Source of the DNA: Acidobacteriota bacterium | Lineage (GTDB): Bacteria > Acidobacteriota > Vicinamibacteria > Vicinamibacterales > CAVVIG01 | NCBI GenBank assembly: GCA_023265175.1 | Contig: JAHFUI010000015.1 | Location: 1 to 45,620 of the forward strand | Reading direction: 5' to 3' | DNA: 45,620 bases | Part shown: positions 1 through 45,620 of the stretch, piece by piece | How the letters are laid out: the number at the start of each line of letters is the position of its first letter | How positions within the stretch are numbered: the first letter of the stretch is position 1 | Translations under genes and position numbers: made by a program | Notes under the pieces: generated by a model | Told to the model about the DNA's origin: nothing | The model's input: only the letters and a program-made list of their open reading frames with translations | Database searches by the model: none

Positions 1-1021
1 GATCGAGGACGTACATCACGCCGTTGCGGTTGGCCCACAGCATCACCTTGCGCGGGCGGCCCTGCCACTCGATGTCGGCGAGTGTCGGCACTTGCGTCGC
101 GTCGTAATCGAGCTCGTCGTGCGGCGTGAACTGGTAGTGCCACTTCAGCGTGCCGGTGTCGGCGTCGAGGGCGACGACGCTGTCGCTGTAGAGATTGTCG
201 CCGAGCCGGCTGCGGCCATCCCAGTCTGGCGCGGGGTTGCCCGTGCCGAAGAACACCAGGTTCGTCTCCTGGTCATAGGCGCCGGCATTCCACACGCCAA
301 CGCCGCCCGTCTTCCATGAATCGCCCGACCATGTCTCATGGCCCGGCTCGCCGGGACCGGGAATCGTGTGGAACCGCCAGATCTCCGCGCCGGTCTTCGC
401 GTCGAACGCCGAGATGTAGCCGCGGATCGGGCCGTCGCCGCCGCCGGTGCCGATGATCACCTTGTCCTTGACGATCAGCGGATTGTGCGTGATCGAGTAG
501 CGGTTCCTGGCCTCGGCGACGACGCTGTTCCAGATCTGCTGGCCGCTGCGCGCGTCGATGGCGATGAGATGCGCGTCGACCGTGCCCATGTACAGCGTGT
601 TGCCGAGGATCGCGACGCCGCGGTTGACGCGTCCGCAGCACGGACGCCCTTCAGGCGCCGGCGTATACGTGAACGTCCAGAACGGCCGCCCGGTCGCGGC
701 GTCGAGCGCGACGACGTTGTTGGGCGCTTCGACGGTGTACATGATGCCGTCGACGACGAGCGGCGTCGCTTCGAACTTCTCGAGCGAGTGCGCCTGCCAG
801 ACCCACTGCAGCTTCAGGTTCTTGACGTTGGCCGGCGTGATTTGCGTCAGCGGGCTGTAGCGCTGATTGAACGGCGTGCCCGAGTACGACAGCCAGTTCT
901 GCGGCTCGCGGTCGCCGTGCAGGATGCGATCGAACGTGACCTGCGCATTGAGCGTGACCGCGGCGGCGACGACAATGAGGGTGATGCGGAGGGCGATTCC
1001 AAGAGTGAATCGATGACGCAT
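1..1021 (-). CDS. PQQ-dependent alcohol/glucose dehydrogenase, 3' part outside window
   Basis: Reading the minus strand from an ATG at 1021 gives an unbroken frame of about 340 codons that runs off the window edge, so the C-terminal part is missing. It opens with a hydrophobic export signal (about residues 1-26) and then shows quinoprotein beta-propeller features: QNWLSYSGTPFNQRYSPL, repeated VVALDAATG / LIAIDARSGQQIW blades, and a vicinal cysteine pair C128-C129 (GRPCCGRVNRG), the disulfide ring characteristic of PQQ alcohol dehydrogenases. A GTGNPAPDWDG segment matches the active-site region. These are periplasmic enzymes that oxidise alcohols or sugars and pass electrons to cytochrome c. 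The dihaem cytochrome gene ends 4 bp upstream, so the two are almost certainly co-transcribed, cytochrome first. The family call is firm; the substrate is unknown. Confidence 0.9.
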   Translation of the reverse strand, partial: MRHRFTLGIALRITLIVVAAAVTLNAQVTFDRILHGDREPQNWLSYSGTPFNQRYSPLTQITPANVKNLKLQWVWQAHSLEKFEATPLVVDGIMYTVEAPNNVVALDAATGRPFWTFTYTPAPEGRPCCGRVNRGVAILGNTLYMGTVDAHLIAIDARSGQQIWNSVVAEARNRYSITHNPLIVKDKVIIGTGGGDGPIRGYISAFDAKTGAEIWRFHTIPGPGEPGHETWSGDSWKTGGVGVWNAGAYDQETNLVFFGTGNPAPDWDGRSRLGDNLYSDSVVALDADTGTLKWHYQFTPHDELDYDATQVPTLADIEWQGRPRKVMLWANRNGVMYVLD

Positions 1022-1025
1022 GGGA

Positions 1026-1778
1026 TCAACCCCGTCCTTTCAGCGACGCGAGATAAGTGACGACGTCGGCGATTTCCTGCGGAGTCAGCGTGCCACGATA
1101 CGAGGGCATGGGCGAGGGGATGAAGCCGTGCTCGCGAAGATCGCGCTTCGAGAACGAGCGCAGCGTCTCCTTGGTATCGAGCAGTTGCACCGTGAACGTA
1201 TCGTGGCTGAGCAGCCGGCCGGTGACAACGGTGCCGTCGCGCATGACGACGCGGTAGAAACGATCTGTTGGCTGCACGTCGGCCTCGGGATCGACGAGCG
1301 ACAGCTCCAATTCCAGCGCGCCGCGCAGTGCGCCGATCCGGCTGAGATCGGGGCCGACGCCGGAGCCGACGCCGTCGATGCTGTGACACGTGGCGCAGCG
1401 GCCCCTGCCGTTGACGATGGCGCGCCCACGCGTCGCATCGCCGCGGACGGCGCCGGCGCCAGCCGAGGCGCCGCGCGAGCGAAGATACGCCACGATCTTT
1501 TGCGCCTGCTCGACGGTCATGGTGCTGGCCGGCATCGGCGTGTTGGGGATGCCGGTACGGATGATGCGCACGAGGTCGTCATCGGTCATCGTTCGGCGGA
1601 ACTGACCGCGGCCGAGATCGATGCCGGTGATCACGTCGCCGTCGGGACCGTGGCAGTTGGCGCACGTCTGACGGTAGGCGCGTTCGCCGTCGAGGATGTC
1701 GGCCGCGGTTTCGTGCTGGGCCAGCAGGGTCAACGGAGCCAGGGCGACGATTGCGACAAGAGCAATCCGCACACGCAT
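1026..1778 (-). CDS. exported dihaem cytochrome c
   Basis: 250 residues with a signal peptide (cleavage near LLAQ, residue 20) and two haem c attachment motifs, CANCH at 39-43 and CATCH at 128-132. Each sits in a small cytochrome c domain (MPASTMTVEQAQKIVAYLRS closes the first; PMPSYRGTLTPQEIADVVTYLASLKG closes the protein). The stretch between the second haem site and the end (RFYRVVMRDGTVVTGRLLSHDTFTVQLLD) is the insert often seen in acidobacterial and planctomycete cytochromes that accompany large oxidoreductases. The PQQ dehydrogenase starts 4 bp downstream, so the likely role is periplasmic electron acceptor for that enzyme. The ATG at 1778 is chosen because it gives the intact signal peptide. 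Confidence 0.9.
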   Translation of the reverse strand: MRVRIALVAIVALAPLTLLAQHETAADILDGERAYRQTCANCHGPDGDVITGIDLGRGQFRRTMTDDDLVRIIRTGIPNTPMPASTMTVEQAQKIVAYLRSRGASAGAGAVRGDATRGRAIVNGRGRCATCHSIDGVGSGVGPDLSRIGALRGALELELSLVDPEADVQPTDRFYRVVMRDGTVVTGRLLSHDTFTVQLLDTKETLRSFSKRDLREHGFIPSPMPSYRGTLTPQEIADVVTYLASLKGRG

Positions 1779-1845
1779 GGGGTAATCCTAGATCAGGTTC
1801 ACCGGGCCCAGGTCTAACCTTGCCAAGTAGACGCCTGATGCGTTA

Positions 1846-1864
1846 GCATATGTACAGCATATGC
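1846..1864. promoter_or_regulatory. inverted repeat, probable vapBC operator
   Basis: Perfect 7-bp arms GCATATG / CATATGC (1846-1852 and 1858-1864) around a 5-nt spacer, ending 18 bp before the antitoxin start codon. VapB-type antitoxins usually repress their own operon by binding such palindromes. A GAGGAGA ribosome-binding site follows just after the repeat. The role is inferred from position. Confidence 0.55.
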
Positions 1865-1882
1865 CTGAGGAGATGGAGTCGC

Positions 1883-2116
1883 ATGAACACGGAACGACAA
1901 GTTCGCCTCTTTAGAAACGGCCGTAATCAGGCGTTGCGGATTCCACGCGACCTGGAACTGCCCGGCCGTGCCGCGACCCTGCGAAAGGAAGGCTCTCGCC
2001 TGATCGTAGAACCGTTGGTCGGACCCTCACTCCTCGATGTGCTGGCGAAGCTCAAGCCGCTCGACGAGGAGTTCCCCCGGATTTCGCGTCCCCCGGCAGA
2101 ACCGGTTGAGTTCTGA
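1883..2116 (+). CDS. vapB: VapB-like antitoxin (AbrB/SpoVT fold)
   Basis: 77 residues starting MNTERQVRLFRNGRNQALRIP, the swapped-hairpin DNA-binding motif typical of VapB antitoxins, followed by LIVEPL and a short acidic/proline C-terminal tail that would wrap the toxin. An in-frame ATG exists at 1850 but lies inside the palindrome. The ATG at 1883 is preferred because GAGGAGA sits at the right distance and the DNA-binding motif then begins at residue 1. The stop (2114-2116) is one base from the toxin start, the usual antitoxin-first operon. It should neutralise the downstream PIN toxin and autorepress the pair. Confidence 0.85.
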   Translation: MNTERQVRLFRNGRNQALRIPRDLELPGRAATLRKEGSRLIVEPLVGPSLLDVLAKLKPLDEEFPRISRPPAEPVEF

Positions 2117-2117
2117 C

Positions 2118-2522
2118 GTGACCGGTCTGTATCTGCTCGATACGAACATCCTCTCGCATCTCGTGCGACAGCCGCAGGGACCAGTGGCGGAGCACATTGC
2201 CGACGTGGGCGAAACGAACGTGCTCACGAGTGTCATCGTGGCGTGTGAGCTGCGCTACGGTGCCGCCAAGCGTGGCTCAAGGAGGCTCACGCGGCAGGTC
2301 GAGGCCGTCCTGAGCGCGATGACGATCAGGCCCCTCGAGTCCGACATTGAACGCGTTTATGCCTCGATCCGTGTGGCCCTTGAGAGGAAAGGAACTCCAA
2401 TCGGCGCGCACGACATGTTGATTGCCGCGCACGCGCGGGCCATCGATGCGGTCTGCGTCACCGACAATATCGCCGAGTTCAAACGGGTCCCCGCTCTGAG
2501 GGTTCAGAACTGGCTGAGGTAA
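2118..2522 (+). CDS. vapC: VapC-type PIN-domain ribonuclease toxin
   Basis: 134 residues from a GTG start, beginning VTGLYLLDTNILSHLVRQP. The PIN-domain acidic residues are visible: D in LLDTNI, E in ACELRYG, D in GAHDMLIAAHA, and D in CVTDNIAEF. The length and the order of motifs fit VapC, a Mg2+-dependent RNase that cuts tRNA or rRNA. A longer frame extends upstream inside vapB; the GTG at 2118 is chosen because it falls one base after the antitoxin stop and starts directly at the first beta strand. All four metal-binding acids are present, so the toxin looks active. Confidence 0.88.
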   Translation: MTGLYLLDTNILSHLVRQPQGPVAEHIADVGETNVLTSVIVACELRYGAAKRGSRRLTRQVEAVLSAMTIRPLESDIERVYASIRVALERKGTPIGAHDMLIAAHARAIDAVCVTDNIAEFKRVPALRVQNWLR

Positions 2523-2563
2523 AATCGACGAACCGAGATCTGTTTACCGCTCCGAAGGGCGCA

Positions 2564-2962
2564 ATGCGGGCCTTCGACCAGGAGTGGATTCTCGAGGCGT
2601 TCGATGACCACCCGACCTTCTTCACCAAGAGGATGTTTGGCGGGCTCGCCGTGTACCTCTTCGAGCGCCAGATGCTGCTGCTCGTTGAGCCGACGAAGTC
2701 TGGCCGCTGGAACTGGCACGGGGTGCTGGTCTGCACAGACTACGAGAGTCAACCTTCCATCCGGGCCGAGTTCCCGGCGTTGGCGCCGCACGAGATTCTA
2801 CGAAAGTGGCTATTCCTCGATTCGACCCACGCCGAGTTCGAATCCACCATGACAGCCGTGGCGAAGCACATGGCGAGGAATGACCCGCGATTCGGTATTG
2901 TGCCCCGGACCGGGAAGCCGAGCGTGCAAACGAAGAGGCGCCCGGCACGAGCTCGCGACTGA
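2564..2962 (+). CDS. TfoX N-terminal-domain-like protein
   Basis: 132 residues. The segment FTKRMFGGLAVYLFERQMLLLVEP (about residues 19-42) resembles the 'MFGG' signature of TfoX/Sxy N-terminal domains, followed by WNWHGVLVCTD and EFPALAPHEILRKWLFL. The last 25 residues are basic and proline-rich (TKRRPARARD). Small standalone proteins of this type are common in soil bacteria. Their biochemical role is not known and they need not be competence regulators. It starts about 40 bp after vapC with no obvious terminator, so read-through is possible. The match is from memory of the family motif and could equally be called a conserved hypothetical. Confidence 0.6.
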   Translation: MRAFDQEWILEAFDDHPTFFTKRMFGGLAVYLFERQMLLLVEPTKSGRWNWHGVLVCTDYESQPSIRAEFPALAPHEILRKWLFLDSTHAEFESTMTAVAKHMARNDPRFGIVPRTGKPSVQTKRRPARARD

Positions 2963-3078
2963 TCGTGGGGCGGTGACGCCGCCCAGCATCGTCGTCCGTG
3001 CGGCGAGAGCCGAAGCTGCTCGACGAGGTTCCCGCCCAGAATCGCTTGACCAGCTAGCTCCTCATTGGGACGGTTGGC

Positions 3079-3102
3079 CACGAAGACACGAAAGCACGAA
3101 GA
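3079..3102. repeat. short tandem repeat, three 8-bp units
   Basis: Three consecutive copies of CACGAAGA (the middle one reads CACGAAAG) lie in the non-coding stretch between the TfoX-like gene and the integrase remnant. Nothing else is recognisable in 2963-3116. Confidence 0.6.
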
Positions 3103-3116
3103 AGAAGCGATGCGGC

Positions 3117-3461
3117 TCACCGGTCCACGCCGGTGCGGAGGATGTCAAGAGGACTCCGCGCGGGGTTGCGCAGCTCCTTGACGACGTGAGTGTAGATCAA
3201 ATGGATCTGTCCGACCCTGCTCGTCCACCACGGAACTGCCCGACCGCCGATGCCAGTCTGTTCGCTGGAGGAAGTTGACGAAATAGATGCGGAGCGCGTG
3301 TTCAGCCTGACGCACCTGCCAATCCTGACAGTCACCGCTGCGCTCCAACTCCTCGCAGAACAAGCGCACCTGGTCCGCCAGCGGCTCTTCCGACGCCGCG
3401 CGGCTTTCTCTTTCACAAGCTGGGCCTTGAGGACGAACTCTCCGAACTGCTGCAACGACAC
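3117..3461 (-). pseudogene. integron integrase (IntI-like), broken by deletions and frameshifts
   Basis: Three pieces of a tyrosine recombinase of the integron class are recognisable on the minus strand. From a GTG at 3461 the frame reads VSLQQFGEFVLKAQLVKEKAA, an IntI-type N-terminus. The frame then shifts, and from about 3395 to 3245 another frame reads PLADQVRLFCEELERSGDC then WQVRQAEHALRIYFVNFL and QRTDWHR, the core-binding domain. The catalytic middle (about 230-250 residues, including the Arg/His/Arg box) is absent. The first frame then resumes with IYTHVVKELRNPARSPLDIL at the end, which holds the tyrosine-containing C-terminal motif typical of IntI. With the core deleted it cannot be active. 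The cassette gene and attC site follow on its 5' side in the opposite orientation, exactly as in an integron. Confidence 0.8.
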
Positions 3462-3729
3462 CTGAGGTTCACTCGCAATTGGCGCCTTCCACCCATCCGC
3501 GGGATGCCGTGTTTATGACGCCGGAACCAATCCACGGCTCCCGAGCCAACCGGGGCCGGCAATCCCTTGAGCAAATGGCACTTGACCGGCTCTCACGTAC
3601 TGAGAAGAATGGCCGCATCGACCGGTCGGCGGGCGTCGGCCCAAGCCGGCGCTGCGGGCGGTCAACGGCGATTGGCGCGGTCGAGATATACGAAGCCCGA
3701 CCACACCGCTCAAGTACTACTGGACGCTC

Positions 3730-4569
3730 ATGTCAGAATCGCTTCGCGTGATTGGAAACTCGCAGGAACAGTGGGCACGAGCACTGGGGCGCGATAAGAG
3801 ATGGACGGCGTACGTAGCCGAACTCGGCGATAACCTCTTCCGGAAGGGCCTCAGTTCGGAAACGCAGGCGGACTTCGCAGACGGTGACGGTTCGGAGCTC
3901 CGCAATAGCCCGCGAAGGCCGGCAAAGATGCGGGCCCTGGTATCATCGTCGGCGTTGGCTGTGAACTTCTTCGACGCATGGCGCGTCGTCGACAAGACGG
4001 CGCTGCAACGCGCGCTCGATCTCCAAACTGGCATCGCTGGGTTCCAGTTCGAATTCAAGACACGCGACTACCCGGTTCGCCCGTATTCGCCGAACCTCGA
4101 CATCCTGGTACGGCTCCTCGACGGTCGCGCCGTTGGAATTGAGTCCAAGTTCACCGAACCGTACTCCTCGGATGATGGTCACGGGGTGATTTCGGCAAAG
4201 TACTTCGCCGAGGCGACGGGGTTGTGGCGCACGGCGCGGCTCCCCGCGGCACAGCAGCTGGCAGACCGACTCGAACCTGAATGGATTCACCTCGATGTTC
4301 CGCAATTGCTGAAACATTTGCTCGGCCTCGCATGCGACCCGGAACGGCCTGGCACGCTGCTCTACGTCTGGTATGACACCGGCCGCGCAGATGCGAGCGT
4401 GCATCGTCAGGAGATCGAACGATTCGCTGCCGCAGTTGCGAACGAGCCAGTCGCGTTTCGTCACATCACTTATCAATCACTGTTCGCAGCCCTCGCAGCG
4501 CGTGACGAACCTCTGAGTGGTTGGCATGAGTACATGTGCACGCGTTACTTCAATCCGAGGGCGGGCTAA
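3730..4569 (+). CDS. gene-cassette ORF: PD-(D/E)XK nuclease-like protein
   Basis: 279 residues. The centre reads SPNLDILVRLLDGRAVGIESKFTEPY, with D124 then E138-x-K140. This is the spacing and strand context of a PD-(D/E)XK catalytic core, and the protein resembles a group of putative restriction endonucleases. Upstream it has SSALAVNFFDAWRVV and downstream a helical half with no recognisable domain. No methyltransferase gene is nearby. The stop codon TAA (4567-4569) lies inside the first recombination half-site of the attC, the classic arrangement of an integron cassette. 3462-3729, between the integrase start and this ATG, shows no gene and no clear attI core. Function as a nuclease is inference; a defence or DNA-processing role is possible. 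Confidence 0.75.
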   Translation: MSESLRVIGNSQEQWARALGRDKRWTAYVAELGDNLFRKGLSSETQADFADGDGSELRNSPRRPAKMRALVSSSALAVNFFDAWRVVDKTALQRALDLQTGIAGFQFEFKTRDYPVRPYSPNLDILVRLLDGRAVGIESKFTEPYSSDDGHGVISAKYFAEATGLWRTARLPAAQQLADRLEPEWIHLDVPQLLKHLLGLACDPERPGTLLYVWYDTGRADASVHRQEIERFAAAVANEPVAFRHITYQSLFAALAARDEPLSGWHEYMCTRYFNPRAG

Positions 4570-4666
4570 CAACGCGTTGCTGCTGGCCAACGCCGACCTG
4601 TCGGTAGCGGCCGCTGCGCGGCCGCGTTCTATTAGAGCGTTGGCAGCAGAACGCTATCCGTTACCC
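4564..4666 (+). other. attC site of an integron gene cassette
   Basis: 103-bp imperfect palindrome immediately at the end of the cassette gene. The outer half-sites are GGCTAAC (4564-4570) and GTTACCC (4660-4666), complementary at 6 of 7 positions. The inner arms GCGTTGCTGCTGGCCAACGC and GCGTTGGCAGCAGAACGC pair over 18 bp but leave two unpaired G residues on the left arm. Such extrahelical bases mark the recombinogenic strand of attC sites. The apex contains a secondary hairpin built of two GCGGCCGC blocks. Structure, extrahelical bases and the overlap with the stop codon make this a strong call although the GTTRRRY consensus is not perfect. Confidence 0.8.
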
Positions 4667-4784
4667 AGACATCTCGATTCCCTTCGCTCGGGAGATCCGG
4701 CTGACAATTAAAGGCATTGGAAAACGCAATCGTCATTGCTGCCCTGCAGAACCTCAGGGCAACAGGGAGCACGAAGGAGGCACA

Positions 4785-6455
4785 ATGCCGAAGGGATCCG
4801 ACGCAAACACGCTTGACCGTCGCGCGCTCTTAAGAGGTGCCGCGGCTCTCGCTGGTGCTGCCGCCACCGGCTATTTGCTCCCTGCCCAGAATCGCAACGT
4901 CAACGCCGCCGGAAGCACGGCGGCGGGCGGTTGCCGAACACTCATCATCGCGTCTGACTCCAAAGCCGCCGTCGAGACTACGGCCGGCAAGGTCCGCGGC
5001 TACATCCAGAACGGCATACACGCCTTCAAGGGAATCCCCTACGGTGGACCAACGATGGGAAACGCACGTTTCATGCCTCCCTCCAGACCGATTCCGTGGA
5101 CCGGACTGCGCAGCTCCATGCAGTACGGGCCCGTGTGTCCTCAGCCGAAGTGGTCTCACTGGGAGGACGACGAGCAAGCCTTTTTGTTTGAGTGGAATGA
5201 CGGGCAGCCGAGTGAGGACTGCCTGCGCGTGAACATCTGGACGCCGGGGATTAACGACGGCCGGAAGCGACCAGTCATGGTGTGGATCCACGGCGGCGAC
5301 TTCACGGCGGGCTCGGGCCACGAATTCAAATCCTACGACGGTGAGAATCTGGCCGGGCGCGGCGACGTGGTGGTGGTCACGCTCAACCATCGTTTGAACG
5401 TCCTCGGCTATTTGAACCTGGCTGAGTTCGGCGCGAACTATGTCAGTTCAGCAAATGCGGGCATGTTGGATCTCGTCCGGGCGCTGGAATGGGTACGCGA
5501 CAACATTGCCAGCTTTGGGGGCGACCCGGCCAACGTCCTGATCTTTGGCTATTCGGGCGGAGGCTCCAAGGTGCTGACGCTGATGGCGATGCCTGCGGCC
5601 AAAGGCCTGTTCCACAGAGCCGTCGTTCAGAGCGCGGATCTCAATCAGGGCTTACGCCAGATCACCGTGGAAGACTCAGCGAGGCTGGCTGCCGCGGTTG
5701 TGGCGGAACTCGGATTGAGCCGTCCGCGGATCGATCAGATTCAGACGATCCCCTACCAGCAACTGTGGGACGCGGCCAGTGCCGCGGTCAAGAAGCTCGC
5801 CCCGCCGCTGCACGGTGGCTGGGGGCCGGTCGTCGACGGGGCGATCCTTCCTCATCACCCGTTCGATCCGGTCGCTCCTGCCATCTCCGCAAACGTACCG
5901 ATGATGATCGGCACCGTACTGAACGAGAGGGCAGGAAGAGAGTCGCTCACCGAGGCGGAGCTGAAAAAGGAATTGGCGGACCGGTTCGGCCTGCGCGCTC
6001 AGCAAATCCTCGAGGTGCTTCGTCGGACGTACCCGAAAGCCAAACCTGGAGAGCTGGCGGGACTGTCAAGGACGAACCGGACCGTCCCTTTCACCCAGGC
6101 GACGCGCAAGGCGGCGCAGAACGCCGCGCCAGCCTACATGTATCTGTTCGCCTGGCAGACGCCGCTGCTTGACGGCCGGCCACGAGCATTCCACGGCAGC
6201 GAATTGGCCTTCGTCTTCTACAACACTGATCGCTGTGCGCACATGACGGGAGGCACCGACGACGCGCGGGAGCTGGCCGCCAAAGTCAGCGACGCCTGGA
6301 TCACCTTCGCCCGGAAAGGCGATCCGAACCACAGAGGCCTGCCTCAATGGCCGATTTTCACAGCGGACAAGGGCCCCGTGATGATCTTTGACAACAAATG
6401 CCAAGTACAGAACGATCCCGAGCGTGAACTCCGGGAGATGTTGACGCGATCATGA
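4785..6455 (+). CDS. exported type-B carboxylesterase (Tat-type signal)
   Basis: 556 residues of the alpha/beta-hydrolase carboxylesterase/lipase family. The N-terminus has a twin-arginine-like signal ([23 protein letters not shown]). The catalytic triad is visible: Ser257 in FGYSGGG, Glu381 in NERAGRE, and His470 in [10 protein letters not shown]. The oxyanion-hole motif is VWIHGGDF and the [11 protein letters not shown] signature precedes it. An AAGGAGG ribosome-binding site lies 8 bp before the ATG. It would hydrolyse carboxylic esters in the periplasm or outside the cell; the substrate cannot be read from sequence. It lies just beyond the attC site but looks like an independent chromosomal gene with its own upstream region (4667-4784). 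Confidence 0.88.
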
Positions 6456-6471
6456 CTCGGACGGAAACGAG

Positions 6472-6786
6472 CTACGGCAAGCGTGTTTGCCAATATCCCG
6501 GCTTCCGGCGATCATGCGCGATCGCCAGAATCCGAATCTCGGTTGCCGTCTCGAGGTAAATGACGTGGTACGGAAAGCGGGCCACGGCACGACGACGAAT
6601 CGGCAACTCGGAGGCGACCCGCGGAACTGAGCCGCCGGCCCGCGGCATCGCCACGATGTGATCGACGGTGGCGTTAACGGCATCGAAGAACTCGATGCCC
6701 AGGTGCTCCCGGCGCTCTTCGTACCATCGACCGGCGAGCCGATACTCGGCGTCCGCTTCGTCCTCAAATCGAACGCGCGGATTCAC
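6472..6786 (-). CDS. ParE/RelE-family toxin
   Basis: 104 residues with the RelE/ParE layout: MNPRVRFEDEADAEYRLAGRWYEERREHLG forms the N-terminal helical hairpin, FDAVNATVDHIV the next helix, and VARFPYHVIYLETATEIRILAIAHDRRKPGYW the C-terminal sheet. The start overlaps the antitoxin stop by 4 bp (ATGA), so translation is coupled. Such toxins poison DNA gyrase (ParE) or cut mRNA on the ribosome (RelE). The Phe-Pro-Tyr and AHDRRKPGYW end is closer to the ParE-like group. It appears full length. Confidence 0.85.
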   Translation of the reverse strand: MNPRVRFEDEADAEYRLAGRWYEERREHLGIEFFDAVNATVDHIVAMPRAGGSVPRVASELPIRRRAVARFPYHVIYLETATEIRILAIAHDRRKPGYWQTRLP

Positions 6787-7028
6787 CTCCGGCGCAGTTC
6801 GGCTTCGGCGCGACGGCGAACATCCTCCCAGGGAATCCCGGCCGTCTCGCCCGTCATCACCCGACGGGCGCGTCGCTCAACTTCCGCGGCCCAGGCGGCT
6901 TCGACTTCGGCCGGATCCTCGGCTGTCGCATCGTCCAGACTGGCCAGAAGCTCGGCCGCGAGATCGGCGCGCTCCTTGACGGGCAACGCCATCGCTTCAC
7001 GTAAAAGCTCTTGCGCCCGTGGGGACAT
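6783..7028 (-). CDS. addiction-module antitoxin
   Basis: 81 residues: MSPRAQELLREAMALPVKERADLAAELLASLDD, then an acidic linker and AAWAAEVERRARRVMTGETAGIPWEDVRRRAEAELRR. This is the pattern of the putative addiction-module component family (helix with LP..ERA.LA..LL.SLD and a C-terminal W.EV..R). It precedes and overlaps the ParE-like toxin by 4 bp. It should bind and neutralise the toxin and probably represses the pair. Confidence 0.85.
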   Translation of the reverse strand: MSPRAQELLREAMALPVKERADLAAELLASLDDATAEDPAEVEAAWAAEVERRARRVMTGETAGIPWEDVRRRAEAELRRR

Positions 7029-7055
7029 GAGGCCATTCTACACCTCACGACGGCA

Positions 7056-7122
7056 GCCCAACATGCGCTGGAGCCGACGGCGCGGAACTGACGCTGGCGC
7101 GCCGCGGCTCAGCGCTCACATT
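7056..7122. other. degenerate attC-like palindrome
   Basis: GCCCAAC at 7056-7062 fits the RYYYAAC half-site. The arms GCGCTGGAGCCGACGGCGC (7065-7083) and GCGCCGCGGCTCAGCGC (7099-7115) pair with an extra G and an extra A on the left arm, resembling attC extrahelical bases. The right outer half-site is degenerate (ATTGAAG near 7120). It lies 28 bp from the start of the toxin-antitoxin pair, a common cassette cargo. The remainder of 7029-7254 shows no gene. It may be a relic attC or a chance hairpin. Confidence 0.35.
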
Positions 7123-7254
7123 GAAGGCGAGATTCTCGGGCTCGAATGCAGTGCAGCCGATTCGCTCGTCGACGAATTGCACGAATTCTTGACATGAACA
7201 CCGAACTGTCTTAGCGTCAGCCCCTCTTTGAAGATTCCTTAAAGAGGCACGCTG

Positions 7255-8121
7255 ATGCAAGAATTCGCATCGAGGGGAAGGCCGGCTGACTGGTGCATCG
7301 GATTCGCGGTCGCCTGCGTGGTGGTCGCGCCGCTCTTGGCGCAACAGGTGCCGCAAAGTGGCCAGGCGGGCGCAACGCCCCGGTTCGCGACGCCGGTTCC
7401 GCGGGCGCCGTTGTTCTTCCGCGAGGGTTGGCGGCAGGTCGGCGCATTCGACGAGCGCTCAGGGTTCGACCCGGCGTTTCCTGTCAGCCAGGCGGCTGTC
7501 ACGACAGCCGAGCTCGAGCTCCACGTCTACGATCCGGCCGCGAACAGAATTCCGGATTTCGCGAAGAACCCTCCGCGAGGGTCCGCTCCGAGAGACTGGA
7601 CCGGCTCGTCGTGCGTCATCCTGTCGGGATACAACCAGGATCCGCCGCCGGCGAAGGTCGTTCACGGCGAGCCATCGGATCCGCCGAATCTGTGGACTGG
7701 CGTGTGTCCTGCTGTCGCCGTCACGCTCCGGGACAAGAGCCGCTACGTGGATCTCACCGGTTTCGCGAAGATCCGCTGGGTGACACGTGTCTCGGGCTTT
7801 CACGTCGTCCGACCAGTCGTCAAGTTGGCCGATGGAACGTGGCTGGTCGGCGATCACACGGACGGCGAGGATCGTCCGGGCGCAGGGAGCGGGGCATCGA
7901 CAGACTTCATTGAGACCGAATTCTCACTCGCGCCGGTTCGATGGCTGAAGCTCGATCCTGTGCGGATGGTGACGGTGGGAACTTGGGTGGAGAAGCCGGA
8001 CTTGAGCAGGGTCGATGAGGTGGGCTTCGCGGACCTCATGGCGGGCTCCGGTCATGGGTGGGGCGGCTTCGTCAACGTTGGCCGCATCGAGGTGTACGGC
8101 ACGCCTGTCAGGCGCTACTAG
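7255..8121 (+). CDS. exported protein of unknown function
   Basis: 288 residues with a signal segment (FAVACVVVAPLLAQQ, about residues 18-31). The rest is predicted mostly beta: WRQVGAFDERSGFDPAFPVSQAAVTTAELELHVYDP early, then two halves with SSCVILSGYNQDPPP and YVDLTGFAKIRWVTRVSGFHVVRPVVKLADGTWLVGDH. The second half resembles the carbohydrate-binding-like beta-sandwich often attached to exported acidobacterial enzymes, but I cannot name a family. Two cysteines flank the central segment. It ends exactly at a hairpin repeat that may act as terminator. It is probably periplasmic or secreted. Confidence 0.7.
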   Translation: MQEFASRGRPADWCIGFAVACVVVAPLLAQQVPQSGQAGATPRFATPVPRAPLFFREGWRQVGAFDERSGFDPAFPVSQAAVTTAELELHVYDPAANRIPDFAKNPPRGSAPRDWTGSSCVILSGYNQDPPPAKVVHGEPSDPPNLWTGVCPAVAVTLRDKSRYVDLTGFAKIRWVTRVSGFHVVRPVVKLADGTWLVGDHTDGEDRPGAGSGASTDFIETEFSLAPVRWLKLDPVRMVTVGTWVEKPDLSRVDEVGFADLMAGSGHGWGGFVNVGRIEVYGTPVRRY

Positions 8122-8187
8122 CCCGTCCGAGTAATGCCGAAACGGGCTCCTAGGAGCGTGTTCCGGTTTCTCAGACACGCTCCTAGG
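8120..8187. repeat. REP-like double hairpin, possible terminator
   Basis: Two adjacent palindromes. The first has arms AGCCCGT/ACGGGCT (8120-8126, 8142-8148). The second has 13-bp perfect arms CCTAGGAGCGTGT/ACACGCTCCTAGG (8149-8161, 8175-8187). The first hairpin, including its loop and the following CCTAGG, recurs exactly in inverted orientation at 44049-44083. Both copies sit directly after a stop codon, so they may serve as transcription ends or be REP-type elements. Confidence 0.75.
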
Positions 8188-8341
8188 CGAGCTGCCGCGC
8201 GCGATGCCGATGGAGGAACCCAAGGGGCGTCGCCGATGCGATTCCCCTGTTCCTCCACGCGCAATCCGTCTTGACCGCGGTCCCCGACGGCCGCGCCCGC
8301 GGCGCCACGCCTTCCTCGCGGGCTCTGTCTGTCGCCGTCGT

Positions 8342-8863
8342 TCAGTTCTGCGGAGCGACGTTGCGCGACTTGATCAGCCACGCGCCGTTCACACGCTCTA
8401 GCTCGTCGATGCTGCGCCCGACGGCCGCGACACGCGCCGGAGTGCCCTCGCCGGCCGCGCCGAACATCGTGATGTAGTAGGCATCGATGCGGGCGTGATC
8501 CTTGTCGATGAAGCGCAGCTGCTCGTTCGCCGTCATGTGGTACATCGGCGGCCGCTTCGTGTCCGCTGCCGGCTGCGCGCCTCCCTGCCGCTGTCCGACG
8601 CCTTCAATCATCTTCTTCAGGGCCTCGCGCCCTTTCGTCGGATTCGCGCCGGCGCCGAACTGGCCGTCCGGCGTATAGAGCGACGCGTACGTTGCGGCGT
8701 CGCCGGTATCGAGCGCCCGGGCATAGCGCCACATCAGCTCCTCGATCTGCGTACGATCTTTTGCCTGCCGCAGCACGTCATCGTCCGACTTGGAGGCGGT
8801 GAAGACTGCGCTCGCCGTGAGCACGACGCCTGCAAGAACTGCCACTCCTACTAGCTTTTTCAT
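8342..8863 (-). CDS. exported SnoaL/NTF2-like protein
   Basis: 173 residues with a signal peptide (MKKLVGVAVLAGVVLTASAVFTA) followed by a SnoaL-like fold: DRTQIEELMWRYARALDTGDAATYASLYTPDGQF is the typical opening, then GREALKKMIEG, the MYHMTANEQLRFIDKDHARIDAYYITMF strand pair and a final NGAWLIKSRNVAPQN. The family covers hydrolases, isomerases and non-enzymatic binding proteins, so no reaction can be assigned. A GAGGAGG ribosome-binding site stands 6 bp before the ATG. No operon partner is evident. Confidence 0.82.
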   Translation of the reverse strand: MKKLVGVAVLAGVVLTASAVFTASKSDDDVLRQAKDRTQIEELMWRYARALDTGDAATYASLYTPDGQFGAGANPTKGREALKKMIEGVGQRQGGAQPAADTKRPPMYHMTANEQLRFIDKDHARIDAYYITMFGAAGEGTPARVAAVGRSIDELERVNGAWLIKSRNVAPQN

Positions 8864-8963
8864 CTCGCCTCCTCGGTTCAGTGTGAGACTTCCATCCGGT
8901 GAATACGTCCGTGTCCGTCAGCGCGCCGGCGCGCGATGGCCGAAGTCCAGGCGCCTTCGCCTA

Positions 8964-8989
8964 TCAGGTTGCAGAAAAGCGCAACCTGA
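8964..8989. repeat. hairpin in the intergenic region
   Basis: 9-bp arms TCAGGTTGC and GCAACCTGA around an 8-nt loop. It is preceded by the small hairpin AGGCGCCTTCGCCT, in a 405-bp stretch (8864-9268) that has no gene and ends in the 122-bp repeat. It may be a terminator or REP-type sequence. Confidence 0.5.
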
Positions 8990-9076
8990 ACGCTCGTTCG
9001 GGCCGGCCTTTTTCAGCGGCCTGCCAGCGAAGCTGCGCCTCAAACCGTCGAGAACGGAAGGCGGCCCACGCGCACC

Positions 9077-9198
9077 TTCGCTGTAGAAACGCCAATGTTT
9101 CACCGTTGCCCCGCGAAGCGGGGCCTAAGACAGCTTCTAAGGCGCGCCGGCAAAAACTTGTATCATCTGTCACGATTCGGGCCTTAGAAGATGTCTAG
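9077..9198 (+). repeat. 122-bp dispersed repeat, copy 1, upstream of a PQQ dehydrogenase
   Basis: Matches the reverse complement of 45499-45620 over 122 bp without gaps and with about 5 mismatches. Internal structure: a hairpin GCCCCGC-GAA-GCGGGGC, and an 18-bp near-perfect inverted pair (9125-9142 and 9181-9198, containing CTTCTAAGGC/GCCTTAGAAG) enclosing a 38-bp core in which all the mismatches fall. It lies 70 bp before the start codon of the PQQ dehydrogenase and has the same orientation relative to its downstream gene as copy 2. It could be a mobile regulatory cassette, MITE or structured leader. Confidence 0.85.
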
Positions 9199-9268
9199 AC
9201 ACGACGGGCATGAGTATCGCAGAGAACGCGGTGGAAGATCGACGCACACCGATCTAGACTGTGTGCCG

Positions 9269-11437
9269 ATGAGCCAGACCCGTTTCCTCGCCGCGTCGTT
9301 CGCGCTGTGCCTGACGTCCCTGGGCTTCGGCACCCTTTGCATTCTAAGGATTCTTGACATTCCTCTCAGGGCGCAAGAGTCCAGCTCGCGTTCGGCGCCG
9401 ACCTACACCACTGCGCAGGCGGCGGCCGGCAAAGCCGCCTACGACCAGAGCTGTGCGAGCTGCCACGGCGGCGGCCTCGACGACGGCGCGCTGGCGCCGC
9501 CGCTCAAGGGCGTGGCGTTCATGCAGAAGTACGGCGGCAAGCGCGTCGGGGACCTGCTCGCCACGGTCGCGACGATGCCGCCGGCCAGCCCCAACTCGCT
9601 CGGCGGCGCGACGTCGGCGGCCATTGCCGCGTACGTGCTGCAGGCCAACGCGATCCTCGCCGGGCCGAGCGAGCTTCCGGCCAGCGGGCCATCGCTGGCA
9701 ACGATGACGATTCCCGTGGGCGGCTTCAGCGTGACGTCGTTCTCGCCTTACGCACCCACGCTTCCGGCGCTGAAGCGGCCCAACCCGCTCGACACCTTCA
9801 CGCCCGTGTCGGACGCGCACCTCGTCGAGCCCGCTGCGCAGGACTGGCTGACGTGGCGGCGCGCGTACGACGCGCAGGGTTTCAGCCCGCTGACGCAGAT
9901 CACGGCGCGCAACGTGGGCGGCCTGCGCGTGGCGTGGACGTGGACGCTGCCCGCCGGCTCCTCCGAGTCCACGCCGCTCGTGCACGACGGCGTGATGTTC
10001 GTGCAGGGCGCCAACGACAAGGTGCAGGCGCTCGACGCCCGCACCGGCGATCTGCTCTGGCAGTTCGAGCGGCGGCTGCCTCAGGGCGTCGCCGGCAGCT
10101 TCAAGCGCGGCGTCGCGCTCCATGGCAGCCGGCTCTACGTCGGCACCTCCGACGACCACGTCGTCGCGCTCGACGCCAGGACGGGCTCGGTCGTCTGGGA
10201 TCAGGTCGTCGGCGACCCGCGCGTGCGCGAGCAAATCGGCGGCGGTCCCCTCGTCGCTCAGGGCAAGGTGATGATTGGCACCGTCGGCACCGGCGTCGGC
10301 GCCAAGCCCGGCGGCCCGGAGATCGTCGGCCTCGATGCCGAGACCGGCGCCATCGCGTGGCGCGTCCACACGATCGCGCAACCGGGTACACCGGGCGGAG
10401 ACAGCTGGAACGGCGTGCCCGTGCAGCAGCGCAGCGGCGCATCGGTGTGGACGCCCGGAAGCTACGACGCGAGAACCGGCCTCGCTTACTTCGGCACTGG
10501 CAACACGTACGACACCGGTCCGCTCGTCAAACCTAGCACCGTGCCAGGCGTGACCAACGATGCGCTCTACACAGACTCGACGCTGGCGATCGATCCCGAC
10601 ACAGGCAAGGTCCGTTGGTACTTTCAGCACCACCCGAACGATCAGTGGGATCTCGACTGGGCCTTCGAGCGGCAGTTGATCCGCCTGCCTGTCAACGGCG
10701 GGACGCGGACTGTCGCGTTCACAGCAGGCAAGATCGGGATCTACGACGCGCTCGATGCCGAGAACGGCCAGTACCTTTTCTCGATCGACCTCGGGCTCAA
10801 CAACCTCGTCACATCCATCGATCCGAAGACCGGCGCAAAGACGACCGACCGGTCGCTCGTGCCGGGCGACGGCCAGGTGAAGATGGTGTGCCCGCACGCA
10901 GCCGGCGCGAAGAACTGGCTCCCCGCGTCGTACAGCCCCACCAGCAAGACCGTCTTCGTGCCGCTCGTCGAAGCGTGCATGGATCTTTTTCCGGTGCCCG
11001 GCGGCGGACGCGGCGGGCTCTCGACCGGCGTCAACCTCGGCGTGCGGCCTCGCCCCGACAGCGACGGCAACTACGGCCGCCTGCAGGCGATCAACCTCGA
11101 GACGCGCAAGACCCTGTGGACCGTGCGGCAGCGGGCGCCGCAGACGACCGGCGTGCTCTCGACCGCGGGCGGCGTCGTTTTCGCCGGCGCGCTCGACCGC
11201 TACTTCCGCGCGTACGACGCGGCCAACGGCAAGGTCCTCTGGCAGACGCGGCTCAGCGACGTGTCGAGCGCACCACCCATTTCGTATGCCGTGAACGGCA
11301 AGCAGTACGTCGCGCTCGTCGTCGGCCGCGGCGGATTCCACTACGCGAGCTACGCGCCGCTCGTGCCCGAGCTTGCGGCACCGCCCGACCGCGGGTCGTC
11401 GGTGATGGTGTTCGAGCTGCCGGACGCGTCTCGATAG
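9269..11437 (+). CDS. PQQ-dependent dehydrogenase with N-terminal cytochrome c domain
   Basis: About 722 residues. After a hydrophobic N-terminal segment there is a cytochrome c domain with CASCH at 62-66, then a quinoprotein propeller: DWLTWRRAYDAQGFSPLTQI, VQALDARTGDLLWQFERRLP, VVALDARTGSVVWDQVVGD, FQHHPNDQWDLDWAFERQL, and STAGGVVFAGALDRYFRAYDAANGKVLWQT. The N-terminal position of the haem domain differs from classical quinohaemoprotein alcohol dehydrogenases, where it is C-terminal. The vicinal Cys-Cys pair of the enzyme at 1-1021 is absent (GSFKRGVALHG at that place). An in-frame ATG at 9191 lies inside the 122-bp repeat; ATG 9269 is chosen because it begins the signal segment. It probably oxidises a sugar or alcohol in the periplasm. 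Confidence 0.85.
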   Translation: MSQTRFLAASFALCLTSLGFGTLCILRILDIPLRAQESSSRSAPTYTTAQAAAGKAAYDQSCASCHGGGLDDGALAPPLKGVAFMQKYGGKRVGDLLATVATMPPASPNSLGGATSAAIAAYVLQANAILAGPSELPASGPSLATMTIPVGGFSVTSFSPYAPTLPALKRPNPLDTFTPVSDAHLVEPAAQDWLTWRRAYDAQGFSPLTQITARNVGGLRVAWTWTLPAGSSESTPLVHDGVMFVQGANDKVQALDARTGDLLWQFERRLPQGVAGSFKRGVALHGSRLYVGTSDDHVVALDARTGSVVWDQVVGDPRVREQIGGGPLVAQGKVMIGTVGTGVGAKPGGPEIVGLDAETGAIAWRVHTIAQPGTPGGDSWNGVPVQQRSGASVWTPGSYDARTGLAYFGTGNTYDTGPLVKPSTVPGVTNDALYTDSTLAIDPDTGKVRWYFQHHPNDQWDLDWAFERQLIRLPVNGGTRTVAFTAGKIGIYDALDAENGQYLFSIDLGLNNLVTSIDPKTGAKTTDRSLVPGDGQVKMVCPHAAGAKNWLPASYSPTSKTVFVPLVEACMDLFPVPGGGRGGLSTGVNLGVRPRPDSDGNYGRLQAINLETRKTLWTVRQRAPQTTGVLSTAGGVVFAGALDRYFRAYDAANGKVLWQTRLSDVSSAPPISYAVNGKQYVALVVGRGGFHYASYAPLVPELAAPPDRGSSVMVFELPDASR

Positions 11438-11453
11438 CTTGGAGTCATAGCAA

Positions 11454-12269
11454 ATGTCTCGACTGTTCAAACACTCGGCAGTACTCTTCGCGCTCGTCTG
11501 CGTGTCCACGCCCGTCCTCGCCCAATGGTTGAAGTACCCGACGGCGGGCGTTCCGCGAACAGCCGATGGCAGGTTCAATCCCTCCGCGCCCGCGCCTCGC
11601 ATGCCGCACGGCAAGCCGGATTTCTCGGGCATCTGGATCACCGCGGACACGAACTGTACTTCCCCATCTCTCGTGTGTGGCAGTGAGCTGCCGATGGCGC
11701 GCACGGGCATCAACATGGGCATCGGTCTGACTGGAGGCCTGCCTTACCAGCCGTGGCTCGCGGCGCTCGTCAAGGAGCGAACGGCAACTGACGCGAAGGA
11801 GGATCCGCATGTGCGCTGCCTGCCGGATACGTTCCTGCGAGCCTACGGGCTGCCTCATCTCCTGAAGTTCGTCCAGACGCCTGACCTTCTCGTGATGCTC
11901 AACGAGATGAACGCCGGCTATCGTCAGATCTTTCTCGACGGACGCCCGCTGCCGAAGGATCCTGTGCCATCGTGGCAGGGGTACTCCTCCGCGACATGGT
12001 CCGGCGATACGCTCGTCGTGGACTCGATCGGGTTTCGCGACGATCTGTGGATCGACTGGAACGGCAGCGTCCTGACTGAGGCCGCCAAGGTACGCGAGCG
12101 GATCCGGCGGCCCAGCTACGGGTTCATCGAGATCGAAGTCAACGTCGACGATCCGAAGGCGTACACGAAGCCGTGGTCCGTCGCGCTGAGGCAGCGGCTC
12201 GCGCTGGACACCGAGCTGGTGGACGAGATCTGCCTCGAGAACGAGAAGTCGTATCAGCGCATGAAGTGA
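11454..12269 (+). CDS. exported protein of the GKPDFSGIW family, paralogue 1
   Basis: 271 residues with a signal peptide ending at VLAQ. The mature start WLKYPTAGVPRTADGRFNPSAPAPRMPHGKPDFSGIW and the end YGFIEIEVNVDDPKAYTKPWSVALRQRLALDTELVDEICLENEK are closely similar to the protein at 23380-24189. Proteins of this kind are numerous in acidobacterial genomes and have no assigned function. It starts 16 bp after the PQQ dehydrogenase stop in the same direction, so it is probably in its operon and acts in the same compartment. Conserved features include QIFLDGRPLPKDPVPSWQGYS and WSGDTLVVDSIGFRDDLWID. Confidence 0.82.
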   Translation: MSRLFKHSAVLFALVCVSTPVLAQWLKYPTAGVPRTADGRFNPSAPAPRMPHGKPDFSGIWITADTNCTSPSLVCGSELPMARTGINMGIGLTGGLPYQPWLAALVKERTATDAKEDPHVRCLPDTFLRAYGLPHLLKFVQTPDLLVMLNEMNAGYRQIFLDGRPLPKDPVPSWQGYSSATWSGDTLVVDSIGFRDDLWIDWNGSVLTEAAKVRERIRRPSYGFIEIEVNVDDPKAYTKPWSVALRQRLALDTELVDEICLENEKSYQRMK

Positions 12270-12399
12270 CGCGCCCGCTGGCGGCGCCAGGACGATCCCT
12301 TCGCGGTTTTTCTGAGCGTCGAGCTTGCTCCAGTGATCGTCGAGGCGCGTGCCGGCCCGCGTTGGTGATCGCGACCGTCGTCTGCGGATACTTTCCCGA

Positions 12400-12650
12400 G
12401 AATCCCTTCGCCACCCAGGTCGGTGTCAATGGAGTAGAGCAGGAAACGGCCGTCCGGGGACCAAGTCGTGTCGAGAATTGTGACAGGGGACACAGACCCA
12501 CCGTCCGCCGAAACGCGTACGATCGGTGAAGTAACCGACGGCGTGAAGAGGATCACGCCGTCTCGGCTCCATGCGCCACCGAATGCGTGTGCCTCGCTGA
12601 GTGTGAAAGCTGATCCACCGGAGGCGACCGCGCAGTTTCTGCCATGCGTC
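12400..12650 (-). pseudogene. fragment of a TolB/WD40-type beta-propeller
   Basis: One minus-strand frame reads GRNCAVASGGSAFTLSEAHA, then FGGAWSRDGVILFTPS and VTSPIVRVSADGG, then TTWSPDGRFLLYSIDTDLGG. These are two blades of the propeller usually attached C-terminally to acidobacterial Ser/Thr kinases or wHTH regulators ('WSRDGVILFTP', 'WSPDGRFLLY'). No start, kinase domain or remaining blades are present. It is a short remnant on the opposite strand to the preceding exported-protein gene. Confidence 0.6.
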
Positions 12651-12673
12651 CCGGCACCGACGGGGACGTGATG

Positions 12674-13165
12674 TTACGGCCGGGCGGCAGCCGCGGCGGC
12701 GCGGAGGATGTCGATGAGCGGGCCGAGCTCCTTGCGGCTCGCCATGGCGGCCCCGAGCGGCGTCTGACTCCGCCTTGTTTTGAGCCTGCAGGTTCGCCCC
12801 GCGCGCAATCAGGAAGCGGACGATCTCGGGCGACCCGCGCCCGGTGACCGCTTGGTGCAGCGCGGTGTCGCCGGTGTCGTTGGCGGCGTTGATATCGAGC
12901 CCGAAGTCCAGCATCAGCGCGATCGCCTGGATCGCCTCTTCCGGCGAGCCCTGGTCGTAGGACGGCGCCAGCGGGCTGCCGTCGCGCCAACCGAAACCGG
13001 CGGCGAACATCAGCGCGGTGGAATTTGGCAGCGTGGGTCGGCTCCCCCGGCGAGGAGCAGCTTCATCACCTCGACGTCGCCCGACTTGGCGGCGCGCATG
13101 AACGGCGTGGCGCCCTTGCCGAGGGACGCGTCGCCGCCCGTGTGCTGGCGGGCGGGTCCAAGCCA
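12674..13165 (-). pseudogene. ankyrin-repeat protein, frameshifted
   Basis: Ankyrin repeats are spread over two frames. The 5' part reads LGKGATPFMRAAKSGDVEVM then KLLLAGGADP, then a frame change near 13035. The middle part reads TALMFAAGFGWRDG, then AIALMLDFGLDINAANDTGD and TALHQAVTGRGSPEIVRFLI, then a second frame change near 12770. The 3' part reads TPLGAAMASRKELGPLIDIL before a TAA at 12674-12676. Restoring single bases at two places would recover a continuous C-terminal ankyrin domain. Ankyrin proteins mediate protein contacts. Here the upstream part of the gene is missing, so it is probably dead unless the indels are sequencing errors. Confidence 0.65.
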
Positions 13166-13438
13166 TCGGAGCCATGTTCACATCGCATAGGGCGGTAACA
13201 CGAACGCTCTCCAAGCGCGAAGAATCACAATGCGGCCGTCCCCGCCGGTCGGCGTATGCGATCTCGCCGTTGACCACTGCGATCTTGGGCTTCAGCACGC
13301 CGGTGCCGCGCAGGCCGAGGGCCTTCCGCCGGGCCGGCCTCCGGCGAGCCAAGTTGCCGCGCAGGATCCTCCGCATTCGTCGTAATCTATCGCTCCATTG
13401 CCGGGCGCCCGCCGCGCTTGGCGGAAGGGTTCCACGTC

Positions 13439-14095
13439 ATGGACGACACCCGCACCGAGCCGGAGTCTGCGCCCGGGATCCTTGCCAAACCCTGGTACCG
13501 GTACTTACGTACTGGGCCTCCTGTTCCTCAGCTACGTGCTCAACACCGTCGATCGCAGCTCGGTGCTCTCGCTGGTGCTCCAGAACATCAAGGCCGAGTT
13601 TCACGCGAGCGACGCGCATCTGGGGCTGCTCGGCGGGATTCCGTTCGCGTTCTTCTACGCCTTTCTCGGCATCCCGCTGGCCATGTGGGCCGATCGGTCC
13701 AGCCGCCGCAACGTGCTGGCGCTCGCCGTGGCGCTGTGGAGCGCGACGACAGCGTCCTCGCGGCGGTCTTCTTCGGCCCCTCGTTCGCGATGACGCAGGC
13801 GCTTGCCTCGCTGCGCATACGGTCGGTGGCGACCTCGCTGCTGCTCTTCGTGCAGACGCTCGTCGGGTTCGGGATCGGACCGTGGGCCGTCGGCGCGATC
13901 AGCGACTGGCTCAAGCCGGCGGGCATGAGCCTGCCGCTCGTCGGCGTCGTCGGACAGGGCGCCGATTCGCTGCGCTGGGGGATCGTGATCGTCGGCCTGG
14001 TCGACGTCTGGTCGGCGGCCCACTACTTTCGTAGTACCCGGTTCCTGCTGGCGGATCTGGCGGCCTCCGAGAAGCTGGCGTCGGAATCGGCCTAA
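13439..14095 (+). pseudogene. MFS transporter (spinster-like), frameshifted and internally deleted
   Basis: From ATG 13439 one frame gives MDDTRTEPESAPGILAKPWY. At about 13500 the sequence moves to another frame: YVLGLLFLSYVLNTVDRSSV, then GGIPFAFFYAFLGIPLAMWA then DRSSRRNVLALAVALWS (first transmembrane helices and the MFS loop D-R-S-S-R-R). At about 13750 the original frame resumes with VFFGPSFAMTQALASLRIRS and SLLLFVQTLVGFGIGPWAVG then AISDWLKP. Roughly half of a 430-residue transporter, the middle helices, is missing. The combination of a frameshift and a large deletion makes function unlikely. Confidence 0.7.
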
Positions 14096-14372
14096 GGGGG
14101 CCTAAGGGGCTGTATCAAAACCCGCGGCGGCGCACGCTGCCGCGCCCAGCCCTCCTAATGACGGATTAGTAGCCGCTACGGCGTCTTCGGCGGGCTATTG
14201 TGTTCGGCCCTTCGCAGGCCGAAAAGGATTGCTACGTGTCGCAGACGGGGCGTTATGTTGGGCGTTTTCCGGCGGGTCGCCCAAACGCGGGATGCGCGCC
14301 TGAGGGTCTACGGTCTCCAGTCTCCCGTCCCCGTCCTGGTCTTCTTGAACGTGGTGGGGTTCCGGCTCGAGC

Positions 14373-14540
14373 CTACTTCAGTTCCTCAAATACCCTGACG
14401 GCGCGGTCCTGTCCACCGGCATTCATGAAGAGCCAGCCCTTTTCAATGTCGATTCTCCGAATCGTGCCGATGGCGTCAACGGCTGCGAGTGGAGTAAACG
14501 TGAGCAGAATGACTGCTGCTGCCAATAACGAGCGGCGCAT
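14373..14540 (-). CDS. small exported protein, probably truncated
   Basis: 55 residues: signal peptide MRRSLLAAAVILLTFTPLAA, then VDAIGTIRRIDIEKGWLFMN and AGGQDRAVRVFEELK. The mature segment resembles the opening of small exported proteins that begin 'G-T-V-x-x-V-D-x-E-K-G' and continue much longer, so this may be a truncated gene. An ATG at 14540 is the only sensible start. The preceding 14096-14372 holds no recognisable gene. Function unknown. Confidence 0.45.
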   Translation of the reverse strand: MRRSLLAAAVILLTFTPLAAVDAIGTIRRIDIEKGWLFMNAGGQDRAVRVFEELK

Positions 14541-14624
14541 GGAGATTCTCCCGCTGCGGAAGCAATCATAGTCCGGCGTCCATTCCGCGTCGATTTCAAA
14601 AGTATCTGTAATCGGATGGCCACC

Positions 14625-14762
14625 CTTGCCCTTGTGATTCCCAGAGGCAAAATGACGAAAGGCCTCGCGCGCGTCGCTCAGCTTGTAGGGGCCGCCGATG
14701 ACGGGCACCAGGGCAGCCGCCAGACACGCATCGATGATCACGTACAACCACTCACGAGCAAC
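14625..14762 (-). pseudogene. C-terminal fragment of a zinc-type alcohol dehydrogenase / quinone oxidoreductase
   Basis: The minus-strand reading AALVPVIGGPYKLSDAREAF then RHFASGNHKGK matches the last segment of medium-chain dehydrogenases ('PVI...Y.L.DA.EAFR....G...GK'). The catalytic domain, Rossmann fold and start are absent. The remnant is fused to unrelated sequence on both sides, in the 346-bp stretch before the first selenoprotein. Confidence 0.55.
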
Positions 14763-14886
14763 AGCAGACGTGACCGCCCTCGGTGCAAGCGACGCTGCGG
14801 CGCGCATCCGCGCCGTGCCCCGTTCTCGATCCCAGGGTGCTATGATCGATGCTCGTCGGCAAGACGCCGACAGAAGCGCGAATCCC

Positions 14887-16518
14887 ATGAGCCGCACGAT
14901 CCGCGTGCACGATCCGCGAGGCTTCCCACCCGAGGTCATCGGGAAGCAGCTGGCGCCGCGGCTGGAGAACCTCGAAGGCAAGACGATCTATCTCGTCGAT
15001 TGCCTGTTCGACAACTCCGACGTGTTCGTCGACCAGTTGCGGCAATGGTTCGGCGAGCATCTGCCGGGCACAGACGTTCGCATGGTGCGCGCGAGGGAAA
15101 GCTGGGTCGACGATCCCGATCTGCGCGCGCGCATCGAGGCCGACGGCGACGGGGCCATACTCGGTGTAGGGCTTTGAAGCACGTGCAGCCCAACGGTCGT
15201 TGGGCTCGCGGTGGCGCTCGAGACGGCCGGCGTGCCGACCGTCGCCGTGCATGCCCACGTGTTCGCGCGTCTCGCGCGTTCCGTGGCTACGGCCAACGGC
15301 ATGCCGACAACGCGGCAGGCGTTCGTTCCGCAGCCCGTCGTCGGCCGCACGGCCGCCGAGCTCCGGGCGTACATCGAGGGCACGGATCCGATCAATAGGT
15401 GTGCGTTCATCGAATCCGTGATCGGCGGGCTCACGCGCCCGCTCGACGGGCAGGATCTGGCGGGCCTGTCGTACACCCGCTCGACGCCCCGGCTGCTCGA
15501 AGCCGACACTGAAGACAATCTGCACAGGCGGTTCAGCGAGAACCGCTGGACAGACTTCGCGCCCGTCGTGCTGCCGACCGAGGCGCGCGTCGCCGCGATG
15601 CTGGCGGGCACGCGCCACGCCGCCGACGAGGTGGTCGGGCGCCTGCGTCCGACGGCCTATCGCGAGTTCTGGGAGTTCACGGTCGAGAAGGTCGCGGTCA
15701 ACGCCGTCATGGCGGGCGCGAGCCCCGCGTACCTGCCCGTCATCCTCGCGATGGCCGCAAGCGGCGTCTCGGGTCGCTCGAGCTCCACGACGTCGCAGGC
15801 GACCGTCGCGCTCGTCAACGGTCCGATCCGCGACGAGATCGGCATGAACTACGGGATCGGGGCGCTCGGTCCGTACAGCCACGCCAACGCGACGATCGGG
15901 CGCGCGTACGGATTGCTCTCGCAGAACCTGCAAGGCGGCTCCGTGCCGCAAGAGACCTACATGGGCTCGCAGGGAAACTTCCTGAGCTACAACGCGACGT
16001 TCGCCGAAAACGAGCAGGCGAGCCCCTGGGAACCGTTCCATGTGCAGCACGGCTTCAAGCCAGAGGACAGCACGGTGAGCCTGTTCCTCGGCGGCTGGTA
16101 CACGGTGTTTGGCGGCGGCCCGCGCGAGACGTGGGAGCAGAAGTTCACGCGCTCTCTGCAGGCCTGCGATCCGTATACTGGCCCGATCATCGCGCTCGAT
16201 CCGCTCGTCGCGCGGGGCTTCGTCGATCGCGGGTTCGAGACGAAGCAGCAGCTCATCGATTGGTGCGTTGAGCACGCGCGCCTGCCGGCCCGGGAATACT
16301 GGGACAACCAGTGGATTCAGACGCTGCACCACCCGCGCGCGCTCGCCGGCGTCGAGCCGTACGCGTCGATGCTGAAAGCGGCGCCCGACGAGCTCATTCG
16401 CATGTTTCGGCCCGAGGATATCCACATCGTCGTCGTTGGCGGGGAAACAGGAGCCATGTGGAAGATGATCGGCGGCGGACCGCGGCTCACCATCGTGTCG
16501 ATCGACAAGTGGCGGTAG
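14887..16518 (+). CDS. selenoprotein 1 (UGSC-like N-domain, U97-S-T-C100), TGA read as selenocysteine
   Basis: A single frame of 544 codons interrupted only by TGA at 15175-15177 (codon 97). Before the TGA: IRVHDPRGFPPEVIGKQLAP, GKTIYLVDCLFDNSDVF, GAILGVGL. After it, in the same frame: STCSPTVVGLAVALETAGVP then TVAVHAHVFARLA. The junction GxGL-U-STC...LE.AG.PTV has the layout of the UGSC (seleno)protein family, with a UxxC redox motif. The C-terminal 430 residues continue open with VEKVAVNAVMAGASPAYLPV, INGPIRDE-type and NATIGRAYGLLSQNL motifs to FRPEDIHIVVVGGETGAMWK. A bacterial SECIS-like hairpin follows the TGA. It is a paralogue of 25254-26882 with Sec at the same codon. Conventional annotation would give a 96-residue and a 435-residue protein. 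It is probably a cytosolic redox enzyme; the reaction is unknown. Confidence 0.9.
15175..15206 (+). promoter_or_regulatory. UGA codon and bacterial SECIS hairpin 1
   Basis: UGA at 15175-15177, then 9 nt, then a perfect 8-bp stem AGCCCAAC/GTTGGGCT (15187-15194, 15199-15206) closing a GGTC loop. The loop begins 17 nt after the UGA and has G as its first base, in line with known bSECIS geometry (roughly 16-37 nt, G in the first two loop positions). It would bind SelB to deliver Sec-tRNA. Confidence 0.85.
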
Positions 16519-16613
16519 GCTCAGGACCCGCGCCTGCGCACATCGCGCCCCCAGTCGTGTAAGGCGTCGCCGCCGGTCTGATAAGGGACCGGATGCGCCA
16601 GTGTCGACGCACC

Positions 16614-17888
16614 TCAACGGTCATCGGAAAACGCCCCGGCGGCGCGCGGTGGCCGTGTGAACAGACCATCGCGCAGCTGGGCGAATCGAGCGTCGCCTCT
16701 CAAGCCGTCCATCTTCGGATCCCGGTCGATCGCATAGAGGCGCGACGAATTTTCGGTGACCGCCCGTTCCAGCTCCACGAACGCTTCGTCCCGCCGACCG
16801 ATGGTGTCTCGAAACACCGCCATGAAGTACGCGTCGACGTACTCCGAGCGCCGCAAGTGCTCGAGCCCCTGCAGGAGCGATTGCGCTTCGGCGAGCCGTC
16901 CCATCTTCGCCAGGCAGACGCCTTCGTGCGCGCGCAGCCACGCGAGATCCGGCGCCATGACCGACGCAATCCGGTACTCGGCCAGCGCGTCGTCGAGCCG
17001 GCCCGCAAACTCCAGTGCCTGCGCGTAGATCGTGCGCCCGGCGGGCAAGTACGGATGCAGTTCGACCGCTTTGACGCCGAGTGCGACGGCTTCGTTGAAT
17101 TCGCGGCGCCAGAATCGTACGGTCGCCTCCGTCATCGGCAGCATCGGCCATAGCGGGTCGGCGAGGTATCCGCGCTTCACGATGTTCAGCGCTTCATCGG
17201 TGCGCTCGAGCGTGCCGTAGAGCATCGCCAGACGAACGTAGGTTGACGGCAGCGTCGGATCCTCGCTGAGCGTCTGCAGAAACTCCGCTTCGGCTTCGTC
17301 GTGCCGCCGCTCGAACATGTGCAGGCCGTGCGCGCGACTGCAGCGGAGAAGCGGCGTCGGGTCCCCCAGCGCCAGGGCCTGCGTGTGCGCTTCGAGAAAG
17401 CCCTGGTACATGATGCGCGGCGGCAACATCCCGAACGTCGCGAGGGTCAGGTACGACTCGGACAGCCCTTCGAACGCCCGCCGATCGGACGGCGACTGCT
17501 CGGCGGCCTCACGAAAGCAGTCGATCGCGCGCTCGAACCCCGCGCGCGTCCGGCGGCTCCAGAAGTGCCAGCCCTTTCTCACGAGCTCGTCGGACTTCGG
17601 CACCTCGAGCCGGTATCCGACTTTCGGCCGCGTCGTGATCCAGCGTCCGTGCTCCTGCAGGCTTCGCTTGACTTCGCCGACCGTCACGTCGACGGTGTGG
17701 CGCGAGACGGACGTGCCGTGCCACGCCTCGGCGATCATCTGCTCGTGGCGAATGGTCTGGCCGCTGTGCCGCAGCAGCATCAACAGCGCTTGCAGCGCCT
17801 GCGGGCGCAGCCTGATTTCCTCGCCGTCGCGAAGCAGACGAGTGGCCGACGTATCGAGGGCGAACGGTCCAAATGTGATATCGGGCAC
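16614..17888 (-). CDS. winged-helix (OmpR/CadC-type) regulator with TPR domain
   Basis: About 424 residues from a GTG at 17888. Residues 1-95 form a winged helix: ITFGPFALDTSATRLLRDGE, LRPQALQALLMLLRHSGQTI, HTVDVTVGEVKRSLQEHG, TTRPKVGYRLEV, which is the CadC/ToxR-type DNA-binding domain without a response-regulator receiver. The rest is a run of TPR-like helices (AIDCFREAAEQSPSDRRAFE, LEFAGRLDDALAEYRIASVM, AEAQSLLQGLEHL). No transmembrane segment is present, so it is cytosolic. A longer upstream frame exists but lacks similarity, so the GTG at the start of the wing domain is preferred. It is divergent from the TonB-receptor remnant at 18039, which was possibly its former target. Confidence 0.82.
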   Translation of the reverse strand: MPDITFGPFALDTSATRLLRDGEEIRLRPQALQALLMLLRHSGQTIRHEQMIAEAWHGTSVSRHTVDVTVGEVKRSLQEHGRWITTRPKVGYRLEVPKSDELVRKGWHFWSRRTRAGFERAIDCFREAAEQSPSDRRAFEGLSESYLTLATFGMLPPRIMYQGFLEAHTQALALGDPTPLLRCSRAHGLHMFERRHDEAEAEFLQTLSEDPTLPSTYVRLAMLYGTLERTDEALNIVKRGYLADPLWPMLPMTEATVRFWRREFNEAVALGVKAVELHPYLPAGRTIYAQALEFAGRLDDALAEYRIASVMAPDLAWLRAHEGVCLAKMGRLAEAQSLLQGLEHLRRSEYVDAYFMAVFRDTIGRRDEAFVELERAVTENSSRLYAIDRDPKMDGLRGDARFAQLRDGLFTRPPRAAGAFSDDR

Positions 17889-17900
17889 GTGCGGAGAACT

Positions 17901-17959
17901 TTGACGGCTTCTTGCACATCCCGTCAAGACGTACAAACCGAGATTTGATCGCTTCTTGC
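17901..17959. promoter_or_regulatory. candidate operator: inverted and direct repeats between divergent genes
   Basis: Inverted arms TTGACGG/CCGTCAA (17901-17907, 17921-17927) and a direct repeat GCTTCTTGC at 17907-17915 and 17951-17959, spaced 44 bp (about four helical turns). It sits 12 bp upstream of the winged-helix regulator start and before the divergent TonB-receptor remnant. Autoregulation is plausible but unproven. Confidence 0.4.
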
Positions 17960-18038
17960 GCGGCGCGTCACAGCCGAGACCCCACAACGAATGGGTAGAA
18001 TAGCGCTGTTTGTCGCCCAACTGAACCAAGGAGGTATC

Positions 18039-18420
18039 ATGCGGACATTCGGTGCGGCGCTGTTCATCCTCCTCGCGCTGACGCTTCTGCCGGCCGCGGC
18101 CCGTGCGCAAGCTTCCCCCGCCGGCGTTGTGAAAGATTCCTCTGGAGCCGTCCTTCCCTGCGTGACCGTGGAAGCCTCGAGCCCGGTCCTGATCGAGAAG
18201 GTCCGCGCGGCGGTCACCGAGGCGGTGGCCAGTACCGCATCGTCGATCTCCGCGCCGGGACCTACACGCTGACCTTCACGCTGACCGGATTCAGCACCGT
18301 CAGACGCGACGGCGTCGGTCCGCACGCCGACGCTCCGCCTCACCGCGCAGGTGAACACGCGCAACAAGTTCATGCTGTTCTGGGACGAGCAGATGCCGTG
18401 CGAAGGCGCGGCGTTCCAGG
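18039..18420 (+). pseudogene. TonB-dependent receptor remnant (carboxypeptidase-like N-domain plus barrel scrap)
   Basis: AAGGAGG followed by ATG 18039 gives MRTFGAALFILLALTLLPAA (signal) and SPAGVVKDSSGAVLPCVTVE, the opening of a carboxypeptidase-regulatory-like domain. Near 18225 the reading moves to another frame, GQYRIVDLRAGTYTLTFTLT then GFSTVRRDG, and near 18351 to VNTRNKFMLFWDEQMPCEGA, which belongs to the middle of the outer-membrane barrel in relatives of about 1000 residues. More than 90% of the gene is therefore missing. The strong ribosome-binding site at the front suggests the promoter and 5' end are intact. Confidence 0.75.
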
Positions 18421-19335
18421 GCGTCGTTCGAAGCGAAGACCAGCGGCGCCACGATTCACGGCGTCGTCGGCGGGTCGTGACCGCCGCTGCTGCTGATGCA
18501 CGGCGCCCCTCAAAGCCACGCGTCGTGGCGGATCGTCGCGCCGCAGTTGGCGAAGACGCACACGGTGATCGCGCCCGACCTGCGCGGCTACGGCGACAGC
18601 AGCAAGCCCGGCGACGGCGAGAATCACGCGAATTACTCGAAGCGCGTCATGGCGCTCGATCAGGTCGAGGTGATGAAGCACTTCGGGTTCGATCGGTTCC
18701 CGGTCGTCGGCCACGACCGCGGCGGCCGCGTCGGTCATCGCATGGCGCTCGATCATCCCGACAAGGTCACACACCTGGTGGTGCTCGACATCGTGCCGAC
18801 GTATTACGTCTACACGCACGTCACGATAGATTTCATCCAAGCGTATTTCCACTGGTTCAACAACGTGCGAGCCGCGCCGGGGCCCGAGAACGATATCAAG
18901 ACGCAGAACGAGGCCGCGCTCGCACGCGCGACGTCGGAGATTCAGAAGGAATACCTGCGGACCGCCGCGCAGCCGGAAAACATCCGCGCGATGTGCGAGG
19001 ACTACCGGGCCGGGCCGTCGATCGACCTCAAGCATGACGAAGCGGACTTGAACAAGAAGATCGCCTGCCCGCTGCTGACGCTGTGGGGCGAGCGCGGTCC
19101 GATGGGCCGGATCTACGACGTGCTGGCGATCTGGAAAGAGCGCGGCACGAGGGTCACCGGCAAAGGCCTGCCCGGTGGGCACAACCTGCAGGAAGACGTT
19201 CCGGGTCTGGTGTTCGCGGAAGTCACCGTGCTGGTAAGGATTTTAACCTCGAGATCAATCCGCATGAGCTCGATGGAACGCATATACGCGTCGCTTCCAG
19301 CGCCTCACCTCGCCGGCGCGGTCGAGCACTCGTAG
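18421..19335 (+). pseudogene. alpha/beta hydrolase (haloacetate-dehalogenase-like) with nonsense codon and lost N-terminus
   Basis: The frame reads FEAKTSGATIHGVVGGS, stop TGA (18478-18480), then PPLLLMHGAPQSHASWRIVA, where relatives have a glycine codon. A single GGA-to-TGA change would explain it. After that the hydrolase is intact: IAPDLRGYGDSSKP, VVGHDRGGRVGHRMALDHPD with nucleophile Asp in GHDRGG, LLTLWGERG and PGGHNLQEDVP with the catalytic His. This matches fluoroacetate/haloacetate dehalogenase-like enzymes. The first roughly 25 residues are replaced by the TonB-receptor scrap, and the last 35 codons run into unrelated sequence. An ATG at 18496 could still start a protein lacking the first beta strands. 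No SECIS-like hairpin follows this TGA, so it is not a selenocysteine codon. Confidence 0.65.
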
Positions 19336-21101
19336 GAACCGGCCGACGCCGAAGCTCCTCCCCGGTGCCGCGGATAGGACGGATAGGAGCACAGCGGAAG
19401 GCTCTTGTCGCCTGCTGTGACCGTCACAGACATGGCAGGAGCCACGTTGTTCTCGACCCAATCGAAGAGGAGGCCGAGCTGGTCGAAGCGGTTTGGAATC
19501 GGCTGTGACGGAATCGCACGGCCGTCGCCATCGACGCCGTAGTTGGTGCCGGTCAGGCCATGCCCGGTTTGCGGCATCACGAACAGGCGAGCGAACCGAT
19601 CGACCGTGGCACGACCCATCTTGTCCCGCACCGATTGGTAATAGTCCAACTGAGCACCCGGTGACGCCAGCGTATCGTTGGTGCCGATGGTGACGATCAT
19701 TTTGCCGCCACGCTTCTGAAACACTGACAGATCCGGGTTCGTGGAATCGAGAACCGCCGACAGTTCCTGCCGCCGCTGGCTGAACACGCCGGCTTCGACG
19801 TAGTCGAGCGGATTGGCCGACAGGTTCTGCATCAGGAACCCGACCACACCCAGAACTCCGAGATGCGAGTGCATCGGGGCACCCTCTGCCGCACCGTCCT
19901 GGCCCTTGAAGCGTGAACTGAGGATCAGCCCGCTGCCCGACGGGTCGGTGTTGGGTACCCACATGCCGAACGTGCGCGTGGCGTTTGCGAGCGGTGTGGC
20001 GAACGGATAGCGCGAGTAGGTGAACTCCAACGTCGAGATCTGGCCATCGGTCAGGCAGGCGATCGCGCTCGTGTCCGCAGGGTCCGGATCCACGTTGTTC
20101 GGACAGCGCTTGGCTGCCCACGGCCGCCGGTTCCGCGCGCCCTGGGTCACGTCGAAGACGGCGCGGCACGCCATGTAGTTGTTGATGATCCCGTCGGCGA
20201 GGCCGTCGAGCGCATCGCATTGCCGCATGAACTCGCCACGAATGGCGTTGACCTTGGCCGGCGTGACCCAGTTGGCCACACGTTTCTCGCGGATGCGTAT
20301 CAGCTCGGGCGCCAGCATCAACGTCGAGAAGCTGACGATCGGCACGTTGGCGCTCACGCCGTCGTAATCGGCTGGATAGCGCTGGGCCACGGTGAGCGCC
20401 TCGCGGCCGCCCTGCGACGTCCCGATGTAGTAGTTGAACCGAGGCCGCGCGCCGTACATCCGCTGAATGATGACCATCGCGGCGTCGTGCGTCTTCTTCA
20501 TCTGCGCGTAGCCGAGGTTCGCGATCGCCTCGTCGTTAAGCGCCCACTCGTCCGACGCCTCACCCGCCGTGGGCGCGGGTGCGGGCGCTGGTCCACCGCC
20601 GCGGCGTCCCGGCGGAAACGCCAGCTGATGCCCCGAATCGCTGCCGTAGGTGGTAAAGCCGCGCGCCAGCATTGAGGAGCCTGGTCCAGGTCCGCCGCCC
20701 GTGAGGTTGGGGATGATGCCGTTGATCCCTGCTCCGCCCATCTGCGCCGCCCGGCCGCTCCACGATGCCGGCAGGACGACGCGGAAGTTGATCGGCCGTG
20801 CCGTACGGCTCGTATCGACCGGCGCCATCGAACCGTCGACACGACAATGAGCAGCCACGGCATTGTCGGCCTCGACCCACGCCGGAGGCGACAGCGTCAC
20901 GCTCCGGATGGACTCTCCGATGGCCGACGCCGCAATGGTCGCTCCAAGCTTCTCAGCGGTGCAGTCGCCGGCCGTGATGGCGACAACCCCAACAGTGGCC
21001 ACGGCCGCGGACGCGTCCGTGCGCGGCCGTTGCGCGCCGACTCGCGGCGGCGCGGCGCACACGCCCGCAATCAAGACGATCCCAAGAGTCCGGTGACGCA
21101 T
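19305..21101 (-). CDS. exported tannase / feruloyl-esterase family hydrolase
   Basis: 598 residues with a signal peptide (IVLIAGVCAAPPRVGAQ). The catalytic serine is S229 in YYIGTSQGGREALTVAQRYP, and the charge-relay His lies in MPQTGHGLTG near residue 540. GDCTAEKLG and HCRVDGSMAP near the start, WAAKRCPNN..DPADTSAIACLTDGQISTLE and a cysteine-rich arrangement match the tannase/feruloyl esterase family, which releases gallate or hydroxycinnamates from plant esters. It starts 2 bp after the end of the upstream exported-protein gene, so the two are one operon. Its 3' end overlaps the tail of the broken hydrolase on the other strand. Confidence 0.88.
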   Translation of the reverse strand: MRHRTLGIVLIAGVCAAPPRVGAQRPRTDASAAVATVGVVAITAGDCTAEKLGATIAASAIGESIRSVTLSPPAWVEADNAVAAHCRVDGSMAPVDTSRTARPINFRVVLPASWSGRAAQMGGAGINGIIPNLTGGGPGPGSSMLARGFTTYGSDSGHQLAFPPGRRGGGPAPAPAPTAGEASDEWALNDEAIANLGYAQMKKTHDAAMVIIQRMYGARPRFNYYIGTSQGGREALTVAQRYPADYDGVSANVPIVSFSTLMLAPELIRIREKRVANWVTPAKVNAIRGEFMRQCDALDGLADGIINNYMACRAVFDVTQGARNRRPWAAKRCPNNVDPDPADTSAIACLTDGQISTLEFTYSRYPFATPLANATRTFGMWVPNTDPSGSGLILSSRFKGQDGAAEGAPMHSHLGVLGVVGFLMQNLSANPLDYVEAGVFSQRRQELSAVLDSTNPDLSVFQKRGGKMIVTIGTNDTLASPGAQLDYYQSVRDKMGRATVDRFARLFVMPQTGHGLTGTNYGVDGDGRAIPSQPIPNRFDQLGLLFDWVENNVAPAMSVTVTAGDKSLPLCSYPSYPRHRGGASASAGSYECSTAPAR

Positions 21102-21103
21102 GT

Positions 21104-22153
21104 CTATTTCTCCTCCTGCTGCCGTCGCGATTCGCCCGTGCCCGACATCCGCTCGAGGTGGCGCGCCGCGGAGAGCATGTTCGACATGCCGAAGTTCCCC
21201 TCATGACAGGCGTACTCGAACACCCCGGCATCTCTCGGCCGCCCCTTCAAGTCGAGCGCGGCGGTCCACGGTGCAGTCCACGTGGCCGGATCGATGAACG
21301 TAACCTGATACTCGATGGAGTCCCGCCCGGTGCGTGTGAACCGCTCGATCAGCCTTAGTCCGGGCGTGGATCCGCGCGTGTTTGCCTTGAGATTCGTCGA
21401 TTCGACGACCAGCGTCGTGCCCTCCCAACGGCCACGCGCGTCGCCCATGTACATTCGAATAGCTGGCGACAATGGCAAGTCGCGGCGCGGCGAGGGATCC
21501 ACGGGGATGACGCGCGTGTCGTGAATCAGCTCGTACGTGATGGCGACGTACCCCTGACTTTGGATGATCCGCATGTTGGCGTTGTAGACGGCTGGAAACA
21601 TCGCGTCCGGAAAGCCTCCACCGTGGACGATGCACCGGACGCCGAGGCCGTAGTCTTCGTACGAGTCGCACGGTTCGCCGCCCAGCAGGCTGCCGCACCT
21701 TTGCAGGATCGGGAACGGACTGCTCTGCGGCGTGCGGCGCGGAAGGCGGCCATCCGGCGGGTCGATCACCAACGACGTGCGCCGCGAGGTCGTGTTGTAT
21801 TCGCGCCAATGAGGAATCGGCGCGTTCGGTCCGTCCACCTTGCCGGAGAGCACATCGACGCGCGCGAGATCGCGCGCATCGCGGAGGCGGACGTCGTCGA
21901 GCCGCCTGGCGTACTCGTCGTCGGTCAGGAATCGGCGGGTACCGAACTGCGCTGGACGCTCGAATGGCACCCCGTACTCGCCTTCGCTCGTCCACTCGCC
22001 CTGCACGTCGGGGTCGCCCCACGGCGTGCGCTCGCTCCACGTTCCTGGACGGCTCGTCTGTACGCGAGCTGGACGCGTTTGCGCCACGAGGTGCATTGAC
22101 GCCGTGATTGCCAACACGCCTGCCGTAATCGTCGACGTCATCCGACCGTTCAT
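21104..22153 (-). CDS. exported hypothetical protein, operon partner of the tannase
   Basis: 349 residues with a signal peptide (AGVLAITASMHLVAQ). The mature part begins TWSERTPWGDPDVQGEWTSEGEYGVPFERP, with RRFLTDDEYARRLDDVRLRD and FPILQRCGSLLGGEPCDSYE following. WEGTTLVVESTNLKANTRGS and LRLIERFTRTGRDSIEYQVT resemble the end of the exported proteins at 11454 and 23380 (GDTLVV..., FRDDLW...), so it is a distant member of that recurrent acidobacterial group. Function unknown. It precedes the tannase by 2 bp and is probably co-translated with it. Confidence 0.82.
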   Translation of the reverse strand: MNGRMTSTITAGVLAITASMHLVAQTRPARVQTSRPGTWSERTPWGDPDVQGEWTSEGEYGVPFERPAQFGTRRFLTDDEYARRLDDVRLRDARDLARVDVLSGKVDGPNAPIPHWREYNTTSRRTSLVIDPPDGRLPRRTPQSSPFPILQRCGSLLGGEPCDSYEDYGLGVRCIVHGGGFPDAMFPAVYNANMRIIQSQGYVAITYELIHDTRVIPVDPSPRRDLPLSPAIRMYMGDARGRWEGTTLVVESTNLKANTRGSTPGLRLIERFTRTGRDSIEYQVTFIDPATWTAPWTAALDLKGRPRDAGVFEYACHEGNFGMSNMLSAARHLERMSGTGESRRQQEEK

Positions 22154-22190
22154 CTCGTTGCTCCTGCTGTCGGCCGAGTTCAGAGCGGGT

Positions 22191-23063
22191 TCACTGCCTG
22201 CCCGCTGCGGGTTGCACGGCCCTCACCTCCACGACGATGCCGTTGTTGTCGGCGAAGCGGACGACGTCGGGCTCGTCTGGGGCTGGAAGCACTCCCACGC
22301 CAAGCTCTCGCAGGCGCATCTCGAGTGCGCCGTGGTCGAACGGCGCGACCTTGATCGCGTAGTGGGCGATCATGGGCACCTGCCCTCCCGCCGCTTCCAT
22401 CAGGCCCAGCCGCGTATTGCGATCCAAGTGGAACCAGACCCGCCCGTTCGCATCGCGGGGCCGCTCCGCCGCAGCGCCGTACAGCAGCCGGTAGTACGGC
22501 AGCGAGTGATCGAAGCTGCTGACACGCAGCACGACGTGATCGACACCGCGGGGCGTGAGCAGCCCGTCGTGCTCGACCGGCAGCGAGGAGGGGACGGCCG
22601 CGGTCACCAGACCCGCCGGCGGCTGAAACAGCTGCAGCTCGAGCCGGTCCGGATCGGGCCACATCCCGGTTGGCCCCGCCGCCGCTACGCCGAAGCCGCC
22701 CGATTGCAGCGTACCGGCCATTCCGGCCCTGTCGTAGACCTTCGCGAGTACGCAGTAGTGGCCGATTACCGGTGCGCGCCCACCAGCGGCGCCGATGGCG
22801 ATGTAGCCGACCTGTCGATCAGCCGGAAGATCGCCGAGCAGCACGAAGTAGCGCAGCGTCTCGCGCACCGGCTGCTGGTGCAGCGCGGACGTGAAGATCC
22901 GCGCGTAGAAGCGCGCCGATGCCGCCGGATCCGGAACGACGATATCGAGATGCTCGAGGCCCAGGTTGTGGAGCGGCAGCGCATTCGGCGGCGTCGTTTG
23001 GGCCTGGACGCCGAGACTGAGCGTGGCGGAAATAATCCCGGCCACGAGCATTGCGCGACTCAT
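22191..23063 (-). CDS. exported protein with two VOC (glyoxalase-like) domains
   Basis: 290 residues, signal peptide MLVAGIISATLSLGVQAQ. The first vicinal-oxygen-chelate module is LGLEHLDIVVPDPAASARFY...LRYFVLLGDLP...GHYCVLAKVYD; the second is VDHVVLRVSSFDHSLPYYRL...RVWFHLDRNTRLGL...HYAIKVAPFD and VRFADNNGIVVEVRAVQP. Putative metal ligands (His in LEHLDIVV, His in VDHVVL, and Glu in VVEVRAV) are present. VOC proteins include dioxygenases, lyases and antibiotic-binding proteins. Export of such a protein is uncommon outside acidobacteria and relatives. It is separated by 37 bp from the downstream exported-protein/tannase genes, so it may be the first gene of that operon. Confidence 0.8.
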   Translation of the reverse strand: MSRAMLVAGIISATLSLGVQAQTTPPNALPLHNLGLEHLDIVVPDPAASARFYARIFTSALHQQPVRETLRYFVLLGDLPADRQVGYIAIGAAGGRAPVIGHYCVLAKVYDRAGMAGTLQSGGFGVAAAGPTGMWPDPDRLELQLFQPPAGLVTAAVPSSLPVEHDGLLTPRGVDHVVLRVSSFDHSLPYYRLLYGAAAERPRDANGRVWFHLDRNTRLGLMEAAGGQVPMIAHYAIKVAPFDHGALEMRLRELGVGVLPAPDEPDVVRFADNNGIVVEVRAVQPAAGRQ

Positions 23064-23379
23064 CTTTCCTCACCTTTCGGCTGCATGATGGGCGCGGCGT
23101 GAACGAGCCCGGACGGTACACCATGATCCTCCGGCGCTCGGCTCCGGCGAAGCAAATAACCGTCAAATCTCAGCCGGTCCTTCAGATCCAGTCCCAAATC
23201 CTGTTTGACCTCACAGTTGCGGGTGTAGCATTGCGTCGGATCGCTTAGTAAAGCGCAGGCACCTCCGCCGGTCACGATCCACTCCGCCCGGGCCGACGAC
23301 GGGCGCACCAACGACATGGCGGTCACGTATCGATTCGCGGGAACTGGAACCTCGCGGCGAAATCAGGAGGAATCAGGTC

Positions 23380-24189
23380 ATGCCTGTCAAGTTGCTTCTG
23401 CCGTGTGTCGCGGCGTTGATCGTCGCCGCGCTCCCGGGAACGGTGTCCGGCCAATGGCTGGATTACCCCACACCGGGCGTGCCACGCACATCGGACGGCA
23501 AGCCCAACATGTCAGCGCCCGCGCCGCGGACCGCCGACGGGAAACCGGACCTGAGCGGCATGTGGGGCTGGGAGACTCGCGCGAACTGCGGCGCCCACTG
23601 CAACGATACGCAGATCTCGCGCGAGTTCATCAACATCGCCGCCAGCCTGAAGGAACGCTTGCCCTACCAGCCGGAGGTGGCGGACTTGGTGAAGACACGA
23701 ACGGCGTCGCAGGACGCGGATCCCAATGTCCATTGCATGCCGCGTGGCGCTCCGCGAATCTGGACCGACGACTACTACAAGCGGATCGTTCAAGTTCCTG
23801 ACCGGGTGATCATCCTCACCGAGCGCAACATGCAGTATCGCCAGATCTTCACCGATGGACGGCCCCTTCCCGATGATCCGCACCCGACCTGGAACGGCTA
23901 CTCAACCGCGCGGTGGGAAGGGGACACGTTGGTGGTGCAGACCATCGGGTTCCGCGACGACCTGTGGCTGGATGCCAATGGGAACCCCCTGACGAGCGCG
24001 GCGAAGCTGACCGAGAGGATCCGCCGGCCGCGTTATGGGACGCTGGAAATCGAAATGACGATTGACGATCCGAAGTCCTACACTGCGGCCTGGACCGTAC
24101 AGCTGACCGAGCCGCTGGTGCTCGATAGCGAACTGCTGGACTACTACTGTCTCGAGAACGAGAAGGACTGGGCGCACATGGTGAAGTGA
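23380..24189 (+). CDS. exported protein of the GKPDFSGIW family, paralogue 2
   Basis: 269 residues; AGGAGGAAT precedes the ATG. Signal peptide ends near VSGQ, then WLDYPTPGVPRTSDGKPNMS, APAPRTADGKPDLSGMWGWE. The second half, QYRQIFTDGRPLPDDPHPTW then NGYSTARWEGDTLVVQTIGF then RDDLWLDANGNPL, matches the protein at 11454-12269 closely, including the C-terminal LENEKDW. Four cysteines occur in the variable central part. The function of the family is unknown. The 316 bp upstream (23064-23379) carry no gene and must hold promoters for this gene and the divergent VOC gene. Confidence 0.82.
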   Translation: MPVKLLLPCVAALIVAALPGTVSGQWLDYPTPGVPRTSDGKPNMSAPAPRTADGKPDLSGMWGWETRANCGAHCNDTQISREFINIAASLKERLPYQPEVADLVKTRTASQDADPNVHCMPRGAPRIWTDDYYKRIVQVPDRVIILTERNMQYRQIFTDGRPLPDDPHPTWNGYSTARWEGDTLVVQTIGFRDDLWLDANGNPLTSAAKLTERIRRPRYGTLEIEMTIDDPKSYTAAWTVQLTEPLVLDSELLDYYCLENEKDWAHMVK

Positions 24190-24292
24190 TCGCCTGGACC
24201 GCGTGCGCGCTCGGAGGCGCCACAGCCGACCGGAGCACTGCGCTGTTCTTGCTCCGGCCCGTCGGCGTCACGCGTCATAAGGGGACGCCTCA

Positions 24293-25228
24293 GTGACGGA
24301 CCACAACTACGACGTCGTGATCGCCGGGGCCGGCATCGCCGGCCTGACCGCGGGTCTGCTCTCGGCCAGGGCTGGGCGCCGCACGCGCGTGCTGACCGGC
24401 CCCGCGCTCGGGGGACATCTGCTGAGCATCGAGCATATCGACGGCTATCCCGGCTTTCCCGACGGGATCGCCGGCTACGATTTGTGTCCGATCGTACAGG
24501 AGCAGGCTGTCGCCGCCGGTGCGGAGTTCGGCGCGACGTCGGTCACGAGTCTCGCCGCCCACGAGGGCCGGTGGCGGGTGACCACCGGCGAGGGCGAGCT
24601 GCGGGCCGGAGTCGTCGTGGTGGCGACCGGCACGACGTCGAAGGCGCTCGGGATCCCGGGCGAGGCGCGACTGCGGGGCAAGGGCGTGAGCCACTGCGCG
24701 AGCTGTGACGGACCGCTGCTTCGCTCGCGCGCGGTCGGTGTGGTGGGGGGCGGAGATTCCGCGCTGCAGGAAGCGCTCACGCTGGCCCGGTTCGCGTCCC
24801 GGGTGATCGTCCTGCACCGCGGCACGACGCTCTCCGCGCAGGCCGCGTATCGCGAGCGCCTGCGCGATCACCAGAACCTCGAGGTGCGAACGAGCACGGT
24901 CGTCGAGGAAATGCTCGGCGACACCGTGCTCACGGGGGTCCGCACGCGAACGACGACCGACGGAACCGAGACCGACCTGGAGCTGGCCGGTCTGTTCGTT
25001 TACGTTGGATTGACGCCGGATACCGCGTGGCTGAACGGCACGCTCGATCTCGACTCGTCGGGAGGGATCCCGACCGATGACGCGATGCGCAGTCGTCTTC
25101 CGGGTCTGTTTGCGGCTGGGACGGTCCGATCCGGATCGGTCGGCCGGGCGGCTAGTGCGGCCGGCGACGGGGCGACGGCGGCAGTCGCCGCCGATCGGTA
25201 CTTGAGCGACGGCGCGTGGCGCGTGTGA
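24293..25228 (+). CDS. thioredoxin-reductase-like FAD/NAD(P) oxidoreductase
   Basis: 311 residues from a GTG start. FAD-binding GAGIAG at 11-16, the redox pair C135-A-S-C138 in HCASCDGPLL, the NAD(P)-binding VGGGDSALQEALTLARFASR, and GLFAAGTVRSG near the end (thioredoxin reductases usually have D in GVFAAGD; here T). Order and spacing follow the low-molecular-weight thioredoxin reductase fold. It ends 25 bp before the second selenoprotein, in the same direction, with no terminator between. The likely role is to pass electrons from NAD(P)H through FAD and the CxxC to the U-S-T-C centre of that protein; this is inference from position and chemistry. Confidence 0.88.
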   Translation: MTDHNYDVVIAGAGIAGLTAGLLSARAGRRTRVLTGPALGGHLLSIEHIDGYPGFPDGIAGYDLCPIVQEQAVAAGAEFGATSVTSLAAHEGRWRVTTGEGELRAGVVVVATGTTSKALGIPGEARLRGKGVSHCASCDGPLLRSRAVGVVGGGDSALQEALTLARFASRVIVLHRGTTLSAQAAYRERLRDHQNLEVRTSTVVEEMLGDTVLTGVRTRTTTDGTETDLELAGLFVYVGLTPDTAWLNGTLDLDSSGGIPTDDAMRSRLPGLFAAGTVRSGSVGRAASAAGDGATAAVAADRYLSDGAWRV

Positions 25229-25253
25229 TCACCGGCCGTCCAGGGAGTGTGAA

Positions 25254-26882
25254 ATGGTTCAGCGTGTAACGGTGCACGATCCCCGCGGCTATCCGCCGAA
25301 GGTGGTGGGCAAGCGTCTGGCGCCCCGGCCGCCGACGATCGAGGGGAAGACGGTCTACCTGGTCGACTGCCTGTTCGACAACTCGGACGTCTTCACCGAG
25401 CAGCTGCGGCAATGGTTCGTCGAGCACCTGCCCGCGGTGAACATCCGCACGATCCAGCCGAGCAAAACCTGGTCCGACGACGAGGAGATGCGCGCGAGGA
25501 TCGTGTCCGACGGCGACGCGGCCATCCTCGGCGTTGGGCTTTGAAGCACCTGCAGCCCGACGGTCGTCGGGCTCGCGGCGGCACTCGAAGAGAGTGGCAT
25601 ACCCACGGTCGGGGTACACACGCACGTGTTCGCGAGGCTCGTCCGCGCCACCGCGCTCGCCCTTGGCATGCCGCGCATGCGGCAGGCGTACGTGCCGCAG
25701 CCGGTGGTCGACCGCTCGGCCGCCGACCTGCGCGCCTACATTGACGGCAACGATCCGGTGTCGCACCGGCCCTTCATGCAGGAGGTGATCGACGGCCTCA
25801 TTCGTCCGCTCGACGAATCGGACCTGCAGGGGCAGTCGTTCGAGCGCACGACACCGCGGCTGCTGGAGCCCGACAGCGAAGAGCACCTGCATCGGCTGTT
25901 CGAGGAGAACCACTGGACGGACTGTCTGCCGATCACGCTCCCGACCGAGGCACGCGTGAACGCGATGCTCAAGGGCACGAGCCATTCCGCTGACGAGGTC
26001 GTGGGACGACTGCGTCCGGCGGACCTCCGCGAGTTCTGGGAGTTCACGGTCGAGAAGGTGGCCGTGAACGCCGTCATGGCCGGCGCGCGGCCCGGGTACT
26101 TCCCGGTCATTCTCGCGCTCGCGGCGAGCGGCGTCACCGCGCGGTCCAGCAGCACCAATTCCTTCGCGACGATATCGGTCATCAACGGCCCGATTCGCCA
26201 CGAGATCGACATGAGCTCGGGCATCGGCGTCATGGGTCCCTACAACCACGCCAACGCGACGATCGGGCGCGCCTTCGGCCTGCTGTCGCAGAATCTCCAG
26301 GGTGGATCGGTTCCCGGCGAGACGTATATGGGGTCGCTGGGCAACTGGTACGCCTACACAGCGGCGCTACCCGAGGCCGAGGAGCGCAGCCCGTGGCGGC
26401 CGCTGCACGTGCAGCAGGGGTTCAAGCCGACCGACAGCGTCGCCACCGTCTTCTTCGGCGGCTGGTACACGCACGCGGGCTACGGTCCCAGGGCCACGTG
26501 GCAGCAGAAGATGCGACATTGCCTTGCGGCGGTCGAACAGTACAGTCCGCCGCTGCTGGTGATCGATCCGATCGCGGCCCGTGGCTTCTCCGATCTCGGC
26601 TTCGACACCAAGGAGAAGCTGATCGAGTGGTGTGCCGACAACGGGCGCCTGACCGCTCGCGAGTACTGGGACAATCAGTGGATTCAGTATCTGATGCGGC
26701 CTCGCGCGGTCGCCGGCGTCGAACCGTTCGCGTCGCGGCTCAAGGCCGCGCCTGATGAGCTGATTCGAATCTTTGAGCCGGCGGACATCCACATCGTCGT
26801 GGCGGGCGGCGAGACCCAGGGCACCTGGAAGATGATCAGCGGCGCGCTCAGGGGGACGGTGTCCATCGACAAATGGCGGTGA
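25254..26882 (+). CDS. selenoprotein 2 (UGSC-like N-domain, U97-S-T-C100), TGA read as selenocysteine
   Basis: 543 codons in one frame with a single TGA at 25542-25544, codon 97, the same codon number as in the paralogue at 14887. Flanks: GDAAILGVGL before, then STCSPTVVGLAAALEESGIP and TVGVHTHVFARLVRA after. The C-terminal part reads VEKVAVNAVMAGARPGYFPV, INGPIRHEIDMSSGIGVMGP, NHANATIGRAFGLLSQNLQG, PWRPLHVQQGFKPTDSV, ending MISGALRGTVSIDKWR. The two proteins align without gaps around the Sec site and share most motifs. A SECIS-like hairpin follows the TGA. The thioredoxin-reductase-like gene ends 25 bp upstream. It is probably a redox or thiol-dependent enzyme. The last 94 bp are duplicated at 30206. 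Confidence 0.9.
25542..25573 (+). promoter_or_regulatory. UGA codon and bacterial SECIS hairpin 2
   Basis: UGA, 9 nt, then an 8-bp stem AGCCCGAC/GTCGGGCT (25554-25561, 25566-25573) with the same GGTC loop as the first selenoprotein gene. Compared with copy 1, one A-U pair has become G-C by changes on both sides, a compensatory substitution supporting the stem as RNA structure. Confidence 0.85.
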
Positions 26883-26884
26883 CC
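26791..26884 (+). repeat. 94-bp direct repeat, copy 1 (3' end of selenoprotein 2)
   Basis: Covers the last 92 bases of the selenoprotein frame plus two bases beyond the stop. Identical to 30206-30299 except for one base, in the same orientation. The ABC permease/PadR module lies exactly between the two copies. Confidence 0.9.
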
Positions 26885-26924
26885 GTCGCGCTGGCCGTTT
26901 GGTGACGCGGTGGCTATCAAGGCT

Positions 26925-29669
26925 TCACTCGGCCCTGAGCGCTTCGACCGGATCGACCTTTGCCGCCCGGCACGCGGGCAGATAGCTGGCCAGCACCGCC
27001 GCGGTCCCGAGGACGATCGGCACTGCCACGTACGTCAGCGGATCCAGCGGGCTGATCCCAAACAGCAGCGACGACATCAGACGCGTGAGCCCGACGGCCG
27101 CCGCGAGCCCGATGGCCACGCCGATGCCGGTCAGCGCCAAGCCGTGGCGCACAAACATCCGCTTCAGCATCGCCTGCTGCGCGCCCAGTGCCAGCCGGAT
27201 ACCGATCTCACGCCTTCGCTGCGACACGCCGTAGGACATCACGCCGTAGATGCCGATGATCCCGAGCGCTAGAGCCATTAGCCCCGCGATCGAAAGCATC
27301 ACCAGCGTGAAGGATGTCCGGGCGAGCGATTGGTCGTAGACCTCCTGCATCGTCCGCACCTCGGCCACGGGAAGATTCGAATTCACCGACCAAACGGCTT
27401 GCCTAAGCTGATTGATAAAAGGCTCGGTGCCCGTGCGATCGCTGCGGACCGCGAATGTTTCAGTGCGCCACACGTCCGTCTCCCCGGGTGAGAAAGGATT
27501 GGGCATCATCGTAGGCCAGTAGACGGTGAGCGGTGCCTTCTCCTGGATGCCGTTCTCGCGGACGTCCTGCAATACGCCGATCACCTCCCACCACGGCCCT
27601 ATCTGAGACTGGCGAAATCTCTTGCCGATCGCGGCGGAGGGTGTGCCCCACAGCTCGCGGGCAAGATTCTCGGAAACCATCGCCACCGGTCTGAGGCCGT
27701 AGACCTCAGTCCATGTCAGTTCGCGGCCCGCGACTATTCGCGTGCCGGCCGTGTGAAAGAACTCGGGAGACACATACTTGAACAGCCGGAGGGGCGGAAT
27801 TTCACCGGCAGCATACGCCTTGCCCTCGACGAGGATGGCGTTCCAGTTGGGGGCGAGCCCCTCCATCGGCATTTCGCTCGCGAATCCAACCGACGTCACG
27901 CCTGGAATCGCCTCCAGCGTGTTGGAGATCTCGTTCTGGATTCGGGTGACGCGCTCTGGCTCCGCCACCAGCGAGGCCGGGATGGAGATTCGCATGGTTT
28001 GAAGCTGCTCCGCATGGGTGAATCCGGGCTCGACGGTTCGCAACGCCTGGAACGTGCGAATCATCAATCCAGAGCACACCAGCAGGACCATCGCCATCGC
28101 CACTTGAGCGATCACCAGGATATTGCGCGCGCGGTGCCGCTCCCGGCTCACGCTCGCTGTCCGCCCGGCGCTCCGAAGGGCCAGGGAAATCCGCGGTCCG
28201 GCATATTTCAGGGCCGGGATCAATCCCAATAGGAAACCCGACAACAGAGAGAGGACCGCCGTGAACCCCAGCGCCCGCGTGTCGAGGGAGATTTCGCTCA
28301 AGCGAGGCAGATTCGCCGGACTCATGGCCACCAGCACGCGCAATCCGGCGTCCGCCAGCACCACTCCGAGAGCGCCGCCCATCAGGCCCAGCATCGAGCT
28401 TTCCACCAACAGGCCCCGGACGATTCGGCCCCAGCCGGCGCCGAGCGCGGCGCGAACCGCCAGTTCCTGCTGCCGCGACTCCGCTCTCACGAGCAACAAG
28501 TTCGTCACGTTCGCGCAGGCGATCAGCATCACCACGGCGATGGTCGCCATCACGACCCACAGGACGTCGCTGACGTTGCCGACCACCTGTTGTTTGAGCG
28601 GGCGAATATCCGGGGTGATTCTCCAGGTTTCCAAGACTCGCCCATTGCTGCCGGCTCCGTTTGTCCAGGAGTCCATCCAGATCGGGACCAGTCGCGCCAG
28701 GTCGGCATTGGCTTGCGCGATCGGAACGCCCGGCTTGAGCCGGCCGATCCCTTGAAACTGGAATCCACCCAGGATAGTCCGGCCGCGATCGAAGGCGAGC
28801 GGCACGATCAAGTCGAACTCCGCGTTGACGACACGAAACCCCTGGGGCATGACGCCGACGATTTCCCGCGGGCGCGAATCGACGGTAATGTTGCGCCCGA
28901 TCGCGGACTTGTCCCCGCCGAAGTGCCGCTGCCAATACCCGTAGCTGAGTATCACGGTGGTCGAACGCCCCGAGAAGAACGAGCCAGGGTCCGGACCGCG
29001 CGAAACCTGGTCGGCCTGCGAGAGCCAACGGCCGGCCGCGGGTGGGACGCTGAGCACTTGAAGCACGCCATCGCTGATGGAAACCGTGCGAACCTGTTCC
29101 GGCTCGGCCAGTCCTGTGACGTTGGCGGTACCCGTGACCCAGACGCCCAGCGATTGGAAGGTCCGGTTCTGCTCGGCGTAGGTGAAATACATGGAAGGCG
29201 AGAGACGCAGGCCGTCGATGAAATTCGCGAGTCCCGCAGCGCCCGGAGCGATCTGTCGGAGGGCCACCAGTTCCTCCGCCTTCGGATAACGCAGTGGATT
29301 CAGCAGCACGCTATTGACGACGCTGAAGACCGCCGTATTCGCGCCGATTCCGATGGCGAGCGTCAGCAACGCCACTGCCGTGAACGTGGGAGCGCGGCGC
29401 AGCGCCCGAAGCCCGTAGCGCGCGTCGCGCAGCGCGGCGCCCAGCTGGGGGAAGCCCTGCTGATCGCGAAGCGCGTCCATCGTGTGCGCCACGCCGCCGA
29501 GCCGGATCGTCGCCGCTCGCGCCGCGCCGTCGACCGAATTGGCGCGCCGCCGTTCGTCGGCGGCGGCGAGCTCGAGGTGCAGACGCAGTTCCTGCTCGAG
29601 CTCGCGGTCGCGACGGCTGCCGCCGAGCGTTCCCCAGAGGCGTGTCATCCACTCACGGAGCGTGGCCAT
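26925..29669 (-). CDS. ADOP-type ABC transporter permease (MacB-like)
   Basis: 914 residues. The N-terminal 70 residues carry the soluble ADOP leader (LWGTLGGSRRDRELEQELRL). Then comes the first FtsX/MacB unit (FTAVALLTLAIGIGANTAVF, a periplasmic domain beginning NSVLLNPLRYPKAEELVALR, and SDVLWVVMATIAVVMLIACA, NVTNLLLVRAESRQQELAVR). A second unit begins ARNILVIAQVAMAMVLLVCS and ends with IIGIYGVMSYGVSQRRREIG, IRLALGAQQAMLKRMFVRHG, VASYLPACRAAKVDPVEALR. This duplicated layout, without its own ATPase, is the acidobacterial duplicated orphan permease. The substrate is unknown. A PadR repressor gene precedes it by 117 bp, as is usual for ADOPs. Confidence 0.92.
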   Translation of the reverse strand: MATLREWMTRLWGTLGGSRRDRELEQELRLHLELAAADERRRANSVDGAARAATIRLGGVAHTMDALRDQQGFPQLGAALRDARYGLRALRRAPTFTAVALLTLAIGIGANTAVFSVVNSVLLNPLRYPKAEELVALRQIAPGAAGLANFIDGLRLSPSMYFTYAEQNRTFQSLGVWVTGTANVTGLAEPEQVRTVSISDGVLQVLSVPPAAGRWLSQADQVSRGPDPGSFFSGRSTTVILSYGYWQRHFGGDKSAIGRNITVDSRPREIVGVMPQGFRVVNAEFDLIVPLAFDRGRTILGGFQFQGIGRLKPGVPIAQANADLARLVPIWMDSWTNGAGSNGRVLETWRITPDIRPLKQQVVGNVSDVLWVVMATIAVVMLIACANVTNLLLVRAESRQQELAVRAALGAGWGRIVRGLLVESSMLGLMGGALGVVLADAGLRVLVAMSPANLPRLSEISLDTRALGFTAVLSLLSGFLLGLIPALKYAGPRISLALRSAGRTASVSRERHRARNILVIAQVAMAMVLLVCSGLMIRTFQALRTVEPGFTHAEQLQTMRISIPASLVAEPERVTRIQNEISNTLEAIPGVTSVGFASEMPMEGLAPNWNAILVEGKAYAAGEIPPLRLFKYVSPEFFHTAGTRIVAGRELTWTEVYGLRPVAMVSENLARELWGTPSAAIGKRFRQSQIGPWWEVIGVLQDVRENGIQEKAPLTVYWPTMMPNPFSPGETDVWRTETFAVRSDRTGTEPFINQLRQAVWSVNSNLPVAEVRTMQEVYDQSLARTSFTLVMLSIAGLMALALGIIGIYGVMSYGVSQRRREIGIRLALGAQQAMLKRMFVRHGLALTGIGVAIGLAAAVGLTRLMSSLLFGISPLDPLTYVAVPIVLGTAAVLASYLPACRAAKVDPVEALRAE

Positions 29670-29786
29670 TGGACTTCTCCCTACTCAGAAACGCTACCGG
29701 AAATGCAAAATGCAGGACGCCACGCGGAGAGACTCGATTCACAGAGTTCGACACTCCGCCTTCATCATTCAGCATGACCATTCCTG

Positions 29787-30134
29787 TCATCCGAGATCGT
29801 GAAGTACCGTTTGCATAATCGACGTCATGTGCTCCCACTCGGCCTTCTCGGTGACGAGCCGCTTGCGTCCAGCCGCGGTGATCGCGTAGAAGCGCGCCTT
29901 TCGATTGGTATCCGTAATGCCCCACGTCGCGCGCACCAGCCCGCGCTGCTCCAGGCGCATCAGGCCCGGATAGAGCGTGCCCATGTTGAGCTGCAGGGCG
30001 CCGCCGGACACCTGTTGGAGGCGGGCGGCGATCGCGTAGCCGTGTAGCGGCCCGAGCGTCGCCACCGTCTGCAGCACCATCAGGTCGAGGGTACCCTGGA
30101 GGATGTCGGTCTTCGTCGCTTCTCTGTTAGCCAT
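29787..30134 (-). CDS. PadR-family transcriptional regulator
   Basis: 115 residues: TDILQGTLDLMVLQTVATLG then PLHGYAIAARLQQVSGGALQ and LNMGTLYPGLMRLEQRGLVR, the PadR winged helix, followed by YAITAAGRKRLVTEKAEWEH and a C-terminal dimerisation helix. It lies directly upstream of the ADOP permease on the same strand. PadR repressors of this subgroup control the linked permease. The ATG at 30134 is directly next to an inverted repeat that may be its own operator. Confidence 0.92.
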   Translation of the reverse strand: MANREATKTDILQGTLDLMVLQTVATLGPLHGYAIAARLQQVSGGALQLNMGTLYPGLMRLEQRGLVRATWGITDTNRKARFYAITAAGRKRLVTEKAEWEHMTSIMQTVLHDLG

Positions 30135-30137
30135 GCC

Positions 30138-30161
30138 AATGGAGTATGCCGCACTCCCATT
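30138..30161. promoter_or_regulatory. candidate PadR operator
   Basis: Inverted repeat AATGGAGT (30138-30145) and ACTCCCATT (30153-30161), which pair over 8 bp with one extra base, 4 bp upstream of the padR start codon. Position suggests autorepression; no other support. Confidence 0.45.
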
Positions 30162-30205
30162 AGACGGTCAAACAGAAGAATGGTTCGCCGGAAGTCCTCG
30201 AGCGA

Positions 30206-30299
30206 CATCGTCGTGGCGAGCGGCGAGACCCAGGGCACCTGGAAGATGATCAGCGGCGCGCTCAGGGGGACGGTGTCCATCGACAAATGGCGGTGACCG
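30206..30299 (+). repeat. 94-bp direct repeat, copy 2 (orphan selenoprotein 3' end)
   Basis: Reads in frame as VVASGETQGTWKMISGALRG then TVSIDKWR and stop, the exact C-terminus of selenoprotein 2, with one base changed. Nothing of the remaining gene is present upstream; the preceding sequence is the padR promoter region. It is a recombination scar or leftover of a third copy. Confidence 0.9.
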
Positions 30300-30374
30300 C
30301 CGCACCCGGCCGTCAGGTTCGTCCGACCCAACGGCGCGAAACCGGCCCACAGGTCGAGGGGCTACAATGCCGGT

Positions 30375-30629
30375 ATGCTGACACGCGGCATTCGAGACTT
30401 CGTGTCCCGCGACTGGCGCGCGGCCCGCGACGCCAAGGACGCGTACTGGGGCCAGCGCGTGGCACGCCTCGGCGCGTTCGAGGGCCTGCGCATCGCCGAG
30501 GAATTGCGGCGCCAGGCGCTCCTCCTGAATCCAGCCTGGCCACACCCCGCCGACCGGCGTGACGATCTCCGCTCCCACGTACGCCTGGCCGAACTGTTCC
30601 GCCGTGCAGGTTCAGCCCGCCGCGCTTGA
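30375..30629 (+). CDS. small partner protein of a nucleotidyltransferase-fold gene
   Basis: 84 residues: MLTRGIRDFVSRDWRAARDA, KDAYWGQRVARLGAFEGLRI, AEELRRQALLLNPAWPHPAD, then RRDDLRSHVRLAELFRRAGS. It is mainly helical and charged with no catalytic motif I recognise. It overlaps the following nucleotidyltransferase-like gene by 26 bp, so the two are translated together. I recall this small protein with that neighbour in other genomes. It could be an antitoxin or specificity partner, but this is not shown. Confidence 0.65.
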   Translation: MLTRGIRDFVSRDWRAARDAKDAYWGQRVARLGAFEGLRIAEELRRQALLLNPAWPHPADRRDDLRSHVRLAELFRRAGSARRA

Positions 30630-31176
30630 TCTGCTGACGGCGCTGTCGCAGGTGCTCGCACGGTGGGGGCGCTGGTACCTGTTTGGGGCTCAGGCGGTCA
30701 TCGCCTACGGCGTGCCACGCTTGAGTGCCGACGTGGACGTCACCCTGCAGCTCGTTCCAGACGATCCGGAGCGCTTCGTGCGCGACATGGAGGAGGCCGG
30801 GTTTGCCGTCAGGGTCGACGACCCCGACTTCGTCCGGCGCACACGCGTGATACCGTTCGTCCATCTGGCGACGGCGATGCCCCTCGACGTGGTGCTCGCG
30901 GGCTCGGGACTCGAAGATGAGTTTCTCGATCGGGCTCGCGAGACGGACATCGGCGGCACGACCGTGCCGCTGATCGACACCGAGGATCTCGTGATCGCGA
31001 AAGTGCTGGCCGCACGACCCAAGGACCTTGAGGATGCGCGTGGGCTCTGGCACCTGTATCGACGAAAGCTGGACGTTGACCGGATCCACCGAACACTTCG
31101 CCTGCTTGAAGAGGCGCTTGGTCAGAGCGACCTCCTCCCATGCTTTGAGTCAATCCGAGATCGGGAACCGGAGTGA
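30604..31176 (+). CDS. nucleotidyltransferase-fold protein (AbiEii-like)
   Basis: 190 residues from a GTG inside the end of the preceding gene. WYLFGAQAVIAYGVPRLSAD then VDVTLQLVPDD gives the Gly-Ala helix and the D-x-D (ADVDV) motif of the polymerase-beta-type nucleotidyltransferase fold. Next come FVRDMEEAGFAV, FVHLATAMPLDVVLAGSG and IDTEDLVIAKVLAARPKDLE, the standard order in AbiEii-like proteins. Some members are toxins of type IV toxin-antitoxin or abortive-infection systems that modify tRNA; many are uncharacterised. The tight overlap with the 84-residue gene is consistent with a two-gene module. The following 31177-31416 shows no gene. Confidence 0.78.
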   Translation: MQVQPAALDLLTALSQVLARWGRWYLFGAQAVIAYGVPRLSADVDVTLQLVPDDPERFVRDMEEAGFAVRVDDPDFVRRTRVIPFVHLATAMPLDVVLAGSGLEDEFLDRARETDIGGTTVPLIDTEDLVIAKVLAARPKDLEDARGLWHLYRRKLDVDRIHRTLRLLEEALGQSDLLPCFESIRDREPE

Positions 31177-31416
31177 GGCTCGTGGCCTGCCCTGAGTATG
31201 AGCCGTGTCTCGAAGGTTCACGGAAGACTTCTTATCGGGCGCCGACCCCTGAGGCCGGTTGCCACAGCGGATTACCGCAGCCGCGGTGGGTGATCGACCG
31301 CCGGGAACATCGTCAAAACCGGCGATGGCAGCTAGATCGAAGTCCAGGGCACGGCCGAAGCGATTCCCTTCGGCCGCGACGCGCTCAACCGGCCTCGCCT
31401 CCGATCGCCGCTGCCG

Positions 31417-31950
31417 CTATGGCTGCCGGGGTGCCGCCGCCGTCGGCACCGTCGATGCCGGCAGCGGCCAGTTGCCCTCGAACGGCGGCCAGTTCGGTAC
31501 CGCGAGATCGGCCGGCGCGTAGAACATCGCCGTGTAGATTGTCCGGATCTTCGCGTCATCGATTACAAACCATTCGCTGAAGACGTTGCGCGGTGTCGGC
31601 GATCCGGGGCGGCGGATGAAGACCGCGTACCCCAGCGCCACCTGTGCCTCTTCGTCCACCAGCGGGATCCGGCGCGCGACGACCATCTGCAGGTTGAAGT
31701 TGGCCAGCCCCGATACGCAGTCGTTCGCGGCGGTCGCCGAGGCGGCTTGCCCCGCTGGCGGCGCGGCGGGTGTCACAGGCGGCAGAAAGCGCCCCGCCGG
31801 CGCCGGCGTTCCGTTCTCCACGCGGCCGCAGCCAGAGTGGGTCAGCGCGACGGAGTTGTCGTGCGACGTGATGGCGTCAAAGTAGCTGTTGACGATGCGG
31901 ACGAGCGTCTCGCGGTCGGCGCGCTGGTTTCGTGGGATGACGCGATCCGG
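31417..31950 (-). pseudogene. 5'-truncated exported protein (NTF2-like context)
   Basis: The minus-strand frame is open from just after a TAG near 32007 and reads RADRETLVRIVNSYFDAITS, HDNSVALTHSGCGRVENG, then LANFNLQMVVARRIPLVDEE, AQVALGYAVFIRRPGSPTPR and FVIDDAKIRTIYTAMFYAPA. 'FDAIxSHD...H..C.R.ENG' is the second half of exported proteins with an NTF2-like fold that is frequent in acidobacteria. The signal peptide and first half are absent and the frame enters unrelated sequence upstream. Confidence 0.55.
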
Positions 31951-32022
31951 CGGCGGGCGACGCCGGATGTCAAGAGGAGGAGGCGCGAGGTTCTGGGTCT
32001 TCTATCGCCGGGGTTGACATCG

Positions 32023-32331
32023 ATGCACGTCTACACCACGCCGCACTCGTTCTCGTGGATCATCTTCCTCGAGAGCGGCGCGGGCGGGCTCGAATGGAGC
32101 GGTCCGGCCGAGCACGTGAAGATTCGCGAAGACCTGTATCTCTTCAACTGGCTCGAAGAGGCGTGCAACGGCACGTTGGGCACCCTGATCATCAACATGA
32201 AGACGATGCACGACTGCGGCATCGGCTATCACTGCGGCACCAAGGGCTTGAGTCTCAGCAGCATCGGCGTGCACGCGCGCAACGCCGGCGGCTACGACAT
32301 CAGGAAGTTCTACGCGCTCGGGCGGTCGTGA
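32023..32331 (+). pseudogene. MoaF-like protein, C-terminal fragment
   Basis: 102 codons: MHVYTTPHSFSWIIFLESGA, GGLEWSGPAEHVKIREDLYL, FNWLEEACNGTLGTLIINMK, TMHDCGIGYHCGTKGLSLSS. This corresponds to the last part of MoaF proteins (named after a molybdenum-cofactor operon; 'YLFNWVEEACNGxQGTxxxNxxxMHDCGxxYxxx'). Relatives are roughly 270 residues, so the N-terminal two thirds are missing. The preceding sequence belongs to another broken gene on the opposite strand. Confidence 0.65.
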
Positions 32332-32341
32332 GGTGGGCGTC

Positions 32342-32765
32342 ATGAGACAGTCATCACTGCAGGGACGGCGGTCGTTTGTCTGGAAGGTCGGCGCCGCGCT
32401 GTCGGCGACAGCTGCTTCCGTGTTTGCGGCATCGCCCGAACGCACGCCGGGCGACGACGATGAGTTGAAGGCACGCCTTGGCAGGCTTGAGGATGTCCAT
32501 GCGATTCGACAGTTGCACGCGACCACTCCCACACCCTTCTGCAGAGACAGACGCACCAGCAGGACGTGATTGAGATTGCGTCCGATCGGCTGACCGCAAC
32601 CGCGCGGTTCCACTGTATTGTTCAGGCTGAAGCCGCCATCACGCCCGCGTGTCCGCTCGTGGAAATGGCCCGGCAGCAGGGCGGGGACGTCATCAAGTGG
32701 ACGGAAGCCTGCGTGTTCGAGAATGTCTACGCGAGAGAGCGCGAGGCGTGGAAGGTTAGGACGCT
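32342..32765 (+). pseudogene. Tat-signal SnoaL-like protein, frameshifted and 3'-truncated
   Basis: ATG 32342 opens MRQSSLQGRRSFVWKVGAAL (twin-arginine-like) then ELKARLGRLEDVHAIRQLHA, the standard start of a SnoaL-like fold. Near 32520 the sequence jumps to another frame with HSHTLLQRQTHQQDVIEIAS, DRLTATARFHCIVQAEAAIT, EMARQQGGDVIKWTEACVFE then NVYAREREAWKVRTL, the later part of the same fold; the middle is missing. At about 32765 the frame runs directly into a xanthine-dehydrogenase tail, so the gene is a chimaera. Confidence 0.6.
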
Positions 32766-33099
32766 CGTGTCCCCCGACGGCTTGCGGAATCACCTCGAAG
32801 GCGGCGCGCTGCAGGGCATGAGCCGGGCGCTGACGGAAGAAGTCACCTGGGACGATCAGAAGGTGACGTCGGTCGACTGGCGCACCTATCGGCCGCTGTA
32901 TCTGGGCGCCGATGTTCCCACGATCGAAACCGTCTTGCTGAACCGATCGGACGTGAGGGCCACAGGCGCGGGAGAGACGGCGGTCACCGTCGTCGCGGCG
33001 GCCATCGGCAACGCGATTTTCGACGCCACCGGCGCGCGTGTCCGCCAAGTGCCGTTCACGCCAGAGCGCGTCAAGGCCGCGCTCGACGCGCGGACCTGA
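32766..33099 (+). pseudogene. xanthine dehydrogenase/aldehyde oxidase large subunit, C-terminal fragment
   Basis: SPDGLRNHLEGGALQGMSRA, LTEEVTWDDQKVTSVDWRTY, VRATGAGETAVTVVAAAIGN then AIFDATGARVRQVPFTPERV, ending KAALDART. This is the last ~110 residues of the molybdopterin-binding subunit, including the G-A-G-E motif whose Glu (in GAGET) is the catalytic base in the family. Everything upstream is missing. A separate middle fragment of the same type of protein lies at 34578-34790. Confidence 0.75.
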
Positions 33100-33120
33100 G
33101 CCGACTCGCGGCACGAACGG

Positions 33121-33534
33121 CTATAGAAGCTCGAACTTCTTGCGCCGCGCCCACCGGTAGACGGCGAAGTCTGCGTCGAAGGTCAGGATTCGCGCTTCAT
33201 GATGGATCTCGGCGCAGCGGATCAGGCAGGCGTCGGCAAGCGAGGTCGGGCGATCGGCGTACTTCTTCAACAGCAGCTCGATGTTGGTCCAATGCTCGTC
33301 GAGCGACATGGCCAGGTTGTAGAGCCCCTTGCGTCCGAGCTCAATCACTTCGACGGGCCCGGCGGGATCGACCTTGCGCATCAGGAAACACGCCTCGGCG
33401 ACCACGGCTTCGCAACATCGAAACGGCGGCACGCATTCAGCAAACAACCGTTCGGCGCGCGCGTGCGCCGCATCGTTCTCGGAAAGCAGTGCCACCAGCG
33501 GGCCGGTGTCGAGCAGAACTCCCGCGGCATTCAT
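33121..33534 (-). CDS. PIN-domain toxin (VapC-like)
   Basis: 137 residues: MNAAGVLLDTGPLVALLSEN with the first acidic residue (LLDTG), EAVVAEACFLMRK with the second, RPTSLADACLIRCAEIHHEA with the third (LADA) and ILTFDADFAVYR with the fourth. This is the full PIN metal site. It overlaps the antitoxin stop by 4 bp. It differs strongly from the VapC at 2118, so it is an independent acquisition. It probably cleaves tRNA. Confidence 0.85.
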   Translation of the reverse strand: MNAAGVLLDTGPLVALLSENDAAHARAERLFAECVPPFRCCEAVVAEACFLMRKVDPAGPVEVIELGRKGLYNLAMSLDEHWTNIELLLKKYADRPTSLADACLIRCAEIHHEARILTFDADFAVYRWARRKKFELL

Positions 33535-33770
33535 CCGCCGAAGCCGTCCAGATGCTTCTTGTTGGTGGCGAGGTCTTTCGGGCCTTTCTTGAACTTCCCC
33601 ACGCTCGGACCGGCCAGTTCGAGGGCGCTTCGCCTCTGTCCGACCTCCTTTGACACCAGGTGCAGTCCGCGCCGGACAAGCTCCGACTCAGTGTGACCGG
33701 TTGACCTCTTCAGGTGTTCGAGAACGACGCGGTCTTCCCGTCGGAGACGCGCGTGGATGTACGCCTTCAT
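33531..33770 (-). CDS. ribbon-helix-helix antitoxin
   Basis: 79 residues: MKAYIHARLRREDRVVLEHL then KRSTGHTESELVRRGLHLVS, a ribbon-helix-helix DNA-binding domain, followed by a basic tail GKFKKGPKDLATNKKHLDGF that would contact the toxin. It is the first gene of the pair and overlaps the toxin start (ATGA). A perfect palindrome stands 10 bp upstream. Confidence 0.8.
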   Translation of the reverse strand: MKAYIHARLRREDRVVLEHLKRSTGHTESELVRRGLHLVSKEVGQRRSALELAGPSVGKFKKGPKDLATNKKHLDGFGG

Positions 33771-33779
33771 GTGGTCGAC

Positions 33780-33808
33780 TGTAGCACGTTGATAAATATC
33801 GTGCTACA
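33780..33808. promoter_or_regulatory. palindromic operator of the PIN toxin-antitoxin pair
   Basis: Perfect 9-bp arms TGTAGCACG (33780-33788) and CGTGCTACA (33800-33808) around an AT-rich 11-nt centre with TATTTATCA on the minus strand that could hold the -10 element. It lies 10 bp upstream of the antitoxin start, the expected site of autorepression by the ribbon-helix-helix protein. Confidence 0.6.
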
Positions 33809-34056
33809 TCAGTGCGGGTCAGCAGCAGACCGACCAACGGTCAAGACTAAAATGTTTGCAAGGGTTTACTTGCAGATCTGAATGGCCGCAATGTCGCCGG
33901 CATTTGCGTCTGAGGCCTGGGATCGTGCAGTCTGACGAGCTGATACGGATCGCCGCTCAATGGGATGGTCTTGCCGAGGATGGCCCGATCGAGGTGGCGG
34001 TGCTCATTAATCAGCTACGGTTTGTGGATGCGCCGCTTCGGCGGATGAGTCAAAAC

Positions 34057-34150
34057 TGGCGGTGAGGCAGGGATTCGAACCCTGGGTACAGGTTTTAGCC
34101 CGTACAACGGTTTAGCAAACCGCCGCCTTCAGCCTCTCGGCCACCTCACC
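34057..34150 (-). tRNA. serX: tRNA-Ser (anticodon GCU)
   Basis: On the minus strand from 34150: acceptor GGTGAGG, D arm with TGGCCGAGAGGCTGAAGGC, anticodon loop TTGCTAA (GCU) on stem GCGGT/ACCGT, a long variable arm, T-arm GGGTTCGAATCCC and closing CCTCACC, discriminator G and an encoded CCA. The long variable arm and anticodon identify serine. The 5' half is repeated at 43448-43490. The gene symbol is generic. Confidence 0.93.
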
Positions 34151-34364
34151 GCGGAAGCTAAAGTATACGTCGCAGCGCCACTTGTGCGGAAGCGCTTCCA
34201 CGCCACTGTCCCTGGAATTGTCCCTGTCACGCTATCCGATCTGCTCCGATCTACGCTGTCATCGCCGCGTCAAGATCAGCCGATGATTCTTCGATTCGCA
34301 GTGTGCGCGCGCGACCGCTTGGCCTGGAATCGGATCTCCGGTGATATTTGACGTTCCGCAGTCA

Positions 34365-34540
34365 TAGACCACGGCCGGGAAGCGCAGTTGCCCTTTCTCA
34401 TTCGTGCTCACTGTCGCCGTGCCGCCAATCAGCGCTGGCGAGCTGATCCGGACCTGTGCACTCGCGAGGCGCCACCCTGTGCGTCCTTGACGGTGCCGAT
34501 GAGGGTCCCGGTCAACTCCTGTGCGCCAGTCACCCGAGGC
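34365..34540 (-). pseudogene. TonB-dependent receptor N-terminal fragment
   Basis: The minus strand reads AQELTGTLIGTVKDAQGG in one frame and LASAQVRISSPALIGGTATV then STNEKGQLRFPAV in another. Together they form the start of a carboxypeptidase-like N-terminal domain of an acidobacterial TonB-dependent receptor, split by a frameshift near 34475. Neither the signal peptide nor the barrel is present. Confidence 0.6.
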
Positions 34541-34577
34541 CAACTCGGCCGGTAGTCACGTATCAGCTGATGGAGAG

Positions 34578-34790
34578 TGGGAAACGCCGCTTCGGACGGG
34601 AAACCTGCGGGATCCCAATGGTCCACAGTCGACGTTCGCCTCCGAATCATTCATCGACGAACTGGCGGCAGCGGCCAAAGTCGACCCGCTCGCCTTCCGC
34701 CTGAAGCTCCTCACGGCCAGCACCGCCGACGACGGCGGGTTCAAGCGCGCACGTTCCATTGCGGTCGTCAAGGCGGCGGCCGAAGCCTCT
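34578..34790 (+). pseudogene. xanthine dehydrogenase/aldehyde oxidase large subunit, middle fragment
   Basis: TPLRTGNLRDPNGPQSTFAS, ESFIDELAAAAKVDPLAFRL and KLLTASTADDGGFKRARSIA then VVKAAAEAS form an internal stretch of the molybdopterin subunit (the 'R.P....F..E.FIDELA...D P..FRL' region). It does not join the C-terminal fragment at 32766 and has no start or end of its own. Immediately after it, MTVLRRLDSLLEPT at 34827 looks like a 14-residue scrap of a type I methylase. Confidence 0.65.
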
Positions 34791-34939
34791 AGGCAACGCA
34801 GGCCGCCGACGCGTACCATCCTTCCCATGACGGTGCTGCGACGGCTCGACTCGCTGCTCGAGCCAACTGCCTTTCGCGGGGGTGATAAGATTGCCGCGTC
34901 GAGTCGCAGTTTACACTCCGAAGCCGAGCTGCCAGACCC

Positions 34940-36018
34940 GTGTCGAAACGGCACTTCCATAGCGCCGGGCCTTCCGTCAACGTCGATCGCCGTACGAACG
35001 GCCCGGCGATCAGTGCCGCAGCCGAAGCCAGCGTGCGGCAATTCATCGCCAGCGGCGACGATAAGGCGGCGCTCGAACGAACCAAGGAAATTCACAAAGC
35101 CTCTGGCACCACCGCTTCAGAGGCGCTGCTCGTGGATGCGAACGCCGAGCGCATCCGCTCGCTCGTGCGCCGAAATCTGACGCTCGAGGCGCAGTCGCTG
35201 CTCGATCTCGTCCGCCAGCGGTATCCGTCCGCCAGGATGCGACTCGACGCGTCGATGACGCGCCATGTGGCACGGCGCGCATCGCTCGACGAACTGGTGC
35301 GGCCATTGAACGATCCCGCGCTTGACGCCGCACCGCGCGCCGCCATCGAACGTGCTCTTCAGCAAGAGGTCTGCGATCTCGCGGCACTCGCCGGATGCGA
35401 AGCCCTTCCTGTGGACCATCCACTGCGACAGGCTGCGTCGGCGCTCGAGCGGGCGTTCGTCGCGGCGACGAGCGGACCGATCGCCGAAGACACGCTCGCG
35501 CTGCCCGAGGTGTCCCGTCGCAGTCCGCTCGCGCCGTGGAAAATGCTCGTGAGAGCGATCGCGAGCTTTTACGTCGGCGACGAAGAATCCTGCGACCGCC
35601 ATCTTGGTGCAATCAGTCCAGAGTCAGCGCCGGCGCGCCTGGTTCCGGCAATTCAGGCGATGCTCAGAGGCGAAGCCGCCGCGCCGCTGACTCCCGCAGC
35701 GGCGGCCCTCAAGATGCGAGTCACTGGAAATTCAACGGCGCTGCGGAGCGCGCTCGAGGCGCTGGATCAGGCCTTTGCGTTGGGCAGTAAAGGCCGCATC
35801 CTCAAAGCGATTCGGCCAGCAGTACAGGCGTGCCGGCAAAACTCGCCCAGCCAGCTCGAATCGCTCCGGCAGCTGATCTCGGTGCGGTGCGCGGTGGCCG
35901 ATCTGGAACCGGCGGGGGTCACGGCGGCCATGGGCGGACCGAGCCGCCACGACGCGGCCTTTCTGCAATTGCTGGCGCGCGGGATGGAGGAGACGCGGGA
36001 TCCGGAAAAGATCGTCGG
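34940..36018 (+). pseudogene. TPR-like protein, 3' half deleted, fused to an Hsp70 remnant
   Basis: From a GTG at 34940, about 360 codons: FHSAGPSVNVDRRTNGPAIS, AAAEASVRQFIASGDDKAAL, LVRRNLTLEAQSLLDLVRQR, HPLRQAASALERAFVAATSG, SALEALDQAFALGSKGRILK, LQLLARGMEETRDPEKIV. It is helical and alanine-rich, without enzyme motifs, resembling the large TPR-type protein I recall beside Hsp70-like genes in acidobacteria. At about 36018 it breaks off and the sequence continues as Hsp70 in another frame; the own frame ends at TGA 36032-36034. The stable protein could still be made, but its C-terminal part is lost. Confidence 0.6.
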
Positions 36019-36021
36019 GGC

Positions 36022-37107
36022 CTGCAGGACTTGAGGATCCGCGAGGAAGCCCTCATCGTCGAAAGCGGCCGGCCCCTGCACCTCGACATCGAGGTCTCGC
36101 GCGACGATTACGAAGCGCTGATTCGCCCGCTCGTCGAGTCGACGCTGGATAGCACATCGAAGGCGCTCCAGGACGCCGGGATAACGCCGAGTGCGCGGGA
36201 TGCCATCCTGCTCGTGGGCGGTTCCACCCGGACGCCGTTGGTCGCCACACTCCTCAGCGAGCGGACCGGGCTCCAACCGCGCCAGGAGGTGCACCCGGAT
36301 CTCTGCGTGGCGCTCGGTGCGGGCGTGCTGGCGTCGCGTCTGGCGGGGCACGCGATCGAGCGAGTTCTGGTCGATGTGTCTCCGTACTCGTTCGGCGTCT
36401 CCTATCTTGGTGAGCGTGGTGGAGTGCCGTATCCGCACTGCTACCGTCCCATCATCCAACGCAACACGCCTCTGCCGTTGACGCGCACCGAGCGATACGC
36501 GACGACCTATCCATATCAGACCGTGGTCAGTATCCAGGTCTATCAGGGAGACGATGAGGATGCGTTGAAGAATGTGCCGGTTGGGGATTTCCGCGTCGAG
36601 GGTCTGATGGCCATTGAAGAGCCGAATGAGATCCTCTGCCGCATGCACCTCGACCTGGACGGGATTCTCGAGGTCACGGCCGTGGAAAAGCAGACCGGCA
36701 AATCCAAACACATCACGATCGCCAACGCGCTTCGCGCGAAGACCGCTGACGAGATCGCGGCGGGACGCAAGCGCATTCGAGAGCTGTACGAATCGCGCGC
36801 CGAGATGGTGGAGCAAGACTGGGAGACGTCCGAGGAGGTCGACGAGATTCCGGAATCAGGCGCGCTCGAGGTCCGCGACCTCCACGAGCCCGCGGTGGTT
36901 GACACGGTGCCGGCGCGAGGGGACCGCGCGATTGAAGTGCGGCATCTGCTGGAGCGCTCGCGCCGGTTGCTCGATCAGATGCACGCCGAGGATCGTGAGG
37001 AAGCCATCGGCCTCCACGAACGGATCGAGGCGGGCAACGAGGCCGCGCTGCGGGATGCCTCGCGGGCGCTCGGGGAGCTGCTGTTCTTCGTCGAGGGTCA
37101 GGACTAA
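36022..37107 (+). pseudogene. Hsp70/DnaK-like protein lacking most of the ATPase domain
   Basis: It begins abruptly LQDLRIREEALIVESGRPLH, LDIEVSRDDYEALIRPLVES, then ALQDAGITPSARDAILLVGG then STRTPLV, the VGGSTR motif that closes the nucleotide-binding domain, and HPDLCVALGAGVLASRLAG. The substrate-binding domain follows (VDVSPYSFGVSYLGERGGVP, IIQRNTPLPLTRTERYATTY, VSIQVYQGDDEDALKNVPVG). The N-terminal phosphate-binding half (DLGTTNS etc., about 260 residues) is missing, removed by the deletion that joined it to the TPR gene. Without it no ATPase cycle is possible. The frame extends upstream inside the TPR gene in the wrong register. Confidence 0.75.
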
Positions 37108-37113
37108 CAGCCC

Positions 37114-37431
37114 GTGGTGATGATCGCTCCGAGCCAGTGCCCGGTCTGCCAGGCGCGCTTTCGAAAAGCGCGTGTGTGCTCGCGCTGCGGCGTGGATCTG
37201 GGACCGCTGATGCGTCTGGCCGTCAGCGCCTGGCGGCTGCGTCAAACGGCGCGGCGAGCGCTCGACGCCGGGAGCTTCGAGTGGGCGCTGAACCTGGCTT
37301 CGGAAGCCCAACGCCTGCATCGCACACCGCGTGGAGAATCCTTGAGAAGGTTGAGCGCATGGTTGAACGCTGAATGCTCTGGACCATCTTTCCGGAGCGT
37401 CTGTCAGGAAGACAACCTCGATCAGACCTGA
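37114..37431 (+). CDS. zinc-ribbon protein of the Hsp70 cluster
   Basis: 105 residues from GTG 37114, 6 bp after the Hsp70 stop. CPVCQARFRKARVCSRCGVD shows two CxxC knuckles (rubredoxin-like zinc ribbon), then a helical TPR-like part LRQTARRALDAGSFEWALNL then ASEAQRLHRTPRGESLRRLS. The last 25 residues look unrelated. It overlaps the SNF2 helicase frame if that starts upstream. It presumably belongs to the same operon as the Hsp70 protein. Function unknown. Confidence 0.65.
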   Translation: MVMIAPSQCPVCQARFRKARVCSRCGVDLGPLMRLAVSAWRLRQTARRALDAGSFEWALNLASEAQRLHRTPRGESLRRLSAWLNAECSGPSFRSVCQEDNLDQT

Positions 37432-37505
37432 GCATCACCAACTTCGCGTGGTCGCATGTTTGCGGCACCCGTATCCCGCGTGTGGAGCTGAATCGCTTGA
37501 CGAGT

Positions 37506-40295
37506 GTGTCGACAACCGCGCTCGCCCCCGCCCTGACGCCCCATGGCCGCCTGGTGCTCGCGCCGGTGGATGATGCACCGGCGCTGCCGGCGGATCTGTC
37601 GCGCAGGCTCGAGGAATCCTTTGCGCGCGGATCGGGCCACGGCCTGCTGCAGCTCGGCGCGGCGGAAGTGGAAACCGCGCTGCCGCCGGCGCTCGCCTAC
37701 TGGCGCGAGTTTGGCGCGCGCTACGTCACCGCCGTGTGCACCCGGCCGGACGTCGAGGGCCCAGAGCACGCGCCGATCCCAACGACGGTCCCAACGCCGC
37801 CAATCGCCGAGCTCGAGGCCATCGCGTGTTCCGCACCGCCGATGACCGGCGCGGAGTACTTGACAGCGTCCGTGCTGCAAACGCTGTGGGACGCCACCGA
37901 CGCGGCGTTTCAGTCCGAGCTCGCCCTGTCGAAGTCCTCGGTTCAGGACTTCTTGAAGAGCAGGAGCTCGGCCTGGAACCTGGTCGGCCGCGTCCACTTC
38001 AATCTCGCCGAGAATCGCCGGGACGACGAGGCGCCGTTTGCATTCCTCGCGACCTACACGACGCGGTTGTCGGCGCACGCCAAGGCCCAGCACCTTCCGC
38101 TCGGTCGGGCGCTCAGCGAGTACGCGGGCGCGGCGAATAAGTCCCGACTGCTGTCACTTCTCTTGCCGGTGCAGCGCGCGGCCGAGCAGTGTGCCTGGCT
38201 CAAAACGATGGTCGACGCCGGCGAGATCTTTCATCCGTTGCGATGGACGCCCGCGGAAGCCTTTCAACTCCTGACCGATCTTCCCCGCCTTGAATCAGCG
38301 GGCGTCATCGTCCGCGTGCCCGGCACGTGGCGCGCGAACCGCCCGCCGCGTCCCCAGGTCAGCGTGACAGTGGGCGGCAAGCCGCCCTCGGGCATGGGCA
38401 AGGATGCCCTTCTCGATTTCCGGATGGACGTCACACTCGACGGCGAGCGGCTGACGACAGCCGAAATTGCGGAGTTGCTCGCGGCATCTGACGGCCTGCA
38501 CCTGGTTCGCGGTCGCTTTGTCGAGGTGGATCGCGACAAGCTCGGCCGGATGCTCGACGAGCTCCGCCAGGTGGAGCGAACCGCGCAGGAAACCGGCCTC
38601 AGCTTTGCCGAGGCGATGCGCCTGCTCGCCGGCGCGAACATCTCGGACGCCGCGGCGGATCGCTCCGACGCGCCCGACTGGACACGCATCGCCGCCGGTC
38701 CGTGGCTCGCGAAGACGCTCGATGCGCTTCGTCATCCGGAAGCGCTCGCACGGGTCGATCCCGGCGACGCCCTGAAGACGTCGCTCCGTCCGTATCAGCA
38801 GGCAGGATTGCAGTGGCTGCATCTGCTGTCCGGGCTCGGCCTCGGCGCGTGCCTCGCCGACGACATGGGGCTGGGCAAGACGATGCAGGTGCTGGCGCTG
38901 TTGCTGATCCTGCAAAAGACTCCCGGCGCGAGCGGCGCGGGGCGTAGGGGCCCCGCAAGCGAAGCGGCGTGGAGCGGGGGAGGGGCCCCGCGACTAAACG
39001 AAGATGGGAGGCGGACGAGCGTCCTCGTGGCGCCGGCCTCGCTCATTGCCAACTGGGCGTCGGAGATCGCACGCTTCGCGCCGAGCCTGCGAGCGCTCGT
39101 CGCGCATCCGTCGGAGATGTCGAGCGCGGATCTGGCGGCGCTCGACGCGAATCGACTCGCAGAGGTCGATCTCGTGATCACGAGCTACGGCACGCTCCTG
39201 CGTGCGCCCGCGCTGCTGACAAACAAGTGGCGCCTGGCGGTGCTGGACGAAGCGCAAGCCATCAAGAATCCGGGCGCCAGGCAAACGCGGATCGCCAAGC
39301 AGCTCGACGCGGGGGCGCGGATCGCGCTCACCGGCACACCCGTCGAGAATCGGCTCGGCGACCTCTGGTCCATTTTCGACTTCATCAACCCGGGCCTGCT
39401 CGGGTCCGACAAGGAGTTCGCGCGCTTCACCGAACGCCTCGAGGCGAGGCCACAGAATCCCTACGGACCGCTGCGCGAGCTGGTTCGTCCCTACATTCTC
39501 AGACGACTGAAGACGGACAAGTCGGTGATTGCCGATTTGCCGGACAAGACGGAGGTCAAGGCGTTTTGCTCGCTCACGCGGGCGCAGGCGGCGCTTTACC
39601 AGCAAGGGGTGACAGAGCTGTCCACCGAGTTGGCGGCAACCGACGGGATCAAACGCAAGGGCGTCGTGCTCGCGTTCCTGATGCGCTTCAAGCAGATATG
39701 CAATCATCCATCGCAGTGGCTCCGTGATGGCACATGGGCGGAGACCGACAGCGGCAAACTGGTGCGCCTGCGCGAGATCGCCGAGGTCATTGCCGCGAAG
39801 CAGGAAAAGGTGCTGCTGTTCACGCAATTCCGCGAGGCGGCGGGCCCGCTGGCCGCCTTTCTCGGATCGGTATTCGGCCGTCCCGGACTTCTACTCCACG
39901 GCGCGACGCCGGTGAAGACGCGCCAGTCGCTCGTGCGGCAATTCCAGGAAGACGAGGCCGTGCCGTTCTTCGTGCTGTCTCTCAAGGCCGGCGGCGCGGG
40001 TCTGAATCTTACGGCGGCCTCGCACGTGATTCACTTCGATCGATGGTGGAACCCGGCGGTGGAGAATCAGGCGACCGACCGCGCCTTCCGGATCGGGCAG
40101 ACGAAGAACGTGCTCGTGCACAAGTTCTTGTGCCGGGGGACGGTCGAGGAGAAAATCGACCAGCTCATCGACTCGAAGCGGCAGCTCTCGCAGGATCTGC
40201 TGGAAGGCGGCGGCGAGCTGCTGTTGACCGAGATGAAAGACGACGATCTGTTGAAACTCGTGGCGCTCGACGTTCACGCTGTCTTGCAGGAGTGA
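37506..40295 (+). CDS. SNF2-family DEAD/H helicase
   Basis: About 929 residues. The N-terminal 430 residues hold the bacterial SNF2-associated region. Then LRPYQQAGLQWLHLLSGLGL, Walker A DDMGLGKTMQVLALLLIL (Lys near 458), the LVAPASLIANWASEIARFAP motif, DEAQ box LDEAQAIKNPGARQTRIAKQ, TGTPVENRLGDLWSIFDFIN, and the C-terminal helicase motifs LFTQFREAAGPLAAFLGSVF, LKAGGAGLNLTAASHVIHFD, RWWNPAVENQATDRAFRIGQ. All motor motifs are intact. GTG 37506 is chosen because the protein similarity begins there; an ATG at 37374 would overlap the previous gene. It contains an in-frame repeat insertion after the Walker A region. It forms an operon with the SWIM-domain gene 3 bp downstream, a common pair thought to remodel DNA-protein complexes. 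Confidence 0.9.
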   Translation: MSTTALAPALTPHGRLVLAPVDDAPALPADLSRRLEESFARGSGHGLLQLGAAEVETALPPALAYWREFGARYVTAVCTRPDVEGPEHAPIPTTVPTPPIAELEAIACSAPPMTGAEYLTASVLQTLWDATDAAFQSELALSKSSVQDFLKSRSSAWNLVGRVHFNLAENRRDDEAPFAFLATYTTRLSAHAKAQHLPLGRALSEYAGAANKSRLLSLLLPVQRAAEQCAWLKTMVDAGEIFHPLRWTPAEAFQLLTDLPRLESAGVIVRVPGTWRANRPPRPQVSVTVGGKPPSGMGKDALLDFRMDVTLDGERLTTAEIAELLAASDGLHLVRGRFVEVDRDKLGRMLDELRQVERTAQETGLSFAEAMRLLAGANISDAAADRSDAPDWTRIAAGPWLAKTLDALRHPEALARVDPGDALKTSLRPYQQAGLQWLHLLSGLGLGACLADDMGLGKTMQVLALLLILQKTPGASGAGRRGPASEAAWSGGGAPRLNEDGRRTSVLVAPASLIANWASEIARFAPSLRALVAHPSEMSSADLAALDANRLAEVDLVITSYGTLLRAPALLTNKWRLAVLDEAQAIKNPGARQTRIAKQLDAGARIALTGTPVENRLGDLWSIFDFINPGLLGSDKEFARFTERLEARPQNPYGPLRELVRPYILRRLKTDKSVIADLPDKTEVKAFCSLTRAQAALYQQGVTELSTELAATDGIKRKGVVLAFLMRFKQICNHPSQWLRDGTWAETDSGKLVRLREIAEVIAAKQEKVLLFTQFREAAGPLAAFLGSVFGRPGLLLHGATPVKTRQSLVRQFQEDEAVPFFVLSLKAGGAGLNLTAASHVIHFDRWWNPAVENQATDRAFRIGQTKNVLVHKFLCRGTVEEKIDQLIDSKRQLSQDLLEGGGELLLTEMKDDDLLKLVALDVHAVLQE
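38935..39010. repeat. in-frame GC-rich repeat inserted in the SNF2 helicase gene
   Basis: Contains GGGGCCCCGC twice, flanking AAGCGAAGCGGCGTGGAGCG, and codes for a linker GASGAGRRGPASEAAWSGGG between the Walker A helix and the next conserved strand (RRTSVLVAPASL). The linker has no counterpart in the family pattern as I know it. It looks like a dispersed intergenic-type repeat that landed in frame. Confidence 0.5.
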
Positions 40296-40298
40296 CCG

Positions 40299-41099
40299 AT
40301 GGCTTATTACGACGACTTCGGTTGGAGACCCTACGTGCCCGTCGCCGCGCGCCGCCGGCAGGCCGCCAAGCGGCTGGCGCAGCTCAAGAAGAAGGGCCGC
40401 GAGGCCTCGCCGGTTGTCATCGACGGCCGCAAGATCGCCACGACGTTCTGGGGCGAGGCCTGGTGTGAAAACCTGGAGCGCTACAGCGACTTCGCGAACC
40501 GGCTGCCGCGCGGGCGCACGTATGTCCGCAACGGGTCGGTCGTGGACCTGCGGATCGCACCCGGCGCGGTGACCGCGCTCGTCAGCGGGTCGGACATCTA
40601 CGAAATCAAGATGACGGTGTCGGCCGTCCCGCCCGCCCGCTGGCGGGCCATCTGCAAGGCGTGTGCGGGCGCCGTCGACTCGGTCGTCGAGCTGCTGCAG
40701 GGACGGCTGTCAAAGGGCGTGATGGCGCGCATGTGCGAGCCAAAGACCGGTCTCTTCCCCTCGCCACAGGAGATCACGTTCGCGTGCAGTTGCCCGGACT
40801 GGGCGTCGATGTGCAAGCACATTGCGGCCGTGCTCTACGGCATCGGCGCGCGGCTCGACGAACAGCCCGATCTGTTGTTCCTGTTGAGAAAAGTAGACCA
40901 CCAGGATCTCGTCGCGAAGGCGGGATCGGATCTGTCGCGGACCAAGAAGGTGCGGGCGGGCAAGGTGCTCGATACCGGAGATCTGTCGGAGATATTTGGA
41001 ATCGAGATGGCAAGCCACGCGACGCCGGCACCATCGGCGACCGCGCGCGCCGCGAAGAAGCCTCGTGCGTCTTCGACGGCCGCGGTGCGGCGGCGCTGA
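40299..41099 (+). CDS. SWIM zinc-finger protein
   Basis: 266 residues. N-terminal MAYYDDFGWRPYVPVAARRR then KRLAQLKKKG and FWGEAWCENLERYSDFANRL, PRGRTYVRNGSVVDLRIAPG. The zinc ligands are in ITFACSCPDWASMCKHIAAV (CxC...CxH), the SWIM signature. A basic alanine-rich tail follows (ARAAKKPRASSTAAVRRR). It begins 3 bp after the SNF2 helicase stop. SWIM proteins are found beside SNF2 helicases in many bacteria and probably supply DNA or protein contacts. Confidence 0.9.
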   Translation: MAYYDDFGWRPYVPVAARRRQAAKRLAQLKKKGREASPVVIDGRKIATTFWGEAWCENLERYSDFANRLPRGRTYVRNGSVVDLRIAPGAVTALVSGSDIYEIKMTVSAVPPARWRAICKACAGAVDSVVELLQGRLSKGVMARMCEPKTGLFPSPQEITFACSCPDWASMCKHIAAVLYGIGARLDEQPDLLFLLRKVDHQDLVAKAGSDLSRTKKVRAGKVLDTGDLSEIFGIEMASHATPAPSATARAAKKPRASSTAAVRRR

Positions 41100-41234
41100 T
41101 CAACGGCGCCAAGACTTCGCCTCTGGAGCCAACGGCGGCCAGATCGCCGAATGGGTCAATTTCAGGAGGGGGGTTCCCATTACAACATTCAACCCGTATC
41201 TGGTAGGAAACTTAGATCTGTACACAAGTAATAG

Positions 41235-41263
41235 TTGTTATTTTGCGTGCTGTTTGCTATTGT
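41235..41263 (+). promoter_or_regulatory. candidate sigma-70 promoter in an AT-rich leader
   Basis: TTGTTA (41235-41240), 17 nt, TATTGT (41258-41263), in a markedly AT-rich patch (about 41180-41290) within the 437-bp gap 41100-41536 that otherwise holds no recognisable gene. It lies about 275 bp upstream of the ParA-like gene. A long leader would result. Confidence 0.35.
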
Positions 41264-41536
41264 TCTGCTTACATTAGTCAAGGCCAAGTTGACGAAAGCG
41301 AGTCGGCGCGGCACCGCAACCCCCCGGAATCGGAGGCGTCAACGCCCGCCAAACCGGTCGGCGTCGGCAATCGGTCCGCCCACGAGTCCCCGAACCGCTT
41401 TCGTCCGACTCCGTTCCACTCTGGGGCGCGACCACCATCAACCGATCCTTTCTGCCGACGACTCACGAGTCCGTCCGACGTGCTCACGATCTTGTGGAGG
41501 GCAGGAACGATCCGACACAAGGGAAGGACATACCTT

Positions 41537-42664
41537 ATGCGCACGATAGCGGTAGTCAACCAAAAAGGAGGATGCGGCAAGAGCATCACCGCCATCAATC
41601 TTTCGGGGTTTCTTGCCCACGAGCGCCGTCGAGTGTTGCTCGTGGACATGGACCCACAGGGGCACGCCACGCTGGGGTTATCGAGGGAACCCGGTCAGCT
41701 TCCGAAGAGCATCTACGACGTGTTCGTGCGCGACAACGGTGGTCCCTTCACGCGTCTTAGCGACGTCACACGCTCGGTGTCCAAGAATCTCGACGTGGCG
41801 CCCTCCGATATCTTCCTGAGCGCGGCGCCAGAAAAACTGGCGGCGGTTCCCGGCCGAGAGAACATTCTCGCCGACGCGCTCGACGAGGTTCACAGTCAAT
41901 ATGACTACGTCGTGATCGACTGCCCACCCAACGTGGGTCTGCTGACATTCAATGCGCTGAAAGCCTGCTCGGAAGCCATCGTTCCCATGGATCCCAGCTT
42001 CTTTTCGCTCCATGGGATCGGCAAACTGCTGGAGACGGTTGACGTGCTGGCGCGGCAGACGGGGCATCAGATCGCCGCGCGTGTGCTGATCACGCTCTAT
42101 TCCGGTCGGACGCAATTCGCCAAGGACGTCGTCGCTCAGATTCACGAGCACCTGGCCGGCCGGCATTTCGACACGATTATCAGATACAGCGTGAAGCTCG
42201 CCGAGGCGGCGAGCCACGGGCTGCCAATCGTGAATTACTGCCGGCACTGCGCGGGCTTTGACGACTACCGGGCATTTGCCGCCGAGGTCCTGCAGCAGGA
42301 AGCCGGAACAGTGGCGGGCGCGTCCCTCACGGCAGAGGAAATCCGGGCAGGTGAACCAGAGGATCTCTCGCGGCCGTCGCCGCCCACGCCAACGCCGGAG
42401 GGCGTCATCTTCTCGATTGAGGCGCCGGACGCGGGACGCGTGCAGCTCGTGGGTGACTTCAACGAGTGGGCGCTCGACGGCAACGAGATGAAACCGGCGG
42501 GGCGAATATGGAGGACGGTGTTGAAGCTGCGCCCTGGGCGGTACCAGTATCGCTACGTTGTCGATGGATGCTGGCTGAGCGACCCGTTGAATTCCAATAT
42601 CGAGTCGGCACCCTACGGCGGCCACAACTCTGTCCTGGTTCTGGATGAGCAGCACACCGAATAG
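41537..42664 (+). CDS. ParA/Soj-type ATPase fused to a glycogen-binding (CBM48/AMPK) domain
   Basis: 375 residues. Deviant Walker A KGGCGKS at 10-16 (Lys10 and Lys15), LLVDMDPQGHATLGLS, YDYVVIDCPPNVGLLTFNAL and FFSLHGIGKLLETVD give a complete ParA/Soj ATPase (residues 1-250). After a proline-rich linker (SRPSPPTPTPEG) comes an E-set domain: VIFSIEAPDAGRVQLVGDFN, EWALDGNEMKPAG, LKLRPGRYQYRYVVDGCWLS, which is the glycogen-binding module of AMPK-beta/isoamylase type. Its usual carbohydrate-contact Trp/Lys region is partly recognisable (GDFNEW). ATG 41537 is chosen because the beta strand MRTIAVVNQKGG must be N-terminal. The fusion suggests a partitioning ATPase that positions a polysaccharide-linked or protein cargo; cargo unknown. 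Operon with the next gene. Confidence 0.85.
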   Translation: MRTIAVVNQKGGCGKSITAINLSGFLAHERRRVLLVDMDPQGHATLGLSREPGQLPKSIYDVFVRDNGGPFTRLSDVTRSVSKNLDVAPSDIFLSAAPEKLAAVPGRENILADALDEVHSQYDYVVIDCPPNVGLLTFNALKACSEAIVPMDPSFFSLHGIGKLLETVDVLARQTGHQIAARVLITLYSGRTQFAKDVVAQIHEHLAGRHFDTIIRYSVKLAEAASHGLPIVNYCRHCAGFDDYRAFAAEVLQQEAGTVAGASLTAEEIRAGEPEDLSRPSPPTPTPEGVIFSIEAPDAGRVQLVGDFNEWALDGNEMKPAGRIWRTVLKLRPGRYQYRYVVDGCWLSDPLNSNIESAPYGGHNSVLVLDEQHTE

Positions 42665-42676
42665 GACATCTTGCCT

Positions 42677-43348
42677 ATGCCATTTGATACCGGACCGAAA
42701 GACGTTGCTCCAAATATGGCTGCGACCCCTGCGAATGTTCAAGGCGTCGGCCGACTGGACAAGCCACTGGGTCGTGGGTTGGAAGATGTCTCCTATCTCT
42801 TTCTGTCACAAGGGACGGCCGATGCTTTGCCTCGCGAGCAGACATCGATCCGTCCACCCGCCAGAGCTTCGTCCGAGCCTGCACTCCATCAAAGAAGCGT
42901 GCTTTTACGGCGCCGCCAACACTTCGCTAAGGATCAACTGGCCGCCGCGTTAACGCAGTTCGATGGCGCGCTGGAGGAGGGCCTGAGGGGGATTGACGTG
43001 AACGTTCCGTGCGACCCGTGTGGCGAAATCGACGTGATCGCCCTCGACCGCGTGAACCAACTCACGCTCATCGACTTCGACACGACCCCCAACGACGGGC
43101 TGCTGCTCCGAGGGCTTGGCCATTTCGATTGGGCCATGCGCAGCATCGCCATCCTTCGCCGCATGTACCGCGGTCAGATCATCAACTTTTCGCTGCAACC
43201 GCGGCTTTTTCTTGTCGCCCCGGCATTCTCCCCACTCCTCAAACAGGCGGCACATCAGATCACTCGCCCACAAATCGGCTGGATGAGGTACCACGTCGTC
43301 GACGTAGGCGGGGGAACTGGGATCTTCTTCGAAGACGTTGAAGGCTAG
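42677..43348 (+). CDS. uncharacterised partner of the ParA fusion, nuclease-fold-like
   Basis: About 223 residues from ATG 42677, 12 bp after the ParA fusion. Near residues 27-44 it has LDKPLGRGLEDVSYLFLS, resembling the GLGRGL motif near the N-terminus of ParB-like partners. The second half, CDPCGEIDVIALDRVNQLTL, IDFDTTPNDGLLLRGLGHFD then WAMRSIAILRRMYRG, has the strand pattern of restriction-endonuclease-like folds (EIDVIAL...LIDFD), but with D-x-D where an active nuclease has E-x-K, so it may be inactive. It ends VVDVGGGTGIFFEDVEG. I do not recognise a named family. Confidence 0.7.
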   Translation: MPFDTGPKDVAPNMAATPANVQGVGRLDKPLGRGLEDVSYLFLSQGTADALPREQTSIRPPARASSEPALHQRSVLLRRRQHFAKDQLAAALTQFDGALEEGLRGIDVNVPCDPCGEIDVIALDRVNQLTLIDFDTTPNDGLLLRGLGHFDWAMRSIAILRRMYRGQIINFSLQPRLFLVAPAFSPLLKQAAHQITRPQIGWMRYHVVDVGGGTGIFFEDVEG

Positions 43349-43356
43349 GCGAATCG

Positions 43357-43431
43357 ATGGCTTCGGAGTTTCCTCTGTCAGAGGTCCTGCTGCAACAGAT
43401 CAAGAGCGAGTACGAGGAACAGCGCGAGTGA
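43357..43431 (+). CDS. 24-codon ORF, probably the start of a truncated operon gene
   Basis: ATG 43357 gives MASEFPLSEVLLQQIKSEYE EQRE in 24 codons, stop TGA 43429-43431. It starts 8 bp after the preceding gene and has a helical, charged composition like a genuine N-terminus. It ends 17 bp before the tRNA-Ser half repeat. Likely the leftover of a third operon gene cut by the recombination that placed the tRNA fragment. Confidence 0.4.
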   Translation: MASEFPLSEVLLQQIKSEYEEQRE

Positions 43432-43447
43432 TCGAGAGGATGGCGAT

Positions 43448-43490
43448 GGTTTTAGCAAGCCGCCGCCTTCAGCCTCTCGGCCACCTCACC
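43448..43490 (-). repeat. 5' half of a tRNA-Ser (tRNA fragment)
   Basis: On the minus strand from 43490 it reads GGTGAGGTGGCCGAGAGGCT and continues to the anticodon loop TTGCTAA, matching 34109-34150 of the intact tRNA-Ser with two differences. The 3' half is absent. It is a direct repeat with the intact tRNA, about 9.3 kb apart, as at the end of an integrated element or a recombination joint. Confidence 0.85.
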
Positions 43491-43572
43491 AAAGTAGTCG
43501 CCAGTCGTCAATCATGTGACCAACGACTCGCGACCAACGACCGACGACTACTAATAGGGATAGCGCAACCGG

Positions 43573-43935
43573 CTAGCGACGGCGGCCGGCCTTCTTCGCC
43601 TCTTTCCTGCCGCCGCTCTTTTTCCGGCTCGGCGCGCTCTTGCGCGCGGCTTTCCGCGCCGCTTTGGGCGCAGCCTTCTTGCCGCGCTTCTTCGACGCCG
43701 CCGCTTTCTTGGCGCCGGATCGCTTCCGGGCTACCGGCGCGCTCGGCCGCGCCTTGCGGCTTGCGGAGCCGCTGCGTCCCTTGCGTCCGCCACCGCTCGA
43801 CCGCCCGCTGCCTGAGGGCTCGGCAGCTGCCCCGGACTCGCCTTCGTCGACCTCGGATCCGCCGATATCCGTGGGGGTCGATTCGATCAGCTCGTCATCG
43901 GGAAGTCCCATTCCACCGTCGAACTCATCCTTCAT
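43573..43935 (-). CDS. histone-H1-like Lys/Ala/Ser-rich protein
   Basis: 120 residues. An acidic N-terminal third (MKDEFDGGMGLPDDELIEST then GGSEVDEGESGAAAEPSGSG) is followed by a strongly basic low-complexity tail with KKAAASKKRGKKAAPKAARK then AARKSAPSRKK repeats. Such PAKKA-like tails occur in bacterial H1-like nucleoid proteins and as tails of other DNA-binding proteins. The acidic head is unusual. It probably binds DNA. Low complexity makes the homology weak. 43491-43572 holds a tandem/inverted motif (AGTAGTCG...CGACTACT) but no gene. Confidence 0.65.
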   Translation of the reverse strand: MKDEFDGGMGLPDDELIESTPTDIGGSEVDEGESGAAAEPSGSGRSSGGGRKGRSGSASRKARPSAPVARKRSGAKKAAASKKRGKKAAPKAARKAARKSAPSRKKSGGRKEAKKAGRRR

Positions 43936-44048
43936 GATGCGCCTTCCAATCTAAAAGTGAACAGGGGCGCTAGTCTGACGAAGCCCGGTGTCCGCGTCAA
44001 GCACAGCTCCAAACCACCTGCCCGTGGCGGCGAGGTTGGGTCCGCCCG

Positions 44049-44090
44049 CCTAGGAGCCCGTTTCGGCATTACTCGGACGGGCTTCCTAGC
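44049..44090. repeat. REP-like hairpin, copy 2, at the end of the M64 gene
   Basis: CCTAGGAGCCCGT (44049-44061) pairs with ACGGGCT and the following TCCTAG (44077-44089) with one bulge. 35 bp match exactly the reverse complement of the repeat at 8120. It overlaps the stop codon of the M64 peptidase (44086-44088), so it may terminate that transcript. Confidence 0.75.
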
Positions 44091-45489
44091 CGCTGTACAG
44101 ATCCAGCATGGCGGCGATCGCGCGCCGGCAGACGGCGCAAAACGCGTTCACGTCCCGCGTGAACATGACGCAGTCGGCCTGCGGCCGGAAGAAGCCGCGC
44201 GCCTCGTAGTTCGCCCCTTCGAATGCTCCGACCGTCGTCGCGTACGGACCGCGTCCGAGGAGCGCGGTCTCGTGCGCGAGCTCTTCGCGAAACAGCGCGT
44301 CCATCTCCGCTTCCCGCCGGTTCGCGGCGCGGATGTCGCGGCGCCGCTGCTGAATTTGTTTCGAGAACTCCTCGAATTCTTCTTTCGGCCACGGCGTCGG
44401 CACGGGCGTATCGGCCACCACCAGATCCTTCCACTTCAACGTGGCGGGATCGAGCAGCGCGGTCACGTTCGGTTCCCATGGCTCGACCAGGTCCTGGGCC
44501 GGCAAGTACGCCACGTCCGACGTGTAGTACTCGTCGGCGAGGCCCGCCAGATGATGGCCGAACTCGTGAACGAAGATATACGGCGCCCAGGCGCTGTCAG
44601 CGGCCACCGTGCTGTACAACCCGAAAATCCCGCCGCCGCCGTAGGTGGCGCTGTTCACGAGGATCTCGACGACGTCGTAGGGCGCGTTGGCGGCGAGTTC
44701 GCGGAACGATCGGTTGTCGAACGTGAGGACGTAGCGTTCGGAATCAAACGCGTCGTAGGTCGCGCCGAGCGGCGTCCGCCGAAAAATGTGCTGCGACGGC
44801 CGGCTGATGCCCGACTGCGCCGAGGGTGGGGAAAGGCCCCACACGTTGATATCGCGCTCGCGGTCCTTGAACGGCGAGGTGGACAGCAGGACGCCGACCA
44901 GCCGGCGGGCGTCCCGTTCGAATTTTCCGCGCTCCGCCGCCGTGTAGCCGTCGCCGAGGATCAGCAAATCCAGCTTCCTGGCCGGATCGCCGCTCTCGTG
45001 AAGTTTGAGTAGGGGTCCGGCGGCCGCAGCGGTTGCGCCGCGTTCGATGAACTTGTCCGCCGGGTCGACGACGACGGTCCACACGTCACGAAACACGTTC
45101 CGCGCGTCGCGTTTCTTGACGATGATGCGAGCCGGCGTGTCGACGAGCGGAAACCGCAGCGACTCAGAAAACGTTCGGTTCATGCGCATGGCTTCGGGCG
45201 TCGTCTCCCACTCGCCGTAGATGGAGCTGAAGCCGCGCGAAAACAGCGCCTTCCCGGTGGCATTGTCGATGACTTCGAACAGATATTTGCCCCGGTTGGT
45301 CTCGTCGATCGGCCGCGCCGGATTGCCGGGCCACGGCAGCCGTTCGACCACGATCCGATCGAGGCTGAAGCGTTCCTCGGTCGCGTTCCCGGTATGGAAG
45401 TAATCGACGCGCATGGTCGGCGGTTCGGCCGCCGTGCCCAGACGTGCCACGAGCACAGCGAATGTCGTCGCTAAGAACGCGTGCCTCAC
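44086..45489 (-). CDS. exported M64-family metallopeptidase
   Basis: 467 residues, signal peptide MRHAFLATTFAVLVARLGTAAE. An N-terminal beta domain (MRVDYFHTGNATEERFSLDR, GKYLFEVIDNATGKALFSRG) is followed by the peptidase domain: LDLLILGDGYTAAERGKFER, the zinc site H308-E-F-G-H312 in FVHEFGHHLAGLADEYYTSD with Asp319 as third ligand, and NVTALLDPATLKWKDLV. The C-terminal part has a Cys pair (FCAVCRRAIAAMLDLY). This is the pattern of the IgA-peptidase M64 family. The N-terminal extension before the catalytic domain is the M64_N type. The 122-bp repeat copy 2 begins 9 bp upstream of the start codon. Confidence 0.9.
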   Translation of the reverse strand: MRHAFLATTFAVLVARLGTAAEPPTMRVDYFHTGNATEERFSLDRIVVERLPWPGNPARPIDETNRGKYLFEVIDNATGKALFSRGFSSIYGEWETTPEAMRMNRTFSESLRFPLVDTPARIIVKKRDARNVFRDVWTVVVDPADKFIERGATAAAAGPLLKLHESGDPARKLDLLILGDGYTAAERGKFERDARRLVGVLLSTSPFKDRERDINVWGLSPPSAQSGISRPSQHIFRRTPLGATYDAFDSERYVLTFDNRSFRELAANAPYDVVEILVNSATYGGGGIFGLYSTVAADSAWAPYIFVHEFGHHLAGLADEYYTSDVAYLPAQDLVEPWEPNVTALLDPATLKWKDLVVADTPVPTPWPKEEFEEFSKQIQQRRRDIRAANRREAEMDALFREELAHETALLGRGPYATTVGAFEGANYEARGFFRPQADCVMFTRDVNAFCAVCRRAIAAMLDLYSG

Positions 45490-45498
45490 GGTGCCTCC

Positions 45499-45620
45499 CT
45501 AGACATCTTCTAAGGCCGGAATCGTGGCAGATGAAGCAAGTGTTTGCCGGCGCGCCTTAGAAGCTGTCTTAGGCCCCGCTTCGCGGGGCAACGGTGAAAC
45601 ATTGGCGTTTCTACAGCGAA
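45499..45620 (-). repeat. 122-bp dispersed repeat, copy 2, upstream of the M64 peptidase
   Basis: Reverse complement of 9077-9198, same length, about 5 mismatches all inside the 38-bp core between the inverted arms. It runs to the window edge and may continue. It is oriented so that the same end faces the downstream gene as in copy 1. Confidence 0.85.

Follow-up and report, generated by a model that had tools for sequence, protein, structure and literature searches.

The UGSC family of bacterial selenoproteins was reported in 2008, together with a fusion of UGSC to a second domain of unknown function, Unknown_1 (PMC2398784). According to the available portions of that report, the family carries a UxxC motif, its selenocysteine (Sec) form is far commoner than its cysteine (Cys) form (255 versus 21 in the GOS table), UGSC is the most frequently used selenoprotein in nonmarine GOS samples, and its fold was guessed to be thioredoxin-like. 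In metagenomes, UGSC proteins rank, as far as these portions tell, with the most abundant selenoproteins of bacteria, and genes of the Sec form are cut in two by ordinary gene calling. Reviews of 2022 and 2026 and other papers, in their accessible parts, list the family without a function, and the accessible text of the open-access literature searched contains no paper linking UGSC to GrdB/PrdB or to a thioredoxin reductase. A second described system is glycine reductase, in which, in the available part of PMC3091704, electrons from NADPH reach GrdB by way of thioredoxin reductase, thioredoxin and GrdA. Here we analyze a fused UGSC protein that is a variant within an already known kind, since the UGSC/Unknown_1 fusion was reported in 2008; the evidence on its partners and on its homology to GrdB/PrdB is new, as far as literature searches go.

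The window analyzed here, 45,620 nucleotides in length, is a whole contig (C220) of a 4.92-Mb, 308-contig genome of an Acidobacteriota bacterium. On its forward strand, a single frame runs from the ATG at 14887 to the stop ending at 16518, encoding 543 residues plus the stop, and contains exactly one internal TGA, at codon 97 (15175~15177), within the motif U-S-T-C. The preliminary description had given the same frame and TGA and had expected mechanical annotation to yield two ORFs; translation table 11 indeed cuts the frame into 14698~15177 and 15211~16518, the latter coding for 435 residues. The C-terminal part that it put at about 430 residues does exist, but the domain comprises only ~348 residues, starting from residue 196 (15472~16515), because the downstream mechanical ORF also includes the rest of the UGSC domain. 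As the window is GC-rich and five of its 1159 TGA codons are preceded by no fewer than 96 open codons and followed by no fewer than 400, two of these five belonging to the two UGSC genes, the open frame alone is not decisive. The third-position G+C is 0.82 and 0.88 on the two sides of UGA97, respectively. Compared to the related locus L039, the gene differs by 0.147, 0.101 and 0.398 at codon positions 1, 2 and 3, a pattern as under purifying selection. The decisive evidence that 14887~16518 should be read as one gene comes from homology.

Profile search revealed that residues 7~162 of the protein, termed copy 1, match the Pfam family UGSC (PF24696; 14905~15372, forward strand) with 91 bits against a gathering cut-off of 25, which places copy 1 in the family and confirms that the sequences on both sides of the TGA form one UGSC-like domain. 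The label "UGSC-like" is apt, because the match to the NCBIfam UGSC equivalog NF041046 reaches 65.9 bits, below its curated cut-off of 125. A homologue search using one genome per species yielded 65 related loci, most of which have UGSC fused to the C-terminal domain. In 62 of the 65 loci, the residue aligned to position 97 is encoded by an in-frame UGA and UxxC is present, the other three (L086, L096 and L099) being fragments that stop short of the site. The two residues that separate U from C differ among the relatives (USTC, USSC, USAC, UDGC, UDSC, UPGC and UGSC), hence UxxC is the conserved feature, and the U-S-T-C of copy 1 (residues 97~100), which had been singled out as departing from the family's U-G-S-C, does lack the literal letters and is one of several variants of UxxC. 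For alignments and models, 47 loci were taken, leaving out near-copies and fragments; in the alignment of these fused homologues, Cys-type residues are invariant at positions 97 and 100 and nowhere else. Copy 1 shares with the 2008 fusion a UGSC domain with UxxC that is joined to another domain of unknown function, but differs in its U-S-T-C motif and in falling below the NF041046 cut-off, and its C-terminal domain is likened to Unknown_1 by description in the available portions of PMC2398784, not by alignment.

The source genome possesses a full Sec machinery. The tRNA-Sec scores 65.4 bits and is called by ARAGORN as tRNA-SeC with the anticodon tca, and SelB, SelA and SelD score 358.1, 545.1 and 350.2 bits, respectively, all above cut-off. 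There are five UGSC loci in this genome, each with one TGA. In a draw of genomes from the phylum, 39 of the 40 genomes with a match encode SelA, compared to 213 of the 356 that have none, as raw counts that ignore kinship. The SelD gene (L109, G000:C207:40481-41413) likewise contains an in-frame TGA and probably codes for a selenoprotein.

Downstream of the UGA, the transcript of copy 1 can fold into a hairpin of eight pairs (15187~15194 with 15199~15206), whose loop GGTC (15195~15198) follows the UGA by 17 nucleotides. According to the available part of PMC1088965, the bacterial SECIS is a hairpin just after the UGA with a small apical loop containing G, and the hairpin of copy 1 is as expected of such an element. 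Its folding energy is unremarkable (z of -1.22; 28 of 200 shuffles fold as well), compared to a z of -2.83 for the hairpin of the second UGSC gene. An Rfam scan of the window returned, over the family cut-offs, one tRNA only and no SECIS family. Alignment of 23 sequences, out of 55 distinct stretches since the stem of other clades has a bulge and another register, showed that 94.6% of the cells pair. Two pairs are altered on both sides, from G-C to C-G or A-U at columns 18/27 and from C-G to U-A at columns 15/30, counted as sequences and not as events. The four covarying columns are all third codon positions with synonymous changes (Pro CCA/CCG/CCC, Val GTT/GTC/GTG, Ser AGC/AGT and Gly GGG/GGA), which points to selection on the RNA.

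Plasmid-borne relatives provide the Cys forms. Among ten of the 24 plasmid records with a match, for which the motif was tallied, the residue at the Sec site is Cys in six (three Neorhizobium, Variovorax with a fused gene, and two haloarchaea with separate genes), Sec in two (Acidovorax and Paracoccus) and neither in two (Sporomusa and Vibrio). The fused homologues of the three Neorhizobium plasmids are 52-54% identical to copy 1 and carry Cys in C-S-T-C; their hairpin is lost, the corresponding stretches folding into other pairings at -7.2, -11.5 and -6.1 kcal/mol. One of these genes, from Neorhizobium VafX2 (L117), is broken over two frames, and the two intact rows nest inside Sec rows in the tree, as expected for a change from Sec to Cys. 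Altogether, the UGA at 15175 is almost certainly read as Sec by the genome's own SelA, SelB, SelD and tRNA-Sec with the aid of the downstream hairpin. The preliminary description, which proposed a selenoprotein gene, is thus supported by the covarying hairpin, the Cys homologues and the Sec machinery. It had also asked whether the halves are always separate genes with their own starts in homologues; most of the 65 loci are fused, and in the lineages where the halves are split, they are adjacent and the UGSC gene still contains an in-frame TGA. The fused Cys relative on the Variovorax plasmid is annotated as "hypothetical protein" only. On the Paracoccus ferrooxidans plasmid (L124, 12329~14104), selB lies a few genes from a split pair of UGSC and C-terminal domain.

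The predicted structure of copy 1 has a mean pLDDT of 91.8 and a pTM of 0.90. Structural similarity search with the model revealed that residues 27~187 are predicted to adopt a Rossmann/flavodoxin-like fold, for instance resembling 7te2 with a Z-score of 9.6 and an RMSD of 2.5 over 112 aligned residues; in the model, Sec97 sits between the strand 89~95 and the helix 100~113. This differs from the thioredoxin-like fold guessed in 2008 (PMC2398784, available portions): the fold matches listed for the UGSC domain are Rossmann/flavodoxin-like, and thioredoxin-fold chains are not among them, an absence that excludes nothing. The C-terminal domain, folded alone, gives a pLDDT of 89.6. It has no match in Pfam or NCBIfam profile searches and contains, in the 47 fused homologues, the invariant polar residues T222, D223, E232, R315, N334, R339, E374, E376 and H385 but no invariant Cys. 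Candidate folds for this domain were rejected. The PDB searched by sequence gave two nitrogenase chains at an E-value of 1.1, which were not trusted, and a further PDB search gave none; the class I fumarase fold reached a best Foldseek E-value of 7.5e-3 with a probability of 0.38, and the best VIA match had a Z-score of 5.7 and an RMSD of 2.9 over 78 aligned residues, neither of which is a usable match.

In other genomes of the phylum, a search found UGSC and the C-terminal domain as separate genes (27 genomes). All 24 split genomes that show both parts have the pair within 2.4 kb on one contig, whereas the other three (G237, G368 and G121) show the C-terminal part only; missing parts mean little here, because only the top three candidates were scored per genome. 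The separate UGSC genes also carry an in-frame TGA. Of ten C-terminal-domain proteins scanned from split systems, seven have an AhpC-TSA/Redoxin domain at their N-terminus, hence both arrangements attach a redox domain to the C-terminal domain, which is UGSC in one and redoxin in the other. In some split systems, a single UGSC gene lies between two genes for the C-terminal domain (L131, 5728~6933 and 12168~13817; L119, 6900~7925 and 8601~9599), and such paired genes may encode a complex of two different C-terminal-domain chains. In addition, the fused relatives on the Sporomusa and Vibrio plasmids (L121, 7713~9437; L122, 7971~9656) have lost UxxC and adjoin genes for aconitase X and DUF126, indicating that the fused scaffold can have another role.

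A second fused gene, copy 2, lies on the same strand of the window at 25254~26882, with its Sec codon at 25542~25544 and a hairpin at 25554~25573, and encodes a paralogue 67% identical to copy 1; the preliminary description did not list it and proposed no mechanism. It starts 25 nucleotides after the stop codon of a gene (24293~25228, forward strand) for a thioredoxin-reductase (TrxR)-like NAD(P)H flavoprotein, which from its profile match and position is the likely electron donor. Similar to thioredoxin-disulfide reductase (TIGR01292), its best match, this protein has FAD/NAD(P)H domains and a CxxC motif (CASC), but it scores about 277 bits (276.8-277.1), under the cut-off of 343.45, whereas a separate thioredoxin reductase elsewhere in the genome scores 394.5 bits, above the cut-off. 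Among 74 sources (the 65 loci, the window and eight plasmid loci, with stretches of differing length), 18 have, next to the fused or UGSC-type gene and in the same orientation, a gene for a TrxR-like protein, which in most cases lies immediately upstream; none was found in the stretch examined in the other 56, and none stands directly beside copy 1. At one locus (L044), two tandem fused UGSC genes (4547~5857 and 6319~7629) follow one TrxR-like gene. Clustering of neighbours around the fused genes found no gene common to most loci. Proteins of presumed SDR type turned up in 16 sources and were considered unspecific as partners, and a presumed selB-like protein recurs in five.

Copy 1 itself falls outside the known families of GrdB and PrdB, the selenoproteins B of glycine, sarcosine, betaine and D-proline reductases. 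The PrdB model TIGR04483 scores 11.7 bits on it (E of 0.12; cut-off of 300), and PF07355 is absent from its Pfam matches up to an E of 1. The genome itself also encodes a small PrdB/GrdB-like selenoprotein matching PF07355 (L127, G000:C284, 1501~1935, reverse strand), which has the motif U-P-M-C and scores 119 bits on TIGR04483, also below the cut-off. Comparison by hhalign of the UGSC profile against a profile of four PrdB/GrdB-like proteins gave an E-value of 3.1e-5 and a probability of 73% over 59 columns, with UxxC aligned on UxxC, whereas the C-terminal domain, as a negative control, gave a probability of 0.1. The real score of 42.5 compares to a best of 22.7 in 100 column shuffles of the four-protein profile and of 26.7 in 100 shuffles that keep CxxC. 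We take this local match across UxxC and the following stretch as distant homology between the Sec regions of UGSC and GrdB/PrdB, not of family membership, as it covers 59 columns only, between two shallow alignments. The differences from GrdB/PrdB (PF07355, TIGR04483 and TIGR01918) are the missed family cut-offs and the different C-terminal domain fused here; in addition, no pyruvoyl-forming proprotein of the GrdE/PrdA kind was encountered in searches directed at other proteins. The TrxR-like neighbour of copy 2 parallels the thioredoxin reductase that heads the glycine reductase chain in the available part of PMC3091704.

On balance, we slightly favor the reading that the fusion protein is a substrate-specific selenol reductase, fed by NADPH via the dedicated TrxR-like flavoprotein, with the C-terminal domain holding the substrate. 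In the model, Sec97 and Cys100 sit where a helix begins, within a Rossmann-like domain that the profile comparison relates, over a short stretch, to the Sec region of GrdB/PrdB. The C-terminal domain, with its invariant polar residues and no invariant Cys, would form the substrate site. The selenol would attack and reduce the bound substrate, leaving an Se-S bridge between residues 97 and 100, which might be reset by NADPH through the TrxR-like flavoprotein (24293~25228), either directly or through thioredoxin. In relatives, the redoxin domain on the C-terminal-domain protein could take over the electron supply, as gene order and domain swaps suggest. The neighbours in the window include genes for a PQQ dehydrogenase, a tannase-type esterase, a carboxylesterase, an alpha/beta hydrolase and a glyoxalase-type protein, which point to the breakdown of small organic compounds, none of them named, and suggest that the substrate of the reductase belongs to such catabolism. 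Against a reductase stand the 56 of 74 sources and the surroundings of copy 1 in which the TrxR-like gene is missing, the proximity to aconitase X of the relatives that lack UxxC, the lack of a pyruvoyl partner among the proteins encountered, and the shortness and shallowness of the GrdB/PrdB match. More tentatively, UGSC, the C-terminal domain and the TrxR-like flavoprotein or redoxin might together constitute a compact reductase system, widespread and belonging to the GrdB/PrdB superfamily, that operates outside the anaerobes that ferment amino acids; soil and groundwater bacteria as well as haloarchaea would use it to reduce a specific organic substrate. Through the domain swaps, the dedicated flavoprotein and the link to GrdB/PrdB, what was a "redox protein of unknown function" becomes accessible to an NADPH assay with two proteins.

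The TrxR-like partner and the redoxin fusions also fit with a selenol-dependent peroxidase, or a general thiol-disulfide oxidoreductase for detoxification, whose C-terminal domain only binds a protein partner or stabilizes the enzyme, and the title of a cited reference names a peroxidase activity of GrdB. We consider this rather unlikely, as the many polar residues that are invariant in the C-terminal domain are what a substrate site would be expected to retain, and the catabolic surroundings fit metabolism better than stress defence. Less probable still is a non-redox role of Sec97 and Cys100 in metal binding, in nucleophilic catalysis as of a hydrolase or transferase, or in sensing: the loss of UxxC in the Sporomusa and Vibrio members would agree with it, and so would the N-terminal Rossmannoid fold, which is common and also occurs in receiver and B12-binding domains, but all 47 aligned homologues retain UxxC, which is tied to TrxR-like and redoxin partners, and it is Cys, not Ser, that replaces Sec in Neorhizobium, Variovorax and haloarchaea. 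That UGA97 is a true stop, leaving a broken gene or two genes, is hardly credible, for against the two table 11 ORFs and the separate homologous halves of several lineages stand the UGA at the aligned site wherever the 65 loci cover it, the Sec/Cys pairs, the covarying hairpin, the full Sec machinery and the like third-position G+C on both sides.

In a tree built by a quick method with long rows flagged, copies 1 and 2 belong to a clade with a support of 100 (SH-aLRT) that comprises 18 rows, 16 of them Pseudomonadota, and the two copies have different nearest rows. The other fused genes of the genome, on C38 and C11, have other positions in the tree. The contig is consistent with the genome, because the SNF2-type protein encoded at 37374~40292 is 76-80% identical to those of genomes from the same family, and bin contamination was accordingly rejected as its source. 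As the copies nest in a Pseudomonadota clade while the contig belongs to this genome, the fused UGSC genes of the window were likely transferred between phyla, in either direction. The fused paralogues on C38 (L129, 9759~11531, reverse strand) and C11 (L130, near 1622~3445, reverse strand) begin with a hydrophobic, signal-peptide-like leader, which copies 1 and 2 lack. Upstream of each copy lies a gene for a similar-looking exported protein without a Pfam match (11454~12269 and 23380~24189), hinting at a duplicated or jointly acquired block. Between the first of these genes and copy 1, a transporter-like sequence (13398~14095), which we presume to be of the MFS type, is split over two frames and looks broken.

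Follow-up and report, generated by a model that had tools for sequence, protein, structure and literature searches.

The locus raises the question of what a TGA in the middle of an otherwise open frame signifies, and, should it be translated, what kind of protein results. At positions 25254–26882 of the window (the whole stretch of 45,620 nucleotides that was analysed) a frame starts with ATG at 25254 and ends on TGA at 26880–26882 with one internal stop, while the other two frames of the same strand hold 12 and 5 stops. The stretch is an intact selenoprotein gene, and its product is best read, with a probability of about 0.93 as judged from sequence, as a recoded member of the UGSC family. 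The UGA at codon 97 almost certainly means selenocysteine, because it is TGA or a Cys codon but never TAA or TAG in homologues, the coding sequence is conserved on both sides of it, a hairpin follows it, and selA, selB, selD and tRNA-Sec are present in the genome (Table 1).

Table 1. Coordinates of the features of the window discussed in the text
Feature	Position	Strand	Remarks
Thioredoxin-reductase-like (TrxR-like) flavoprotein, CASC motif	24293..25228	+	ends 25 nt 5' of the selenoprotein start; likely electron donor
Long UGSC-family selenoprotein gene	25254..26882	+	542 aa with Sec97; terminal stop also TGA
In-frame UGA, probably read as selenocysteine (U of U-S-T-C)	25542..25544	+	codon 97
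SECIS-type hairpin (predicted)	25552..25576	+	10 bp stem; GGUC apical loop 18–21 nt past the UGA
UGSC domain PF24696, residues 7–161	25272..25736	+	predicted alpha/beta fold; U97-x-x-C100
C-terminal domain, residues 194–542	25833..26879	+	no Pfam/NCBIfam family; without invariant Cys; encoded by a gene of its own in some relatives
Second long UGSC selenoprotein gene	14887..16518	+	543 residues, Sec97, 67% identical to the 25254–26882 copy
In-frame UGA (probable Sec) of the second copy	15175..15177	+	codon 97
SECIS-type hairpin of the second copy (predicted)	15185..15209	+	GGUC loop
Orphan 3' fragment past the ADOP permease gene, repeat of 26791–26889	30205..30303	+	98% identical

Recoding of the internal TGA

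When bacteria and archaea were scanned with each species represented by one genome, 80 loci came to light, spread over Pseudomonadota, Chloroflexota, Rokuibacteriota, Latescibacterota, Poribacteria, Actinomycetota and further groups; together with copies from the window's genome and its relatives, they supply 88 genes covering the codon. It is TGA in 73 of these, TGC in 14 and TGT in one; the cysteine homologues that were sought do exist, and TAA or TAG, looked for as a sign of an ordinary stop, occurs in 0/88. Thus, the in-frame UGA aligns with Cys in 15 homologues, as expected of a bacterial selenoprotein, and the Sec forms have no further internal stop. The Cys forms taken into the tree make up one Pseudomonadota branch. 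A selB above the curated cut-off is found in 33 of the 37 genomes with the TGA form as against 2 of the 12 with the Cys form only (Fisher P 7e-6, only a guide since most of the genomes are incomplete MAGs and they are related to one another); among the four TGA-bearing MAGs without such a score, one has a 206-bit partial. Two side cases come from Cys-form genes: one contig (CANJBX010000001.1, loci L103 and L106) carries both Cys and Sec forms of the same protein in a MAG in which no selB above the cut-off was found, and a Cys-form homologue at 4001–5647 of L095 has TAA where residue 187 would be encoded, reflecting either a decayed gene or a sequencing error.

The first-pass annotation had paired this gene with a second one carrying TGA at codon 97 in the same context, and this is confirmed: tblastn of the 25254–26882 protein against the window recovers a copy of 543 as against 542 residues, with the 67% identity spanning the whole length, the AILGVGL-U-STCSPTVVGLA stretch identical and the TGA at the same codon. 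In the codon alignment of the two, NG86 dN/dS is 0.35 before the TGA (dN 0.259/dS 0.750; 96 codons) and 0.28 after it (dN 0.239/dS 0.848; 445 codons), with most differences at third codon positions on either side. These ratios, neither of them near 1, bear out the further claim that read-through is under selection: purifying selection appears to act both upstream and downstream of the TGA, which supports read-through.

Immediately 3' of the UGA lies a predicted SECIS-type hairpin, as expected of a bacterial selenoprotein gene. In the 36 nt following the TGA, the segment that was compared, the GGTC apical loop occurs in all 57 distinct Sec-gene segments but in only 3 of 15 Cys genes. The loop spans two codons with free wobble bases, and these are G and C in 71/71 Sec genes, whereas like codons elsewhere in Sec genes end in G in 38% and in C in 54% of cases. 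The stem pair 15–24, which links the third position of a Pro codon to that of a Val codon, is G-C in 24, C-G in 8 and A-U in 2 with 0 mismatches—changes that are at once compensatory and synonymous—and the covariation score is 0.240, compared with 0.141 for shuffles and no more than 0.059 when the pairing is slid. Mean folding energy over 51 nt is −17.1 kcal/mol in Sec genes and −11.3 in Cys genes. For the window copies alone the folding z-scores are −2.8 and −1.7, the latter (the second copy) mildly beating its shuffles; hence, the strength of the hairpin evidence lies in the comparison across genes. A search of Rfam for a known SECIS family gave none at the gathering threshold, the only match being to a tRNA.

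The window's genome (4.9 Mb in 308 contigs; contamination estimate 3.7%) encodes the complete machinery expected of a bacterium with selenoproteins: selA (545 bits), selB (358 bits against a cut-off of 242), selC, i.e., a tRNA-Sec with anticodon TCA, and selD (350 bits), which itself carries a single in-frame TGA. It further encodes five two-domain UGSC proteins, with one in-frame TGA apiece, and a PrdB-like protein whose motif reads U-P-M-C; counting these five, selD and the PrdB-like gene, it likely has at least seven selenoprotein genes. Across the window's phylum, PrdB-like proteins have Sec (UPMC, UPxxC) at six loci (L111, at G000:C284:8531-8965, and L109, L110, L112, L114 and L116) and Cys or Ser in its place at three (L113, L117 and L119). 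At several Pseudomonadota loci (e.g., L029, L044, L048, L053 and L108) selA, selB or selD adjoins the UGSC gene.

Two other meanings of the codon have to be weighed against selenocysteine. The TGA could be an ordinary stop, leaving a pseudogene or two ORFs (96 aa and a re-initiated 418 aa), inasmuch as the standard code interrupts the frame here and a downstream GTG could start the longer ORF; with 73 genes over several phyla carrying TGA and never TAA or TAG, Cys at the same codon in others, selection on both sides, the SECIS hairpin and a complete sel machinery, this is very improbable and was rejected on the codon counts, dN/dS and the hairpin. A reassignment of UGA in the organism, e.g., to Trp, would agree with the single in-frame TGA per gene but is scarcely credible in a genome where the gene itself terminates with TGA, as do other window genes (e.g., 23380–24189 and 24293–25228), where tRNA-Trp has CCA and the TCA anticodon belongs to tRNA-Sec, and where the homologues have Cys rather than Trp or Gly at codon 97; the terminal TGA, the tRNA set and those Cys codons led to its rejection. 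With selenocysteine as the preferred reading, the locus has a practical side: gene calling by the standard code truncates both window genes at codon 97, so that a 542-residue enzyme is annotated as a 96-residue fragment and a spurious ORF.

Domains, fold and kinship

The N-terminal part of the protein matches PF24696 over residues 7–161 at 88.5 bits (gathering cut-off 25), a family matched by 30/30 N-domains scanned, and the protein very probably belongs to the UGSC family. It is a divergent long member because it falls short of the NF041046 equivalog cut-off (64 vs 125 bits); the literal U-G-S-C motif is replaced by U-S-T-C, though a further copy in this genome (L021) does have U-G-S-C. For residues 194–542, searches of Pfam and NCBIfam returned no family. 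In this C-terminal domain of about 350 residues many polar positions are invariant but no Cys is, and in certain relatives (L024–L028) the domain and the TGA-bearing UGSC domain are separate adjoining genes. In family f48 the frames that contain it are some 360 to 1000 residues long (L135–L138, L142 and L143), in some cases with separate TGA-carrying UGSC genes nearby (G208:C15 and G225:C39).

The structure model (pLDDT 91, pTM 0.90) places U97 and C100 after strand 3 of 5 in a Rossmann/flavodoxin-like domain. VIA-align of the N-domain model gives CheY-like, B12-binding-type and periplasmic-binding folds with Z of about 8–10, and a fold search with the whole model lists generic Rossmann-like matches to the N-domain only and no thioredoxin. 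As a prediction, the model thus makes a thioredoxin-like fold less likely. In the PDB, neither the protein sequence nor the derived profile had a significant sequence match, and solved structures match neither domain convincingly; a likeness of the C-domain to class I fumarase or cyclic-amide hydrolase (Foldseek E values starting at about 1e-3, rmsd mostly >12, VIA Z of about 5) was judged to be chance. A profile of PrdB-like selenoproteins of the same phylum, on the other hand, aligns with the UGSC domain over 76 columns around Sec (hhalign E 6e-7, 92%), where the second domain of the same protein, used as a control, gives 0.2%; NCBIfam adds weak matches in the same direction (GrdF 0.0074, PrdB 0.085, GrdB 0.2). 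On this local profile similarity and these weak matches, the Sec domains of UGSC and PrdB/GrdB proteins likely share ancestry, while the GRDB Pfam family (PF07355) has no match in the protein, which by that measure falls outside the PrdB/GrdB family itself.

These results bear on a reading in which the gene and its Sec are the same but the product is a general thiol-disulfide oxidoreductase of thioredoxin-like fold whose substrates are protein disulfides or peroxides. The UxxC motif and the neighbouring TrxR-like gene are in keeping with it, and a thioredoxin-like fold was proposed for UGSC proteins in 2008 (PMC2398784) and repeated since (PMC13188914). It is nonetheless rather improbable: the confident model sets UxxC after strand 3 of a Rossmann-like domain, the VIA matches are of other fold types, the top sequence-profile match is PrdB-like, and a fused 350-residue domain in which many polar residues but no Cys are invariant points to a particular small substrate. 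A substrate chemistry like that of PrdB/GrdB is put forward here tentatively, as a conjecture with the odds somewhat against it.

Origin and multiplication of the copies

The word paralogue, applied to the two window genes in the first-pass annotation, is a loose one. In the maximum-likelihood tree the 25254 copy groups with two tandem copies of a Hyphomicrobiales MAG (L029; 100/98) and the 14887 copy with a gammaproteobacterial MAG (L049; 100/94), both inside a clade otherwise made up of Pseudomonadota, whereas two other copies of the window's genome (C38 and C11) group with genomes of its own phylum. The different positions within the Pseudomonadota clade leave a simple in-genome duplication unsupported; the two copies appear to have been acquired separately or to have parted long ago, and lateral acquisition is the simplest reading. 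A stray proteobacterial contig is unlikely because the window encodes an ADOP permease (858 bits against a cut-off of 622), a family whose name refers to Acidobacteria; mis-binning retains a small probability, in line with the 3.7% contamination estimate. The same permease gene (26925–29669) lies between the two parts of a 99-nt direct repeat (26791–26889 and 30205–30303, 98% identical), the second of which repeats the selenoprotein gene's last codons and stop, as if the permease segment had been inserted with a duplicated end.

Elsewhere in the phylum, in genus g53 of family f30, the Sec form has expanded to about 18, 12 and 6 copies in three genomes (G187, G268 and G112; loci L139–L141 and L144), each copy with one in-frame TGA; some 18 copies would be unusual for a single selenoprotein family, and co-assembly of strains is possible. 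Such paralogue-rich relatives suggest that a phylum seldom cited for selenoproteins makes heavy use of a single family of them.

Neighbours, proposed mechanism and known systems

The commonest neighbour of long UGSC genes is a TrxR-like gene with CxxC: it lies beside the UGSC gene at 30 loci from genome contigs, with the motif in 30/30 and the two genes co-directional within 300 nt at 23, while many loci, including most of those from Caldilineaceae, have no TrxR-like gene next to the UGSC gene. Near the 3' part of one further UGSC gene (L022, G000:C49) lies an incomplete TrxR-like gene (72% identity across its first 97 residues), possibly a remnant of another such pair. Apart from TrxR-like and sel genes, the scanned neighbours form a mixed set (solute-binding proteins, FAD oxidoreductases, PhyH, IlvD) in which a pathway was sought and from which no substrate can be named.

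From the observed gene pair, redox motifs and recoding signals, a course of events may be envisaged. On comparative evidence, Sec is placed at codon 97 by SelB, charged tRNA-Sec and the adjoining 3' hairpin, yielding a two-domain enzyme with an N-terminal alpha/beta Sec-x-x-Cys domain and a putative substrate-binding or catalytic domain. The Sec selenolate would act as nucleophile on a small electrophilic substrate, the resolving Cys100 would close a Se–S bond, and the NADPH-dependent flavoprotein, physically coupled to the selenoprotein, would re-reduce that bond directly or via thioredoxin, electrons passing from NADPH to the flavoprotein, to Sec97/Cys100 and on to the substrate. Thus, the product looks like a reductase supplied by its TrxR-like partner, and that this very neighbour reduces it is slightly favoured. 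A wider proposition is possible but doubtful: that the long UGSC proteins are separate, widespread Sec-dependent substrate reductases, which unite a PrdB/GrdB Sec domain and a new substrate domain in one chain, draw on a TrxR-like flavoprotein, have in certain bacteria been multiplied to serve different substrates (one genome reaching about 18 Sec copies), have spread between phyla and in some lineages have become linked to sel genes.

Several parallels with known systems may be drawn. The recoding resembles that of bacterial SECIS/SelB systems such as E. coli fdhF in having a hairpin right after the UGA with GGUC in its apical loop, placed 18–21 nt downstream, near the fdhF position, whereas the length and sequence of the stem are specific to this family. 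The flavoprotein shares with thioredoxin reductase (TIGR01292) an FAD/NADPH oxidoreductase build with CxxC (CASC), but at 277 bits it stays under the equivalog cut-off of 343. The UGSC family is already known, as has been this type of fusion since 2008, when a UGSC protein fused to an "Unknown_1" domain was described from ocean metagenomes by Zhang and Gladyshev (PMC2398784); UGSC proteins stand without assigned function in a 2026 review (PMC13188914). As far as the 2008 description of the fusion goes, Unknown_1 is likely the C-terminal domain seen here. The protein shares with the known family and its fusion the N-terminal domain, the UxxC motif, the occurrence of both Sec and Cys forms and the attachment of a second domain, and differs in having USTC for UGSC and a score below the NF041046 cut-off. 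The family is widespread. What is added here is that its Sec domain looks more like that of PrdB/GrdB than like a thioredoxin, that a CxxC TrxR-like gene is its commonest neighbour, that the window copies nest separately among Pseudomonadota, and that a genome of a related genus may carry as many as about 18 copies with Sec. The function of UGSC proteins becomes biochemically testable through the evidence for a SECIS, the likeness to PrdB/GrdB and the TrxR-like partner. With PrdB and GrdB, GrdF and GrdH (PF07355, TIGR04483, TIGR01918) the protein shares Sec-x-x-Cys between a hydrophobic strand and a helix, followed by (L/I)E..G(I/V)PT(V/I), but it differs from them in its second domain and in neighbours whose listed families include neither a PrdA/GrdE-type partner nor GrdA.
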